A stretch of 60,937 bases of DNA from Alphaproteobacteria bacterium (GTDB taxonomy: Bacteria > Pseudomonadota > Alphaproteobacteria > SHVP01), in contig VGES01000021.1 of NCBI GenBank assembly GCA_016869765.1, forward strand, positions 1-60,937, given 5' to 3'. Of the stretch, positions 1 to 60,937 are shown one piece after another. Below the pieces are notes generated by a model. It did not search any database and was not told the origin of the DNA. It saw nothing but the letters and a program-made list of their open reading frames with translations. Position numbers and translations under genes: made by a program. Positions within the stretch are counted from its first letter, which is position 1; every line of letters begins with the position of its first letter.

Positions 1-205
1 AGCGAAAGACCATCGAGCACCGCCGCTTGCTGCACCAGCAAGCCACCGCCTAGACTGACAAACCAGATGGGCCGAAGCCTCCATTAATAAAGCCTTCGAT
101 CAGTCTCAAATGATCTGACGACGGACAGTTGTCGAACACGCCGATTCCGTTGATGTCGGTCGGGGCGCGAGGTCGATAACCTACTATGGCCTAGCCGAAA
201 CAGAC

Positions 206-463
206 TTGGTCCGTGAATCGGGCCAACGCGCCATGGTCGAAAAGATGAAAGGCCGCGTCACCTCGGCGGTCCCCATCGCGAACGGCTACATCACGCGCTT
301 TGAGATGGACGCGCCGTGCGCCTATGTAGGCCGGGTCGTGCGGCGCGATGTTATGAGCGGGGCCACGAGGCTGACCATGTTCGTCTCGGGCTTTTCCTGC
401 GGGTCTGACGCAGGCGTCAACGCCTTCGTCGACTACGTGCAAAAGCTGACGCCGCGACGCTAG
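206..463 (+). CDS. Hypothetical protein, possibly 5'-truncated
   Basis: No family is recognised. An 85-residue frame opens with TTG at 206; an ATG at 233 is an alternative start. The frame stays open and protein-like back to a TGA at 116-118, and the codons at 119-205 read plausibly as protein although they contain no ATG. This could be the tail of a gene that lost its 5' part. The product has two cysteines (DAPCAYVG and GFSCGSD), no clear signal peptide and no membrane segment. No good ribosome binding site precedes either start. The next gene is convergent and ends at 542. Coding status is moderately supported; function is unknown. Confidence 0.45.
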   Translation: MVRESGQRAMVEKMKGRVTSAVPIANGYITRFEMDAPCAYVGRVVRRDVMSGATRLTMFVSGFSCGSDAGVNAFVDYVQKLTPRR

Positions 464-541
464 TCGCACCACAACCCAAAACGCCCACGGCCTGAGCCTG
501 CGGAACTTCGCGCCCACAAGGCGCGGAGCATCTAATTGCCG

Positions 542-1084
542 CTACTTGGTCGACACCGTCGCCACGGAAGCCAAGATTTCCCGTCGGATGAGGCCGCTGA
601 TCGGACGAATCAAGAGCCAGTACGCGAGCATCGCGCGGCGTGTGGCGGTATCGGGGCACCAAATCGCGGTCGTGGTCGACAGACGGGTGCGCCCAGGATC
701 GATTTGCTCGATCCAGAACCCGTAGGCGAGTTTCGCCACCCCGGCGCGGTCGAAGGTCGCGAACTCTTCCGGTGCGAACCGAACGATATCGCCCTTCGGT
801 TTCCAGAACCGCCCGATCAGGCCATAGACCAGCTCGCGCGGCGCTTGGCCGGAAAGGAGAACGAAGTTCCCCTTCTCCATGTCGCTCGCACGAAACAGGA
901 TCCCGGCCGACCGCGTGCCGCGCCGCCGCGCAGGTAGAGTCCGGAGCCAGATCGCGGCCCGCGTCAACCAACCGCCACGCACCTCGACGCTCATCAGCGC
1001 TGCCCATACCGCCTCGGGCGCTGCCGCGACGACGACGCTATGTCGTTCGATGAACTGATGACGCGGAAGGAAACGCTCGATCAG
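542..1084 (-). CDS. SRPBCC (START/polyketide-cyclase-like) family protein
   Basis: A hydrophobic-pocket protein of the SRPBCC type is inferred from the N-terminal pattern [15 protein letters not shown] and the C-terminal helix ending [13 protein letters not shown], both common in small bacterial members. The ligand is unknown. An ATG at 994 would delete the first strand of the fold. The frame stays open upstream to a CTG at 1084-1082 that overlaps the TGA stop of ssb as CTGA, giving about 180 residues. No ATG, GTG or TTG is available in between. I therefore prefer the CTG, translationally coupled to ssb, although a decayed ATGA is also possible. Family call is fairly sure; the start is uncertain. 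Confidence 0.6.
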
Positions 1085-1560
1085 AACGGAATCTCGTCGT
1101 CGAGATCGTTGGCGCCGCCGCCACCACGCCGGCCGCCGCTCGAAGGCCCAGCCTCGACCATCGCGGGCTCATCACGCATGCCGACCTCGCCGCCACCCGC
1201 GCCACCGCCGCGACCGTCGAGCAGTTGCAGATCACCTCGGAAGCGCCCGAGCACGACCTCGGTCGTGTACTTCTCCTGGCCGCTCTGGTCGGTCCACTTG
1301 CGCGTCTGCAACTGGCCTTCGAGGTAGACCTTGCGGCCCTTCTGCAAATAGTCCTTGGCGACACGCACGAGGTTCTCGTTGAAGATCACCACGCGGTGCC
1401 ACTCGGTGCGTTCCTTGCGCTCGCCCGATCCCTTGTCGCGCCAGCTTTCCGAGGTAGCCACCGACAGATTGACGATTTCGCGACCGTCCTGGGTCGAGCG
1501 CACCTCGGGGTCGCGCCCCAGATTGCCGACCAGAATTACCTTGTTGACACTTCCTGCCAT
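1081..1560 (-). CDS. ssb: Single-stranded DNA-binding protein
   Basis: SSB binds single-stranded DNA during replication, repair and recombination, working as a tetramer in the cytoplasm. The 159-residue product starts [19 protein letters not shown], the standard OB-fold opening. It continues with the aromatic-rich ssDNA-binding strands, a glycine-rich linker (about 115-148), and the acidic tip DDEIPF that recruits partner proteins. The start at 1560 is chosen because AAGGAGG lies five bases upstream; the adjoining GTG at 1563 is too close to that site. The gene is divergent from uvrA, as in many proteobacteria. Its stop overlaps the SRPBCC gene downstream. Confidence 0.97.
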
Positions 1561-1640
1561 CACGACCTCCTTGTACGCCCGCGAAACGTCGGGGGCGCAG
1601 TCTAGACGCTCGGGTTCCGACGAACCACCGCACCGCGCGG

Positions 1641-1649
1641 TTATCCACA
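1641..1649 (+). promoter_or_regulatory. Perfect DnaA-box match between ssb and uvrA
   Basis: TTATCCACA matches the classical DnaA-box consensus exactly and lies in the 187-base divergent control region. A 5-base inverted repeat, GGTTC-CGAC-GAACC (1613-1626), sits just to its left. No alphaproteobacterial LexA box (GTTC, seven bases, GTTC) was found here by eye. A single box cannot be assigned a role from sequence alone. Confidence 0.4.
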
Positions 1650-1703
1650 GCGTTCTATGGACGGATCAGGCGCGTTTCCCCAACAACGCCGATGCTCAGA
1701 GCC

Positions 1704-1728
1704 GGCGCCCTGGCCTATAGTGGCGCCC
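1704..1728 (+). promoter_or_regulatory. Candidate uvrA promoter -10 element with flanking repeats
   Basis: TATAGT at 1716-1721 lies 26 bases before the uvrA start and is flanked by two direct copies of GGCGCCC (1704-1710 and 1722-1728). The matching -35 at 1693-1698 (TGCTCA) is weak, so this is only a candidate. Confidence 0.3.
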
Positions 1729-1747
1729 TTCGATCCGACCCCGAGCA

Positions 1748-4738
1748 ATGACCGACCGGACTCCCTCGCGCCCGACCCGCGCCGCCGCCGACCCGACCCG
1801 CGTGATCAGCGTCCGGGGCGCGCGCGAGCACAACCTCAAGGGCATCGACCTCGACATCCCGCGGGACAGGCTGGTCGTGCTCACTGGTTTGTCGGGCTCG
1901 GGCAAGTCCTCGCTCGCCTTCGACACCATCTACGCCGAAGGCCAGCGCCGCTACGTCGAGAGCCTGTCGGCCTACGCACGTCAGTTCCTCGAGCTGATGC
2001 AGAAACCCGACGTCGAATCGATCGAGGGCTTGTCGCCGGCGATCTCCATCGAGCAGAAGACCACGTCGCGCAACCCGCGTTCGACCGTCGGCACGGTTAC
2101 CGAGATTTACGATTACCTGCGGCTTCTGTACGCGCGCATCGGCGTGCCCTATTCGCCGGCCACCGGCCTCCCGATCGAAAGCCAGACCGTGAGCCAGATG
2201 GTCGACCGCATCATGGCGATGAAGGACGGAACACGGCTCTATGTGCTGGCGCCGATCGTACGCGGCCGCAAGGGCGAATACCGCAAGGAACTGGCCGAGC
2301 TGATGAAGCGCGGGTTTCAACGCGTCAAGGTCGACGGCAAGCTGCATCAAATCGACGCGGTCCCGGCGCTGAACAAGAAGCTCAAGCACGACATCGAGGT
2401 CGTCGTCGATCGCATCGTCGTACGCCCCGACCTCGGCAACCGGCTCGCCGATTCCGTCGAGACCGCGCTGCGCGAAGCCGACGGACTGTGCATCGCCGAG
2501 GACGCGGACAACGGCGAACGCACGGTGTTCTCGTCCAAGTTCGCCTGTCCGGTTTCGGGCTTCACGATCGAGGAGATCGAGCCGCGGTTGTTCTCGTTCA
2601 ACAACCCGTTCGGTGCCTGCCCGTCGTGCGATGGCCTGGGCACCGACATTTTTTTCGATCCCGATCTGATCATCCCCGATCACGGCAAGAACCTGCGCGA
2701 CGGCGCCATCGCTCCGTGGGCGAAGTCGTCTTCGCCGTACTACGGCCAGACGCTGGACGCGATCTGCCGCCACTACAAGGCCTCGGCCTCCGTGTCCTGG
2801 CGCGACCTGCCGAAGAAGGTCCGCGACGTCATCTTGTACGGATCGGAGGGCGAGGCGATCACGTTCATCTACGAGGACGGCGATCGCAAATACCAGACCA
2901 AGAAGCCCTTCGAGGGCGTGATCCCGAACCTCGACCGACGCTGGAAAGAGACCGATTCGGTGTGGATGCGCGAAGAAATGGCGCGCTACCAGAGCGAGAC
3001 CCAGTGCGAAGTCTGCAAAGGCTATCGTCTGAAGCCCGAGGCCCTGGCGGTCAAGATCGATCGCAAGCACGTGGGCGAGGTCACCGAGATGTCGATCGAC
3101 CAGGCGCTCGCCTGGTTCCGCGAGCTGCCGAAGAACCTGACCGCGAAGCAGAACGAGATCGCCGCGCGCATCCTCAAGGAGATCAACGAGCGGCTGGGCT
3201 TCCTCGTCAACGTCGGCCTCGACTATCTGACGATGGCGCGCAACGCGGGCACTCTGTCGGGCGGCGAAAGCCAGCGCATCCGCCTCGCCTCGCAGATCGG
3301 CTCGGGCCTGACCGGCGTTCTCTACGTGCTCGACGAACCTTCGATCGGGCTGCACCAGCGCGACAACCGGCGCCTGCTCGACACGCTCGAAAACCTGCGT
3401 GACCTGGGCAACACCGTCATCGTCGTCGAGCACGACGAGGAAGCGATCCGCGACGCCGATCACGTCATCGACATGGGGCCAGGCGCCGGGATCCACGGCG
3501 GTGAAATCGTCGCCGAGGGACCGCCAGAGACGATCATGGCGGCCGCCGATAGCATCACCGGACAGTACCTGACGGGGGCTCGCCAGATCCCCGTGCCGCT
3601 GATGCGCCGCCCGGGCAAGAAGGGCCAGTTCCTCAAGGTCATCGGCGCCCGCGCCAACAATCTCAAGAATCTCTCGGTCAAGGTCCCGCTCAGCACGTTC
3701 GTCGCCGTGACCGGGGTATCGGGCGGCGGCAAATCGACCCTGGTTATCGAAACCCTCTACAAGGCGAGCGCGCGCACGCTGAACGGTGCACGGGAACTGC
3801 CCGGTGCCCACGAGCGCATCGAGGGCCTCGAGTTCCTCGACAAGGTCGTCGACATCGATCAGTCGCCGATCGGCCGGACTCCGCGTTCGAACCCGGCGAC
3901 CTACACCGGCGCCTTCACGCCGATCCGCGATTGGTTCGCGGCGCTGCCCGAGTCGACGGCGCGCGGCTACAAGCCGGGGCGCTTCTCGTTCAACGTCCAG
4001 GGCGGACGGTGCGAAGCCTGCCAGGGCGACGGCGTCGTCAAGATCGAGATGCACTTCCTGCCCGACGTCTACGTGCAGTGCGACGTCTGTCACGGCAAGC
4101 GTTACAACCGCGAGACCCTCGAGATCACGTTCAAGGGCAAGTCGATCGCCGACGTACTCGACATGACCGTCGATGAGGGCGCCGAGTTCTTCGCCGCCGT
4201 GCCGGTGATCCGCGAAAAGCTCGTAACCCTGCAACAGGTGGGCCTGGGCTACATCAAGGTGGGCCAGCAGGCGACGACGCTCTCGGGGGGCGAAGCCCAA
4301 CGCATCAAGCTCGCCAAGGAGCTGTCGCGTCGGGCCACCGGCCAGACGCTCTACATCCTGGATGAGCCCACGACCGGACTGCATTTCGAGGACGTGCGAA
4401 AACTTCTCGAAGTGCTGCACGCGCTGGTCGATGCCGGCAACACTGTGGTCGTCATCGAGCACAACCTCGAGGTCATCAAGACCGCCGACTGGATCGTCGA
4501 TCTCGGGCCCGAGGGCGGCCACAAAGGTGGTCGTATCGTCGCCCAGGGGCCACCCGAGTCGATCGCCGGCGCCGAAGCGAGCTACACCGGGCAATATCTG
4601 TCGCGTGCGCTCGCGGCGCGTCCGGCGTTGGCGGCTCCGACCGGCAGCGTACGAGCCAAGAGCAGCGGCGATCGTCGGCGGGCGCGCAGTGCGGCCGAGT
4701 CCCATCGGGCGCCGTTGCGTCGACAGAAGCCGGACTAG
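1748..4738 (+). CDS. uvrA: Excinuclease ABC subunit A
   Basis: UvrA is the damage-sensing ATPase of nucleotide excision repair; it loads UvrB on distorted DNA. The 996-residue product has both ABC modules. The first has Walker A GLSGSGKS at about 47, zinc-binding cysteines near 267-294, signature [12 protein letters not shown] near 503 and Walker [10 protein letters not shown] near 525. The second has Walker A GVSGGGKS near 656, a CEAC/CDVC zinc module at 755-781, signature [12 protein letters not shown] near 844 and Walker [10 protein letters not shown]. It is about 50 residues longer than the E. coli protein, with the extra length in a basic C-terminal tail. It is divergent from ssb, and a membrane vWA gene follows after six bases. 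Confidence 0.99.
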
Positions 4739-4744
4739 CCACCC

Positions 4745-6232
4745 GTGATCCGTCGCCTCGATCGCGAACCCCGGCGTGGGATCGCCCTCCCCTACGTTCT
4801 GATCATCGGCCTCACGGCGCTATTCATCGGAGTGATGCTCGCCATCGTGGCGCAGTCGCTGTGGCACCCGCCGACGTTCAGCATGCGCGCCGAACCGGCG
4901 ACGGTGCGACCAGGGGACAGCGTCACTTTGCGTGGTCTTATCGGAGGCAAACCCGCCGATGCGAGCTTCCGTTGTACGTGGGAGTTCGGGAACGCACCCG
5001 CGGAACGGGGCCGCTGCACCGATCATCGTTTTCGCGTGCCGTTTCGCCTGCTCGATGCGGCGAGCGGCGAGGACGTCGTGCGCGTGATCGCGAGTTTCAC
5101 CGACTCGCGCGGCCGAAGCGGCAATGCCCGACTCGAGATCCCGGTCGACCGCAACGTGAGCTACGAGGTGCAGTTCCCCGAGACGATGGCCGTGCGCATG
5201 GGCGAGCGGGTTCCGGTTGCCCTCCGCATCAACGGCCACGAAGCCGACGAGCAGGTGGACTGTACCTGGTCCGTGCCGCGGGATTCCGGCCGGGTGATCG
5301 AACCCAGCAGGGGCGCCTGCCGGGGCGAGTTCGAGGCTCCAGCCAGACTTTCGGGCGGCGCCCAGGAGAGCGAGGTGTCGTTCAGTGTCGCAGCCCGGGT
5401 CTTGGGCGGGCGCGAGGCGACCAAAGTCGACGCACGCGTCCGGATTCTCCGCCCGCCCGAGCGCCACGTGATGATCGCCATCGATTTGTCGCAAGGCATG
5501 CGCCGCGAAGTGAACCGTCGCGTCACGCTGCTCGATGGGATCCGCGAGCGGGTCACCGCGGCGATCGCCGACTACGACGGCGTCGACAACCATCTTGGCC
5601 TGGTGGCCTACGGCGGCCGGGTCGGCAACCACCGCCGCGGTTGCGAGGCGGCGCAGATGCCGGTGAAACTCGAGCCGCTCGATCTCGCACTGTCCTCGTT
5701 GCGCGTCGTGCTTCCGGCGCTGACGCCCGAGGGCGGGGCTGGCCCGCTCGGAGATGCCGTCGATCTCATGGCGCGCGAGGTGACGGCCCGTACCCGCGAC
5801 TCGCCCGATGCGCTGCGCCTGTTGCTGGTGATCGCCGATTCCCTGCTCGATTGCCGTGGTGGCGATGCCGCCGCCACACTCGGCAGCCTCGGCCGGACGC
5901 TCACCGCGCACGGATTGGCGGCCGGAAAAAATGCCGCTGCGATCGTCGTGTTGGCCGCGCTAGACGCTGAGCGTCTGGCGGGAATCCGAGCGCTGGCTGG
6001 GCACGCCGCCTATGCGGCGAGCCCGATCATCCTCCTCGGGGCACGCTCGACCGACGAACTCGGGCGCGGCATCGCGGCCAGCCTGAGCCTCGCTGCCGCC
6101 GAGCCCGCCCGGCGCCGCGAGGCCTGTCGCGGGCTGCGTTCGCTCGCCGGCGAGCAGCAACGCTGGCTCGGGGACAACCACGTCACGGCACGGAGCGAGG
6201 CGCTCTGCCGCAACCTCGGGCTCAGCCAATAG
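4745..6232 (+). CDS. Membrane-anchored von Willebrand factor A domain protein
   Basis: A 495-residue protein starts at a GTG six bases after uvrA. One N-terminal membrane segment (about 13-38) is followed by two Ig-like or PKD-like beta regions with paired cysteines (about 50-235). A vWA-type domain follows from about 239 (RHVMIAIDLSQGM). The metal-site motif DxSxS is degenerate here (DLSQG), so metal-dependent ligand binding may be lost. Topology suggests a periplasmic body. Close spacing to uvrA suggests cotranscription but not a shared function. vWA/PKD architecture is an inference from motif pattern; the specific role is unknown. Confidence 0.7.
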   Translation: MIRRLDREPRRGIALPYVLIIGLTALFIGVMLAIVAQSLWHPPTFSMRAEPATVRPGDSVTLRGLIGGKPADASFRCTWEFGNAPAERGRCTDHRFRVPFRLLDAASGEDVVRVIASFTDSRGRSGNARLEIPVDRNVSYEVQFPETMAVRMGERVPVALRINGHEADEQVDCTWSVPRDSGRVIEPSRGACRGEFEAPARLSGGAQESEVSFSVAARVLGGREATKVDARVRILRPPERHVMIAIDLSQGMRREVNRRVTLLDGIRERVTAAIADYDGVDNHLGLVAYGGRVGNHRRGCEAAQMPVKLEPLDLALSSLRVVLPALTPEGGAGPLGDAVDLMAREVTARTRDSPDALRLLLVIADSLLDCRGGDAAATLGSLGRTLTAHGLAAGKNAAAIVVLAALDAERLAGIRALAGHAAYAASPIILLGARSTDELGRGIAASLSLAAAEPARRREACRGLRSLAGEQQRWLGDNHVTARSEALCRNLGLSQ

Positions 6233-6239
6233 TTCAGGT

Positions 6240-6524
6240 TCAACGACGATTGAGTTCGATCAGCCGGACGATCGTGGCCACGAAGTAGCAGACCAGCCCC
6301 GCCAGGAACACGAGTCCTCCAATGTCGGCGATCCACTCCGCGGCGTCGGTGTAGTAGCGACCCATCACCAGGACGAATCCCGCCACGATCCCGGCGAGGC
6401 CGCCGCGCCGAATACCACGCACGAGGTCGCTCGGCCCGGCGATCGGACGCGGCTGACCGCGCCCGAGCTTTTCGCTCGGGGCTTCGGTTTTCTGGTCGGC
6501 TCCCTCGGGCTGCGACATCGACAC
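6240..6524 (-). CDS. Small two-helix membrane protein
   Basis: A 94-residue protein has a hydrophilic N-terminal third and two hydrophobic segments (about 43-57 and 67-89) separated by RYYTDAAEWIADIGG. It ends in a short basic tail. No family is recognised with confidence. It is convergent with the vWA gene, with seven bases between the stops, and divergent from the CHAD gene. Codon use resembles its neighbours, so it is probably a true gene. Confidence 0.6.
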   Translation of the reverse strand: MSMSQPEGADQKTEAPSEKLGRGQPRPIAGPSDLVRGIRRGGLAGIVAGFVLVMGRYYTDAAEWIADIGGLVFLAGLVCYFVATIVRLIELNRR

Positions 6525-6616
6525 TACGCCTTCCTAGCGCTCCGGGCCGTTTGGTCTACCCGATCTAGTAGCACAGATGACCCGCTGGGCGCGGCTGTCA
6601 TCGAACCGTCACCGAA

Positions 6617-7603
6617 ATGATCCCTTCCTCCCCTATTGTGCGCACCCGCATGGCGCTCGTTCTCAAACATCGGCGGGGAGTCGTGGGCAGCGTCCGACGC
6701 TCCGCGACGCGTTGCCTCGACCGGGCCATCGACGACCTCAAGTCGCCCGACAAGCCGCCAGCCGCCGTCGTGCATGAGGTTCGCAAGCGCTGCAACGAAG
6801 GGCGCGCCCTGCTGCGCCTTTTGCGCGGGTCGCTCGACCAGCGGACCTACCGTCGGGAGAACGCCTTCCTTCGTGACTTCCGTCGGGGTTTCGCGGCGTA
6901 TCGCGATCAAAGTGCCCTGGCACAAGCCTACGACCTCCTGATCGATCGCGCCGGCTCGGGTGACCATCGGCCCTCGCTCGAGGCTCGCGCCAAGCTGGGC
7001 TTCCCGGGGCCGAACGCGGGCGAGGCGCGAAGGCTGTTTCAAGCGGCGGCCACCGAACTCGAACGAGCGCGGCGGCGCATTGCCGCGTGGCGCCTGGAGG
7101 ACCGGGGCTTCATGACGATCGGCCCCGGGCTTCGCCGGACCTATCGTTCGGCGCGACGCGCCAGTCGAAGAGCGCTTGCCGACCCGACGCCCGAGCATCT
7201 CCATGAGTGGCGCAAAGCCGCCAAGTACCATCGCCTCCATTTGCGTCTGCTGCGCCCGATCTGGAAACCCGTGGTCACCACGCATCTCCGGGAGGTCGCG
7301 AACCTCACCGATTTGTTGGGCGAGGATCACGATTTGCACGTGCTGCGCCAACGGGTCGTGCAGCGACGGGCAGAACTCGGCGCGGACTCGCGTCTTATCC
7401 TCAACCTTCTCGATCGTCGGCGCGCGGCCCTGCTGAGCGAGATCGTCCAGCTCGGCCAGCGCGTCTTCGCCGAACGGCCTGGCGCCTTGGCACGGCGTTT
7501 CCGCGCCTATTTCACGATCTGGCAGCGCCGTCATGAGCCAACGGTGCTTCGCCTGACCGAGGCCCCACGACTCGCAACCCCTATTCGGCGACGAGGGACT
7601 TGA
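6617..7603 (+). CDS. CHAD domain-containing protein
   Basis: CHAD domains are helical, positively charged folds with conserved histidines that bind inorganic polyphosphate. Here the two characteristic helices are visible: VHEVRKRCNEGRALLRLLR near residue 53 and LHEWRKAAKYHRLHLRLLR near 195, in a 328-residue, arginine-rich protein. There is no fused CYTH triphosphatase domain. Neither candidate start (ATG 6617 or ATG 6650) has a good ribosome binding site. The gene lies upstream of a glutamine amidotransferase and trmFO on the same strand. Family assignment is firm; the cellular partner is unknown. Confidence 0.85.
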   Translation: MIPSSPIVRTRMALVLKHRRGVVGSVRRSATRCLDRAIDDLKSPDKPPAAVVHEVRKRCNEGRALLRLLRGSLDQRTYRRENAFLRDFRRGFAAYRDQSALAQAYDLLIDRAGSGDHRPSLEARAKLGFPGPNAGEARRLFQAAATELERARRRIAAWRLEDRGFMTIGPGLRRTYRSARRASRRALADPTPEHLHEWRKAAKYHRLHLRLLRPIWKPVVTTHLREVANLTDLLGEDHDLHVLRQRVVQRRAELGADSRLILNLLDRRRAALLSEIVQLGQRVFAERPGALARRFRAYFTIWQRRHEPTVLRLTEAPRLATPIRRRGT

Positions 7604-7632
7604 CGATCGGCCTCGGGGCACGTTCCGTAGGG

Positions 7633-7645
7633 CCCTCCCGGAGGG
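7633..7645 (+). promoter_or_regulatory. Hairpin enclosing the ribosome binding site of the amidotransferase gene
   Basis: CCCTC (7633-7637), a three-base loop, and GAGGG (7641-7645) form a perfect short stem. The right arm is the Shine-Dalgarno sequence for the ATG at 7652. Base pairing would hide it, so translation may depend on unfolding or on coupling. Confidence 0.4.
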
Positions 7646-7651
7646 TTCACG

Positions 7652-8473
7652 ATGTGCCGATGGATCGCCTATACCGGCCCGCGCCTGTCGCCCGCGACGC
7701 TGCTGTTCGGGCCAACCAATTCGCTTATCCGCCAAAGTCTGTCGGCGCGGCGCTCGATCGTGCCGACGAATGGTGATGGATTCGGCCTCGGCTGGTACGG
7801 CGACGTCGAAGAACCTGGCCTGTTTCGCGACACCCTGCCGGCATGGAACGACCAGAACCTCCAGAGCCTGTCCCGCCAGATTCGATCGAAGCTGTTTTTT
7901 GCCCATGTGCGCGCGTCGACGGGTACCGCCACCAGTCGCGACAACTGCCACCCGTTTCGCTACCGCGATCGGCTGTTCATGCACAATGGACGGATCGGCG
8001 GCTACGCCAAGGTCCGTCGCGAACTGGAACACCTGATCCCGGCCGAACTCTACGCGCATCGCTCGGGCACCACCGACAGCGAGGCGTTCTTCCTGCTGGC
8101 CCTCGGATTCGGCCTGACCGACGACCCCGCCGGGGCACTCGCCCGTGCCGTCGGGACGATCGAGCGGGTGATGGCCGCGCACAGGATCGAAGAGCCGCTG
8201 CGCATCGCCGCAGCCTACTCCGAGGGCGAACGCATCATTGCGCTTCGCTATTCGAGCGATCGGCAGTCGCCGACGATGTTCTTCGGCCGCGGCGGCGACG
8301 TGTACCTGCGTGATGGCGAGATCCACTTCGGCCCGGGCAACGGCTCGGTGATCGTGTTGTCCGAACCCCTGGACGGCACCGACGCCTCGTGGAACGAAGT
8401 CCCGGAATCGACCTGGCTCATCGCCGAACGCGGGCAAGTCCAAGCGCAACCGTTCCGCCCGGTAACCACGTGA
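7652..8473 (+). CDS. Class II glutamine amidotransferase (EgtC/YafJ-like)
   Basis: The 273-residue product begins MCRWIAYTG, so Cys2 becomes the N-terminal nucleophile after removal of Met, as in Ntn-type class II amidotransferases. [11 protein letters not shown] and the later HNGRIGGY and [11 protein letters not shown] motifs are typical of the EgtC/YafJ group. These motifs form the glutamine site. No synthetase domain is fused, so the amide acceptor is unknown. Ergothioneine genes are not in the window, so I do not call it egtC. The stop overlaps the trmFO start as GTGA, which suggests translational coupling. Confidence 0.88.
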
Positions 8474-9825
8474 CGATCGAGCCCGTCCACGTTGTCGGCG
8501 GCGGCCTCGCGGGCAGCGAGGCGGCGTGGCAGATCGCCCAATCGGGTGTGCCTGTGGTCCTGCACGAGATGCGACCGGGACGCCAGACCGAGGCCCACCA
8601 GACCGCCACGCTCGCGGAATTGGTCTGCTCCAACTCGTTTCGCTCCGACGACGCCGATCACAATGCGGTCGGCCTGCTGCACGAAGAACTGCGCCGGGCC
8701 GGGTCGCTCATCTTGCGTTGCGCCGATGCGCACAAGGTGCCCGCCGGGTCAGCGCTCGCGGTCGACCGCGTCGGCTTCTCGACCGCCGTTCATGAGGCGA
8801 TCGTCGATCATCCGCGAATCACGGTCCGACACGGCGAGGTCACGGGCCTGCCGCCGGCCGAATGGACCTCGGTCATCCTCGCGACCGGCCCCCTCACCTC
8901 GCCGGCACTCGCGCAGGCGATCCGTGAGGCCAGCGGCGAAGAAGCGCTCGCGTTTTTCGATGCCATCGCGCCGATCGTCCACCGCCAGTCGATCGACTTC
9001 GACAAAGCGTGGTTCCAGTCCCGTTACGACAAGGCTGGTCCGGGCGGCGATGGTCGCGACTACCTGAACTGCCCGCTCGATCGCGATCAGTACGACGCGT
9101 TCGTCGCGGCCCTGCTCGCTGCCGAGAAGACCGAGTTTCGTGAATGGGAGCGAGACACGCCCTACTTCGAGGGCTGCCTGCCGATCGAGGTCATGGCCGA
9201 ACGCGGACCCGACACGTTGCGCTACGGCCCGATGAAACCGGTCGGGTTACGCGACCCACGGACGGGAAAGCGGCCGTTCGCCGTCGTCCAGCTGCGCCAG
9301 GACAACGCTCTCGGCACCCTGTTCAACATCGTCGGGTTTCAGACCAAGCTGAAATACGCCGAGCAGACCCGCGTGTTCCGCCGCATCCCTGGCCTGGAAA
9401 AGGCCGAATTCGCGCGCCTCGGCGGCATCCACCGCAACACGTTCCTGAACTCGCCCCGGCTCCTCGACGGATCGCTCCGCCTCAAGACGGAACCGAGGCT
9501 CCGCTTTGCCGGCCAGATCACCGGAGTCGAAGGCTATGTCGAGAGCGCCGCTATGGGGCTGATCGCCGGCCGGTTCGCCGCTGCCGAACGGCTCGGGCGC
9601 GAGCCGATGCCACCGCCCACGACCACCGCCCTCGGCGCCTTGCTCGGCCATATCACCAGTGGCGCCCGCGCCGAGACATTCCAGCCGATGAACGTCAACT
9701 TCGGGCTGTTCCCGCCGTTTGCCGAGGCTCCGGCGCGCCAGGATCGACGTCGGGCGATCGTCGTCCGCGCTCGCGCCGATCTCACGGCCTGGCTCGAGCC
9801 GCTGCGGCAAGTTGCCGCCGCGTAG
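8470..9825 (+). CDS. trmFO: Folate-dependent tRNA uracil-54 C5 methyltransferase
   Basis: TrmFO makes m5U54 in the T-loop of tRNA using methylenetetrahydrofolate and FAD. The GTG start at 8470 overlaps the preceding stop and gives 451 residues. [18 protein letters not shown] is the FAD-binding Rossmann loop. [14 protein letters not shown] and the later [13 protein letters not shown] are signature blocks of the Gid/TrmFO family. Length is normal for alphaproteobacteria. A longer upstream extension would lie wholly inside the amidotransferase gene and lacks family similarity. A hairpin follows the stop. Confidence 0.96.
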
Positions 9826-9841
9826 CCCGCCCTCCTGTGAC

Positions 9842-9863
9842 GGCGGCTACTGCAGTCGCCGCC
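9842..9863 (+). terminator. Hairpin downstream of trmFO
   Basis: GGCGGC (9842-9847) pairs with GCCGCC (9858-9863), and three more pairs form inside after one mismatch. No T-run follows, so it may only pause polymerase or protect the transcript end. Confidence 0.35.
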
Positions 9864-9885
9864 CGTTCGCCACAGGATCGCCGCA

Positions 9886-10011
9886 ATGACCGCCTACAAA
9901 CGGTCCCTCTCGAACCAAGAACACACGATCATGTCTCGACCCCTCAACTGGATTCTTTTCACCTGGCTCGCTATGGCGACCGCCACGTTCGTGGTCGCCG
10001 TCAGCGGCTAA
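9886..10011 (+). CDS. Putative 41-residue single-span membrane peptide
   Basis: A short frame encodes MTAYKRSLSNQEHT followed by a hydrophobic stretch, WILFTWLAMATATFVVAVSG, which looks like one membrane helix with a basic-in N-terminus. An internal ATG at 9931 would give 26 residues. AGGA precedes the first ATG. The stop overlaps the 3' end of the convergent squalene/phytoene-synthase-like gene by four bases. Reading-frame bias cannot be judged at this length, so this is a candidate only. No family is recognised. Confidence 0.4.
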   Translation: MTAYKRSLSNQEHTIMSRPLNWILFTWLAMATATFVVAVSG

Positions 10012-10847
10012 CCACGCCCCATCATCGCGCCCAACACGACCGACCACTGCCGGCGCAGCGGACTCAACGCGAGTTGCGGCGCGAAGGGGTCGTACCCGGC
10101 GCGTTCGATCGCCCGCGCGTACTGGCGAGCGAGGCGCCCCAGCATCATGACCGGCAACGCCTGACGCGGTGCCCGGACCATGCGGCCCTGACGCAGCATC
10201 GGAGTCGCCACGGCCATGACCTCGGCCACGGCGCGCGACAGCGCCGCCGAGCCGGGCGCGATATCGCTCACGGCAAGTCCGGCGCGCAGAACCAGATCCT
10301 GGGCGAGCACCGGACGACCCGACGCGACGTGAAACGGAACCGCGCGGACAAGACCGATCAGGGCCCACGCGGTGCCGACGGCCTCACCCGCCGTGGTCAC
10401 CTCCGGCTCACTCTCCCCCAGAAGGCCGAGGGCTAACCGTTGCAGTGCACCGCCGGTGTCGGCGGCATACGTCACGAGGTCCGAAAGCGTCGCCAGCGCT
10501 TCGGGGCGAAAGTCTTGCTCGCGTGCGTCCAATAGCTTCTGCAGCACCCCGATATCGAGGGTTGCGGCGGCCCCCGTCTGGGCCAATACCCGTAGCGCCG
10601 GCTGCGACCGCGGACGGCCCGCTTTCAGTTCGTCGACGGCCTCGCGCCACCACTGCAAGCGAATCTGCCCGAGCATCGGCTCGTGGACTTGCTCGCGGAT
10701 TTTTGCGACATCGAGATTGAGGGCGTAGAGAGCGGCGAGCCCTGCGCGCTGCGATGGTGGCGCCAAGACCGTGCAGAGATAACGGTCATAGTCGTCCGTC
10801 CGAAGTTGCTGGAGACAATCGGCGGCGTCGGCTTCCCCGATCGTCAT
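10008..10847 (-). CDS. Squalene/phytoene synthase family protein, NDUFAF6-like
   Basis: The 279-residue helical protein carries the trans-isoprenyl-synthase fold signature YALNLDVAKIREQVHEP followed by LGQIRLQWWREAVDEL. This form resembles the mitochondrial complex I assembly factor NDUFAF6. The aspartate-rich DxxxD motifs needed for prenyl diphosphate catalysis are not visible in either expected place (for example LDVAKIRE). I infer a non-catalytic or altered role, but the bacterial function is not established. It is separated from the Mth938/secF genes by a divergent membrane gene. Confidence 0.8.
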   Translation of the reverse strand: MTIGEADAADCLQQLRTDDYDRYLCTVLAPPSQRAGLAALYALNLDVAKIREQVHEPMLGQIRLQWWREAVDELKAGRPRSQPALRVLAQTGAAATLDIGVLQKLLDAREQDFRPEALATLSDLVTYAADTGGALQRLALGLLGESEPEVTTAGEAVGTAWALIGLVRAVPFHVASGRPVLAQDLVLRAGLAVSDIAPGSAALSRAVAEVMAVATPMLRQGRMVRAPRQALPVMMLGRLARQYARAIERAGYDPFAPQLALSPLRRQWSVVLGAMMGRG

Positions 10848-10899
10848 CGACCACCTGTCATGTCGTTCCCGCGCCCTCGCGCCCCCTCAGCGACGCCCT

Positions 10900-10927
10900 T
10901 TGGGAACCGGCGCCGCTTGGCTATACT
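10900..10927 (+). promoter_or_regulatory. Candidate sigma-70 promoter for the urate-oxidase-like membrane gene
   Basis: TTGGGA (10900-10905), a 16-base spacer and TATACT (10922-10927) lie about 40 bases before the ATG at 10967. The -10 matches the consensus at five of six positions. Confidence 0.45.
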
Positions 10928-10966
10928 AGATATGGTATTTCGCGTCCCAGGGGAGAGATCAGGGTC

Positions 10967-11578
10967 ATGGCAAAGGTTCTCGAAAAACTTCAATCCACGG
11001 TGATCGCATCGGTGGTGCTGGTCGCCGTCATGGTCATCATCGTGGCCGGCATCTGGCACGGCGGCCAGGGCCTCGAGTTCGACACCAACTGGTGGTCGTT
11101 CTTCTTCCGCTGGCTGCACGTGGTCGCCGGCATCATGTGGATCGGACATCTGTACTACTTCAATTTCACGCAGATCCCGACCATGCCGAAGATCCCGAAC
11201 GAGCTGAAACCGGCGGTGTCCAAGCACATCGCCCCGGCAGCGCTGTTCTGGTTCCGTTGGGGCGCCATGGCGACGATCGCCACGGGCATCATCCTGGCGC
11301 TGCTCAACAACTACTTCGTCGATTCGGTAATTGTCGGTGTGGCGAGCGGCGCGCCCAAGCACACCGCGATCGGGATCGGCATGTGGCTCGGCACCATCAT
11401 GTGGTTCAACGTCTGGTTCGTGATTTGGCCGAATCAGCAGAAGGCGCTGGGTCTCGTGCAGGCCGACGACGCGACCAAGGCCAAATCGGCACGGACAGCG
11501 ATGTTGTTCTCGCGGACCAACACCTTGCTGTCGCTGCCGATGCTCTACGCCATGGTCTCGGCGCAGAACATCTACTGA
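10967..11578 (+). CDS. Urate hydroxylase PuuD N-terminal-like membrane protein
   Basis: The 203-residue protein has about four or five membrane helices. It carries WLHVVAGIMWIGHLYYFNF and WFNVWFVIWPNQQ, characteristic of the urate-oxidase N-domain family (PF06181-like). In full-length PuuD this domain precedes a cytochrome c domain; here it stands alone. Conserved histidines in helices 2 and 3 could bind heme or metal, but that is inference. The ATG at 10967 is preceded by GGGAG. A strong terminator follows. No purine-degradation genes are nearby, so a urate substrate is not supported by context. Confidence 0.75.
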   Translation: MAKVLEKLQSTVIASVVLVAVMVIIVAGIWHGGQGLEFDTNWWSFFFRWLHVVAGIMWIGHLYYFNFTQIPTMPKIPNELKPAVSKHIAPAALFWFRWGAMATIATGIILALLNNYFVDSVIVGVASGAPKHTAIGIGMWLGTIMWFNVWFVIWPNQQKALGLVQADDATKAKSARTAMLFSRTNTLLSLPMLYAMVSAQNIY

Positions 11579-11597
11579 TCGGAAAACATCGATCGGG

Positions 11598-11624
11598 AAA
11601 AGGGGGCTTCGGCCCCCTTTTTTT
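11598..11624. terminator. Bidirectional rho-independent terminator
   Basis: GGGGGC (11602-11607), loop TTCG, GCCCCC (11612-11617) is flanked by AAAA on the left and seven T on the right. It serves the membrane gene on the plus strand. Its A-run also suits the convergent Mth938-like gene, whose stop lies inside the T-run. Confidence 0.9.
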
Positions 11625-12009
11625 ATGCCCCGGCGGGGAACAACAACGCCGCGACGCGCCGATCCTCGGCCATCAGGACATTGAGCGTGCGGCAGGCGGC
11701 GGGGGTGGCCATCGGGTCCACCGTCGGCCCACGGCCACGAATGGCGGTGCGCAGCTCGCGGCCGAGCATCACCATCGTCGATCCGCTGCCGACGAGGAGA
11801 ACTTCTATCGCCGGTCTTGCGATGAATACGGGCTCGAGGTGCTCTAAACGGAGATCCGCGATCGCCTCCAAGACCACGGGCAACACGCGGTCCGGCAGCA
11901 CCAGCACCGGACCGACGTGGGACTGATCCCCGATCACGAAACCCCTGGCGTTATAGGAGCGAATGAACGAGCGGCCGGCGGGGATCGGTGGCGAGATATC
12001 CGTCGCCAT
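11623..12009 (-). CDS. Mth938-like domain protein
   Basis: The 128-residue product belongs to the Mth938/DUF498 group, related to the mitochondrial complex I assembly factor NDUFAF3. Visible landmarks are SYNARGFVIGDQ near the start, LLVGSGSTM near residue 73, and the C-terminal TPAACRTLNVLMAEDRRVAALLFPA. The molecular role in bacteria is not established. It starts seven bases after secF and is probably the last gene of the yajC-secD-secF operon, an order common in alphaproteobacteria. Together with the NDUFAF6-like gene nearby, this places two complex I assembly-factor homologs within 2 kb. Confidence 0.85.
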   Translation of the reverse strand: MATDISPPIPAGRSFIRSYNARGFVIGDQSHVGPVLVLPDRVLPVVLEAIADLRLEHLEPVFIARPAIEVLLVGSGSTMVMLGRELRTAIRGRGPTVDPMATPAACRTLNVLMAEDRRVAALLFPAGA

Positions 12010-12016
12010 GCCGCGA

Positions 12017-12931
12017 TCAGGTCGCTGGAACCTGTTGCGCCCGTCCGCGCTTCGAGAGGTACCACTCGAGCGGGGCCGCCACGTAGATCGTAGAATAGGT
12101 GCCGACGATCACGCCCCACAGCAGGGCAATCGAGAACCCGTTGAGCACTGGACCGCCGAACAGCACGAGGGCGATCGCCGCCAACAGCACGAGCCCGTTG
12201 GTCACGACCGTGCGCGCCATCGTCTGGTTGACGCTGAGATTGATGAGCGTGCGGAAATCCATGGTCTTGAACTTGCGCGAGTTCTCGCGAATGCGGTCGT
12301 CGATCACGACCGTGTCGTTGATCGAGAAGCCGGCGATCGTCACCACGGCGGCGATGATGTTGAGATCGAACTGCATCCCTGTGATCGAGAACAGGCCGAC
12401 CGTCGTCAAACAGTCGTGGAGGATCGCGATCACCCCGGAGAGCCCGGCGCGCCAACCGAAGCGGAAGGCCATGTAGCCCATGATGCCGACGAGCGACAGC
12501 ACGACCGCCAGGATGCCGTCCTGGATCAGCTCGCCGCTGACCCGCGGGCCGACGACCTCGACCCGCTCGTAGCGATAGTCGATCCCCAACGTCTCGCGGA
12601 TCCGTGCAACAGCGGCCATTTCGGCCGCCTCCCCACCCGTCTGGCGCTCGACCCGGATCAGGATGTTGGTCGGCCCCCCGAACTCCTGCAACGCGACATC
12701 CCCGAGATCGAGCGCCCCAAGTTTGGCCCGCACGTCGGCCAAGTCGACCGGCGTCGACTTGCGCGCTTCGATCAGGATGCCGCCGGCAAAATCGACGCCG
12801 AAGTTGAAGCCCCGGACTCCGATCGACACGACGGAGACGAGGCACAACACGATCGACAGAGCGAAGCAAAGCTTGTGAAAGCGGAAGTAGTCGAGCTTCG
12901 GGACCTTCTTGAGCAGGCGAATCGGTCGCAT
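12017..12931 (-). CDS. secF: Protein translocase subunit SecF
   Basis: SecF works with SecD and YajC to pull exported proteins through SecYEG, driven by the proton motive force. The 304-residue length and six-helix layout are normal. GVDFAGGILIEAR is the SecF-specific first periplasmic motif. The block VTIAGFSINDTVVIDDRIRE and the C-terminal LFGGPVLNGFSIALLWGVIVGTYS mark the RND-type membrane domain. The gene follows secD after ten bases and precedes the Mth938-like gene by seven, so the set is one operon. Confidence 0.98.
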   Translation of the reverse strand: MRPIRLLKKVPKLDYFRFHKLCFALSIVLCLVSVVSIGVRGFNFGVDFAGGILIEARKSTPVDLADVRAKLGALDLGDVALQEFGGPTNILIRVERQTGGEAAEMAAVARIRETLGIDYRYERVEVVGPRVSGELIQDGILAVVLSLVGIMGYMAFRFGWRAGLSGVIAILHDCLTTVGLFSITGMQFDLNIIAAVVTIAGFSINDTVVIDDRIRENSRKFKTMDFRTLINLSVNQTMARTVVTNGLVLLAAIALVLFGGPVLNGFSIALLWGVIVGTYSTIYVAAPLEWYLSKRGRAQQVPAT

Positions 12932-12941
12932 CGCGTTCCCC

Positions 12942-14549
12942 TTACAGCGGCAACGCTTTGGGCCGGCGCCAACGCAGCCAGCCGACGACGAGCATGCGGG
13001 TCACCGTCACGGCCGTGAACATCGAACAGATGATCCCGATCGAGAGTGTGACCGAGAACCCGCGCACCGGCCCCGAACCGAACATGTAGAGCAGCAGCGC
13101 GGCGATCAACGTCGTCAGGTTCGAGTCGACGATCGTCCCGAAGGCGCGCTGGAACGCGGCGTCGACCGCCGGGAACGGCGTCCGCCCCTGATCCATCTCT
13201 TCGCGCATTCGCTCGTAAATGAGCACGTTGGCATCGACCGCCATCGCCAGGCCGAGCACCATGCCAGCGATGCCGGGCAATGTCAGGGTCGCCCCGATGA
13301 CCGCCATGATGGTCACGGTGAACGCCAGGTTGAGCAGCAACGCCAGATTGGCGATGAGCCCGAACAGGCCATAGCCCACTACCATCAGGGTCACGATGAG
13401 CAAATAGCCGATCAAGCAGGCAATCGTGCCGGCCCGGATCGAGTCCGATCCGAGATCGGGGCCGACGGTCCGCTCCTCGATGACGTTGAGCGGCGCGGGT
13501 AGGGCGCCCGCACGGAGCAACAGCGCGAGATCCTTGGCCTCCTGGACGGTGAACCCGCCCGAGATTTGGCCCGACCCACCGATGATCGCCTGCCGGATGA
13601 CCGGCGCGCTGATCACTTTGCCGTCGAGGATGATCGCGAACGGCCTGCCGACGTTTTCGCTCGTCACCTGGCCGAAGCGGCGGCCGCCCGCGGAATCGAA
13701 CCGGAAATTGACGACCGGTTGCCCGGTCTGCTGATCGAAGGCCTCGCTCGCCTGCACGAGGTTCTCGCCGCTCACCATGACCTGACGGCGGACGACATAT
13801 TCGCGCGGCCCGCCCCGCTCGAGCGCCTTGGGATCGACAGGGAGCACCTCGGAGCCCGCTGGCACCGGCCCACCAGGCTGTGCCGTCAGGTCGACGAGAC
13901 GAAAGGCGAGCTTGGCCGTTTGCCCAAGCAGTCGCTTGATGCGCTCCGGGTTCTGCTCGCCGGGAAGCTGGACCAGGATGCGGTCCGTGCCCTGGCGCAC
14001 GATGTTCGGTTCCTTGGTGCCGGTTTCGTCGACACGCCGCCGCACGATCTCGAGCGATTGTTCGATCGCGGCGCGTGCACGATCCTCGATCGCCTCCTTC
14101 GTCAGCAACAGGCGCGTCCGCCCTGCCTCGTCGATCGTGACGTCGATCTCGCGGGCCGTCGCTCCGAGGATATTTCCGAGAGAAATTTGCCGCGAGATGC
14201 CGCGGAGCGCCGTCCTCGCCCGCTCGATATCGGCCGTTTCCCGCAACTGCAAGCGGACGGAATCCGCATCATGCCCGAGACCGACGTAGTTGATGCGCTC
14301 GTTGCGCATCGTCGTGCGTACTTCCTCGACGAGTCCTTCGAGCCGTTCGCGCACAACCGCCGCGACGTCGACCTCGAGCAGCAAATGCGAACCACCCTGG
14401 AGGTCGAGGCCGAGATTGATCTGCTGGCGCAAGGCCGTCGGCAACTGCGCGACGGTCTTTTCGGATAGAAACGTCGGGACGGCGAACAGAATCCCCGCGG
14501 CCACGATGAGCAACGTGACGATGACGCGCCAGGCGGGAATGTGCAGCAT
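12942..14549 (-). CDS. secD: Protein translocase subunit SecD
   Basis: SecD is the large RND-fold partner of SecF in Sec-dependent export. The 535-residue product has an N-terminal membrane segment and INLGLDLQGGSHLLLEVD (P1 domain). The P1-head region includes NRVRR-like repeats such as SLEIVRRRVDETGTKEP. Five further C-terminal helices include LPGIAGMVLGLAMAVDANVL. Length is normal for alphaproteobacteria. It follows yajC by about 29 bases on the same strand. Confidence 0.98.
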   Translation of the reverse strand: MLHIPAWRVIVTLLIVAAGILFAVPTFLSEKTVAQLPTALRQQINLGLDLQGGSHLLLEVDVAAVVRERLEGLVEEVRTTMRNERINYVGLGHDADSVRLQLRETADIERARTALRGISRQISLGNILGATAREIDVTIDEAGRTRLLLTKEAIEDRARAAIEQSLEIVRRRVDETGTKEPNIVRQGTDRILVQLPGEQNPERIKRLLGQTAKLAFRLVDLTAQPGGPVPAGSEVLPVDPKALERGGPREYVVRRQVMVSGENLVQASEAFDQQTGQPVVNFRFDSAGGRRFGQVTSENVGRPFAIILDGKVISAPVIRQAIIGGSGQISGGFTVQEAKDLALLLRAGALPAPLNVIEERTVGPDLGSDSIRAGTIACLIGYLLIVTLMVVGYGLFGLIANLALLLNLAFTVTIMAVIGATLTLPGIAGMVLGLAMAVDANVLIYERMREEMDQGRTPFPAVDAAFQRAFGTIVDSNLTTLIAALLLYMFGSGPVRGFSVTLSIGIICSMFTAVTVTRMLVVGWLRWRRPKALPL

Positions 14550-14578
14550 ACGAAGCCTCGGCCTCTATCGCCTGTCCG

Positions 14579-14938
14579 TCACTTTTTCTCGTCGTCTTTC
14601 TTTTCGTCCTTGTCGTCCTTGGCCGGCTCGCTGCGACTGACGACGTCGGCCACCATGCCCTTGGCCACTTCGATCCGAACGTTTTCGGCGATCTCGACCT
14701 GGACGCGGTCATCGCCCAGGACTTTGGTGACCTTGCCGTAGATGCCGCCGTTCGTGATGACCTGGTCGCCGCGCCGGAGGTTGGACACCATCTCCTTGTG
14801 GGCTTTGGCCTTCTTCTGCTGCGGCCGAATCAGCAGGAAATAGAACACGACGAAGATCAGGACCAACGGGGCAATGGTGGCGATCATGTCGCCGCTGCCA
14901 CCGCCACCGGTCTGCGCAAAGGCCGGGGAAACCAGCAT
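14579..14938 (-). CDS. yajC: Preprotein translocase subunit YajC
   Basis: YajC is a small accessory subunit bound to SecDF. The 119-residue protein has one membrane helix (about 22-40) ending in YFLLIRPQQKKAKAHKEM, the family signature. A KOW-like beta region follows (LRRGDQVITNGGIYGKV), then a strongly charged lysine/aspartate-rich tail. It heads the yajC-secD-secF operon and is divergent from the DUF815 ATPase gene. Confidence 0.97.
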   Translation of the reverse strand: MLVSPAFAQTGGGGSGDMIATIAPLVLIFVVFYFLLIRPQQKKAKAHKEMVSNLRRGDQVITNGGIYGKVTKVLGDDRVQVEIAENVRIEVAKGMVADVVSRSEPAKDDKDEKKDDEKK

Positions 14939-15046
14939 GCTTACTCCTCGACTAGGGTGGGCGGACTATAGCCGCGGCGCCCCGCATTGCAACCGGCCGC
15001 GCCGCGGAATTGACGCCCCGACGACCCATGCTAGCCTCCGCGCCCC

Positions 15047-15904
15047 ATGACCGAACCTGACCACCTGAAAACGCTGCGCCGGATCGCCGACGCGCTCGAA
15101 CGGCTGGCACCGAAGGCCGTGGCGCGCCCCGACCTCGCTGCCGCCGACGCTTTCGTCTGGCATGCGGCGGGCCCCGTCCTCGAACCCGTGCCGCAGGTGA
15201 ATCACGTCGCCGTCGAGCTGCTGGTTGGCATCGATCGCGTCCGCGACATCCTGCTCGACAACACCCGCCGCTTTGCCGGCGGACACGCCGCGAACAACGC
15301 GCTCCTATGGGGCGCCCGGGGCATGGGCAAGAGTTCCCTGGTCAAGGCCGTGCACGCCAGGATCAACCGCGAGCGTCCGAGGGCTCTCGCGCTCGTCGAG
15401 ATCCACCGGGAGGATGTTCCGACGCTGCCCGCCTTGCTCGCGCTACTGCGGCAGTCGACGCGCCGCTGCGTCCTGTTCTGTGACGACCTATCGTTCGATT
15501 CGGCCGATACCAGCTACAAATCCCTCAAGGCGGTCCTCGAAGGTGGGATCGAAGGACGGCCCGCCAACGTCATCTTCTATGCGACCTCCAATCGGCGACA
15601 CCTGATGCCGCGCGACATGATCGACAACGAACGATCCACGGCGATCAACCCATCGGAGGCCGTGGAAGAGAAGGTCTCGCTCTCGGATCGCTTCGGCCTA
15701 TGGCTCGGGTTCCACAACTGCAGCCAGGACGAGTACCTCGCCATGGTGCGAGGCTACGTCCAGCATCACCGATTGACCCTCGACGAGGAAACCCTGGTCG
15801 CTCGCGCCATCGAGTGGGCCGCGACACGTGGCGCGCGCTCGGGGCGCGTCGCGTGGCAGTTCGTCCAGGACCTGGCCGGCGCGACCGGCCGCACCCTCGA
15901 CTGA
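15047..15904 (+). CDS. DUF815-family AAA ATPase
   Basis: The 285-residue P-loop protein belongs to the DUF815 family (PF05673-like). Walker A is GARGMGKSSLVKAVH near residue 90, and Walker B is VLFCDDLSFD near 143. NVIFYATSNRRHLMPRD is a sensor-type block unique to the family, followed by the LSDRFGLWLGF strand. Function is unknown. The gene is commonly found beside yajC and an NlpD-like gene in alphaproteobacteria, which suggests an envelope or chaperone link, but that is inference. It is convergent with the NlpD-like gene with one base between the stops. Confidence 0.88.
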   Translation: MTEPDHLKTLRRIADALERLAPKAVARPDLAAADAFVWHAAGPVLEPVPQVNHVAVELLVGIDRVRDILLDNTRRFAGGHAANNALLWGARGMGKSSLVKAVHARINRERPRALALVEIHREDVPTLPALLALLRQSTRRCVLFCDDLSFDSADTSYKSLKAVLEGGIEGRPANVIFYATSNRRHLMPRDMIDNERSTAINPSEAVEEKVSLSDRFGLWLGFHNCSQDEYLAMVRGYVQHHRLTLDEETLVARAIEWAATRGARSGRVAWQFVQDLAGATGRTLD

Positions 15905-15905
15905 A

Positions 15906-16868
15906 TTATCCGCGATCGGCCATCCGCCGGTCGCGCGCCTCGAGGTGGCCGATCGGATCGACCGGATCCGTGCCCTTGCGCACTTCGAAGTGGAGGCGCG
16001 GTTCCCCGGTCAGCCCGGTCGAGCCGACACGGCCCACCACCTGTCCCCGCTTCACGCGATCGCCCTTCTTGACGTGGATCTGGTCGGCGTGGGCGTAGGC
16101 GGTAACCAGGTTGTCTCCGTGCCGCACCAACAACAGGTTGCCGAAGCCGCGGACCTCGCTGCCCACGTAGATGACGATACCGTCTTCGGCCGCCCGGAAC
16201 GGCGTGCCTTTGGCGGCCCTGATGTCGATGCCGTCGTTCTGCAAGCCACCACCCTGCGGGCCGAACCCGACCGTGATCGGGCCGTCGACAGGCCACAGCA
16301 GGCGACTGGCGGTGCGCGGTGGTGGTTTTCCCCCCGGATCCGGCGCGGCGGCCGGTGGACTCTGCGGCAACGCCGCGGCCTTGGCGGGTGGGGCCTCCGT
16401 CTTGGGTGACGGCGCCGGCGCCGCGCGCGTCGCCGGTTGCGGCGTTCGTTCGTCGATCGCTGCCCGGGCCGGGGCGCGGGGAGCCGGTTGCTCCCGCTTC
16501 GCGCCATCGCCGAGCGGCTCTACCTCGACGGTCGCGACCGGTAACGAGGCCACCGCCACGGTGGGTTCCGTGACAAGCGGCGGCAAGGCCAATCGCTGCC
16601 CGACGCGCAGGTTGTAGGGCGGCTGCATGCCGTTGGCCGTCGCCAAGCGCACGGTATCTAGACCGTAACGCTGCGCGATTCGGGGCAACGTGTCTCCCCG
16701 CTGCACGACGTAGAGATTGGCGGGCTGCGGTCCCGGGCTTGTCACGGAGTCGACCTCGCGCAACACCCGCTCGAGCAATGGCGTGATACGATAATCGACG
16801 GGCGCCATCGTCGGCCGCGCACAGGCAGCGAGCCCCAGCACCACGAGCAGGATCAGCGACCGGAACAT
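15906..16868 (-). CDS. nlpD: NlpD-like LysM/LytM lipoprotein
   Basis: This is probably an activator of cell-wall amidases at division. The 320-residue product starts with a lipoprotein signal (LLVVLGLAAC, lipid-modified Cys near 16). It then has one LysM module (VVQRGDTLPRIAQRYGL), an alanine/proline-rich linker (about 120-195) and a C-terminal LytM/M23 domain. The metal-site positions are degenerate: NDGIDI replaces HxGxD, and PRLHFEVR replaces HLHFE. This is as expected for NlpD rather than an active peptidase. The start overlaps pcm by 16 bases. Confidence 0.88.
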   Translation of the reverse strand: MFRSLILLVVLGLAACARPTMAPVDYRITPLLERVLREVDSVTSPGPQPANLYVVQRGDTLPRIAQRYGLDTVRLATANGMQPPYNLRVGQRLALPPLVTEPTVAVASLPVATVEVEPLGDGAKREQPAPRAPARAAIDERTPQPATRAAPAPSPKTEAPPAKAAALPQSPPAAAPDPGGKPPPRTASRLLWPVDGPITVGFGPQGGGLQNDGIDIRAAKGTPFRAAEDGIVIYVGSEVRGFGNLLLVRHGDNLVTAYAHADQIHVKKGDRVKRGQVVGRVGSTGLTGEPRLHFEVRKGTDPVDPIGHLEARDRRMADRG

Positions 16869-17518
16869 GCCTCGCCCTCCGGCGCCAACCCGAACAGCAT
16901 CGGAACAAAGCGCACCGGCAGCAGGTCCTCTTCGACAAATTCCTGCCCCACCCGTTGAATGCGTACCAGCCGCTGGTGCCCGCCGTCGCGCCCGACCGGA
17001 ACGATCAGGAGGCCACCGTCCGCCAGTTGTTCCTTCAGCGCCTCGGGCACGTCCTCGGCCGCGGCGGTCACCATAATGCGATCGAACGGCGCTTGATGGG
17101 CCCACCCCTCATAACCGTCGCCATGGCGGGTGACGACGTTGTGGACCTTGGCACGCCGAAAATTCTCTTCGGCCTGACGTTGCAATGACTTGAACCGCTC
17201 GACGCTGAACACGCGCCGTACCAGCTGGGCGAGAACCGCCGCCTGATAGCCCGAGCCCGTGCCGACCTCGAGAACGCGAAGCGAACGATCGGCGAGCGCC
17301 AGCGCCTGAGTCATGAAGGCGACCACGTAGGGCTGGCTGATCGTCTGGCCGCGTTCGATCGGCAATGCGGTGTTGTCATAGGCCTGATCGAGAAAGGTCG
17401 AGAGCACGAACACATCGCGCGGCACGCGCTCCACGGCGGCGAGGACGCGCGTGTCGTGGATGCCCTGCTGACGCAGTTCCATGATCAGGCGAATCTTGCG
17501 CGGCTCGATCGCGTTCAT
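16853..17518 (-). CDS. pcm: Protein-L-isoaspartate O-methyltransferase
   Basis: PCMT repairs isoaspartyl damage in proteins using S-adenosylmethionine. The 221-residue product has the catalytic loop GQTISQPYVVAFMT and the SAM motif VLEVGTGSGYQAAVLA. Motif post-I is VFSVERF, followed by the C-terminal block LLIVPVGRDGGHQRLVRI. The ATG at 17518 overlaps the surE stop by four bases (ATGA). The longer upstream frame lies inside surE and is not protein-like. The surE-pcm-nlpD order is widespread in proteobacteria. Confidence 0.97.
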   Translation of the reverse strand: MNAIEPRKIRLIMELRQQGIHDTRVLAAVERVPRDVFVLSTFLDQAYDNTALPIERGQTISQPYVVAFMTQALALADRSLRVLEVGTGSGYQAAVLAQLVRRVFSVERFKSLQRQAEENFRRAKVHNVVTRHGDGYEGWAHQAPFDRIMVTAAAEDVPEALKEQLADGGLLIVPVGRDGGHQRLVRIQRVGQEFVEEDLLPVRFVPMLFGLAPEGEACSGR

Positions 17519-18291
17519 CGGCGAAGCGCTCCAGCCAAACGGCGACGCGTCGGCTCGTGGGTGAATTCCATGCGGAGCGGCGTGACGCTGATCGCACCCT
17601 CGCGCACGACGGCCAGGTCGCTGTCCCGCTTGACCTTGCCGACCTGGCGGCGGAACCCGAGCCAGAAGTAAATCGTACGACGCGGATCCTCGCGTTCCAT
17701 GATGACGATGTTCCCCGCATCGCGCCGCCCCTGGACCGAGACGCGCACCCCGCGCACGTCGCTCGCACGCACGGCGGGAAAGTTGATGCTGAGCAGGACT
17801 TCGCTCGGCCACCCGGCTGCCAGCAGTTTGCGGATCAGCGCTGGGGCGTGGCGCTCCGCCGTCGCCCAGTGAACCGGATGGGGCGCGACGTAGGCCTGCG
17901 ACAGAGCAATCGAGGGAACGCCAAGCAGCGTCCCCTCCATGGCGGCCGCGATGGTCCCGGAATAGGTGACATCCTCCGCGAGGTTCGCCCCGCGGTTGAC
18001 CCCGGAAAGCACGAGATCGGGTTTGCGGTCGGGGACGAGCTGATTGATCGCCATCACGACCGAGTCGGTCGGCGTGCCGCTCACCGCAAAGCGACGTGGC
18101 GACACGTGCCGGACTCGCAACGGTTGATGCAGCGTAAGCGAATGCGACGAGGCACTCTGCTCGAGCTCCGGTGCAACCACCCAGACGTCGCGGCTGAGCT
18201 TCGCTGCGATCGCTTCCAGCACCTTGAGCCCTGGTGCATGAATGCCGTCATCGTTGGTGACGAGGATCCGTAGCGCTTTGCGTTTCGCCAT
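17515..18291 (-). CDS. surE: 5'/3'-nucleotidase SurE
   Basis: SurE is a metal-dependent nucleoside monophosphatase linked to stationary-phase survival. ILVTNDDGIHAPGL supplies the Asp-Asp metal pair. SASSHSLTL and LSGVNRGANLAEDVTYSGT are the other signature blocks. The ATG at 18291 gives 258 residues. A GTG at 18306 would add five residues and overlap the serS stop; neither start has a strong ribosome binding site. It lies between serS and pcm in one operon. Confidence 0.97.
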   Translation of the reverse strand: MAKRKALRILVTNDDGIHAPGLKVLEAIAAKLSRDVWVVAPELEQSASSHSLTLHQPLRVRHVSPRRFAVSGTPTDSVVMAINQLVPDRKPDLVLSGVNRGANLAEDVTYSGTIAAAMEGTLLGVPSIALSQAYVAPHPVHWATAERHAPALIRKLLAAGWPSEVLLSINFPAVRASDVRGVRVSVQGRRDAGNIVIMEREDPRRTIYFWLGFRRQVGKVKRDSDLAVVREGAISVTPLRMEFTHEPTRRRLAGALRR

Positions 18292-18298
18292 CGCTCGT

Positions 18299-19591
18299 TC
18301 ACCCACCCGGTCCGATGCGCTCCAGCCCCCCCATGTAGGGCTGTAGCGCGTCGGGCACGACGATCGTGCCGTCCTGCTGTTGGTAGTTTTCGATCACCGC
18401 GATCAAGGTCCGCCCGACGGCCAATCCCGAACCATTGAGCGTGTGAACGAAATGCGTGCCCTTCTCCCCCTTGCGACGAAAACGCGCCCCCATGCGGCGT
18501 GCCTGAAAATCTCCGAAGTTCGAACACGACGAAATCTCGCGGTAGGCCCGCTGCCCCGGCAGCCATACCTCGAGGTCGTAGGTCTTCTGGGCGCCGAACC
18601 CGAGGTCACCCGTGCAGAGGCTGACGACTCGGTAAGGCAACGCGAGTCGGCGCAACACGTCCTCGGCGCAGCCGGTCAGGCGTTCGTGTTCGGAGACCGA
18701 TTCCCCGGGCTGGACGATCGAGACGATCTCGACCTTCATGAATTGGTGCTGGCGAATCATGCCCCGGGTGTCCTTGCCGGCAGCCCCGGCCTCGGAGCGG
18801 AAGCACGGCGTCAGCGCAGTGAAGCGGAGCGGCAGGGCTTCCTCGTCGAGGATCTGCTCGCGCACCAGGTTGGTGAGCGGAACCTCGGCTGTCGGGATCA
18901 ACCAGAAATCGCCGCTGGCGCGAAACAGGTCCTCGGAAAACTTCGGCAGCTGACCGGTTCCGAAGGCCGCCTGGTCGCGGACGAGAATCGGCGGCGAGAT
19001 TTCGATGTAGCCGTGCTCACGCTGGACATCGAGCATGAAGGTGCCGAGCGCCCGCTCGAGACGGGCCAACGCCCCCTTGAGCACCACGAAGCGTGCCCCC
19101 GACATGCGGGCGGCCGCCTCGAAATCCATCAGTCCGAGGGCCTCGCCAAGATCCGCGTGATCCTTGGGCGAAAACGCGTAAGACAAAGGAACGCCCCAGT
19201 GGCGCAACTCCCGGTTCTCCGAAGAGTCACGACCGACTGGGGCGTCGTCGGCAGGCAGGTTGGGAATGCCAGCCAACAACTCGTCCAGGGATTGGGCGAG
19301 CGCCCGTTCGCGCTCTTCCCCCTTTTGAATTCGTCCTTTGAGGTCCGCCACCTCGCTCATCAAGCGTTCGGCCTCAGCGCCCTCGCCGCGGCCTTTGGCG
19401 GCGCCAATGGCCTTCGAAGCCTCGTTGCGGCGCTTCTGGAAATCCTGCAGCTCCGTCTGCTGCTGCCGTCGCTCGGCATCGAGTTCGAGCAGCCGCCGCG
19501 ACGCCGGCTCCGAGGCGTAAGGCTCGCCGCGCTTGGCCAACGCCGCGTCGAAACCGGCGGCATCGTCCCGAATCCTCCTCAGGTCGTGCAT
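18299..19591 (-). CDS. serS: Seryl-tRNA synthetase
   Basis: This class II synthetase charges tRNA-Ser. The 430-residue product has the N-terminal antiparallel coiled coil (about 25-110, rich in Glu/Arg/Gln) that grips the long variable arm. Motif 2 lies around [21 protein letters not shown], and motif 3 near [19 protein letters not shown]. Length matches the family. It is preceded by a 170-base gap containing two palindromes and followed closely by surE. Confidence 0.98.
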
Positions 19592-19627
19592 TCCGCGCCC
19601 AGACCAGACTGTCCCAACCCCCAGGCA

Positions 19628-19641
19628 TCGCCCATGGGCGA
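19628..19641. promoter_or_regulatory. 14-base perfect palindrome upstream of serS
   Basis: TCGCCCATGGGCGA is a perfect palindrome about 37 bases before the serS start. It could be an operator or a transcript hairpin. No regulator is identified. Confidence 0.35.
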
Positions 19642-19713
19642 ATCACCTATACGAGGTCTCAAGAATCTCGTCTAGGTCCTTGGATTCAATGGAAGACTCG
19701 GCATCGATCGTGA

Positions 19714-19731
19714 CCCACAATCTATTGTGGG
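19714..19731. repeat. 18-base palindrome between tatC and serS
   Basis: CCCACAAT-CT-ATTGTGGG forms an eight-base perfect stem with a two-base centre, 31 bases past the tatC stop. The AT-containing arms and tiny centre suit a dimeric protein site better than a terminator, and there is no T-run. Confidence 0.45.
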
Positions 19732-19761
19732 GAGGCAGCCCTGCAGCCACTAGGCCGAATA

Positions 19762-20568
19762 TCAGGACTGATGGACCTCTGCGGCGTCGCGCTTCTGACG
19801 CTGGCGGTCGATCAATCGTCCGATGATGATCGTAACCTCATAGAGGAGATACATCGGAATGGCCAAGGCGACCATGGAGATGGCGTCGGGCGGCGTAATG
19901 ATCGCGGCAATGATCGTGATGATCAATATCGCGTAGCGCCGCTTGTTGATCAGGGTTTCGGTCGAGAGTATTCCAACCCGCACCAGAAGCGTGAGCACGA
20001 CCGGCAACTCGAAGGACACGCCGAACGCGAAGATCAGTTTCATCGACAGCGACAGGTACTCGTTGACCTTGGCCTCGAGCTGGATCGGGAGTCCGCCGTC
20101 GGCCGCAGGCAATTCGAAGCTGAGGAAGAACTTCCAGGCCAGCGGAAAGATGAAGTAGTAGACGAACGCCCCACCGGTGACGAACATCACCGGCGTCGCC
20201 ACGAGAAATGGCAAGAACGCGTGTTTCTCATTGCGATACAGGCCGGGCGCTACGAATTTCCACACCTCGATCGACATGTAGGGAAAGGTGACGAACGCGG
20301 CCGCGAACAACGCGACCTTCAACAAGGTGAAGAAGGCCTCGTGCAGCGCGGTGAAGATCATGCGCCGGTCCTGCCCCGCGAGCACATCGGCGAGCGGCTG
20401 TACCAGGAACGCGTATATGTTCTGCGCAAAGTAGTAGCCCACGAACACAGCGACGACGAAGACGACGGCGACCCGGATGAGTCGCGTCCGGAGTTCCATC
20501 AAGTGGCTGAGCAGCGGCGCCTTGGTGGACTCAATGGCGGCTTGTTCTTCGGGGGAGCGCTCGACCAT
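19762..20568 (-). CDS. tatC: Sec-independent translocase subunit TatC
   Basis: TatC is the receptor for twin-arginine signal peptides in the Tat export complex. The 268-residue, six-helix protein has the N-terminal motif LLSHLMELRTRL, with the conserved glutamate. It also carries FVTFPYMSIEVWKFVAPGLY and the later SFELPVVLTLLVRVG. TatB ends five bases upstream, so tatA, tatB and tatC form one operon. serS follows downstream after 170 bases. Confidence 0.98.
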   Translation of the reverse strand: MVERSPEEQAAIESTKAPLLSHLMELRTRLIRVAVVFVVAVFVGYYFAQNIYAFLVQPLADVLAGQDRRMIFTALHEAFFTLLKVALFAAAFVTFPYMSIEVWKFVAPGLYRNEKHAFLPFLVATPVMFVTGGAFVYYFIFPLAWKFFLSFELPAADGGLPIQLEAKVNEYLSLSMKLIFAFGVSFELPVVLTLLVRVGILSTETLINKRRYAILIITIIAAIITPPDAISMVALAIPMYLLYEVTIIIGRLIDRQRQKRDAAEVHQS

Positions 20569-20573
20569 GGCGA

Positions 20574-21023
20574 TCAGGCCGCCGGGGCGGGCGGACGCGG
20601 CGCGGATTCCGGCAAGGACGGCGAGACGGGCTCGGTCGCGACGACCGACGGTCCGGGCACCGGGTCGGCGGGGGCCGCGGCGGCCACCGCATCACTCGGG
20701 ATCGCCGGGGCCACGGCTCCACCGGCCGACTCCCCTTCGATCGCCGGCGGGACGCCATGAATGATGTTGCTCGTATCTTGAACGGCGTTGTTGACGTCCC
20801 GAGTCACCGACTGCGCCGCCGTTTCGAGGTCGCGCCGCAGATCGCCGAGCGGCGTCTGACGCTCCATCTCGTAGAACTGATCGGTGAAGTCGCGCGCCAT
20901 GGCACGCGCCTTGGCAACGAACTGACCGACCGTTCGCATGACTTTCGGTAGATCCTTGGGGCCGATCACCACGACGGCGACCAGCAGGATCAGCAGCATC
21001 TCCGACCAGCTGACGTCAAACAC
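20574..21023 (-). CDS. tatB: Sec-independent translocase subunit TatB
   Basis: TatB pairs with TatC in substrate recognition. The 149-residue protein begins MFDVSWSEMLLILLVAVVVI, a short membrane helix. GPKDLPKVMRTVGQFVAKAR forms the hinge and start of the amphipathic helix, and a variable alanine/proline-rich tail follows. The glutamate in the helix and the GPKDLP hinge distinguish it from TatA. It lies between tatA and tatC. Confidence 0.96.
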   Translation of the reverse strand: MFDVSWSEMLLILLVAVVVIGPKDLPKVMRTVGQFVAKARAMARDFTDQFYEMERQTPLGDLRRDLETAAQSVTRDVNNAVQDTSNIIHGVPPAIEGESAGGAVAPAIPSDAVAAAAPADPVPGPSVVATEPVSPSLPESAPRPPAPAA

Positions 21024-21056
21024 GGCGCTCCTCGCGCCGGGGCAAACCGCCCCGAG

Positions 21057-21287
21057 TTAGGAGGTCTTGGTGCCGCTTGTGGCGTCCTTGACCGGTTCCG
21101 CCTTGGCGTCGACCGTAATCGTCTTCTGCTCCTCGGACGGCTTGGCCTGGTCCTCGGACATGCCGCGCTTGAAGCTCTTGATGCCCTGGGCCAGGTCACC
21201 CATGAGGTTCGTGATCCGCCCGCGGCCGAACAATAGCAAGACGACCACGAGGATGATCAGGATGTGCCAGAAGCTGAGGGTACCCAT
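21057..21287 (-). CDS. tatA: Sec-independent translocase subunit TatA
   Basis: TatA forms the Tat pore or membrane-thinning assembly. The 76-residue protein has [20 protein letters not shown] as its membrane helix. [19 protein letters not shown] forms the hinge and amphipathic helix, and the tail is charged. It is the first gene of the tat operon. A 112-base gap with the fbp terminator separates it from fbpC upstream. Confidence 0.96.
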
Positions 21288-21316
21288 CGCGCGTCTCCAC
21301 CGGGGTTCTGCCCCCG

Positions 21317-21365
21317 AAAAAGGGTCGGATCATCGCAGATCGCCCCCACCGGCGCAATCCGACCC
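21317..21365 (-). terminator. Rho-independent terminator of the fbpABC operon
   Basis: On the minus strand GGGTCGGAT (21365-21357) pairs perfectly with ATCCGACCC (21330-21322) across a 26-base loop, followed by TTTTT. It lies 35 bases past the fbpC stop and just before tatA, and should insulate the two operons. Confidence 0.7.
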
Positions 21366-21399
21366 CATCGCCGTCGTCGCGCCATCCTCTACATAGGGC

Positions 21400-22440
21400 T
21401 TATTGCGGAAAAATGAAGGTCTGGGCGGGGTCGGTCGACAACTGGACGTGCTCGCCCGGCGCCGGCGGCGTATTTCCCGGGATGTGGGCGCGCACCGAAG
21501 CCTCGCTGCCGATAACCTGCGCATCGACGACGCTGAACGGCCCCACCGACTTCGAAACCACGACCTGGGCCTGGACGCCTGCCGCGATTGCGGCGGTCGC
21601 AGGAAGAACCGTCACGCCCGAGCACCGCACCACGACTTCGGCGCTCGCGGTCCCGGGCGGGCAGACGAAGCGACCGATCGGAGTCTCAACGGTGCCACCC
21701 GTGACCGCGCCCGCGAAGCGATTGACGGCACCGAAGAACGCGGCGACGAACGCATTGAACGGACGGCCATAGATGGTCGCGGGCGACGCGACCTGCACCA
21801 ACGACCCCTCGCGCATCACCGCAACGCGATCGGCCATGCGCATCGCTTCCTGTGGATCGTGCGTGACCAGGAGCACCGGACTTCCCGCCTCCTTCAGAAG
21901 TGCCAGGGCTTCGTCGCGAACGCGATCGCGCAACTGGATGTCGAGACCGGAGAACGGTTCGTCGAGCAGCATGATGCGCGGGTTCGGCGCCAGGGCCCGG
22001 GCCAGCGCGACGCGTTGCTGCTCGCCGCCCGACAGTGCATGGGGATAGCGTTCGGCGTACCCCGCCAATCCGAGACGATCAAGCAAGGAGGTGGCACGAC
22101 GACGATCTTCGGCTCCCGACCGGCGACCGAGCCCGAAGCATACGTTCTCGATGACGCTGAGGTGTGGAAACAACGCGTAGTCCTGGAACACCAGACCGAT
22201 GCGGCGCGCCTCGGGCGGCAGGTTGACGCCCTGGTTCTCGGCGGCCGCCTCACCATCGATCAGGATGCGACCGCGTTGCAGTGCCTCGAGCCCGGCCGCG
22301 AGGCGCAGGACCGAGGACTTGCCGCACCCCGACGGACCGACGAGGCAGACGACTTCTCCCGTTCCGACCGTGAGTGAAAAATCTGCGACCGCGCTCTTGT
22401 CGCCGTAAGAGTGAGAGACGGCCTCGAACGCCAGAGTCAT
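21400..22440 (-). CDS. fbpC: Ferric-iron ABC transporter ATP-binding protein
   Basis: FbpC powers ferric-iron import across the inner membrane. The 346-residue protein has Walker A VGPSGCGKSSVLRLAAG near residue 33, the signature LSGGEQQRVALARAL near 141, and Walker B RIMLLDEPFSGLD. A C-terminal TOBE-like beta domain (about 245-346) is common in this subfamily. Its ATG overlaps the fbpB stop as ATGA. The operon promoter carries two Fur boxes, which supports iron rather than spermidine or thiamine as substrate. Confidence 0.93.
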   Translation of the reverse strand: MTLAFEAVSHSYGDKSAVADFSLTVGTGEVVCLVGPSGCGKSSVLRLAAGLEALQRGRILIDGEAAAENQGVNLPPEARRIGLVFQDYALFPHLSVIENVCFGLGRRSGAEDRRRATSLLDRLGLAGYAERYPHALSGGEQQRVALARALAPNPRIMLLDEPFSGLDIQLRDRVRDEALALLKEAGSPVLLVTHDPQEAMRMADRVAVMREGSLVQVASPATIYGRPFNAFVAAFFGAVNRFAGAVTGGTVETPIGRFVCPPGTASAEVVVRCSGVTVLPATAAIAAGVQAQVVVSKSVGPFSVVDAQVIGSEASVRAHIPGNTPPAPGEHVQLSTDPAQTFIFPQ

Positions 22441-24110
22441 GACGACGAGCCTGGGCGAGCGCCGGCGATCGCGCGGGACAACAGGTAGACCGGCACGATT
22501 CCGACGAGCACGATGGCCAAGACCGCACTGGCCGAATCGGCCAATCGTTCATCATGGGCAAGCTCGTAAGCACGAACGGCGAGCGTATTGAAGTTGAACG
22601 GCCGCATTATGAGTGTCGCCGGCAGTTCCTTCATGACGTCCACGAACACCAGGAGGCCCGCCGTGATGAGCGACCCCCCGATCATCGGGACGTGGACCCG
22701 GCGCAGAGTCTCCCGTGGCCCGGCGCCGAGGGTACGCGCCGCTCCATCGATGGACGGCGTCACCTTGGCGAGACCGGCTTCGGCCGTATTGAAGGAGACT
22801 GCGAGGAAACGCACGACATAGGCGAAGATGAGCGCGAACAACGTGCCCGACAGGATGAGTCCGGTCGAGATCCCGAGGACCTCCCGCGCCCAATCATCGA
22901 TGCGATTGTCGACCCAAGCGAACGGTACGAGCACTCCGACGGCTAGCACCGATCCCGGCACGGCATACCCGATGCTGGCCAACCTGGTGCTGAGGGTCAT
23001 CGGCCTGCTCGGCCGCAGCCGCGCGGCGTAGGCGAGCGTGGTGGCTATCGCAACGGCGACGGCGGCGGCGACGGCGGCCAAAGCGACGCTGTTCCAGGCA
23101 AGTCGCACGAAGCTAGCATCGACCATCTGTGGCGCCGTGCGAATCGCCCAGACGAGGAGTTGGCCCCCGGGCAGCAGGAATCCGAACGTCACCGGAAGCG
23201 CACAGGCGAGGATCGCCAGAACCCTCCGCCACCCATTCAATTGGTAGCCAGGCAGCGGCCGATACCGGGTCGTCGTGTGAAAGTACTTGGCTTGACCGCG
23301 CGAATAACGCTCGAGCGCGAGAATGACGAAGACAACGGCGAGCAGCATCGCCGAGAGCTGAGCCGCGGATTGTGGATCACCGAGACCGAACCATGTGCGA
23401 AAGATGCCGGTCGTGAACGTATCGACGGCGAGGAAATCAACCGCGCCAAAATCGGACAACGCCTCCATCAGCGCCAGCGCGACCCCAGTGACGATCGCCG
23501 GGCGCGCCAGCGGCAATGCGACCTGAACGAAGCTCTGCCACGCGCTACGCCCGAGCACGCGACTCGCCTCCAACACACACACCGATTGTTCGAGGAATGC
23601 GGCGCGGGCCAGGAGATAGACGTAGGGATAGAGCACGAGCCCCATCACCAGGAACGCCCCGAACGTGCTGTGGATCGGCGGAAACCAGTAATCCTGGCGC
23701 GACCAGCCGAACAGCTCACGTAGGCCGCTCTGGACGGGCCCCGCGAAGTCGAAAAGTCCGGCGTAGGTGAACGCGATGGCGTAACTCGGCACGGCGAGCG
23801 GCAACAGCAGCGCGATCTCGAAGATGCGCCGCCCGGGAAAGCGGCAGGTCGTGACGAGCCAAGCTGTCACCGTGCCAGTCACCAGCGTCGACAGCCCGAC
23901 GCCGACGACGAGCCAGAACGTATTCTCGAGATACCGCCCCAGCACCGTATCGACGAGATGCGACCAAACCTCGGTCGCCGGCGCAAACACGCTGAGCAGC
24001 ACGACCAACACGGGGACCGCGACCAACGCGGCCACGATGAAGGCGAAAAGCGGCCAGCCGCGCCCTGATCCGGCGCGGCTGACACGAGCTCCGAGGGCCG
24101 CGAGCGTCAC
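22437..24110 (-). CDS. fbpB: Ferric-iron ABC transporter permease
   Basis: The 557-residue protein is a tandem fusion of two permease domains with about twelve membrane helices, as in FbpB/SfuB. Each half carries an EAA-type loop that contacts FbpC: EASRVLGRSAWQSFVQVALP near 182 and DGAARTLGAGPRETLRRVHVP near 455. It starts at a GTG 21 bases after fbpA. It forms the membrane channel of the importer. Confidence 0.92.
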   Translation of the reverse strand: MTLAALGARVSRAGSGRGWPLFAFIVAALVAVPVLVVLLSVFAPATEVWSHLVDTVLGRYLENTFWLVVGVGLSTLVTGTVTAWLVTTCRFPGRRIFEIALLLPLAVPSYAIAFTYAGLFDFAGPVQSGLRELFGWSRQDYWFPPIHSTFGAFLVMGLVLYPYVYLLARAAFLEQSVCVLEASRVLGRSAWQSFVQVALPLARPAIVTGVALALMEALSDFGAVDFLAVDTFTTGIFRTWFGLGDPQSAAQLSAMLLAVVFVILALERYSRGQAKYFHTTTRYRPLPGYQLNGWRRVLAILACALPVTFGFLLPGGQLLVWAIRTAPQMVDASFVRLAWNSVALAAVAAAVAVAIATTLAYAARLRPSRPMTLSTRLASIGYAVPGSVLAVGVLVPFAWVDNRIDDWAREVLGISTGLILSGTLFALIFAYVVRFLAVSFNTAEAGLAKVTPSIDGAARTLGAGPRETLRRVHVPMIGGSLITAGLLVFVDVMKELPATLIMRPFNFNTLAVRAYELAHDERLADSASAVLAIVLVGIVPVYLLSRAIAGARPGSSS

Positions 24111-24131
24111 GGCCGTCTGAGGCGTGGTTCC

Positions 24132-25151
24132 CTAGCGCCAACCCACCCGATCGAAGATGCGCACGGCCTCGGCGTTGTGCACGGTGAGTTGCTTGAGGGC
24201 CACCGTATCGGCCTTGAACGTGCCGAAGCCCGCAACGATGCTCGAGGGCGCGATGCCCTGGCGGATCGGGAATTCGTGGACCACTTCCGCGTAAACACGC
24301 TGAGCATCATCGCTTGCCAGGTATTCCAGGAAGCGGATCGCCTGCTCGCGGTTCGGCGCGTGGCGGGCAACGGCGCCCGTCGAAACGTTGACGTGGACGC
24401 CACGACCCTGCTGGTCGGGCCAAAACAGCCCGATCTTGGCGGCCACGGTTCGCTGATCACCAGCCTCCGAGGCCAGCATGCGGCCGAAGTAGTAGGTGTT
24501 TGCCAGCGCAACATCACCCTCACCGGCCGCGAGTGCCAAGAGCTGGTCCCCATCTCCGCCTTGGGGTTTGCGCGCGAGATTGTCGGCGAACCCCTTGGCC
24601 CATTTCTCCGCGGCAGCAACGCCGCTGTGGGCAATCATCGAGGCCACCAGCGATTGGTTGTAGACATGGGTCGACGAGCGAACGAGCAAGCGCCCCTTCC
24701 ATTTCGCGTCGGTCAACGCGTCGTAGGTCGAGAGTTCCTCCGGTTTGACCTTCGCCTTGTTGTAGAAAATGGGGCGTGCGCGCACGGAGAGACCGAACCA
24801 AAGCCCGTCCGGGTCGCGGTAGATCTCCGGGATCAGCCGCTCCAGAGCTGCCGATCTGATCGGCTGGAGCAATTGCTGTTCGACCGCCCGCCCCATCCGA
24901 CCGACGTCGGCCGTAAGCAGTACGTCCGCCGGGCTATTGCGACCTTCGCTTTTCAGGCGCTCGATCAGGGCATCGTCACCCGCAGTGATCAGGTTGACCT
25001 TGATTCCGGTTTGCGCCGTGAACAACTCGAGTTGCGGTTTGATCAGCGCTTCCTGCCGCGCCGAATACACGTTGACCTCCGCGGCGTTCGCCGCCAACGG
25101 AAGCGACAGCACCGCACCAGCCAACGACAACCACCAACGCGCCCGAACCAT
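24132..25151 (-). CDS. fbpA: Ferric-iron ABC transporter substrate-binding protein
   Basis: FbpA is the periplasmic receptor that delivers Fe3+ to FbpBC. The 339-residue product starts at ATG 25151, chosen because AGGGAGA lies seven bases upstream; a TTG two codons earlier is unlikely. A Sec signal peptide (ending AANA) precedes AEVNVYSARQEALIKP. NTYYFGRM contains the paired tyrosines that bind iron in this family. The promoter lies between this gene and the scpB stop and carries two Fur boxes. Confidence 0.94.
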   Translation of the reverse strand: MVRARWWLSLAGAVLSLPLAANAAEVNVYSARQEALIKPQLELFTAQTGIKVNLITAGDDALIERLKSEGRNSPADVLLTADVGRMGRAVEQQLLQPIRSAALERLIPEIYRDPDGLWFGLSVRARPIFYNKAKVKPEELSTYDALTDAKWKGRLLVRSSTHVYNQSLVASMIAHSGVAAAEKWAKGFADNLARKPQGGDGDQLLALAAGEGDVALANTYYFGRMLASEAGDQRTVAAKIGLFWPDQQGRGVHVNVSTGAVARHAPNREQAIRFLEYLASDDAQRVYAEVVHEFPIRQGIAPSSIVAGFGTFKADTVALKQLTVHNAEAVRIFDRVGWR

Positions 25152-25220
25152 GATCAAATCTCCCTAGTTTCGGTAAGGTTGAGCTGCCCTGCTTGTAGCG
25201 CCTTGTGGCAGATCAACAGA

Positions 25221-25235
25221 TGCGACCTATTCGCA
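25221..25235 (-). promoter_or_regulatory. Fur box 1 (downstream of the fbpA -10)
   Basis: TGCGACCTATTCGCA is a 7-1-7 inverted repeat with two mismatches. It directly follows the -10 hexamer, where bound Fur would block initiation. Its orientation and spacing match box 2, 28 bases away. Confidence 0.7.
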
Positions 25236-25264
25236 CTAATACTGCAAATGCGAATTATTCGCAA
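25236..25264 (-). promoter_or_regulatory. fbpA promoter
   Basis: On the minus strand TTGCGA (25264-25259), a 17-base spacer and TATTAG (25241-25236) form a sigma-70-like promoter. The -35 lies inside Fur box 2, and the -10 abuts Fur box 1. Confidence 0.6.
25249..25263 (-). promoter_or_regulatory. Fur box 2 (over the fbpA -35)
   Basis: TGCGAATTATTCGCA is a perfect 7-1-7 palindrome and fits the proteobacterial Fur consensus form TGCGAATnATTCGCA. It covers the -35 region of the fbpA promoter, so iron-loaded Fur should repress the importer. Confidence 0.8.
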
Positions 25265-25353
25265 CAATGAAATATGGTCACCACCAAGGGGTCGAGCAAC
25301 CGGCACGGCCCCGCGAACTGTTTATCTAGTTGTCCGAACGAGCCCTGATCGGG

Positions 25354-26166
25354 TTAGCGATCTACATCTCGACGTGGAGCCGCCATGACGGGCACCACAC
25401 CCTCGGCCACTTCGGGCGGCCGCTGAACGGGCAAGGCCTCTTCGCCTTCGTCATCGATCGGAACATGACGCTCGCCGTCCGCGCTGCGCTCATCCGAAGG
25501 ATCCTCGCTCGGTGGCTCGAACAGGTCTCCGGCCTCCCCTGCTTCCTCGAGGCCGGCCTCGTCGGGCAACGGCCCCTCCTCCGCGTCACGACGACGAAGG
25601 GCGGCCTCCTCGGCCTCGCGAACCATCGCCTCCGGCGGGTCGGCCCGTAGCAATCCCGACGCGCGTAGGTCTTCGAGGCCAGGCAGGTCGGCGATGCCAG
25701 CCAGGTCGAAATGCTGCAGGAACTTGTCCGTGGTACCGTAGGTCAACGGCCGACCCGGAACCTTGCGCCGTCCGCGCGGCCGAATCCACTCCGACTCCAT
25801 CAGGATATCGAGTGTCCCGGGCGAGAGACTGACGCCACGAACCTGTTCGATTTCCGCGCGCGTGATCGGCTGGTGGTAGGCGATGATCGCCAACGTTTCG
25901 ACCGCCGCTTTCGACAATCGGCGGGGCACCGTGCGCTCCCGCTCCAACAAGAAGGCGAGATCGCTCGCTGTCCGGAAGGTCCACTTGTTCGCGACTTTCA
26001 CCAGATGGACGCCACGCCCCTCGTAGAGGCGCCCGAGCTCGCTCAATAGGGCCGGCAGGTCGATGCCTTCGGGCAGCCGTGCCGCCAAGCTTGCTTCATC
26101 GAGTGGCTCCGCCGCCGCAAACAGCAACGCCTCGACCATCCGCAGGTATTGCGCCGTATCGTTCAT
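25354..26166 (-). CDS. scpB: Segregation and condensation protein B
   Basis: ScpB is the winged-helix (kite) subunit of the SMC-ScpAB condensin. The 270-residue product carries VEALLFAAAEPLDEASLAARL at its start. ETLAIIAYHQPITRAEIEQ and RGRRKVPGRPLTYGTTDKFL are the two winged-helix signatures. Residues from about 190 on are a long acidic, low-complexity tail not needed for the fold. It starts 24 bases after scpA. Confidence 0.95.
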   Translation of the reverse strand: MNDTAQYLRMVEALLFAAAEPLDEASLAARLPEGIDLPALLSELGRLYEGRGVHLVKVANKWTFRTASDLAFLLERERTVPRRLSKAAVETLAIIAYHQPITRAEIEQVRGVSLSPGTLDILMESEWIRPRGRRKVPGRPLTYGTTDKFLQHFDLAGIADLPGLEDLRASGLLRADPPEAMVREAEEAALRRRDAEEGPLPDEAGLEEAGEAGDLFEPPSEDPSDERSADGERHVPIDDEGEEALPVQRPPEVAEGVVPVMAAPRRDVDR

Positions 26167-26190
26167 GACTCACCCACCAATGAAACCAAC

Positions 26191-27045
26191 TCAGGACACC
26201 GCCGGGGCCGGCTCGCTGGCGGGCCGCGGTTGGATGTAGATCGGGCCGAACGTTTCGCCCTGGCGAATGCTGATCTGGCCTCGCCGACACAACTCCAAGC
26301 TCGCCGACAATGCGGCGGCCACGGCCGAACGACGTTCCTCCGGCGAATCGATCGCCTCGGGCAGAAAACGCTCCAATCGCGTCCACGCCGGAACACTGCC
26401 GAGCATTTCGCCCATCCGCTTGAGCGCCTGCTCGATCGTATGGATCACGTGCGAGCGCATGCGTAGCGGCACGATCTTGACGTTTTGCGTCTTGAAGTCG
26501 GCGTAGCCCTTGAGCAGGTCGTAAAGCGACAGTTCGAAGACCGAGTTGCGGATCACGCGAACGCCTTCCGGGCATCCACGGCCGAACACGTCTCGACCGA
26601 GACGATGCCGTCCGAACAAACGTTCCGAGGCCAACCGCATCGCCTCCAGACGCTGCAACTGGAAGCGCAGCCGTGCCGCCATCTCCGGCGCCGTCAGCTC
26701 GCCCGCCAGATTCTCCTCCGGCGGCAACAGCAGGCGCGACTTGAGGTAGGCGAGCCAGGCCGCCATCACGAGATAGTCGGCCGCGATCTCGAGTCGGATC
26801 TTGCGCGCCTCGGCGATGAACGTGAGAAACTGATCCGCCAACTTCAGGATCGAGATCTTGGCCAGATCGACTTTTTGTTGGCGCGCCAACGCCAACAACA
26901 CGTCGAGCGGCCCCTCGTAGGCCCCGAGGTCGACGACGAGCGGCTCCTCGCCAGTATCGTTCGCGACCACGAGATCCGGCCGCGGGTCTTCAAAATCCGT
27001 GATGGTCAAGCGTCGTACACCCAAATCCGAAGCTTCCGGCCACAC
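26191..27045 (-). CDS. scpA: Segregation and condensation protein A
   Basis: ScpA is the kleisin that links the SMC heads. The 284-residue protein has YEGPLDVLLALARQQKVDLA near residue 43, then ISILKLADQFLTFI and YLVMAAWLAYLKSRLLLPP. A C-terminal winged-helix region ends near SLELCRRGQISIRQGETFGPI. The GTG start at 27045 overlaps the stop of the M50 protease gene by one base, so translation is coupled. A shorter N-terminus is possible, since the first 35 residues are not conserved. Confidence 0.95.
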   Translation of the reverse strand: MWPEASDLGVRRLTITDFEDPRPDLVVANDTGEEPLVVDLGAYEGPLDVLLALARQQKVDLAKISILKLADQFLTFIAEARKIRLEIAADYLVMAAWLAYLKSRLLLPPEENLAGELTAPEMAARLRFQLQRLEAMRLASERLFGRHRLGRDVFGRGCPEGVRVIRNSVFELSLYDLLKGYADFKTQNVKIVPLRMRSHVIHTIEQALKRMGEMLGSVPAWTRLERFLPEAIDSPEERRSAVAAALSASLELCRRGQISIRQGETFGPIYIQPRPASEPAPAVS

Positions 27046-27725
27046 TATCTATGGCCGGTCACCAGCAATACTACATCTAATAGTATTCCAAGGATTGGTT
27101 GGACAACAGCCCAGAATGGGTTGAAGGCAACCCCGGCTTGGCTGGCGGCCATCGGGAGAAACACAACCAGCGCGAGTAAAATGAGAATGCCGTACCGATC
27201 CAGGCGGGCCATCGCGATCGCGAGCGGCCTGGGCAAGAGCCCGATCGCAACCTTGGCCCCATCGAGCGGCGGCACGGGAATCAGATTGAACACGGCGAGC
27301 GCGAGGTTGAGGGTCACCCCGAGTTGCAGGGTGCGGAGAACCCACGCACGAGCATCCGGAGGAACCTCGGGCAAGCCGTGCAGCAAGCCCGCGGCGATCA
27401 GCGCGATGATGATATTGGCCAGCGGACCCGCCGCCGCGACCAAGGCAATGTCACTGCGCCGGCGCAAGCGCGAAAAGTCGACCGGGACCGGTTTGGCAAA
27501 TCCGAAGAACGGCGCTCCGACGGCGATCAGGATCGCCGGCAACACGATCGTTCCGAACAGATCGATGTGACGGAAGGGATTGAGCGTCACGCGCCGGGCG
27601 CGCTTGGCGGTGTCATCGCCACACAACCAGGCGACATAGCCATGTGCAGCTTCGTGCAGCGTGATCGCCAGCACGACCGGAATCACGTAGGCCGAAATCT
27701 CGAACAACGAAAGATCGCTGAACAT
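27045..27725 (-). CDS. Site-2 protease family (M50) metalloprotease
   Basis: This is an intramembrane zinc protease of the compact YwhC/S2P-like group. ITLHEAAHGYVA contains the HExxH zinc site, and NLIPVPPLDGAKV near 160 is the second metal/aspartate motif. The 226-residue protein has about five or six membrane helices and no PDZ domain. The ATG at 27725 overlaps the nagZ stop as TGATG. The substrate is unknown. Confidence 0.9.
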   Translation of the reverse strand: MFSDLSLFEISAYVIPVVLAITLHEAAHGYVAWLCGDDTAKRARRVTLNPFRHIDLFGTIVLPAILIAVGAPFFGFAKPVPVDFSRLRRRSDIALVAAAGPLANIIIALIAAGLLHGLPEVPPDARAWVLRTLQLGVTLNLALAVFNLIPVPPLDGAKVAIGLLPRPLAIAMARLDRYGILILLALVVFLPMAASQAGVAFNPFWAVVQPILGILLDVVLLVTGHR

Positions 27726-28741
27726 CAGCGTTCGAGGGCCCGGTGGACGACGGCTTCGAGCGCGGGACGATCGGCGGCGCTGACCCCTTTCGGCAACAGG
27801 GCCTGAGCCCGCGCCCAGCGCGACGAGGCCGCCGGCGTCAGCTCTGGAAGCGCTGACGCCACCATTTCCATTTCGCCAAGCCGCCCACTGCAATGGAGCA
27901 CGACATCGCAGCCCGCAACGAGGCAATCCTTGGTGCGTCGATCGTAGTCGCCGGGCAACGCTTTCATGTTGCTGCTGATGTCATCGCTCATGAGGAGTCC
28001 GTCGAAACCGATCTGACGACGAATTACGTCGATCGCCAGGGCCGACGTGGTTGCGGCACGATGGGGGTCGATCGCGGTGTAGAGCACGTGCGCCGTCATC
28101 GCCAGCGGAATCGTCTTGAGCGCCGCAAAGGTCGCGAAGTCCACCGCCTCGAGCTCGTCACGATTCGCCTCGACGACCGGCAACTCCTTGTGGCTGTCCG
28201 CCCGCGCCCGCCCGTGCCCCGGAATATGCTTCATCACCGGCAGCACCCCACCCGCGATCAAGGCCTCCGCCATCGCGCGGCCGAGATCGACGATCGGTGG
28301 GACGTCCGGTCCAAAGGCGCGATCGCCGATGATGTCGTGGGCCCCAAGAGCTGGCACATCGAGCACCGGGGCACAGTCAACGTTGATTCCGGCGTGGTGA
28401 AGGTCATCGGCGATCAATCGCGCATTTGCCGCGACGGCAGCGCGCGCGACGTCGGGCTGCCGCGACCAGCACGCGGAAAGCCGTTCAGCCGCCGGCGGCT
28501 TACGCCAGTGCGGTGGCCCCAACCGAGTCACCCGCCCGCCCTCCTGGTCGATGAGGATCGGTGTTCCCGGGCGTCCGGTCAGCGTCCGCAGCGAATCGGT
28601 CAGGCGTCGGAGTTGGTCCGGGCTGATGCAGTTCCGTGAGAAAAGGATGAAGCCCAACGGCTCGACATCGGCGAAGAATTGTTGCTCCTCACGTGACAGG
28701 CTCGGACCGGAAAGACCAAAGATCGCCGCCCGGATCGGCAA
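27725..28741 (-). CDS. nagZ: Beta-N-acetylhexosaminidase
   Basis: NagZ (family GH3) removes N-acetylglucosamine from anhydromuropeptides during cytoplasmic cell-wall recycling. The 338-residue product has PILIDQEGGRVTRL. KHIPGHGRARADSHKELP is the NagZ loop carrying the general-base histidine. MSDDISSNMKAL provides the aspartate nucleophile. A TTG start at 28741 is supported by ACGGAG seven bases upstream. It lies between a SPOR protein and an M50 protease. Confidence 0.95.
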   Translation of the reverse strand: MPIRAAIFGLSGPSLSREEQQFFADVEPLGFILFSRNCISPDQLRRLTDSLRTLTGRPGTPILIDQEGGRVTRLGPPHWRKPPAAERLSACWSRQPDVARAAVAANARLIADDLHHAGINVDCAPVLDVPALGAHDIIGDRAFGPDVPPIVDLGRAMAEALIAGGVLPVMKHIPGHGRARADSHKELPVVEANRDELEAVDFATFAALKTIPLAMTAHVLYTAIDPHRAATTSALAIDVIRRQIGFDGLLMSDDISSNMKALPGDYDRRTKDCLVAGCDVVLHCSGRLGEMEMVASALPELTPAASSRWARAQALLPKGVSAADRPALEAVVHRALER

Positions 28742-28756
28742 GAGCGACTCCGTTGG

Positions 28757-29809
28757 TTACGGGCGAACGACGATGCAACCCTGGTTGCGCAACCGCAACT
28801 GGTCGCAGGCGGCGGTCGCCGCCGCGGCGTCCGCGAACGGCCCCGCCTGGAGGCGGTGAAAGATGCCGCGGCCCGGTCCAAGGTCGACTTCGACGACCGT
28901 TGGCGACAAAGTGCCAAGCGTATCGCGATGGGTATTGCGCAGATCTTCCCAACCCGCCCGCGCGGTTTCCGCCGTGCGGAAGGCGGCGAGCTGAATGCGA
29001 TAGCCACCGCGCGCCGCCGGCGCTGCCGTGATCGGCGAATTCGGGGGCAGGCTGACCAACGGCGGCGGCGCCACCGTCGGAATGGACACCGTGGGTTGGC
29101 TGGTTGGCGGTGGCTGGGGCACGGGCGGCGGAACGACGGTCGGTGCTGCGGCTACATTCGGCGTGGGGGCTTGCCGCGGCGCCTGGGGTGCCAGCGGGGC
29201 AGACCCACCGGTCACGCCCGGAACCGAGCGCTCGGCGTTGGGCGTGAGCGGGGTTGGCCGCTGCGTGGGCGGCAACGTCGCGAGATTTCGATCCGGGATC
29301 GGCGGCGGCGGCGGCACGCTCGCCTCGGGCGCCCGGCGCGGATCGGTGTCGATGAGGCGCGGCGGGTTGGCAGGCGGCGGCTGGCGGATCACGATCCTCG
29401 GCAATGGCTCTTCGATCGGCGGACTCACCGGACGCGTTTCCGGTTGATCGAGCGGACCGCCCGAGCGCACACCGTCGAACACGAGTTTGTCCTGGTGGGG
29501 AATTCGGGCCCCACCGGGATCGGCCGGTGTTTCTTTCATCGGACTCGAATCTGCACGGACCAGCGGCGGAACCGGCGTCGGCGCACTCTGGCGGCCGAGT
29601 TCGAAGCCCCACCAGAAAGTGCCGCCGACCGCAGCGCCGATCACCACGAGGCCGACCACCAGTCCCGACAGACGGGTCCGCAGGTCGGCGCGCCGCGTCT
29701 CGGCTTCGGCAGCCGACTCGCGCAGCGGCGGAATGTTGAGTCGGGCCTCCCCGATGGGACGCGGCCCGGGCGTGACGTTGGAACGCTCGGATTCCTGATT
29801 CACCGACAT
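28757..29809 (-). CDS. SPOR domain-containing membrane protein
   Basis: SPOR domains bind septal peptidoglycan lacking stem peptides, so this is probably a division-site envelope protein. The 350-residue product has a cytoplasmic N-terminus, one membrane helix (about 43-62) and a long proline-rich linker (about 70-255). A C-terminal SPOR domain runs from GGYRIQLAAFRTAETARAGW to the end. The start ATG 29809 overlaps the argS stop as TGATG. The same gene is usual between argS and nagZ in alphaproteobacteria. Confidence 0.9.
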   Translation of the reverse strand: MSVNQESERSNVTPGPRPIGEARLNIPPLRESAAEAETRRADLRTRLSGLVVGLVVIGAAVGGTFWWGFELGRQSAPTPVPPLVRADSSPMKETPADPGGARIPHQDKLVFDGVRSGGPLDQPETRPVSPPIEEPLPRIVIRQPPPANPPRLIDTDPRRAPEASVPPPPPIPDRNLATLPPTQRPTPLTPNAERSVPGVTGGSAPLAPQAPRQAPTPNVAAAPTVVPPPVPQPPPTSQPTVSIPTVAPPPLVSLPPNSPITAAPAARGGYRIQLAAFRTAETARAGWEDLRNTHRDTLGTLSPTVVEVDLGPGRGIFHRLQAGPFADAAAATAACDQLRLRNQGCIVVRP

Positions 29810-31566
29810 CAACGCATCTCCTCGACCGGTTCGACCCCGATGACCGCCAGACCTGAGGCGATCACCGCGGCCACGCCCTGGCACATCGCCAAGCGTGCGT
29901 GCGTCAATTCCGGGTCTTCCCCAACCAGGAACCGCAGTTCTGGTGCTTCGGTTCCCTGGTTCCACAGCGCGTGAAACGCCGAGGCCAATTCATGGAGATA
30001 ATACGCTATCCGGTGGGGTTCGTGTGCATCGGCGCTCGCCTCGACGATTCGCGGCCATTGCAACGTCAGGCGGACCAACGCCCGTTCGGCCGGATGGCCC
30101 AACCGCGCCAGATTGGCCCCCTGCAAGTCTCGCGGGTCGGTTGAGACTCCGGGCACCTCGCTGGCCACGCGCCGCATCACCGAACGAATCCGGGCGTGTG
30201 CGTACTGAATGTAGAAAACCGGGTTGTCCTTCGACTTTTCGGTGACCCGGACGAAATCGAATTCCATCGGACTCTCGGGCTTCTGGGTCAGCATGATCAG
30301 TCGGACCACGTCGCGCCCCACCTCGTCGACGACGTCACGGACCGTCACGAGATCACCCGAACGCTTCGACATTTTGGCTGGCGCGCCGGCGCGCAACAAC
30401 TTGACGAGATTGCATATCTTGACGTCGAGTTCGGCGCGCCCCTCCGACACCGCCGCGACCGCCGCTTTCATCCGTTTGATGTAGCCGCCGTGATCCGCTC
30501 CCCAGACGTCGATCATCGTCGCATAGCCACGGCGAAACTTGTCGCGGTGATAGGCGATATCGGCAGCGAAGTAGGTCCAACTGCCGTCGGACTTCTTGAG
30601 CGGCCGGTCGGTGTCGTCCCCGAACTGCTTGGCACGAAACAGGGTCTGCGCCCGCGGCTCCCAGTCCTCGATCTCCTTGCCCTTGGGCTTCTCGAGGGTC
30701 CCTTCGTAGACCAGATCGCGGCCGTGCAACTCGGCAACCGCCTCGGCGATGGCACCCGACTCGTGCAGCGCCTCCTTCTCGGATGTGAACGTGTCATGGC
30801 GAATTCCGAGAACCGCAAGATCGTCACGAATCAGCGCCATCATCGCGTCGACCGCGAAACGACGACACACGGGCAACCATTCGGTTTCGGACGCTTCGAC
30901 CCAGCGCTCGCGGTCACGCCCGGCCAGCGCGCGCCCAACGGGAACGAGATAGTCGCCAGGGTAAAGGCCGGCTGGAATTTCGCCGATCGTTTCCCCAAGG
31001 GCCTCGCGGTAGCGCAAGTGGAGCGACCGCGCCAGGGTATCCACCTGGGCCCCGGCGTCGTTGATGTAGTACTCCCGCGTCACGCGGTAGCCCACCTTGG
31101 CGAGAACAGTCGCCAGGGCATCGCCCAGCACGGCCCCACGACAGTGCCCGACATGCATGGGGCCGGTCGGGTTGGCGGATACATATTCGACGTTCACCGG
31201 CCGACCACCTCCGAGGTCGGAATCGCCGTAATGCTTCCCAGCCTCGATCGCCCGGCGAAGCTCCTCGTCCCACACCGCCGGCGCGAGCCGCAAGTTGAGA
31301 AATCCCGGGCCGGCGATTTCGATCGTTTCGACGCCGGCGCCCGCCGTCAGTCGTCGCCTCAACGCTTCGGCCAAGTCACGCGGCTTGCGCCCTGCAGGTT
31401 TGGCCAACACCATCGCCGCGTTGGTGGCGAGGTCGCCGTGGCTCGGGTCCCGAGGCGGTTCGACCGTAATCGGCGGAATTGGATCGAGATTCGGAAGCTC
31501 CCCGGCCGCGATCATGGCGCGGATCGCGCCGGTGATCGCCTCGGCATAGTGTCGAAAGACGCTCAT
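29809..31566 (-). CDS. argS: Arginyl-tRNA synthetase
   Basis: This class I synthetase charges tRNA-Arg. The 585-residue protein has the N-terminal additional domain. [20 protein letters not shown] contains the HIGH-type motif (HVGH), and [16 protein letters not shown] is a KMSKS-type motif near 410. A DALR anticodon-binding C-terminal domain ends the protein. Length is normal. It is followed by coupled SPOR and nagZ genes. Confidence 0.98.
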
Positions 31567-31600
31567 GGGCGGCAGGCTCTAGGAGGTCTCGGGCCGAGCG

Positions 31601-32782
31601 TCAACCCTCGGCCCCCGCCGATCCGAACAATCGATGATGCTCGGCCATGGCGAAACGGTCGGTCATCCCCGCAATGTAGTCGGCGATGAGGCGCGCGGTC
31701 TGCCGCGAGCCAGCCGCTCCGAGGTGCCCACGCCACTCCTCGGGAAGTCCTCCCGGGTCGGCGAGGAAATGCCCGAACAGCTCCCGGACCACGCGCCGCG
31801 CATGGTCGGTCATCGCGTTGACCTTCTGATGGCGGTACATGTTGTCGTAGAGAAACCGCCGGAGCACCCGTTCCTCCGCGGCCAACGCATCCGAGAACGC
31901 GACAACGGAGCGTGAGAGAGATCGAACGTCCTCGACCCGGGTAGGCTTGTCTGCGGCCAGACGCGTCTTGGTCTCGGCGAAAACGTCGCCCACCATCCGG
32001 TCGATCATGCGACGCACCATCTCGTGGATGGTGCGCGTCTGGTCGATCCGACCGTGCTTGGACCACACCGCGTTCAAGGCGGCCCCGGCGATCGGCAGGT
32101 CGGCCAGATCGTCGAGCGAGAACAGGCCGGCGCGTAACCCGTCGTCCAGATCGTGATTGTCGTACGCGATGTCGTCGGCGAGCGCCGCCACCTGAGCCTC
32201 CGCACTGGCAAAGGTATGAAGATCCAGCGGCCAGGCGTGATCGAACTCGGTGATCGTTTCCGGGAGCGCGGTCGCACGTGGGCGGGCATGGGGACCGGTC
32301 AACGGCCCGTTGTGCTTGATCAGGCCCTCGAGCGTCTCCCAGGTCAGGTTGAGACCGTCGAAGGTGGCGTAGCGGCGCTCGAGTCGCGCCACGATCCGCA
32401 GCGTCTGAGCGTTGTGATCGAACCCGCCGAAAGGCGCCATAGCCGCATCGAGCGCCTCCTCGCCAGCATGGCCGAACGGCGTGTGCCCGAAATCGTGAGC
32501 CAGCGCCAGAGCCTCCCCCAGATCTTCATCGAGGCCGAGCGCCCGGCACAGCGTTCGCGCGATTTGCGCCACCTCGATCGAGTGAGTCAGGCGCGTCCGA
32601 TAGTGATCGCCCTCGTGATAGACAAACACTTGCGTCTTGTGCTTGAGCCGGCGAAAGGCCGTGCAATGGATGATGCGGTCGCGGTCGCGCTGGAACGCCG
32701 AGCGTAAGGCGCTGGAGTCCTCCACGACGCGACGCCCACGGCTGCGCGCGGGATCGCTGGCGTAGGGCGCTCGATCCACCAT
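31601..32782 (-). CDS. dgt: dGTP triphosphohydrolase-like protein
   Basis: This HD-domain enzyme hydrolyses dNTPs to nucleosides and triphosphate. RTRLTHSIEVAQIART and ALALAHDFGHTPFGHAGEEAL supply the H...HD...D metal ligands. The 393-residue form from ATG 32782 is preferred. An extra 13 codons upstream lack similarity, and neither start has a clear ribosome binding site. In related genomes dgt usually neighbours erpA; here a solute-binding gene and an amidohydrolase lie between them. Confidence 0.9.
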   Translation of the reverse strand: MVDRAPYASDPARSRGRRVVEDSSALRSAFQRDRDRIIHCTAFRRLKHKTQVFVYHEGDHYRTRLTHSIEVAQIARTLCRALGLDEDLGEALALAHDFGHTPFGHAGEEALDAAMAPFGGFDHNAQTLRIVARLERRYATFDGLNLTWETLEGLIKHNGPLTGPHARPRATALPETITEFDHAWPLDLHTFASAEAQVAALADDIAYDNHDLDDGLRAGLFSLDDLADLPIAGAALNAVWSKHGRIDQTRTIHEMVRRMIDRMVGDVFAETKTRLAADKPTRVEDVRSLSRSVVAFSDALAAEERVLRRFLYDNMYRHQKVNAMTDHARRVVRELFGHFLADPGGLPEEWRGHLGAAGSRQTARLIADYIAGMTDRFAMAEHHRLFGSAGAEG

Positions 32783-32867
32783 GGCGCTAATCTGCCGCGA
32801 AACCCGGCAAGGGGCGAGCACAGAACGCGAAGCGCGTGGTAGCCTTGGATTTCAGGAGAGCCCCCCA

Positions 32868-34378
32868 ATGCTCACAACCGTTGCGCGATGCGTTGCGTTG
32901 TTCGCTCTGGTGTCCGCGGTCACTCCGGCAGCGGGCGCGGAACTCCGGATCGGTCACTCCAGCTTGCCCCGCTCTCTCGGCATGCCGCTCGCCGACACGT
33001 CCCACTCCGGCGGGTTCAGTTTTCAGTTGGTTTATGATCGCCTGACGTACACGCGGGCGGGTGGCCAGCTGGAGCCAGGACTGGCCACCGCCTGGCGCAA
33101 CACCTCGCCCACGACGTGGGAAGTGACCCTGCGCGGCACCGTGCGCTTTCACGACCAGAAGCCGCTCGCGGCCGAGGACATCGTCGACCTCATCGCGTGG
33201 CTCAACACTCAAGAGGGTGGCGCGAAGGCGGCCGAGACCGTGCGCGAAACGCGCAATATTGTGTCCGCCCGCGCCCTCGGACCGCTAACGGTCGAACTGA
33301 CGACACGCGAGCCAGACCCGCTGCTGCCCAACCTGCTCGGCTTGATGAGCGGAATCAACATGAAGCGGCTGCAGGATTCGGGCTTCGAGGGCTACGCGCG
33401 CGAGCCGGTCGGGACCGGGCCGTTCCGCACCAATCGCTGGGCAAGCGACCAGCTCGATCTCGCAGCCTTCGCCGAGGGTTGGCGTCGCCCCAAGCTGGAT
33501 CGCGTCCTGGTTCGGGCGCTTCCGGAACTTCCCGCACGCGTCCAGGCCTTCCAGTCGGATCAGATCGACCTCGCCTTCCAGATGGTGGCGGAAAACCGGC
33601 GGGCGGTGGAAGCCGCCGACGGCAAGCTCGTGTCCAGCGCCGAACCGCGCGTGCTCCTGTTGATGGCGCTGCAGAATCGACCGGGCCAACCGATGAACGA
33701 CGTCCGTGTGCGGCGGGCCCTCAACTACGCAGTCAACAAGGACAACTACCTGCGCAACGTCATCGGCGGGTTGGCGAACGCCGCCGGCCAACCGGCCTCG
33801 GCGACGGTCAATGGCCATCAAAGCGACTGCGCCCCTACCCTTACGAGCCTGATCGCGCCAAGGCGCTGTTGAGCGAGGCGGGTCACGCCGCCGGCTTGAA
33901 GTTGATCGCCGAAGTCGTCGGTAACGTTTCGGAACTGCGCGACGTGTACCAGCAGGTCGCGGCCGACGCCGCGAGGATCGGCGTCGCGATCGAGGTTCGC
34001 GAGATCACGATTGCCGATTTGCTGGCCAAGACCCGCGATCCGTCACGCTTCGGCGAGACGTCGTTGTTCTCGTTCGGGTTCAACTCGCAGCCGACGATGG
34101 ACATGATGCGATCGATCACCTCGCTGCACTCGTGCAACGCACCCCCGAAGTGGATCTGCCTGCCGGACGCCGAGGCGGCGATCGCCGCGGCCAATCGCGA
34201 GTTCGACGGCGCTGCCCGCGCCCGGCACCTCGCGCAGGTGGCGCGCGTTTACCACGATCAGGCCCCCGGCATTTACCTGCACGATGCCGTGCAGTTCGAC
34301 GCGGTGAAGAACAGGGTCGTCGGGTATGCCATGGCCAACTACGTCATCGATTGGCACGCACTCGACGTGCGGCGCTAG
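32868..34378 (+). pseudogene. Family 5 solute-binding protein, frameshifted
   Basis: Two frames together encode one peptide/nickel-type (SBP_bac_5) periplasmic binding protein of about 502 residues. The N-terminal part starts at ATG 32868 behind AGGAGA and has a signal peptide ending AAGA. It includes YDRLTYTRAGGQLEPGLATA and ends out of frame after position 33835. The rest, from PYPYEPDRAKALLSEAGHAA to HALDVRR, continues in another frame to 34378. One extra C in the C4 run at 33832-33835 would restore a continuous reading. No permease or ATPase genes are nearby. It may be a sequencing error or real inactivation. Confidence 0.85.
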
Positions 34379-34387
34379 GGAGGAACC

Positions 34388-35860
34388 ATGACTTCGAACC
34401 ACACGCTGCGCTCCGACGCGGTACGGGCCAAGCTCGAACACCCGGTCATCGACGGCGACGGCCACATGATCGAAGTCGAACCCGTCGTCGTCGAGTACAT
34501 GAAACAGGTGGGCGGCCCGTCGTTGGTCGAGGACTACGTCAAATGGTGCGACGCCCGCTGGGCGCGCTGGTACAACGCGACCCCCGAGGAGCGCCGCCGG
34601 CGCCATATGCAACGCATCACCTACTGGGGCATTCCGGCGCGCAACACGACCGATCGGGCGACCTGCATGCTCCCCGGGTTGATGCGGGCCCGCTTGGACG
34701 AACTCGGCCTCGACCTCGCCATCGTCTATCCGACGATGGGCAACCTATTCATCGAACTCCCGAACGCCGATTTTCGCCGCGGCGTGGTGCGCGCAATCAA
34801 CAAGATGAACGCCGACCTTTACCGCCCCTATCGCGATCGCTTGATTCCAGCGGCGGTGATCCCGATGCACACCCCTGCGGAAGCCCTGGCTGAACTCGAC
34901 GCCACGGTCCGCGATCTCGGGTTCAAGTCCATGGTGCTGCAAGGTGGCGTGCGCCGACCGATCGCCCAGGGCGATGCAGGCGGCCGGTTCGTCAACAGCT
35001 ACTACGTTGACTACCTGGCGTTGGACTCCGAGTACGACTACGACCCGGTGTGGCAGCGTTGTCTCGATCTCAAGGTTGCTCCGACCACGCACTCGGGCTC
35101 GCAGGGACTTCCCAACCGCACTTCGCCGACGAGTTTCGTGTTCAACCACCTTGGCCACTTCGCCGCCCACCACGAGGGCATGTGCAAAGCGCTCTTTCTC
35201 GGCGGCGTTACGCAACGTTTTCCGGCGCTGCGGTTCGCGTTTCTCGAAGGCGGAGTCGGTTGGGCGGTGAGTCTCTACAACCAGATCTTCGAGCATTGGG
35301 AGAAGCGCAACATCGACGCGATGATGGAACACCTCGATCCGTCCCTGGTCGATCGCGAGCTGTTGGTGCGTTTGTTCGAGAAACACGGTGATGCGCCGCA
35401 CCGGGCCGGCATCGCCCAGGTGCGCGACGGCGATGGTCGTTTCTGGAGCCAGTGGCGGGAGGACCCGAAAGAGCTGGACGAGTTCCGGGCGAGCGGTGTG
35501 CGAAGCCCCCGCGACATCTATGAGCGTTTTGTCCCGCGCTTCTTCTTCGGTTGCGAGGCCGACGACCGAATGATCGCCCTCGCCTTCGACGGCAAACTCA
35601 ACCGCCTGGGCGCCCGACTCAACGCGATCTTTTCGTCCGACATCGGCCATTGGGACGTCATCGACGCGGCCCACTGCCTGGCCGAAGCGTACGAACTGGT
35701 CGACGACGGCCTTCTGGGGCCCGAGGACTTCCGGGACTTCACGTTCGGCAACGCCGTCCGGCTGCACGCGGCCGCGAATCCGGATTTCTTCGAGGGCACG
35801 GTCCTCGCCGAGGCTGCCCGGCGCGAAATTGCGCGACCACCGCGGGTCGCCGCCGAATAA
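34388..35860 (+). CDS. Amidohydrolase family protein
   Basis: The 490-residue protein fits the amidohydrolase-2 (decarboxylase-like) TIM-barrel family. HPVIDGDGHMIE supplies the first metal histidines, FNHLGHFAAHHEGM lies mid-barrel, and SSDIGHWD carries the late aspartate. The substrate is unknown; acyclic or aromatic acids are typical of the family. AGGAGG precedes the ATG closely. It follows the solute-binding gene by nine bases, so the two are probably cotranscribed and may handle one imported compound. Confidence 0.85.
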   Translation: MTSNHTLRSDAVRAKLEHPVIDGDGHMIEVEPVVVEYMKQVGGPSLVEDYVKWCDARWARWYNATPEERRRRHMQRITYWGIPARNTTDRATCMLPGLMRARLDELGLDLAIVYPTMGNLFIELPNADFRRGVVRAINKMNADLYRPYRDRLIPAAVIPMHTPAEALAELDATVRDLGFKSMVLQGGVRRPIAQGDAGGRFVNSYYVDYLALDSEYDYDPVWQRCLDLKVAPTTHSGSQGLPNRTSPTSFVFNHLGHFAAHHEGMCKALFLGGVTQRFPALRFAFLEGGVGWAVSLYNQIFEHWEKRNIDAMMEHLDPSLVDRELLVRLFEKHGDAPHRAGIAQVRDGDGRFWSQWREDPKELDEFRASGVRSPRDIYERFVPRFFFGCEADDRMIALAFDGKLNRLGARLNAIFSSDIGHWDVIDAAHCLAEAYELVDDGLLGPEDFRDFTFGNAVRLHAAANPDFFEGTVLAEAARREIARPPRVAAE

Positions 35861-35888
35861 CCTTTCGGTGGCTGGGGTCGTGTAACAA

Positions 35889-35924
35889 TTGACACCGGTG
35901 GGCGGGGCTCCCTATCTCTAGGGA
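35889..35924 (+). promoter_or_regulatory. Candidate erpA promoter with overlapping palindrome
   Basis: TTGACA (35889-35894), an 18-base spacer and TATCTC (35913-35918) form a promoter 37 bases before erpA. TCCCTA-TCTC-TAGGGA (35909-35924) is a perfect inverted repeat centred on the -10, where a repressor could act. Confidence 0.5.
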
Positions 35925-35954
35925 CAGATCGGTCGCCTGCCCCCAAGGAGTGCC

Positions 35955-36296
35955 ATGGCCACGTCGGTTCCTCTGACCCTTTCGGACAGCGCCGCCAAGC
36001 GCGTCGATCAATTGCGTCAGCAAGAGAACCGCCCAGCGGCGATCTTGCGTGTCACGGTGTCGTCTGGCGGCTGCTCCGGGTTTCAGTACGGATTCGACTT
36101 CGACGACAAGATCACGGCGGACGATATCGTGGTCGAGAACCAGGGCGTGAAGCTCGTCACCGACAACCTTTCGCTGCTCTACCTCGCCGGGTCGCAGGTC
36201 GACTATGTCGAGGACATGATGGGCGCAGCGTTCAAGATCACGAACCCGAACGCCACCGCATCGTGTTCCTGCGGCTCGTCGTTCACCGTCGCCTGA
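35955..36296 (+). CDS. erpA: Iron-sulfur cluster insertion protein ErpA (A-type carrier)
   Basis: A-type carriers deliver Fe-S clusters to apoproteins. The 113-residue product has the three ligand cysteines: SSGGCSGFQYGFDF and the C-terminal ASCSCGSSFTV. AAKRVDQLRQQENRPA and DMMGAAFKITNPNA are family blocks. AAGGAG lies before the ATG. A promoter with an overlapping palindrome precedes it. Candidate client enzymes in the window include IlvD, an Fe-S dehydratase. Confidence 0.93.
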   Translation: MATSVPLTLSDSAAKRVDQLRQQENRPAAILRVTVSSGGCSGFQYGFDFDDKITADDIVVENQGVKLVTDNLSLLYLAGSQVDYVEDMMGAAFKITNPNATASCSCGSSFTVA

Positions 36297-36378
36297 GCCC
36301 GTCGCCCGACGCTTGACGACCTGAGGCCACCCGTCCAAGTTGGCGCGTCCGCGCGGTCGCCCATCGACCGCCGGGACA

Positions 36379-37164
36379 ATGCCCGCCGTGCTCAAAATCG
36401 CCACCTGGAACGTCAACTCGATCAAGGTCCGCCTCGGGCATGTGCTCGACTATTTGCGATCGGCCACGCCCGACGTGCTTCTGCTCCAGGAGACCAAAGT
36501 TCCCGAGGATCAGTTTCCGCGACTCGAGATCGAGGCGCTCGGTTATCGCGCCGCCGCGATCGGCCAGCGCGGCTACAACGGAGCGGCGATCCTCTCGAAA
36601 CTACCGATGTCCGACGTCGCCCGCGGCCTACCCGGGTTCGAGGACGAGCAGGCCCGCTATATCGAGGCCACCATCGCCGACCTGCGGATCGCCTCGCTCT
36701 ACCTGCCCAACGGCAATCCGATCGATTCCGACAAGTTCACCTACAAGCTCGATTGGATGCGCGCGTTCCGAAACCACGTTCGCTCCCTGCTCGCCCTCGA
36801 CCAAGCCTTCGTGCTCGGCGGCGACTACAACGTCGCTCCCGAGGATATCGACGTGTTCGACCCAGCGACCATGGCCGAGGACGCCGTATGTCGGCCGGAG
36901 GCCCGCGCGCTCTTCCGCGAGGTGATCTACTTGGGCGTGACCGAGGCGTTCCGGACTCTTCATCCCGATCTCACCCAGGCCTACTCGTACTACGACTATC
37001 AGGCCGGTGCCTGGGAAAAGGGCCGTGGCATACGGATCGATCACCTGTTGCTGTCGCCGACCGTGGCCGACCGACTCGTGCAAGTCGGGATCGATCGGGC
37101 GCAACGCGGCCTCAAACAGCCCTCCGACCACGTTCCGGTGTGGTGCGAACTGGAGGGCGTCTAG
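36379..37164 (+). CDS. xth: Exodeoxyribonuclease III
   Basis: Xth is the AP endonuclease and 3' exonuclease of base excision repair. KIATWNVNSIKVRLGHVLDY starts the fold. LLLQETKV carries the metal glutamate, and GGDYNVAPEDIDV and IRIDHLLLSP carry catalytic Asp/Asn residues. SDHVPVWCELEG carries the active-site histidine. The 261-residue length is typical. ATG 36379 is preferred over an upstream in-frame TTG that only adds non-conserved residues. Its stop overlaps the end of the convergent gene by four bases. Confidence 0.96.
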   Translation: MPAVLKIATWNVNSIKVRLGHVLDYLRSATPDVLLLQETKVPEDQFPRLEIEALGYRAAAIGQRGYNGAAILSKLPMSDVARGLPGFEDEQARYIEATIADLRIASLYLPNGNPIDSDKFTYKLDWMRAFRNHVRSLLALDQAFVLGGDYNVAPEDIDVFDPATMAEDAVCRPEARALFREVIYLGVTEAFRTLHPDLTQAYSYYDYQAGAWEKGRGIRIDHLLLSPTVADRLVQVGIDRAQRGLKQPSDHVPVWCELEGV

Positions 37165-37667
37165 CGCTCCCCTTTGAGACGTGCCGCCTCGAGGGTGGCG
37201 AGCACCGGACCAGCGGTGTTCACCAGGTCCCATCGCCCCGCTTTCACGTTTTCCAAGAATTGCCGGCACGCCTCACGCTCGCCGCCCCGCCATTCGGCCA
37301 GGCGGACGACGACGATGGCCTTGGCATCGCTCTCGTAGCGTCGCCTGTCGCGGATGGCGCCTGTGTCTTCGAGCACCCGCATGACCGTTTCGAGAAGCCC
37401 CTGGTTGCGATCACCCCACGCATCGACGACAGGTTTCCATGTCGCCTCGTCGAAGGCCTGATGATCGCGGGCGCAGGCGCCCGGGGTCGAGATCGTCGCC
37501 AGACCATCGATCATCAGCCGTCGCGCGGCCTCCAGTTCATCGCCCGAATAGGTGCGCAAGTCGGGTTCGCTGTAGCTCGGGCCGTCCTGGGCCATGCGCT
37601 GCCAAGTGTAGATGGCGACGATGACGACGATGAGAATCAGCCAGTTGCGCTTGGGCATCCGGGTCAT
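37161..37667 (-). CDS. Hypothetical single-span membrane protein
   Basis: No family is recognised. The 168-residue product starts at ATG 37667, which overlaps the stop of the preceding gene as ATGA. It begins MTRMPKRNWLILIVVIVAIY, an uncleaved N-terminal anchor with a basic cytoplasmic end. The rest is soluble and mostly helical, with two cysteines (GACARDHQAF and EREACRQFLE). It is probably periplasmic and cotranscribed with the gene before it. Confidence 0.65.
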   Translation of the reverse strand: MTRMPKRNWLILIVVIVAIYTWQRMAQDGPSYSEPDLRTYSGDELEAARRLMIDGLATISTPGACARDHQAFDEATWKPVVDAWGDRNQGLLETVMRVLEDTGAIRDRRRYESDAKAIVVVRLAEWRGGEREACRQFLENVKAGRWDLVNTAGPVLATLEAARLKGER

Positions 37668-38149
37668 TCCGCGAAGCGGACCGCGCTGGCCCGGCGCCGG
37701 CGATCGGGAAACGCACGCACGAAATAGCGTAGTGCCGGGCTCGTGCCGGTCCATTGACCGCCGTCCGCCGTCGTGGCGTAGGCCCGCCGCATCGAACCCA
37801 GAACCTCATGGTGTCGGATCCTGCTCGGAAAATAGGCGACCACCGAGTCCCCCGGCGCCAGCTGCCGCGGCCACGGTCCACGGTCGTGCAGCAGCGGCTC
37901 GTGGGCGGAAATTCGCGGCGAGCCGAAGCGTCCGATCAAACCGATCTCGACCACGGTGATCGGCTCGACCCCGGCATTGACGATCATGAGACAGAGTCCG
38001 GAGCGATCGAGCGCCGGGCCGAAGGCGCGGGTCACGTCGGTCGGACGGTCTCCGAGCGCGAGCGCCTCGTTGCCGACGGGAACCGCGAGCTTGGGCACCA
38101 CCTGAAGCCGGTAGCGCGAACTGCCCCAGAAGACCACGCCTTCGGCCAT
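37664..38149 (-). CDS. Hypothetical protein
   Basis: A 161-residue protein of mixed, beta-rich composition, without signal peptide or membrane segment. Phrases such as LCLMIVNAGVEPITVVEIGLI and RQLAPGDSVVAYFPS resemble beta-sandwich domains, but I do not recognise a family. It lies 23 bases downstream of ilvD on the same strand and is coupled by an ATGA overlap to the membrane protein after it. Confidence 0.6.
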   Translation of the reverse strand: MAEGVVFWGSSRYRLQVVPKLAVPVGNEALALGDRPTDVTRAFGPALDRSGLCLMIVNAGVEPITVVEIGLIGRFGSPRISAHEPLLHDRGPWPRQLAPGDSVVAYFPSRIRHHEVLGSMRRAYATTADGGQWTGTSPALRYFVRAFPDRRRRASAVRFAE

Positions 38150-38172
38150 GGCACCCTCGCTGCCGCCCCGCC

Positions 38173-39897
38173 CTAGAGGTCGGCGTAGACGTGCGTCTCA
38201 GCCGCGCCGCCGGGATGCGTGACCGCACCCTTTTCGGCATCACCCACGGACAGCGCGTACTTGTAGAGCGCCCCGGATTGGTAGTTGGTGCGTCGCGGCT
38301 TCCAGTTTTTCCGTCGTGCCTCGAGCTCGGCGGCGGACACAGCCACCTCGAGCGTCCCCTTGTCGGCATCGATATGGATCATGTCGCCATCGCGCAGGAG
38401 CGCGATTGGTCCGCCGACGGCCGCCTCCGGCCCGACGTGGCCGATGCAGAAGCCGCGGGTCGCACCAGAGAAACGGCCATCGGTGATCAACGCCACCTGC
38501 TCGCCCATGCCCTGGCCGTAGATCGCGGCCGTTGTGGCCAACATCTCGCGCATCCCGGGCCCACCGCGCGGACCCTCGTAGCGAATGACGAACACGTCGC
38601 CCGCCTTGTACTGCTTGGCCTGGACGGCTGCGAAGCACGCTTCCTCGGTATCGAAACAGCGCGCCGGACCCGAGAACTGCAGCCGCTTCATGCCGGCCAC
38701 TTTGACGATCGCCCCCTGGGGCGCGATGTTGCCGCGCAGCCCGACGACGCCCCCCGTCTTGGAGATCGGATTGGTGACAGGGCGGATCACGTCCTGATTG
38801 GTCGGAAACACGACGTCCTCGAGGTTCTCCGCGATCGTGCGCCCGGTCACGGTGATGCAGTCGCCGTGCAGGAAGCCGCCGTCCAGCAACGTCTTCATCA
38901 GGATCGGAACGCCGCCGGCTTCGTACATGTCCTTGGCGACGTAACGACCGCCCGGCTTGAGATCGGCGATGTAGGGAGTCTTCTTGAAGATCGTCGCCAC
39001 GTCGTGCAGATCGAACGAGATGCCGCACTCGTGCGCGATCGCGGGCAAATGCAATGCCGCGTTGGTCGAGCCACCGGAGGCGGCGACGACCGTCGCTGCG
39101 TTCTCCAGCGCCTTGCGCGTCACGATCTGCCGCGGGCGCAGGTTGAGGCGTAGGAGGTTCATGACCGCCTCGCCCGACTTCACGGCGTATTCATCGCGCG
39201 ACTCGTAGGGGGCCGGGGCCCCGGAGGACGCCGGTAGCGCCAAGCCGATCGCCTCCGAGACGCACGCCATCGTGTTGGCGGTGAACTGGCCGCCGCACGA
39301 TCCAGCCGATGGGCAAGCCACGCACTCGAGTTCGTGCAGCGATTCGACGTCGAGCTTTCCCGCCTGGTACTGGCCCACCGCCTCGAAGACATCGACGACC
39401 GTCACGTCCTTGCCCCGGAAGCGGCCCGGCAGGATCGAGCCGCCATACATGAAAACCGCCGGCACGTTCAGACGGACCATCGCCATCATCAACCCAGGGA
39501 GCGACTTGTCGCAGCCGGCAAGTCCGACGAGCGCATCGTAGCAATGGCCGCGCATCGTGAGTTCGACCGAGTCGGCGATGACCTCGCGGGAGACGAGGGA
39601 GGACTTCATGCCGTCGTGGCCCATGGCGATGCCATCGGTCACGGTGATAGTGGTGAACTCGCGCGCCGTCCCGCCGGCGCTTTGCACACCCCTCTTCGCC
39701 GCCTGGGCCTGGCGGCCCAGCGCGATATTGCACGGCGCCGCTTCGTTCCAGGTCGTGGCGACCCCGACGAACGGCTTGTCGATGTCCTCTTGCTTGAGGC
39801 CCATGGCGTAGTAGTAGGAGCGGTGCGGCGCGCGCTCCGGGCCCACGGTGACGTGACGGCTCGGCAGCCTGCTCTTGTCGAATACCTTGGCATCCAT
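38173..39897 (-). CDS. ilvD: Dihydroxy-acid dehydratase
   Basis: IlvD makes the 2-keto acids of valine and isoleucine by dehydration, using an Fe-S cluster. The 574-residue product starts at ATG 39897 with GGGAGGA upstream; a longer frame to 40023 lacks family similarity. Cluster cysteines are visible in [10 protein letters not shown] and [25 protein letters not shown]-like and [19 protein letters not shown] blocks complete the signature. The divergent upstream region carries a DnaA-box match. Confidence 0.97.
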
Positions 39898-39963
39898 CGC
39901 GATCCTCCCCCGCCCGGCAACGGCCGGCCGCCCTGGGCGCGGGCATCTGCCCACCGCCTCTGT

Positions 39964-39972
39964 TGTGGATAA
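39964..39972 (-). promoter_or_regulatory. Perfect DnaA-box match upstream of ilvD
   Basis: TTATCCACA on the minus strand lies 67 bases before the ilvD start and 77 bases before the divergent cytochrome gene. It is the second exact match in the window. A one-mismatch copy (ATATCCACA) lies at 52190-52198, upstream of popZ. Confidence 0.35.
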
Positions 39973-40048
39973 CTCTTTCCTTAGCACGACTGGGCGAAAA
40001 CAACCCAGGGGCGTTTGCGTCACGCCCCGAACGTGCTAGCGGGTGTGC

Positions 40049-40516
40049 ATGAAACCTTGGCTCAGGTTGACCCTGGGGGCGCCGCTGCTGGCCGCTGTGA
40101 TCGCCGGGACATGGGCGGTGTGGCGCCAAATCGAGGCACCAGCCTCGCCGGCCGACCCCAACGATCGCGCTATGGTAGCGCTGGGCAAGGACGTCTATGG
40201 CCGCCACTGCCTGAGCTGCCACGGGCGCAACCTCGAAGGCGAACGCGATTGGCGGACGCCCAAAGCCAATGGTCGCCTGCCGGCCCCGCCGCACGACGAG
40301 ACCGGCCATACCTGGCACCACTCGGATCGTCAGTTGTTCGTCCTGACCAAAGTCGGACCAAGGGCCTTTGCCGGCCCCAACTACCAAACCGACATGCCCG
40401 GATATGCCGACACTCTGTCCGACCGGGAGATCTGGGCCGTGATCGCCTACATCAAGTCGACGTGGCCCAATCGCGTCCTCGCCTACCAACAGGACGTGAC
40501 CGGGCGCGATCGCTAG
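40049..40516 (+). CDS. Class I c-type cytochrome, membrane-anchored
   Basis: The 155-residue product has an N-terminal signal or anchor helix (about 6-24). A single heme c site, CLSCH (Cys54, Cys57, His58), and a probable axial Met116 in YQTDMPGYA follow. SDREIWAVIAYIKSTWP is the C-terminal helix of class I cytochromes. It acts in the periplasm as an electron carrier; its partner is unknown. A GTG at 40043 is an alternative start. It is divergent from ilvD and convergent with a VOC gene. Confidence 0.88.
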   Translation: MKPWLRLTLGAPLLAAVIAGTWAVWRQIEAPASPADPNDRAMVALGKDVYGRHCLSCHGRNLEGERDWRTPKANGRLPAPPHDETGHTWHHSDRQLFVLTKVGPRAFAGPNYQTDMPGYADTLSDREIWAVIAYIKSTWPNRVLAYQQDVTGRDR

Positions 40517-40521
40517 ACGGC

Positions 40522-40908
40522 TCAGGACCGGCGCGCATAGCTGACGGTGAGGATCTCCCAGGTATGCCCGTCTGGTTCGCTCCAGTACACCATGCGGCCG
40601 CCGAATTGGGTGTTCACCCGCATATCAGGCGGTCCATGCGGGTGGCTGCGATAGGGGATTCCCGCCTCGCGAAAGCGTCCGAATATCTCATCGAATTCGC
40701 GATCAGACACTCGGAAGCAAAGGTGCTGTATGGGGAATCGCGAGTCGTCATTGATGAAGTCGACGGTCAGTCCCGCGTTGACATAGACCGGAGAGAACGG
40801 TCCACTCCTGTGCTCCGACCATGGAACGCCAAGAATCCCGGCAAGCTGTCGGGCCGCCGCGAGCTGGTCGCGAGCCGAAACAATGACGTGGTCAAGCTCG
40901 ATAGCCAC
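40522..40908 (-). CDS. VOC (glyoxalase/dioxygenase fold) family protein
   Basis: The 128-residue protein starts at GTG 40908, with GAGGG five bases upstream. LDHVIVSARDQLAAARQLAGI and the C-terminal GRMVYWSEPDGHTWEILTVS are the paired beta-alpha-beta signatures of the VOC superfamily. They carry candidate metal ligands His (LDH) and Glu (WEIL). The substrate is unknown. The convergent cytochrome gene ends five bases away. Confidence 0.82.
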   Translation of the reverse strand: MAIELDHVIVSARDQLAAARQLAGILGVPWSEHRSGPFSPVYVNAGLTVDFINDDSRFPIQHLCFRVSDREFDEIFGRFREAGIPYRSHPHGPPDMRVNTQFGGRMVYWSEPDGHTWEILTVSYARRS

Positions 40909-41024
40909 CCGAACCCTCGCGGATGCTGAGGCGGGCCCTGTTGCCCCGCATGACACGACAATCCAACAAAGCTGATGACCGCGCCCCACCTTGATTCGCG
41001 GGCCCGGCTCCCCCACCCTGCCGC

Positions 41025-41040
41025 CCTCGTCTGAGGGAGT
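41025..41040 (+). promoter_or_regulatory. Hairpin enclosing the terC ribosome binding site
   Basis: CCCTC (41025-41029), loop GTCT, GAGGG (41034-41038) place the Shine-Dalgarno sequence GAGGGAG inside a stem. An alternative pairing of GGGA with TCCC (41036-41045) would compete with it. I see no match to the yybP-ykoY manganese riboswitch. Confidence 0.4.
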
Positions 41041-41045
41041 TCCCC

Positions 41046-41780
41046 ATGGAATGGATCGCGACCGCCGACGGCTGGGCCAGCCTTTTGACGCTGACCGCGC
41101 TCGAGATCGTGCTCGGCATCGACAACATCGTGTTCCTGGCGGTCGTCGCCAGCCGCTTGCCCGAGTCACAGCGCCCCCGGGCCCGCCAACTCGGCCTGAT
41201 CGCCGCCCTGGTCATGCGCATCGCGTTGCTCGCTGCCATCAGCTGGATCATCGGACTGACCGCGCCGCTTTTCGTCGCCTTCGGCATGGAGTTCTCCTGG
41301 CGCGATCTGATCTTGATCGCCGGTGGTGTGTTCCTGCTCGCCAAGGGCACCTGGGAAATCCACCACGCCGTCGAGGGCGAGCACGAGAGTCACGGCAGGT
41401 CCGGCGCGAAGGGCGCGACGTTCTTCGGCGTTGTCGCCCAGATCATGGTCCTCGACCTCGTGTTCTCGATCGATTCGGTCATCACCGCGGTCGGAATGGC
41501 CGATGACATCGGCATCATGGTTACGGCCGTCGTCATCGCCATCATCGTCATGCTGGTGGCAGCCAACCCGGTCGGCAAGTTCATCGAACGCCATCCGACG
41601 ACCAAGATGCTGGCGTTGTCCTTCCTGCTTCTGGTCGGAATGGCGCTCGTGGCCGACGGCTTCGAGGTCCACATCCCGCGCGGCTTCCTGTATTTCGCGA
41701 TCGCCTTCTCGGCCGGCGTCGAAGTGCTGAACCTTGCGGCCAAGACGCGGCGCGAGCGCCGCCGGGCGACCGCGGGCTGA
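41046..41780 (+). CDS. TerC family integral membrane protein
   Basis: TerC-family proteins are seven-helix membrane proteins, several of which export or handle Mn2+. The 244-residue product has the two diagnostic acidic helices: LEIVLGIDNIVFLAVVASRL near residue 19 and DLVFSIDSVITAVGMADD near 136. A histidine-rich cytoplasmic loop (EIHHAVEGEHESH) lies between them. The ribosome binding site is enclosed in a short hairpin. Family assignment is firm; the transported ion is inferred from relatives. Confidence 0.9.
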   Translation: MEWIATADGWASLLTLTALEIVLGIDNIVFLAVVASRLPESQRPRARQLGLIAALVMRIALLAAISWIIGLTAPLFVAFGMEFSWRDLILIAGGVFLLAKGTWEIHHAVEGEHESHGRSGAKGATFFGVVAQIMVLDLVFSIDSVITAVGMADDIGIMVTAVVIAIIVMLVAANPVGKFIERHPTTKMLALSFLLLVGMALVADGFEVHIPRGFLYFAIAFSAGVEVLNLAAKTRRERRRATAG

Positions 41781-41899
41781 TTCCTCCGGGGCTGGGGCCT
41801 GCGCCATCGCACCGCAGGCCCCGGTCACGATTTCGCCCTATCCCTCGGCGACAGCGTGGGGGTGCTTGCCATCGTGGCGGCGCCGCGCCTCAATTGACC

Positions 41900-43447
41900 A
41901 TGCGCATGTTTCGTCGTCTCGCCCAAGCGTTCGCGCCACAACCGAGTGTCGATGAGGCCGGAGTCCGGCGCGGCTTGCGCTGGCTGACCCGCAACGGCCT
42001 CGGCATTCAGTTGATGGAGACGCTCCACGCGGGCCCCCTGCTCACGGCCTTCGCGCTCGAGATCGGCGCGACCAATCTCATGATCGGCGTGCTGGCCGCC
42101 ATGCCGCACTGGGCGCAGCTCGTCCAGGTGCCCGGCGTGTACCTGGTGAACCGCTATCGCAACCGCAAGGTGCTCTACCTGATCGGCGGCCTCCTGTCGC
42201 GGCCGATGCTGCTCGCAATGGCGCTGGCCGCGTTCATCACGTCGGCGGATTGGGCGATCACGGTGCTGATCGTCGCCTTTGCGTTCCGCTATGGGTTTGG
42301 CGGCATCCTGGCGACGAGCCAAAACCCGTGGATGCGCGATCTCGTGCCCGACCACGTGATGGGACGGTTTTTCGGCCGGCGGCTGATGCTGATGACGGCG
42401 TTGGGGGCCGTCTTGAGCCTGCTGGCCGCCGGCTTCATCGATCTGTGGAGGATCGAGGACTGGGCGCCGCCTCGGTACGCCTATGTCCCGCTGTTCGTTG
42501 TCGCCTTTCTCGGCGGCCTGTTTTCGATCTACTGCATGCTCCGCGTGCCAGAACCCAAGATGCCCGTCGACCCCAATCCGGTGAACCTCTACCGGCGCCT
42601 GCGTGAACCGCTTCGCGACGCGAATTTCCGGCGGCTCCTGCATTTCCTGTCGACGTGGAACTTCGCAATCAATTTGGCAGCACCGTTCTTCACCGTCCAC
42701 ATGCTGAAGGCGCTCGAGCTCGAGGTCAGCCTGGTGCTCGCGTTCACCACGCTGTCGCAGCTCACCAACATCCTCGTGCTGCGCGGTTGGGGTCGCGTGG
42801 CCGACCGCTTCAGCAACAAGAGCGTGATGGCGCTCTGCGCGCCCCTTTTCATCGCCATGATCTTCGCCTGGACGTTCACGACGCTCCCGGGGCCGCACCT
42901 GTTGACGATCCCACTCCTCGTCGTGATCCATGCGTTGACCGGGGTGGCGACGGCGGGCGTCACGCTCGCTGCCGGCAACATGGCGCTCAAGCTCGCGCCA
43001 AAGGGGGATGCCAGCGCGTATCTCGCGACCAACAGCCTTTTCACGGCGGTCGCGGCGGGAACGGCCGGCATCCTCGGTGGCTTGCTCGCCGATTTCTTCG
43101 TTGGTCGCGAACTCAGCCTGTCGCTGCAGTGGAGCTCGCCCGAAGCGGCGCTGTCGCTCACCACCCTCGACGTGCGCGATTGGGACTTCTTCTTCCTGTT
43201 CGCGACGGTGATCGGCGTCTACTCGATCAGCCGTCTGGCCCACGTCCATGAGCCGGGGCAGCCGGCGAGCGACCGTCTCGTGCTCCAGGAGCTGATCCTT
43301 GGCTCGCGCCAGAGCGTGCGCAACCTGTCGAGCGTGGCCGGGCTGAGGGCTGCGACCGAATTCCCTATGCATTTGGTCGAAGGCAAGGACGGTCCCGCCT
43401 CCGGCGGCGACAAGCCGAGGCCACCGCCCCAGGGGCCGCCGCCCTAG
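41900..43447 (+). CDS. MFS-type transporter
   Basis: The 515-residue protein has about twelve membrane helices with the major facilitator layout. A short helical N-terminus is followed by GIQLMETLHAGPLLTAFALEI and GVLAAMPHWAQL, then the loop YLVNRYRNRKVLYLIGG, which resembles motif A. The second half repeats a similar loop, LRGWGRVADRFSNKSVMALC. A TTG at 41894 and an ATG at 41906 are alternative starts. It is convergent with the cupin gene, with a four-base overlap. The substrate is unknown. Confidence 0.8.
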   Translation: MRMFRRLAQAFAPQPSVDEAGVRRGLRWLTRNGLGIQLMETLHAGPLLTAFALEIGATNLMIGVLAAMPHWAQLVQVPGVYLVNRYRNRKVLYLIGGLLSRPMLLAMALAAFITSADWAITVLIVAFAFRYGFGGILATSQNPWMRDLVPDHVMGRFFGRRLMLMTALGAVLSLLAAGFIDLWRIEDWAPPRYAYVPLFVVAFLGGLFSIYCMLRVPEPKMPVDPNPVNLYRRLREPLRDANFRRLLHFLSTWNFAINLAAPFFTVHMLKALELEVSLVLAFTTLSQLTNILVLRGWGRVADRFSNKSVMALCAPLFIAMIFAWTFTTLPGPHLLTIPLLVVIHALTGVATAGVTLAAGNMALKLAPKGDASAYLATNSLFTAVAAGTAGILGGLLADFFVGRELSLSLQWSSPEAALSLTTLDVRDWDFFFLFATVIGVYSISRLAHVHEPGQPASDRLVLQELILGSRQSVRNLSSVAGLRAATEFPMHLVEGKDGPASGGDKPRPPPQGPPP

Positions 43448-44304
43448 AACGGCGTGGTGGTGCGCCGATCCCAGGGTTTGGCGAAGGTGCGCATTGCCTC
43501 GGGGAGTCGCGGCGTGTAGGGCGGGAATTCGTGATCGATCGTTCGCGGAGGCCCGTTCCAGAAGTTCTCGAGCGGGCCATTGATGGTGCGCACGAACAAG
43601 ACGAAGCCGAGGTGCGTGCCGTTCGGACCGTGGTGTTCGCCATCGACCCACCAGGCGTAGCCTCCCGGTCCCATGTGGCCGACATCGCCCCACACGTAGT
43701 CCCCTTCGAGGCAGAAGATCTCCTCGATCATCGAATGCGTGAGCTGGGGTCGGGGCGGTCCACCGACGGTGAGCCGCTTGTTCGGGATGGTGAACAGGAA
43801 CGAGGTCTCGCGCGTGTCAGGATCGGTGCGCAGGCGTTTCATGCGCGGAATGCCCTGGAACCGCGGATCGACGCCGTCGCTGGTCCAAGCCATGGCATTC
43901 GAATCGACGTGGGCAACCAGCCGCCGACCATCGTAACCGGTGGGCGGCGCGCCATGGATCGGTACCGCAGGCCCCGACAGCATGGTGAGCACGACCGCCC
44001 CGTCCGGCGCTAAGGCCTCCATGCGCCCGTAGCCCGAGGGGAAATGCGCGAAGTGCCCTTTGGCGTAGCGCTCGCCATTGATGAGGAGCGCCCCATCGAG
44101 CACCAGAAATTCCTCACTCACGGTGAGATACTCCGGCCCGCCTCGACGCCAGCCCCGCGGATAGCGCATCAGGAGCGTCGCGGCGCCAGTTGCCTCCTCG
44201 CGGCTCAACGTGCGCGACTCGACACCGGGCCGCAGGCCGCCTGGCACGCCCTCGATCCACGGGAGGTCCTGGGCCTGGATGAATACGCAATGGGGTCGAG
44301 ACAT
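43444..44304 (-). CDS. Cupin-fold protein
   Basis: The 286-residue protein shows bicupin-like character: EEFLVLDGALLINGERYAKG near 85 and IEEIFCLEGDYVWGDVGHMG near 197 are cupin-type strands with acidic and histidine residues. Enzyme class and ligand are unknown. The ATG 44304 start is chosen because similarity to a folded domain begins there. The gene is 31 bases downstream of the tandem paralog pair on the same strand, so the three form one probable operon. Confidence 0.7.
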   Translation of the reverse strand: MSRPHCVFIQAQDLPWIEGVPGGLRPGVESRTLSREEATGAATLLMRYPRGWRRGGPEYLTVSEEFLVLDGALLINGERYAKGHFAHFPSGYGRMEALAPDGAVVLTMLSGPAVPIHGAPPTGYDGRRLVAHVDSNAMAWTSDGVDPRFQGIPRMKRLRTDPDTRETSFLFTIPNKRLTVGGPPRPQLTHSMIEEIFCLEGDYVWGDVGHMGPGGYAWWVDGEHHGPNGTHLGFVLFVRTINGPLENFWNGPPRTIDHEFPPYTPRLPEAMRTFAKPWDRRTTTPF

Positions 44305-44335
44305 CTCAAGCTGCACTATCTTTGCACCAAACGCA

Positions 44336-45028
44336 TCACCGCAACTCGACGAGTTCGTAGCGCGAGCCGACAAAGTCGGCCTTGCACAGGATGGGCAGGT
44401 AGTCCCCGCGCGTCGTGTAGAACTCGACCGGCGGCCCCTGACGGCGCACGACGTCGACGCGGATGCAGTCGAACGTCCCCGCCGCGACCGTGATGCGGTG
44501 TTCGCCGCCGTACTCCATGATCGCCGTTTCCGCGATGGTGTTGGGCTCGAGCCCGATGCAGAGCCGTGGGCCGGAATCGCCCAGCGGATGCTCGGAGGTC
44601 GAGAGCCGACCGCGCACCTCTTGGCGCTTCGGACCATCGAGGTCGAAGGCCGCCGCGTGCCAGAAATCGGCGATCAGCGAGTGTGAACAGAGGATCGGGG
44701 TCCACACCGTCGTCGGCCAACGCTGCGATAGACGTCCCTCGCCCGCGGTATAACCCTCGGCCTCGGCCAGGTGCTCGCTGAAGCGAAACCACATCGCGCC
44801 CATGAAGCGGTCGTGCTTGGTCTGTCGCACGAACGCATCGAGCGGACGAAAGCGCTCATCGCAGGTGTGCGTGACGTCGCGCAACATGCCGAGCTGGTCG
44901 TATTCGATCATGGTTCGAAACGTGCGATGCCCGTTGCCGTGCACGGTGATCGTGAACCACTCGCGCCCGGATTCGCCTCCCTCACTCGTCGCATAGCGGA
45001 TGTAGCCGCGAACCGTTCGATGTTTCAT
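44336..45028 (-). CDS. Unrecognised conserved protein, tandem paralog 2
   Basis: A 230-residue soluble protein without signal peptide. It closely resembles the preceding gene product: both share REWFTITVHG.GHRTFR, then LRDVTH..DER.RPLD. Further shared blocks are TVAAGTF and RRQGPPVEF, and a C-terminal ADFVG.RYEL. About half of the aligned residues look identical by eye. The C-terminal block recalls DUF3108-like beta-barrel proteins, but this is only an impression. The ATG overlaps the upstream paralog stop as ATGA. Function is unknown. Confidence 0.75.
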   Translation of the reverse strand: MKHRTVRGYIRYATSEGGESGREWFTITVHGNGHRTFRTMIEYDQLGMLRDVTHTCDERFRPLDAFVRQTKHDRFMGAMWFRFSEHLAEAEGYTAGEGRLSQRWPTTVWTPILCSHSLIADFWHAAAFDLDGPKRQEVRGRLSTSEHPLGDSGPRLCIGLEPNTIAETAIMEYGGEHRITVAAGTFDCIRVDVVRRQGPPVEFYTTRGDYLPILCKADFVGSRYELVELR

Positions 45029-45726
45029 GGTTTGCCCTCGCGCCATTCCAACAGCTCGTAGCGTTGACCGACGAAGTCCGCGACACACAATACCGGAGGA
45101 AAGTCCCCCGGCACCGTGAAGAACTCGACCGGTGGCCCCTGGCGACGCACCGACAGCATATGGCGGCAACGGAACGTTCCGGCCGCGACCGTCACCTCGC
45201 GTTCGCCGGCGCCCTCGAACACCGCCGTCGGCCAGATCCCGAAGGGATTGGTGGCGTGGTAGAGAATGGGCGGAGAATCCCCCACCGGATGGACGGCGGT
45301 CGAAAGTCGCCGCGTCACCTCCTGGCGTCGCGGCCCGCCGAAGTCGTAGCGCGCGAACTGCCAGAAGTCCGACAGCAGCGAGTGGTTCATGAGAATCGAC
45401 GTCCACCGCTCCGTCGCAAACCGCTGGCGGATTCGACCTGCCTCAGCCGTGAACCCTTCGGCCTCGGCCACGTGTTCCGTGAAACGCATCCAGAGTGCGC
45501 CCTCGAACAGGCCGCGACGCGTCTGGCGAACGTAACAGTCGAGCGGCCGCCAGCGTTCATCGACGCTGTGCGTCACGTCGCGCAGGATGCCGGTGTCGCG
45601 ATACTCGACGATCGCGCGAAACGTGCGATGCCCGGTGCCGTGCACGGTGATCGTAAACCACTCCCGGGCGTTCTCCTCGCCCTTGGTCTGATACGAGATG
45701 GTGCCGCGGATGGTGCGATGGCGCAT
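45025..45726 (-). CDS. Unrecognised conserved protein, tandem paralog 1
   Basis: A 233-residue soluble protein and the first gene of a three-gene operon with its paralog and a cupin protein. It starts MRHRTIRGTISYQTKGEENA; an upstream in-frame extension of 15 codons looks non-coding. Conserved tryptophans and charged pairs shared with its paralog suggest a ligand-binding beta-barrel, but I recognise no named family with confidence. It is divergent from the antitoxin gene, which lies about 95 bases away. Confidence 0.75.
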   Translation of the reverse strand: MRHRTIRGTISYQTKGEENAREWFTITVHGTGHRTFRAIVEYRDTGILRDVTHSVDERWRPLDCYVRQTRRGLFEGALWMRFTEHVAEAEGFTAEAGRIRQRFATERWTSILMNHSLLSDFWQFARYDFGGPRRQEVTRRLSTAVHPVGDSPPILYHATNPFGIWPTAVFEGAGEREVTVAAGTFRCRHMLSVRRQGPPVEFFTVPGDFPPVLCVADFVGQRYELLEWREGKP

Positions 45727-45779
45727 GTCCCAATGATAGCCGACGAACCATAGTGTGATAGACGCTTGCAAATCCGGCC

Positions 45780-45819
45780 GTGGTCACCCAACGAGTCCTC
45801 AGACTCGTTAGGTGATCAC
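45780..45819 (+). promoter_or_regulatory. Antitoxin operator: 18-base inverted repeat
   Basis: Arms GTGGTCACCCAACGAGTC (45780-45797) and GACTCGTTAGGTGATCAC (45802-45819) pair at 16 of 18 positions around the loop CTCA. It ends two bases before the antitoxin ATG. The ribosome binding site AGGTGA lies in the right arm, so the element can act as both DNA operator and RNA hairpin. Confidence 0.75.
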
Positions 45820-45821
45820 GA

Positions 45822-46079
45822 ATGCGCCGTTGGGCCGTCCAAGATGCGAAAGCACGCTTCTCCGGGCTATTGGCGGTCACTGCCAAGGAAGGTCCCCAAA
45901 TCGTGACCAAGCGCGGAATCGACACCGCCGTCCTCGTCCCGGTGAAGGAATGGGAGCGCCTGCAGAGCGTCGGCGGTCGTTCGTTCAAGGGCATGCGACT
46001 CGCCAACGCTCCACGATTTGACATCGCCCTTCCCCGGCGTGGCCAGCTTCGTCGGCGCGCTCCCAAACCGCTACGCTAG
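45822..46079 (+). CDS. Type II antitoxin, Phd/YefM family
   Basis: The 85-residue protein opens MRRWAVQDAKARFSGLLAVT and contains GPQIVTKRGIDTAVLVPVKEW, the standard Phd/YefM fold that binds DNA as a dimer. Its basic C-terminal tail (RRGQLRRRAPKPLR) would cover the toxin. It sits directly behind an 18-base inverted repeat, its likely autoregulatory site. The PIN-domain toxin begins four bases after its stop. Confidence 0.9.
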   Translation: MRRWAVQDAKARFSGLLAVTAKEGPQIVTKRGIDTAVLVPVKEWERLQSVGGRSFKGMRLANAPRFDIALPRRGQLRRRAPKPLR

Positions 46080-46082
46080 CCC

Positions 46083-46495
46083 GTGTATCTTCTGGACACG
46101 AACGTCATCTCCGAGCTTCGTCGCAACAACCCAAATCGGCACGTCGTTCAATGGCTGGAGTCCGCCGACAACGAAGCCCTTTTGTGTCGGCGATGACCCG
46201 TGCGGAATTCCAAGCCGGGATCGAGCGCGCCCGAGACCGAGATCAGGAGAAGGCCCGCGCCATCGAAGCCTGGCTGACCGAGATCGCAACGACTCTCAAC
46301 GTTATCGCCGCCGATGGCGTCATCTTCCGCCACTGGGCACGACTGATGCACAGACAATCTGACCAACTGATGGAGGATGCGCTAATTGCTGCGACGGCGA
46401 TCGCCCGCGGCCTTGTGGTCGTGACACGCAATGTCCGGGATTTTCGCCTCCTCGGCGTCGATAGCCTGAACCCGTTCGCCGTATCGGATGGATAG
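46083..46495 (+). pseudogene. vapC: PIN-domain VapC/FitB-type toxin, frameshifted
   Basis: VapC toxins are metal-dependent RNases. A GTG at 46083 opens MYLLDTNVISELRRNNPNRH with the first catalytic aspartate (Asp5). The frame then ends at 46196. The rest, FVSAMTRAEFQAGIERARD through DALIAATAIA and VVTRNVRDFRLLGVD, follows in another frame to 46495 and carries the other acidic residues. One more T in the T4 run at 46180-46183 would give a continuous protein of about 137 residues (ALFVSAMTRAE). The toxin is therefore inactive as written, or the assembly has an error. Confidence 0.88.
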
Positions 46496-46499
46496 CGCG

Positions 46500-46524
46500 C
46501 GAGGCGGGGAAGGACCTCGCCTCG
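46500..46524. terminator. Hairpin between convergent vapC and valS
   Basis: CGAGGCG (46500-46506) pairs perfectly with CGCCTCG (46518-46524) around an 11-base loop. It sits in the 31-base gap between convergent stops. There is no long T-run, so termination strength is uncertain. Confidence 0.45.
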
Positions 46525-46526
46525 TA

Positions 46527-49199
46527 TCATTTGGCTGGCCCCGCCCCGACCCGCGCCAACGCCTGGAGCAGCTTGGCCTCGGTGGCCGTGAAGTCGGCGC
46601 GCCGCGTGCGCTGTTCCTCGACCACATGCTCGGGCGCGCGCGCCACGAACTTCTCGTCCGCCAACTTCTGGTCGATCTTGGCGATCTCCGCGCGGACCTT
46701 GGTGACTTCCTTGTCGAGGCGCGCGCGCTCCGCGACGAGGTCGATGACGCCGGCGAGCGGCAACACGATCAGCGCTTCGTCGTGCACGATCTGGAGCGCG
46801 CCCGCCGGCACGTCCTCGCCAGGATCAGCCACGGCCAACCGAGCCAACCGCCGGATCGCATCGTTGTGGTTGACCAGCCGGCGCGTCGCCTCCTGGTTCG
46901 CCCCCTTGAGCGTCATCGTGATCTTGGCCGCCACCGGTACGTTCATTTCCGCTCGGACGGCGCGCACGGCGCTGATCAGGCGGATTACCCAGTCGATCTC
47001 GGCGGTGGCCGCGCCATCGATCGGGATGGCGGCGGCATTGAACCAGGGCCGGACGGCGAGATCTTCGGTCTCGGGGATCGGGCTCGCGGACTTGAGCGTC
47101 TGCCAGAGTTCCTCCGTGACGAAGGGCATGAACGGATGCAGTAGGTGCAACACCTGGGAAAGTACCCAGGCCGCGGTCGCCCGCGTCTCTTCTTTTTCGA
47201 GACCATCACCGCCGGCCAGCAGCGGCTTGATGAACTCGAGGTACCAATCGCAGTAGGCGTCCCACGCGAAGTGGTAGATCGCCTCGGCCGCCTCGTTGAA
47301 TTTGTAGGCCTGAATGGCCTCGGTCACGGCCTGCCCGGTACGCGCCAGTTCGCCCACGACCCAGCGGTTCAGCACGTGGCGGCAGTTCCGGGGATCGTAG
47401 GCCGACTGCAGCAGGCAGACGTTCATCTCGAGGAAGCGGGCGGCGTTCCACAGTTTGGTGGCGAAGTTGCGATAACCCTCGACCCTGGACTTGGCGAGCT
47501 TGATGTCGCGCCCTTGCGCCGCCATCGCGGCCAGCGTGAAGCGCAGGGCGTCGGCACCGTATTCGTCGGAGAGTTCCAGAGGGTCGATGATGTTGCCCTT
47601 GGACTTCGACATCTTCTGGCCCTTCTCGTCGCGTACAAGCGCGTGCACGTAGACGGTGCGGAAGGGAACTTCGCCCATGAAATGGATGCCCATCATGATC
47701 ATGCGGGCGATCCAGAAGAAGATGATGTCGAAGCCCGTCACCAACGTGTCGGTCGGATAGTAGCGGGCGAGTGCCGGCGTCTTGTCGGGCCAGCCGAGAG
47801 TCGAGAACGGCCACAGGGCCGAGGAAAACCACGTGTCGAGCACATCGGTGTCGCGGGTGAGCGATGTTTCGCGGCCGTAGTGCAACTTCGCGGCGGTGAG
47901 CGCGGCGTCCTCCGTCATCTCCACGAACACTTTGCCGTCCGGCCCATACCATGCCGGGATCTGGTGGCCCCACCACAACTGGCGCGAGATGCACCACGGC
48001 TGGATGTTGCGCATCCATTCGAAGTACGTGTTCTCCCACTGGCGGGGCACGAACACGACCTCGCCCTGCTCGACGGCGCGAATGGCGGGCTGCGCCAGGG
48101 TCTTGGCGTCGACGTACCATTGATCGGTGAGCCAGGGCTCGATCACGACGCCCGAGCGATCGCCGTAGGGCACCGCATGTTCGATGTTCTCGGTCTGGGC
48201 GAGCAGTTCCAGCGCCGCCAGGTCGGCCAGAATCCGTTCGCGGGCCTTGAAGCGATCGAGGCCGCGGTAAGCCCCGGGCACCTGCTCGTTGAGCCGGGCG
48301 TGCTGGTCGAAGATGTTGATGATCGGAAGCTTGTGGCGCCGCCCCACCTCGAAGTCGTTGAAGTCGTGGCCCGGCGTGACCTTGACCGCCCCAGAACCAT
48401 GTTCGGGATCCGCGTATTCGTCGGCGACGACCGGGATTCGTCGGCCGACGAGCGGCAGGACGACCTGCTTGCCGATCAGCCCGCGATAGCGCTCATCCTC
48501 CGGATGTACGGCCACCGCCGTGTCGCCCAACATCGTTTCCGGCCGCGTGGTCGCCACGACGATGAACTGACCGGGCGATCCTTCGATCGGATAGCGGATA
48601 TGCCAGAGGTGGCCTTTGACTTGGCGCTGCTCGACTTCCAGATCGGAAATGGCGGTCAGGAACTTGGGGTCCCAATTGACCAGCCGGCTGTCTTTGTAGA
48701 TCAGCCCCTGCTTGTAGAGCTCCACGAACACGGTCGTCACCGCGCGCGAAAGCCCTTGGTCCATGGTGAAACGTTCGCGCTCCCAGTCGCAGGACGCGCC
48801 CAGCCGCTTCAACTGGTGGAGAATGGTCCCGCCGGACTGCTCCTTCCACTGCCAGACCCGCGCCACGAACGCCTCGCGCGTCATGTCCGTGCGCCGCTTG
48901 CCCTCGGCATCGAGCTGCCGCTCCACCACCATCTGTGTGGCGATGCCTGCGTGATCGGTCCCCGGCTGCCACAGCGTGTCGCGCCCCCGCATGCGCTCGA
49001 AACGGATCAACACGTCCTGGAGCGTGTTGTTGAGTGCGTGCCCCATATGGAGCGACCCGGTGACGTTGGGCGGCGGGATGACGATCGTGTAGGGCCGCCC
49101 TTCGTTGCGCCGCCCGGCGGCGAAATAGCGGTTGTCCTCCCAGGCTGCGTAGTGTTTGGCTTCGAAATCCTTGGGGGAATAGGTCTTGGCGAGGGTCAT
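46527..49199 (-). CDS. valS: Valyl-tRNA synthetase
   Basis: This class I synthetase charges tRNA-Val. The 890-residue product has NVTGSLHMGHALNNTLQDVL (HIGH motif) and QKMSKSKGNIIDP (KMSKS). It contains the CP1 editing domain (about 200-370, with ATTRPETMLGDTAVAV) and a C-terminal coiled-coil arm (about 825-890). ATG 49199 is the normal family start; 39 further upstream codons have no similarity. In alphaproteobacteria popZ usually lies just upstream; here three plus-strand genes separate them. Confidence 0.98.
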   Translation of the reverse strand: MTLAKTYSPKDFEAKHYAAWEDNRYFAAGRRNEGRPYTIVIPPPNVTGSLHMGHALNNTLQDVLIRFERMRGRDTLWQPGTDHAGIATQMVVERQLDAEGKRRTDMTREAFVARVWQWKEQSGGTILHQLKRLGASCDWERERFTMDQGLSRAVTTVFVELYKQGLIYKDSRLVNWDPKFLTAISDLEVEQRQVKGHLWHIRYPIEGSPGQFIVVATTRPETMLGDTAVAVHPEDERYRGLIGKQVVLPLVGRRIPVVADEYADPEHGSGAVKVTPGHDFNDFEVGRRHKLPIINIFDQHARLNEQVPGAYRGLDRFKARERILADLAALELLAQTENIEHAVPYGDRSGVVIEPWLTDQWYVDAKTLAQPAIRAVEQGEVVFVPRQWENTYFEWMRNIQPWCISRQLWWGHQIPAWYGPDGKVFVEMTEDAALTAAKLHYGRETSLTRDTDVLDTWFSSALWPFSTLGWPDKTPALARYYPTDTLVTGFDIIFFWIARMIMMGIHFMGEVPFRTVYVHALVRDEKGQKMSKSKGNIIDPLELSDEYGADALRFTLAAMAAQGRDIKLAKSRVEGYRNFATKLWNAARFLEMNVCLLQSAYDPRNCRHVLNRWVVGELARTGQAVTEAIQAYKFNEAAEAIYHFAWDAYCDWYLEFIKPLLAGGDGLEKEETRATAAWVLSQVLHLLHPFMPFVTEELWQTLKSASPIPETEDLAVRPWFNAAAIPIDGAATAEIDWVIRLISAVRAVRAEMNVPVAAKITMTLKGANQEATRRLVNHNDAIRRLARLAVADPGEDVPAGALQIVHDEALIVLPLAGVIDLVAERARLDKEVTKVRAEIAKIDQKLADEKFVARAPEHVVEEQRTRRADFTATEAKLLQALARVGAGPAK

Positions 49200-49308
49200 G
49201 GCGGGTCCGTTCGGCGCGCCCTTATAGCATTCCCGAAAACGGCTGCTAACGATGCCCTTGCCAGGAGGCGCCGAAACACCCAAGTTTAAGCGAACCATGA
49301 GGAACGCC

Positions 49309-49866
49309 ATGCGCAAGTCCAGAGCTGTTCGACTAGTGTTGCTTGGTTCGGCCGGGCTGATGCTCAGCGCCTGCGACGAGGCCCCGTCCTCGGATGCGGC
49401 GCTTTACTCGAGCGTCTCGGAGTGTTCGCTCCAGCGCAATCCGAGCGAATGTTCGATGGCCGCGAGCCAAGCCGACGCCATCCGCGTCAACGAGGGGCCG
49501 AAGTTCGGTCGCAAGGAGGAGTGCGAAGCCGAGTACGGGGTCGGGCGCTGCGAGACCCGGACCGACTCCTCCGGTATGTCGATGTTCCTGCCTCTGCTGG
49601 CCGGCTACATGTTGGGCAATCGGCTCGGTGCCGCCCCATACCCGGTCTATCGCGATCGCGACAACAATGCGGTCGCCCAACGCTCGGGTTCCTACGGTGG
49701 GTCGAGCTTCTACAACGTCGGCCGCTTCAACGGTGGTACCGCGGCCCAGCCAGCCACGGTGCAGCGAACGGCGACCACCGCCGTCACCCGTCCGGCGATC
49801 GCCGGCACGACCCGCGGCGGGTTAGGCCAATCGGCCCGCGCATACAACGGTTCCTCGTCGAGCTAA
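49309..49866 (+). CDS. YgiB-like lipoprotein (DUF1190)
   Basis: The 185-residue product is a lipoprotein with lipobox LMLSAC (Cys about residue 22). It has the DUF1190 pattern: YSSVSECSLQRNPSEC, GRKEECEAEYGVGRCE, then a Gly/Ser/Thr-rich tail. ATG 49309 is preferred because GAGGAA lies just upstream; ATG 49297 is an alternative. It lies two bases before a YgiC-like ATP-grasp gene and forms the known ygiB-ygiC pairing. Its role is not established. Confidence 0.85.
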   Translation: MRKSRAVRLVLLGSAGLMLSACDEAPSSDAALYSSVSECSLQRNPSECSMAASQADAIRVNEGPKFGRKEECEAEYGVGRCETRTDSSGMSMFLPLLAGYMLGNRLGAAPYPVYRDRDNNAVAQRSGSYGGSSFYNVGRFNGGTAAQPATVQRTATTAVTRPAIAGTTRGGLGQSARAYNGSSSS

Positions 49867-49868
49867 CC

Positions 49869-50993
49869 GTGGAACGCCGGCGGGCGGCGCCGCGCGCCGA
49901 TTGGCGCGCCCATGTCGAACGCGACCTCGGTTTCACCTTCCACACCGCCAACGGCGTGCCCTACTGGGACGAGAGCGTCTATTACGCCTTCACGACAGAG
50001 GAAGTCGACGCACTCGAAGCGGCGACCAACGAGGTCGAGCAGATGTGCCTCGATATCGTTGACCAAGTGGTCCAGCGTGGCGACTTCGCACGCCTGGCGA
50101 TTCCCGAGGTGGCGTGGGCCGCGATCGAGCGTAGCTGGAAGGCGGGCGAACGCAACCTCTACGGCCGCTTCGATCTGCGCTACGATGGCCAGTCTCCGCC
50201 GAAGCTGCTCGAATACAACGCCGACACGCCGACCGCCCTGTTCGAGGCGGCGGTCGTGCAATGGGACTGGCTCGAGGCAGCGTTCCCGAAGTCCGATCAA
50301 TTCAATTCGATCCACGATCGCCTGATCGCCGCTTGGCGCGCTTACGGTCTCGGTCGCGACACGGTGTATTTCTCGGCCATTGCCGGCCACGCCGAAGACG
50401 AAACCACGGTCGAATACCTGCGGGACACGGCGATCCAGGCCGGTCTCGCGACTGCGCGGGTCGCCATTGACCAGATCGGCTGGAACGGCCAGCAGTTCGT
50501 CGATCTCGACGACCGCCCGATCTCGACCCTGTTCAAGCTTTACCCGTGGGAATGGGCAATCCAAGAAGAGTTCGGCCACCACCTGCTGTCGGGGGCCGCC
50601 AAGGTGATCGAGCCGCCGTGGAAGATGATCCTGTCGAACAAGGCCCTGCTCGTGCTGCTGTGGGAGGCCTTCCCAAACCACCCGAACCTGCTTGCGGCGG
50701 GATTCGAGCGGGCCACGGTCCCGGGAGCCTGCGTTCGCAAGCCACTGTTCGGCCGCGAGGGCGCAAACGTCGAATTGCTCGAAGGCAAGTGGGTCACGAG
50801 CAAAACCTCCGGACCCTACGGCGCCGAGGGATACGTCTTCCAGGCCGACTGTCCATTGCCTGCCTTCGAGGGCCGCTACCCTGTGTTAGGGTCTTGGGTC
50901 GTCGCCTCGCAGGCGGCCGGTCTCGGTATCCGCGAGGACAAGGATCGTATCACCGGCAATCTCAGCCGTTTCGTCCCCCACCTGTTCGAGTGA
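49869..50993 (+). CDS. YgiC-like glutathionylspermidine synthase family protein
   Basis: The 374-residue ATP-grasp-like protein starts at a GTG two bases after the lipoprotein gene. RDLGFTFHTANGVPYWDESV opens the domain. NLYGRFDLRYDGQSPPKLLEYNADTPTALFEAA and the C-terminal SNKALLVLLWEAFPNHPNLL block are family landmarks. The amidase half of GspS is absent. Substrate is unknown; the family ligates amines to peptides. It is cotranscribed with the DUF1190 and DUF350 genes. Confidence 0.85.
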   Translation: MERRRAAPRADWRAHVERDLGFTFHTANGVPYWDESVYYAFTTEEVDALEAATNEVEQMCLDIVDQVVQRGDFARLAIPEVAWAAIERSWKAGERNLYGRFDLRYDGQSPPKLLEYNADTPTALFEAAVVQWDWLEAAFPKSDQFNSIHDRLIAAWRAYGLGRDTVYFSAIAGHAEDETTVEYLRDTAIQAGLATARVAIDQIGWNGQQFVDLDDRPISTLFKLYPWEWAIQEEFGHHLLSGAAKVIEPPWKMILSNKALLVLLWEAFPNHPNLLAAGFERATVPGACVRKPLFGREGANVELLEGKWVTSKTSGPYGAEGYVFQADCPLPAFEGRYPVLGSWVVASQAAGLGIREDKDRITGNLSRFVPHLFE

Positions 50994-50997
50994 CCCC

Positions 50998-51399
50998 ATG
51001 GACTTCCTCCCCACCGGCATCGTCAACTTTCTCGTCTACTTCGCGTCGGCCCTGGTGGCCGAAGGCGTGTTCCTCCTGATCTACCTTCGGATTACGCCGC
51101 ACAACGAGTTCAAGCTGATCCGCGCCGGCAACGTCGCGGCGGCGATCAGCCTGGGCGGCGCCGTTCTCGGATTCACGCTGCCGCTCGCCAGCACCATCGC
51201 CCACAGCGTGTCACTCCACGACATGATCGCATGGTCGGTCGTGGCCCTCGTGGCGCAACTCGTCGTGTTCGTGGTGCTGTCGCTCGCGTTTCGCGACCTT
51301 TCTCGGCGTATCACCGACGACGATCGAGCCGCCGGTACGACGCTCGCGGTCACGTCGCTGACCATCGGCGTGCTCAACGCCGCGTGCCTGACCTACTGA
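50998..51399 (+). CDS. YjfL-like DUF350 membrane protein
   Basis: The 133-residue protein has four membrane helices; helices 1-2 and 3-4 look like an internal repeat. NAAC-type and RAGNVAAAISLGGAVLGFTL segments are typical of DUF350. It begins four bases after the YgiC-like gene. Together with the lipoprotein and synthetase it completes the trio seen as yjfL/ygiC/ygiB relatives. Function is unknown. It is convergent with popZ, nine bases away. Confidence 0.85.
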   Translation: MDFLPTGIVNFLVYFASALVAEGVFLLIYLRITPHNEFKLIRAGNVAAAISLGGAVLGFTLPLASTIAHSVSLHDMIAWSVVALVAQLVVFVVLSLAFRDLSRRITDDDRAAGTTLAVTSLTIGVLNAACLTY

Positions 51400-51408
51400 G
51401 GTCGGCCG

Positions 51409-52143
51409 TTACTTTTCTTCGGAACGATTGACGAGCTTGGTGATTTCGCGCTCGACCAGGCGCTGAACGACATGTGGCAGGTTCTTATCGAGCCAAGCCT
51501 TCAGCATCGGGCGCAGCAGCTCTTTGACCAACTCCTCGAGGGTTCGCGACGGCGATCCCAGGGGTTGGCCACGCAATGCCAAATTCGTCGCTTGAAGTTG
51601 CGCGAAGGCCTCTGAGGCTGCCGACGCAGCGACGCGGTCGACGACATCATCCCGCCGCCGCCCCGGAAGGTCATCGAGCGAAGATTGGACGGGCTCCGGC
51701 TCGGGTTCCGGTTCGGGTTCGGGTTCGGGTTCGGGTTCCGGCTCAGGTTCAGGTTCTGGTTCTGCCTCCGGGGCCTCCGACTCGACGGGGGTGCCGTCAG
51801 CATTGAGCGCGACGACCTTGCCATCGTCGGTCACCATCGCGGTCAAATCGAGGGGCGCCTCGTCGTCCGGCCCCGGCTCGTCTTCAGCGGCCGCTGTCGC
51901 AGGTTCCGGTTCGGGTTCGGGTTCCGGGACCGGTTCGGGCTCAGGTTCCGGTTCCTTCGGAACCGCCTTGAGCTTTGGCCGTTCCTCGGCTTTGGCCGCC
52001 GGTTTAGCCGGCGCCTCGGCCTTGGCCGCCGGTTTCCCGGCCGCCGGCTTGTCGGTCTTCTCCTCGTCTTCCGAGATAATCCGCCGAATCGAGGAGAGGA
52101 TCTCCTCCATCGAGGGTTCTTGGTCGGTGCGCGCGTCGGTCAT
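51409..52143 (-). CDS. popZ: Polar organizing protein PopZ (DUF2497)
   Basis: PopZ assembles into a pole-localised matrix that anchors centromeres in alphaproteobacteria. The 244-residue product has the conserved N-terminal helix [20 protein letters not shown] long disordered proline/glutamate-rich middle contains two Glu-Pro repeats (about 61-81 and 125-153). The C-terminal oligomerisation helices are [20 protein letters not shown] and [10 protein letters not shown]. The repeats come from tandem hexamers in DNA. It lies near tolC and valS, its usual neighbours. Confidence 0.93.
51684..51765 (-). repeat. Hexamer microsatellite encoding Glu-Pro repeats, block 1
   Basis: Tandem copies of a GGTTCG/GGTTCC-type hexamer on the plus strand encode a run of Glu-Pro units in PopZ. 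It is nearly uninterrupted and therefore slippage-prone in steps of two residues. Confidence 0.85.
51901..51962 (-). repeat. Hexamer microsatellite encoding Glu-Pro repeats, block 2
   Basis: A second shorter block of the same hexamer in popZ, broken by one Val-Pro unit. It adds further acidic, proline-rich disordered sequence. Confidence 0.8.
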
Positions 52144-52247
52144 TCACCCACCCGGAGACGTCCGGCGTTAACCTGGCACCCTAAGCCACATATCCACAGA
52201 AATCTAGCCATCTATACAAAATATGGGGTCAAAGCTCCAGAGGGTCC

Positions 52248-53195
52248 CTATTCACGGGATGTCGGCGGCCGGAAAGGCCGCCGGAACACCTGTATCTCGT
52301 GGGCGGTCAGCAACAGAAGCGCGGCCGCCAACGGCAGGATGAAATAAATCAGTCGATACATGATTAACGCCCCGACCAGGGCTTCACTCGTCCCGCCTGG
52401 CATCGCCAGGAGGATTACCGATTCGAAGACTCCGAGCCCGCCAGGCACGTGGGTGAGAATCCCGATAACCACGGCGATCACGTAGAGCCCCATGAAGGCG
52501 TAATACGAGAGCCCGGTCCCCTCTGGCAACAGGACGAACAGAACAGCCGAAGCGAGCGCCATGTCGACGGCTGAAACGACGATCAGGCCCACCGTGACAT
52601 CGAAGCGCGGCAGCGAGAGCAGCACCGAACCGACCTTGAACGGACGATGCATGAGGGCGGCATAGCCGAGATAGGCGGCGGTCAGGACAATCATCGTGGC
52701 CCCCAGGCCGCGGGCCATCCATTCGGGGACCTTGGCCGCCGCAACCACGGCATCGGGGAGCAACAGGAGTGCCGCGGCGGCCACGGCAATGAACCCAAAG
52801 GTCGAGATGACGACACAGAGCACCACGATCTGACCGATCTCGAGCGCGTTGAGGCCATACGCCGAGTAGATGCGAAACCGCATCGTGCTGCCGGTGACGA
52901 GGGCAAATCCGAGGTTGTGGCTGAACGCAAAACTCATGAACGACGCCGATGCGACCTTGGCGTAGGGCGCCCGTTTCGCGACATGTCGTAGCCCGAGGAG
53001 GTCATAGGCCGTCAGCGACCAGTAACTGCCGATCGCGAAGGCAACCGCCAAAACGACCGTCCGCGTCGGCAGGGCCGCAAGCTCGCGGTAGACATCGGCC
53101 AGTTTCAGAGATCCGAACTCGCGCGACAAAATCCACAGCGCCAAGCCGAACATGGCCAAGCTGATCAGCGGCGCAAACCGGTGGAAGTACTTCAC
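52248..53195 (-). CDS. YbhN/lysylphosphatidylglycerol synthase TM-region-like protein
   Basis: The 315-residue protein has about eight membrane helices and lacks the soluble synthase half of MprF, so it resembles the YbhN/AglD flippase-like group (UPF0104). FAFSHNLGFALVTGSTMRFRIY and ILTHVPGGLGVFESVILLAMPG are the key motifs. A lipid-flipping role is inferred from the family. It lies between a TPR-sulfotransferase gene and popZ, all on the minus strand. Confidence 0.83.
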   Translation of the reverse strand: MKYFHRFAPLISLAMFGLALWILSREFGSLKLADVYRELAALPTRTVVLAVAFAIGSYWSLTAYDLLGLRHVAKRAPYAKVASASFMSFAFSHNLGFALVTGSTMRFRIYSAYGLNALEIGQIVVLCVVISTFGFIAVAAAALLLLPDAVVAAAKVPEWMARGLGATMIVLTAAYLGYAALMHRPFKVGSVLLSLPRFDVTVGLIVVSAVDMALASAVLFVLLPEGTGLSYYAFMGLYVIAVVIGILTHVPGGLGVFESVILLAMPGGTSEALVGALIMYRLIYFILPLAAALLLLTAHEIQVFRRPFRPPTSRE

Positions 53196-53416
53196 CGCTC
53201 ACCACGCCCGCCGCGCTGCGGCGACACTTCGACTCTCGCCCGTCGGTGGCCCGCGGGTCGTGCCTTCGTTTGGGGATCGACCGACCCCACCTGCCCCAAC
53301 CGTCCCACCATCCCGCCGGGTTGTCGTTGTTTCGTCCCGGTGTCTCCCTGGAACCGACAGCCTAGCCCCGGGACGGGTGGCGCGCCAGGGTCGGTCTACC
53401 GATCGAGCGACGCCGC
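53196..53416. other. Intergenic region with an inverted repeat, no gene seen
   Basis: This 221-base gap separates the flippase-like and sulfotransferase genes. CGTCCCGG (53333-53340) and CCGGGACG (53368-53375) form a perfect eight-base inverted repeat with a 27-base loop. No supported frame or T-run is present. Confidence 0.4.
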
Positions 53417-55501
53417 CTACGTCGCCAGCGCCTCTTTCAGCGGACCGAGCCAGCGCTCGTAGCGGCGCCAGCCCCCGACCGCGGTGCGATAGAGCGGTTG
53501 GCGAACCTGCCACCAACTGGCGGTTGCCACCGAATGGCCCGATTGATGGAACTGGCGCACCCGCTCGTCCCACGCCACGCCACAACCTTCGATCAAGCGC
53601 CGAGCCTCGCGTTCGAACTCCAAAACCAGGGCCTCGTAGTCGATCTCCATCATCGGTCGAGGCAGCACACTCGCCCAATGGGTCATGAGGCGCTGATAGT
53701 CGCGGTAGTAGCGGCCCAGGTGGTCGAGATCGAAGGCGTAGGGGTGCCGCAACTCGAAGTTCTGCCGGTAAATCGACAGACAGTTGTCCAACGCATTCCG
53801 CCGCGTATGGATGATCCGAGCGTTGGGGAACATAACCGCGATCAACCCGACGTGGCGAAAGTTGATCGGCATCTTGTCGACCACACGCCGGGCGACCGGG
53901 GGGGCGGTTGCGATCTTGGCCAGGTAGCGGGCGGCCATGCCGCGCATTTCTTGCTCCGAAACTCTAGCCAGCGCGTCCGGGAACTCGCCGCCGTGCAGGG
54001 CGGTCAAATCGGCGACGAGGTCGGGGAAATCGGTCAGCTCCCCGAGCCCCGCCATCGCGGGGTGGCTCGCAATGATCTGTTCGACGAGCGATGTTCCCGA
54101 TCGCGGCATTCCGACGACGAACACCGGGCGATCGCTGGCATCGCCCCAACCGGCGCGTTCCTCGAAGAAACGCCGATCGAACGTCGCGATCAATCGCTCC
54201 GTGACGCGCCGCTCGTGGTCGGGATCGTAGGACGCCCGCGGTGCCATCAGCGCCTTGGCGCGTCCCAACAGGACAAAAGACTGCTCGTGCTGCCCTTGCC
54301 GCCCGAGAAGCGCCGCTGCGCAGTAGGCCAAGCGGCCCCGCTCCTCGGCGGAGAACTCGTCCGCCCGATCGACCCACGCGACCAGACGTTGCACACGATC
54401 GAGATCGATCGCACTGTCTCCGTCTTCCGCCCACAGTTCATGGGCAACGACCGACTTCGGGGCGACTGCGAACAACCGCTGCAGTGTCTCACGGCCTGCT
54501 TGGAGGTCGCCGACGCGACGGAACTGGAACTGGGCCAGGCGCTCGAGAACCCGGCGATCGTCGCGGCGATCGCGCTCCAGCGCCGAAAACTCGGCGCCGG
54601 CGAGCGCGAGATCGCCCTTGCGCACGTGAAATTGCGCCAGATTGAGCCGGGGCTCGATATCATTGGGAAGCAGCGCGATCGCCTGACGCGCGTGGTGCTC
54701 CGCGTCATCAAGGCGCCCCAGGCGCTCGAGAAGCGTCGCGAGGTTGAGATGAGCCCCCGCGAAGCGCGGATCGATCGCGAGGGACGCCCGATAGGCCTCG
54801 ACGGCCTCGGGCTTGCGTCCCAGGCGTTCAAGCGATCGGGCAAGTCCGAACGGTGCCCGTGGATCGCGCGGTGACTCCCTGCTGATCCGCCGATACTCTT
54901 CCGCCGCTTCCCCTGGTTGCCCCGCTTCGAGAAGCGCATTGGCCAGGTTGATCCGTGCCAACGGGTGCCCGGGAACAAGCGCCACGGCTCGTCGCAGGGA
55001 ATCGACTCCCTCTCCCGGCCGCCCGGCCATCGCCAGAGCGATTCCCAGATGGATCAAGGCTTCGATGGTCTTGGGTTCGAGACGGATCGTCTCGCGAAAC
55101 AACGCGATGGCCTCTTCCACCGCACGTCGCTGTAGCCGACAGAGCCCCAGATTGAAGTGCGCTCGGGCGAGCTTCGGATCGAGCGCGATGGCCTCGCGAA
55201 GATCCGCTTCGCCGTCGTCGCCCCGCCCAGCCATGAGGCGCGCGATCCCTCGATCGAGACGAAACTCGGCGTTCGCGGGTATGGCGGCGACCGCGTGGTC
55301 GAAGGCGGTCAACGCGGTTGCAAGGTGCCGCCCCCGAAGTTGCGCGAGGCCCATCATGTGATGGGCCGGACCGTTCCCGGGATCGAGGCGGATCACGCCA
55401 TCGAGTTGGGCGATGGCATCGGCGGTGCGGCCCGCGGCCAATGACGCCGCGGCCTGTCGCAACGCTTTGGCCGCGTCGCGACCCTCGGGCGAGCGACCCA
55501 C
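53417..55501 (-). CDS. TPR-repeat sulfotransferase
   Basis: The 694-residue protein fuses an N-terminal array of about nine TPR repeats (residues 1-300, many A/L/G-rich 34-residue units) to a C-terminal sulfotransferase domain (about 455-690). RPVFVVGMPRSGTSLVEQII is the PAPS-binding loop, and NFRHVGLIAVMFPNARIIHT and RRNALDNCLSIYRQNF are later family motifs. No signal peptide or membrane segment is seen. The GTG start follows tolC by five bases. The acceptor is unknown; TPR-sulfotransferases often modify proteins or glycans. Confidence 0.88.
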   Translation of the reverse strand: MGRSPEGRDAAKALRQAAASLAAGRTADAIAQLDGVIRLDPGNGPAHHMMGLAQLRGRHLATALTAFDHAVAAIPANAEFRLDRGIARLMAGRGDDGEADLREAIALDPKLARAHFNLGLCRLQRRAVEEAIALFRETIRLEPKTIEALIHLGIALAMAGRPGEGVDSLRRAVALVPGHPLARINLANALLEAGQPGEAAEEYRRISRESPRDPRAPFGLARSLERLGRKPEAVEAYRASLAIDPRFAGAHLNLATLLERLGRLDDAEHHARQAIALLPNDIEPRLNLAQFHVRKGDLALAGAEFSALERDRRDDRRVLERLAQFQFRRVGDLQAGRETLQRLFAVAPKSVVAHELWAEDGDSAIDLDRVQRLVAWVDRADEFSAEERGRLAYCAAALLGRQGQHEQSFVLLGRAKALMAPRASYDPDHERRVTERLIATFDRRFFEERAGWGDASDRPVFVVGMPRSGTSLVEQIIASHPAMAGLGELTDFPDLVADLTALHGGEFPDALARVSEQEMRGMAARYLAKIATAPPVARRVVDKMPINFRHVGLIAVMFPNARIIHTRRNALDNCLSIYRQNFELRHPYAFDLDHLGRYYRDYQRLMTHWASVLPRPMMEIDYEALVLEFEREARRLIEGCGVAWDERVRQFHQSGHSVATASWWQVRQPLYRTAVGGWRRYERWLGPLKEALAT

Positions 55502-55506
55502 GAGGC

Positions 55507-56868
55507 CTACTCGCCGCGAATGCCCGTGCCGATGAGCCGGTTGCGGGTCGCCGCGTAGTTGCCCACCGGGTCATAGCGGTCGACCGGTAGATTCAAGTCG
55601 GCGGCCGAAAGTCGGCCGATCGCGGCTCGCAGTTCGAACCCGGCGACATATTCGTCACGCTCGGCCCGCACCAGCGCCACGCGGGCATCGAGCAATTCTT
55701 GTTCGGAGTCGAGCACATCGAGGGTGGTTCGCGAGCCGACCTCGGCTTCCTGGCGAACACCATCGAGCGCGATCTCTGCCGCCCGCACCTGATCGACACC
55801 GGAGCGAATGCGATCGCTGGCGCTGCTCAGCGCCGCCCACGACCGAGTCACGCTTTCGCGAACCGAGCGGCGCTGCAGTTCGATTTCGATGCGTCGCTGG
55901 TTGGCGGTCTGTTTCTGCTGACGCACGGTCGCGTACTCCGACCCGCTTTGGTAGAGGGGAATGGTGACCGAAGCGGTCACCGACTGGGAATCGGTCTCCG
56001 TTCCCCTCGTATTGGCTTCCTCGGAATGGCTGACACTGCCCGACAGATTGACCGTGGGGAACAACGACCCTCGTGCCGCCCGAACGGCACGATCGGCCGC
56101 TCGCTCGACGAATGTGGCCTGCTCGATCAACGGATTCTCCGCCAGCCCGACGCCGATCGCCTCGTCCTCGGTGTCGGGAACGCCCTCGAGGGCCGGTACG
56201 CGCGCCAACTCGTCGGCCGGTGCACCCACCGTGCTGAGAAAGGTCCCGCGACTGGCCAGCAGGGTTCCCTGGGCCGCGATGCGGTCCGAGGTGGCCCGGG
56301 AGAGGCGGGCCTGGGCCTGTGCGACGTCCGTTCGCGTCACTTCGCCCACTTCGAAGCGATCGAGGGTCGCCTGAAGTTGCCTGCGCAGCCGCTCTTCGTT
56401 GTTCTGGTTGAGATCGACGATCGCCTGGTCGCGCAACACATCCATGTAAGCCCTGACCGCCGCCAACAAGACCGTTTGTTCGGTGTTGCGCAGCGTTGCA
56501 CGACCGGCCCGGATGTTGGCTTCGGCTTGATCGACGCCCGCCTCCGTTCGTCCGCCGCGATAGAGCGGTTGGGTGAACGTGAGCGAACTCGATCGCGGAC
56601 TGGTCCGACCGTTGGCCAAGGTGGTGCGGTTGGAGTTGGACTCGGCCTCCGACCCCGACGCCGCGATCTGAACGGTCGGCCTGTAGCCCCCGAGCGCCGT
56701 GGAGACGGTCTCGTCGGTCGCTCGCAATGCGGCGCGTTGCGCCTGCAACGTGGGATTGCTGCCATACGCGAGAGCCATCGCCTCGGTCAACGAGATCGCC
56801 TGCGCGTCCATCGCGGCCAACGCAGCGGCCACGACGACGGACGCGACGATCATCACGCGATTCGGCAT
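55507..56868 (-). CDS. tolC: TolC family outer-membrane efflux protein
   Basis: TolC forms a trimeric outer-membrane duct for efflux and type I secretion. The 453-residue product has a signal peptide (ending MDAQA), then SLTEAMALAYGSNPTLQAQR at the start of the mature protein. Long heptad-like helices and two structural repeats follow, for example QTVLLAAVRAYMDVLRDQAI. The terminal VDRYDPVGNYAATRNRL is typical of alphaproteobacteria. It is the first gene of a tolC-sulfotransferase unit. Confidence 0.93.
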   Translation of the reverse strand: MPNRVMIVASVVVAAALAAMDAQAISLTEAMALAYGSNPTLQAQRAALRATDETVSTALGGYRPTVQIAASGSEAESNSNRTTLANGRTSPRSSSLTFTQPLYRGGRTEAGVDQAEANIRAGRATLRNTEQTVLLAAVRAYMDVLRDQAIVDLNQNNEERLRRQLQATLDRFEVGEVTRTDVAQAQARLSRATSDRIAAQGTLLASRGTFLSTVGAPADELARVPALEGVPDTEDEAIGVGLAENPLIEQATFVERAADRAVRAARGSLFPTVNLSGSVSHSEEANTRGTETDSQSVTASVTIPLYQSGSEYATVRQQKQTANQRRIEIELQRRSVRESVTRSWAALSSASDRIRSGVDQVRAAEIALDGVRQEAEVGSRTTLDVLDSEQELLDARVALVRAERDEYVAGFELRAAIGRLSAADLNLPVDRYDPVGNYAATRNRLIGTGIRGE

Positions 56869-56921
56869 ACGTCTACTCCCCTATCTAGATCACGCACGGG
56901 GCCGCCCCACCCAATCCGTCG

Positions 56922-57254
56922 CTAATACACGGCCATTGTCGGCTCGACCTCTCGTGCCCAGGCGTCGATACCTCCCGCCAGGTTCGCGACGGTCTCCCAA
57001 CCGCGACTGCGCAAGAACATCGTCGCCTGCATGCTTCTCATTCCGTGGTGGCACAACACCACGACAGGCCTGTCTTCGGGGATTTCGCCGCTACGGGCGC
57101 TAAGTTCGCCGAGGGGAATGTTCAAACTCCCTCGAAGCGAACAAACGTCCCTCTCCCAGGGTTCGCGCACGTCGAGCACTACGACCGTCGGATCCGATCG
57201 CAGCCGTTCGGCCAAGGCTTGGGGGCGAACCTCGATGGGAAATTGATCGTCCAA
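56922..57254 (-). CDS. Rhodanese-like sulfurtransferase
   Basis: A single-domain rhodanese of 110 residues. VVVLDVREPWERDVCSLRGS and the active-site loop VVLCHHGMRSMQA (catalytic Cys) are clear, and ETVANLAGGIDAWA closes the domain. The TTG at 57254 is preferred because AGGTG lies four bases upstream and it avoids overlap with the preceding gene. An ATG frame from 57317 would add 21 cysteine/serine-rich residues that do not look coding. It is cotranscribed with the PCMT-like gene. Confidence 0.88.
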   Translation of the reverse strand: MDDQFPIEVRPQALAERLRSDPTVVVLDVREPWERDVCSLRGSLNIPLGELSARSGEIPEDRPVVVLCHHGMRSMQATMFLRSRGWETVANLAGGIDAWAREVEPTMAVY

Positions 57255-57261
57255 ATCGCAC

Positions 57262-57915
57262 CTAGAACACGAATCCGACCGGCTGCAGGAACTCGGGCAA
57301 GGTCGGGACGCTGGCATCGAACAGCCGGCGGGGCGTTATCGACCCACCGCTCTTGCGAAAACACATCGCGGCGCTACTCCGCTCTTCACCGACGACGGTG
57401 ACCAACCGACCGCCTTCGGCCAACTGATCGAACAAGGCGCTCGGCACCTTCGGCACGCGCCCATTGATCAAGATTACATTGTAGGGGCCCTGGTCGGGGC
57501 GCCCCCGGACGACGTCGCCACTGACCACGGCGGCATTGTCGACACCCAAGCGGGCAAGGAGTTCGGACGCGCGCCGGACCAGCCCCGCATCGCGCTCGAC
57601 CGCGACGACGGTGCCAACCAACCGCCCCAATACGGCGGTCGTGTAGCCTGTGGCGCAGGCGAGATCGAGCGCCAGATCGGAGCTCATCGGCCGAGCCTCC
57701 TGGAGAAGCCGAGCCAGCACGACCGGCTCCATCAAATAACGGCCCTCGGCGACCTTGATGTCTTCGTCGACATAGGCGATCGCTGCCAGCGCACCCGGGA
57801 CGAACACCTCGCGCGGCACCGATCCCATCGCCGCTAGCACGCGATGGTCGGATACCTCGCTGGGTGCCAACTGGCTCAGCACCATGTTTCGCCGCGCATG
57901 AGAAAAATCGGACAT
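57262..57915 (-). CDS. Degenerate protein-L-isoaspartate methyltransferase-like protein
   Basis: The 217-residue protein resembles PCMT overall: RVLAAMGSVPREVFVPGALA, the SAM-type motif LALDLACATGYTTAVLGRL and the strand TVVAVERDAGLVRRA. However, the PCMT catalytic loop (TISQP in the true pcm at 16.8 kb) is replaced by RYLMEPVVLARLL, so isoaspartyl repair is unlikely. The SAM site remains plausible. It is often found next to tolC in this group. The start ATG 57915 follows AGCAGG; a longer frame is not supported. Confidence 0.8.
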   Translation of the reverse strand: MSDFSHARRNMVLSQLAPSEVSDHRVLAAMGSVPREVFVPGALAAIAYVDEDIKVAEGRYLMEPVVLARLLQEARPMSSDLALDLACATGYTTAVLGRLVGTVVAVERDAGLVRRASELLARLGVDNAAVVSGDVVRGRPDQGPYNVILINGRVPKVPSALFDQLAEGGRLVTVVGEERSSAAMCFRKSGGSITPRRLFDASVPTLPEFLQPVGFVF

Positions 57916-58002
57916 CGCCTGCTCGTAGACCCAGGTTGACGGGGCACTGATCGCGCCGTCTATATAAGGTCTGGATGGCTCGGAATACAACGGCGCCACC
58001 CG

Positions 58003-58031
58003 ACAGAAACCGGGCACCGGTCCGGTTCTGT
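58003..58031 (+). promoter_or_regulatory. Inverted repeat upstream of sodC
   Basis: ACAGAAACCGGG (58003-58014) pairs with CCGGTTCTGT (58022-58031) with one bulged A. It lies 25 bases before the sodC start in the divergent region and may be a regulator site or a leader hairpin. Confidence 0.35.
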
Positions 58032-58056
58032 GGTCCCTTGATAGCCTGGGTTCACG

Positions 58057-58587
58057 ATGCTCAAGGATGGGCGGTTCCGCACGAGTCTTGGCGCTTTGAT
58101 CTTGTATCAGAGCTTGAGTCTCTCTGGACCCGCAATGGCCCAAAGCGCGTACGCCGAGATTGCCTCGGCCGAAGGTACCAGCCATGGGCGAATCGACTTG
58201 ATCGAAACCAGCCGCGGCGTGCTTCTACGTGCCCAGCTCTACGGACTTCCCGCCGGCCCACGTGGTTTCCATATCCATGAGGTCGGCCGGTGCGAGCCAC
58301 CGTTCCAGAGCGCCGGGGGGCATTTCAACCCCAGCGGTGCAAGGCACGGGTTTCTTTCGTCCGCGGGCGGGCACGCCGGCGACTTGCCGAACCTGAGCGT
58401 CCCCGAGGGCGGCGCGGTGACGGTCGAGCTCATCCTCCCCGGCGTGACGCTCAAAGAGGGCGAGCCTGAGAGCCTGCTCGATGCAGAGGGCACCGCCTTT
58501 ATCATTCATTCCGGCGCCGACGACTACCGTAGCGACCCGGCGGGCAACGCCGGAGGACGGATCGCCTGTGGCGTCATCCGCCAATAG
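58057..58587 (+). CDS. sodC: Periplasmic Cu/Zn superoxide dismutase
   Basis: SodC dismutates superoxide in the periplasm. The 176-residue product has a Sec signal peptide (to about 28). Metal ligands are intact: GFHIHEVGRCEPP (His72, His74), GGHFNP (His89), RHGF (His97), GGHAGDLPNL (His106, Asp109) and FIIHSGADD (His151). Cys79 and Cys171 (GGRIACGVI) form the structural disulfide. Divergent from the PCMT-like gene. A complete, probably active enzyme. Confidence 0.95.
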   Translation: MLKDGRFRTSLGALILYQSLSLSGPAMAQSAYAEIASAEGTSHGRIDLIETSRGVLLRAQLYGLPAGPRGFHIHEVGRCEPPFQSAGGHFNPSGARHGFLSSAGGHAGDLPNLSVPEGGAVTVELILPGVTLKEGEPESLLDAEGTAFIIHSGADDYRSDPAGNAGGRIACGVIRQ

Positions 58588-58643
58588 GCACGGCACGCGC
58601 GCTTGACCGATCCGGGCGTGCTACCTATACACGCCAACGGTGA

Positions 58644-58717
58644 GGCCGGGTGGCGGAGTGGCTACGCAGAGGACTGCAAATCCTTGTACACCGGTTCGAT
58701 TCCGGTCCCGGCCTCCA
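58644..58717 (+). tRNA. tRNA-Cys (GCA anticodon)
   Basis: The 74-base cloverleaf has acceptor arm GGCCGGG/CCCGGCC (58644-58650 with 58707-58713), T-loop GGTTCGATTCC and anticodon loop CTGCAAA with anticodon GCA. Discriminator T (714) and encoded CCA (715-717) follow; T73 is characteristic of cysteine tRNAs. It lies between sodC and yjbQ. Confidence 0.95.
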
Positions 58718-58761
58718 ACTGCCGCTGATCGGCGCTCGAACTCACGCGTCGGATCACGTTG

Positions 58762-59181
58762 ATGCGTCAGCAGCAGGACTCCCTCGAGGTTCGGACGACC
58801 GGACCGGGCCTTTATGAGGTCACGTCCCGACTTCATCGCTGGGTGTCGTCGACCGGACTCCGGGTCGGCCTGCTGACCCTGTTCTGTCGCCACACGTCGG
58901 CGTCATTGCTCATCCAGGAAAACGCCGATCCCGATGTCGCACGCGACCTGTCGCATTACTTCGCCGAGATCGCGCCCGAGGACCCGATGCGCTATCGCCA
59001 CACGACCGAAGGGCCGGACGACATGCCCGCTCACCTGCGCGCTGCACTTACACAGACCCACCTCGCCATCCCAATCGTTGCCGGAGAACTCGCTCTCGGG
59101 ACGTGGCAGGGCGTCTACCTGTTTGAGCACCGTCGCCTGCCCCACCGACGCGAAATCCTGCTCCATGCGAACGGCGAATGA
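58762..59181 (+). CDS. yjbQ: YjbQ family (UPF0047) protein
   Basis: The 139-residue product has the family core: LLTLFCRHTSASLLIQENAD and MRYRHTTEGPDDMPAHL, both histidine-rich and probably metal-binding. TWQGVYLFEHR closes the fold. Some members show weak thiamine-phosphate synthase activity, but the physiological role is unclear. ATG 58762 is taken as start; TTG 58759 is an alternative. It follows tRNA-Cys by 44 bases. Confidence 0.9.
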   Translation: MRQQQDSLEVRTTGPGLYEVTSRLHRWVSSTGLRVGLLTLFCRHTSASLLIQENADPDVARDLSHYFAEIAPEDPMRYRHTTEGPDDMPAHLRAALTQTHLAIPIVAGELALGTWQGVYLFEHRRLPHRREILLHANGE

Positions 59182-59261
59182 ACGTGCCCCGGATCAGGCT
59201 AGTGCCGGCCCCGCGACCTCACGGTTTACCGACGGCCACGATTCGTCGTAGGTGAGCAGCC

Positions 59262-60197
59262 ATGACCGAGTCCCGCTCTTCGCGCCCCATCGATTTTTCC
59301 GACCCACAAGTCGTCGGTCAGTTGCAAATCTGGGGCTCGACCACCCTGATCGCGACGTCGTTTCCGGTTGGCGAAGCGATCGCCTCGGGCCTCGATCCCG
59401 CGGTGCTGACATTCTGGCGTTTCGTCTTTGCCGCGCTCGGCTTCGCCCTCATCATCCATCTGACCTACGGGCTAGCGCTGCCGCCACGCCGAACGCTCCT
59501 CAAGTACGGCGTGATCAGCCTCACCATGGGGTTCTTCTTCTGGGCGATGTTCGAGGCGCTGCGCTATACGACGGCGCTCAACGCCGGCACGATCTTCGTG
59601 CTCATGCCGGGGCTATCGGCGGTCTATAGCTATTTCATCGTCGGCGAGCGGCTCAATCGAGCGAAGCTCGCGGCCCTCGCGATCGGGGCTGTCGGGGCCG
59701 TCTGGGTCGTGTTCCGCGGCGACCTCGATCGCATGCTCGCACTCGACCTCAACCGCGGCGACGTAATCTTCTTCATCGCCTGCCTCGTGATGGCGTTGTA
59801 CACGCCGATCCTGAAACGCTTCCACACCGGGGAACCCGCCGCGCAGGTGACGTTCTGGACGTTCGTTCTGGCAAGCGGCTGGTTGTTCCTACTGACCAAC
59901 CAGCGGCTCTGGACGGTCGACTACGCCGCCGTCGAGTCTTCGGTCTATTGGGGGCTGCTCTATCTCGTCGTCGTCACCACGATCATCAGCGGCTATCTGT
60001 TCCAGGCCGCCGTGTTGAAGATCGGAGCCAACAAGGCCGCAGCGTACTACTACGTGAATCCGGTCCTGGTGGTTGCCATCGACTGGGCCGTCGGCAAAGG
60101 TCTGCCGCCACTGAAAGTGCTCCCCGGCGTGGCCATCACGCTGCTTGCTACCCTTATCCTTCAACGCGGCAGCAACACGATCTTGCGCAAACCCTGA
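59262..60197 (+). CDS. EamA/DMT family transporter
   Basis: The 311-residue protein has ten membrane helices in two EamA repeats. LQIWGSTTLIATSFPVGEAIA opens the first, with FWRFVFAALGFALI and LNAGTIFVLMPGLSAVYSYFIV following. VKIGANKAAAYYYVNPVLVV and KVLPGVAITLLATLIL are second-repeat landmarks. It is a drug/metabolite exporter by family; the substrate is unknown. It is convergent with the ThDP enzyme gene. Confidence 0.88.
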   Translation: MTESRSSRPIDFSDPQVVGQLQIWGSTTLIATSFPVGEAIASGLDPAVLTFWRFVFAALGFALIIHLTYGLALPPRRTLLKYGVISLTMGFFFWAMFEALRYTTALNAGTIFVLMPGLSAVYSYFIVGERLNRAKLAALAIGAVGAVWVVFRGDLDRMLALDLNRGDVIFFIACLVMALYTPILKRFHTGEPAAQVTFWTFVLASGWLFLLTNQRLWTVDYAAVESSVYWGLLYLVVVTTIISGYLFQAAVLKIGANKAAAYYYVNPVLVVAIDWAVGKGLPPLKVLPGVAITLLATLILQRGSNTILRKP

Positions 60198-60201
60198 CGG
60201 C

Positions 60202-60937
60202 TCAGGTCCTCGATGCCCAGTGCTTTTTGCGGGTTTCCTCGACGTCCGAATAGATGATCGTCGCGAGGCTCGGGTCCCGGAGATCGGGCTCTGGGGCGAC
60301 CACATCGAGGACGGCGGGCCGACCCGCCTGGAGCGCCCGCCGAAAGGCCGAGGCCAGGTCGGCCGGCCGCTCGACGCGTTCACCGTGGCACCCATACCCT
60401 TGCGCCACAATGTCGTAGCGCACGTCCTTGCCGAAGTGCGCGTTGAGGTGCCGACCGACCATGCGCGGCTGGGTGTGGAACTCGTTTCCCCACACCCCAT
60501 TGTTGGCGATGAGCACGACGAACGGCTGGAAGCCTGACTGGACCGCACCGTCGAGTTCGCTCGGGTAGAAGCCGAATGACCCGTCCCCCGTGACCATGAC
60601 GATCGGGCGCGGAGTCCCCCCTTGCTCGGCGGCCACATCGCGGGTTCCGGCCGCGGCGCCGACCGCGAGCGGTGTCCCCATGCCCATCGAACCGACCGGA
60701 AAATGATCCATGTAGCCGCCTTCGCGCTGCATCCTGAGAACGGCGAACATCCAGACCAGAATCGAAGCACCATCGTTCACGAAAATCGCGTCGGACGGCA
60801 TGTTCGCCATGACCTCGCGCCCGATACGGAACGGATGGATCGGGCCGTCATCACCGCGACCGAGCGAATCGATTCGATGCAAGCGTTCAGATAGCGCTTC
60901 GCGCAGCCAGATCGGGTCCTTCGGTTCCGCCTGACGC
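60202..60937 (-). CDS. Thiamine-diphosphate-dependent enzyme, C-terminal part (truncated by window edge)
   Basis: Only the C-terminal region is present; the frame runs open to the right edge without a start codon. IVMVTGDGSFGFYPSELDGA carries the GDG...N motif of the ThDP/Mg site, ending in VVLIANNGVWGNEFH. VGSMGMGTPLAVGAAAGTRD precedes it. The protein belongs to the acetolactate-synthase-like/oxalyl-CoA decarboxylase superfamily; the exact enzyme cannot be told from this part. Its stop is four bases from the convergent EamA stop. Confidence 0.85.
   Translation of the reverse strand, partial: RQAEPKDPIWLREALSERLHRIDSLGRGDDGPIHPFRIGREVMANMPSDAIFVNDGASILVWMFAVLRMQREGGYMDHFPVGSMGMGTPLAVGAAAGTRDVAAEQGGTPRPIVMVTGDGSFGFYPSELDGAVQSGFQPFVVLIANNGVWGNEFHTQPRMVGRHLNAHFGKDVRYDIVAQGYGCHGERVERPADLASAFRRALQAGRPAVLDVVAPEPDLRDPSLATIIYSDVEETRKKHWASRT

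Follow-up and report, generated by a model that had tools for sequence, protein, structure and literature searches.

A predicted Fur-controlled promoter of the Magnetospirillum type upstream of a ferric-iron importer operon in an alphaproteobacterium

The window analysed here, a whole stretch of 60,937 nucleotides (60.9 kb) of alphaproteobacterial DNA, contains a Fut/Fbp-type operon (25151-21400) whose upstream region carries two Fur-type boxes, A and B. Judged from its sequence, this region is a real, conserved and ordinary Fur-type promoter of the kind bound by Magnetospirillum Fur (MgFur), and is predicted to be Fur-controlled. The two boxes are very probably operators of the Fur protein encoded in the same genome, which would repress futABC when iron is sufficient. 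According to the initial annotation, the promoter of a ferric-iron importer carries Fur-type boxes; both the boxes and the nature of the target were borne out.

Both boxes lie in the 196-bp intergenic region (25158-25353) between the futA-like gene and its upstream neighbour (Table 1). Box A matches the motif TGCGAATTATTCGCA with no mismatches and is, as originally described, a perfect 7-1-7 palindrome over the -35. The second copy with two mismatches, reported directly past the -10 and 28 bp away, is also present there as box B, with both mismatches in one half-site (GGTCGCA). In a motif scan of the whole window these were the sole sites with three or fewer mismatches. Box A overlaps TTGCGA and box B begins one base past TATTAG, in a promoter assigned from consensus alone; transcription of futA would start at about position 25229. 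The description of the box pair as phased fails, because 28 bp correspond to 2.67 helical turns and the spacing varies among relatives (28, 31, 36, 38 and 36 bp in the family, with no common phase); helical phasing of boxes A and B was accordingly rejected. A search of the fut leader against Rfam gave no match to a structured RNA.

Table 1. Features of the futA promoter region and of the futABC operon (window coordinates)
Feature	Position	Strand	Basis or remark
Upstream neighbour gene	25354-26166	-	Same strand as futA
Alternative promoter, GTGACC-16-AATAAT	25254-25281	-	Consensus match only; box A would sit on the -10
Predicted -35, TTGCGA	25259-25264	-	4/6 sigma-70 consensus positions; TTGCGA-17 bp-hexamer pair in 5/5 family promoters
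Fur box A, perfect 7-1-7 palindrome TGCGAATAATTCGCA, on predicted -35	25249-25263	-	Motif scan; half-site of the footprinted MgFur operator
Predicted -10, TATTAG (17-bp spacer)	25236-25241	-	4/6 sigma-70 consensus positions
Fur box B, TGCGAATAGGTCGCA, 2 mismatches, right after predicted -10 and over predicted start site	25221-25235	-	Motif scan; second boxes in relatives
Ribosome binding site AGGGAG, 8 bases ahead of ATG 25151	25160-25165	-	Sequence
futA/fbpA, ferric-iron substrate-binding protein	24132-25151	-	Structure-database matches; tyrosine ligands
futB/fbpB, fused two-domain permease	22437-24110	-	Two BPD_transp_1 stretches; 21 bp past futA
futC/fbpC, ATP-binding subunit	21400-22440	-	ABC_tran; 4-bp overlap with futB

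The operon combines a three-tyrosine binding protein, a permease and an ATPase, as in Fut/Fbp importers. For futA, the ATG at 25151 is a likelier start than the listed TTG at 25157. The FutA protein matches Synechocystis FutA1 (2pt1, E 2.8e-104) and FbpA 1q35 (E 5e-78), as well as FutA from Trichodesmium, in which three C-lobe tyrosines bind iron (PMC6254336). Three C-lobe tyrosine ligands are kept in the window's FutA (VYNQS and NTYYF) and align with the iron-binding tyrosines of the Trichodesmium protein. The N-lobe His-Tyr pair of FutA1 is replaced by Gln-Glu in the window's FutA and by Gln-Pro in FbpA 1q35, which we take to bind iron through three tyrosines. General NCBIfam models proposed other substrates (2-aminoethylphosphonate), with all scores far under the cut-offs.

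Four Fur-family proteins are encoded in the genome, including one Fur, one Irr (over the model cut-off) and two Zur-like proteins (under it). A check for a Fur with an intact iron site had been suggested, and the single Fur indeed keeps its metal and DNA residues: K15, Y56 and R57 are present together with the metal residues H33, E81, H87, D89, H90, E101, E108 and H125, and the protein equals MgFur at 17 of the 17 listed DNA- and metal-contact positions. It is 70% identical to MgFur (94/135) and shares 89 of 132 residues with 5fd6, which we take to be Mur from Rhizobium leguminosarum (RlMur). Against the NCBIfam Fur equivalog PRK09462 it scores 105 bits (cut-off 146). Because RlMur shares every listed metal residue with this protein, the metal residues fit Fur and Mur alike, and the assignment to one or the other is made from the target genes.

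The closest characterized counterpart is the feoAB1 promoter of Magnetospirillum gryphiswaldense, which Fur binds in high-iron cells (PMC3251581). With Mn(II), MgFur footprints TTAATCGCAACTCATTCGCAATTGC on this promoter, and binding is abolished by EDTA (PMC4506495). The complement of the footprint TTAATCGCAACTCATTCGCAATTGC contains TGCGAAT, the half-site of box A. The window resembles this system (PMC4506495; PDB 4ray/4rb group) in the TGCGAAT half-site, the 7-1-7 frame, the iron-transport target and a Fur with all listed contact residues kept, but pairs a perfect palindrome with a second site ahead of a ferric ABC importer, whereas feoAB1 has a single footprinted site of 25 bp whose second half is imperfect. 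With the Fur box of Escherichia coli and Pseudomonas aeruginosa (GATAATGATAATCATTATC) the window shares the 7-1-7 frame and a regulator of the Fur family, and differs in having TGCGAAT rather than TGATAAT half-sites and separate rather than overlapping sites. Thus, the "classical Fur-type box" of the initial annotation is Fur-type, but of the Magnetospirillum kind and not the E. coli GATAAT kind, and for this reason the use of Fur here fits what is known for the Magnetospirillum group. The related argument, that a Fur box is informative in a class in which many members use RirA or Irr, held for the presence of Fur and for RirA, which was not found in the genome, but not for Irr, which is encoded beside Fur.

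Paired boxes recur at the orthologous futA promoter in four genomes of the same family (G001, G002, G003 and G008), which belong to two other genera. The pairs are TGCGAATCGTTATCA and TGCGAATGATTTGCA in G008 (31 bp apart), TGCGAATGATTATCA and TGCGATTGATTTGCA in G002 and G003 (36 and 38 bp apart), and TGCGAGTGATTATTA and TGCGATTGATTTGCA in G001 (36 bp apart). Like the window, these promoters have two boxes, TTGCGA as a possible -35 and a second box past the -10; unlike the window, their spacings are 31-38 bp and their half-sites are often ATTATCA or ATTTGCA. The pair formed by TTGCGA, 17 bp and a second hexamer is found in all five family promoters, where it puts the first box on the -35 and the second one 0-10 bases past the -10, and in the G001 and window promoters a different hexamer pair scores above it. 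The perfect TGCGAATNATTCGCA palindrome occurs only in the window's genome among the ten genomes compared. Because the second box of G008 and its flank (TTGCGAATGATTTGCATTTGCAGT) are similar to the window's box A and its flank, box-by-box homology is uncertain while the arrangement is similar, and box positions may have turned over between relatives. In an uncultured Rhodospirillaceae MAG, TGAGAGTCATTCGCA lies ahead of futA. At all loci taken together, 23 second boxes were seen within 90 bp of a reference box versus 2.5 expected, an approximate enrichment because the set contains related sequences and overlapping registers. Elsewhere in G002 (L028 1501-1560), TGCGAATCATTCTCA was seen before a Peripla_BP_2 binding-protein gene, and more boxes, which overlap, follow 30 and 36 bp downstream of it.

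A sample of 387 genomes from across the class contained the exact motif at 33 sites in 31 genomes, versus 2 sites for a reversed control pattern. Contexts were read at 29 loci outside the window's own genome. Seven of them precede firm iron or haem genes, encoding TonB receptors (two), ExbB, Fut/Fbp proteins (two), a Peripla_BP_2 protein and 5-aminolevulinate synthase, and two precede Mn/Zn-type genes (MntH and SitA/AztC-like). Four more are possible (two ECF sigma factors, a cupredoxin and, by eye only, a Bfd-like protein), and about 16 have no clear metal link or lie inside coding frames. A location mainly upstream of manganese genes, named at the outset as evidence against Fur, was therefore not found, and the target genes favour iron over manganese as the signal of this Fur. 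Upstream of mntH in another alphaproteobacterium (L048 1501-1515), GGCCTCATGGATTATAT and ATATAATCCATGAGGCC flank the exact motif and extend it to a longer, nearly perfect inverted repeat. At a further locus (L057 1501-1540), upstream of a SitA/AztC-like gene, TGAGAATCATTCTCA lies 23 bp downstream of an exact TGCGAATTATTCGCA; this promoter holds two half-site types. In the window's own genome, ATGAGATATTATAACATATC (contig C2; L035, about 2440-2470) lies ahead of a ZnuA-type gene and looks by eye like a Zur-type palindrome; another znu cluster, which includes a Zur-like gene, is on contig C92.

The metal residues shared with RlMur and the two class-wide exact sites ahead of MntH and SitA/AztC-like genes would also suit a Fur homolog that is of the Mur type and responds to Mn(II), which would place the importer under manganese control, and Rhodobacter Fur/Mur acts on sitA with Mn (PMC6956336). 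The Mur box at sitA and mntH in rhizobia and Rhodobacter likewise has an orthologous regulator and a related palindrome; however, it serves manganese genes, whereas the target in the window is a ferric-iron importer. Manganese control is made improbable by this target, by the class-wide predominance of iron and haem genes over Mn/Zn-type genes, and by the slightly closer relation of the genome's Fur to MgFur than to RlMur. In addition, no Nramp was found in the genome, and its two ZnuA-type loci showed no Fur box.

Still less probable is control of the fut promoter mainly by Irr, RirA or IscR, with the palindromes in a secondary role. The genome's Irr scores 202.5 bits with the IrrA model (cut-off 150), but the fut intergenic region contains no match to an Irr-type (TTTAGAA/TTCTAAA) or IRO-type (TGA-N9-TCA) site. 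No RirA was found in the genome, its sole Rrf2 protein reaching 40.5 bits with the RirA model (cut-off 193); this protein is IscR-like (188 bits with the IscR model versus a cut-off of 207.6), and its gene precedes a cysteine desulfurase-like gene. That the boxes are chance palindromes in an AT-richer promoter is hardly credible. With local base composition and bases treated as independent, chance would yield about 6e-7 perfect copies and 5e-4 copies with two mismatches in the 196-bp region, and 0.004 perfect copies in the 3.99-Mb genome. The genome scan for the 15-base motif that had been recommended gave one perfect copy, which is box A at futA. Sites with up to two mismatches number six genome-wide, including boxes A and B, versus about five expected, so that box B is weak when taken alone; it becomes credible because it lies 28 bp from box A. 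Both copies sit in one promoter, and the pairing recurs at orthologous promoters.

Under Fur control, box A (over the -35) and box B (at the transcription start) would both be occupied by Fe(II)-Fur dimers when iron is sufficient, and these dimers, flanking the -10, would exclude RNA polymerase from the futABC promoter. Under iron scarcity, Fur would leave the boxes and the ferric importer would be made. We infer Fe(II) as the physiological metal, the occupation of both boxes and repression as the outcome. The box centres, 28 bp apart, leave room for two dimers of about 25 bp each side by side, a spacing that does not imply contact, and cooperativity between the dimers is possible.

In scans of its own genome, futABC was the only promoter combining near-consensus boxes with a clear iron function. 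Relaxed half-site scans gave as their best matches outside fut one intergenic one-mismatch site on contig C104 and mostly intra-coding sites. Apart from the C104 site, which has no obvious link to iron, neither strict nor relaxed scans of this genome turned up a further strong intergenic box whose target is clear, although such scans may miss weaker functional Fur sites (the feoAB1 operator departs from the strict motif at three positions). The C104 site, TGCGAGTAATTCGCA (C104:3464-3478; L002 1501-1515), lies between divergent genes for a methyltransferase and an isochorismatase-domain hydrolase; about 0.2 such one-mismatch sites are expected by chance. The single TonB-dependent receptor found in the genome (contig C32; L065 1006-3318) most resembles BtuB and B12-receptor models, under the cut-off, and has a cobalamin riboswitch ahead of its gene. 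TonB receptors of the siderophore type were not found in this genome.

A Fur regulon of about one strong operon, futABC, with Irr and IscR running the remaining iron control, is a tentative and rather unlikely reading of these scans, and stays only a possibility because the scans may overlook weaker sites that function. If true, such a regulon would place the bacterium between Fur-run and Irr-run alphaproteobacteria and offer a simple case for the sharing of iron control by Fur, Irr and IscR; this near single-operon regulon is the possible, mild novelty of the system. The fut promoter itself adds a clean, conserved and predicted Fur target from beyond the well-studied alphaproteobacteria, together with a sequence picture of the MgFur-type site with TGCGAAT half-sites that helps regulon prediction in uncultured relatives.
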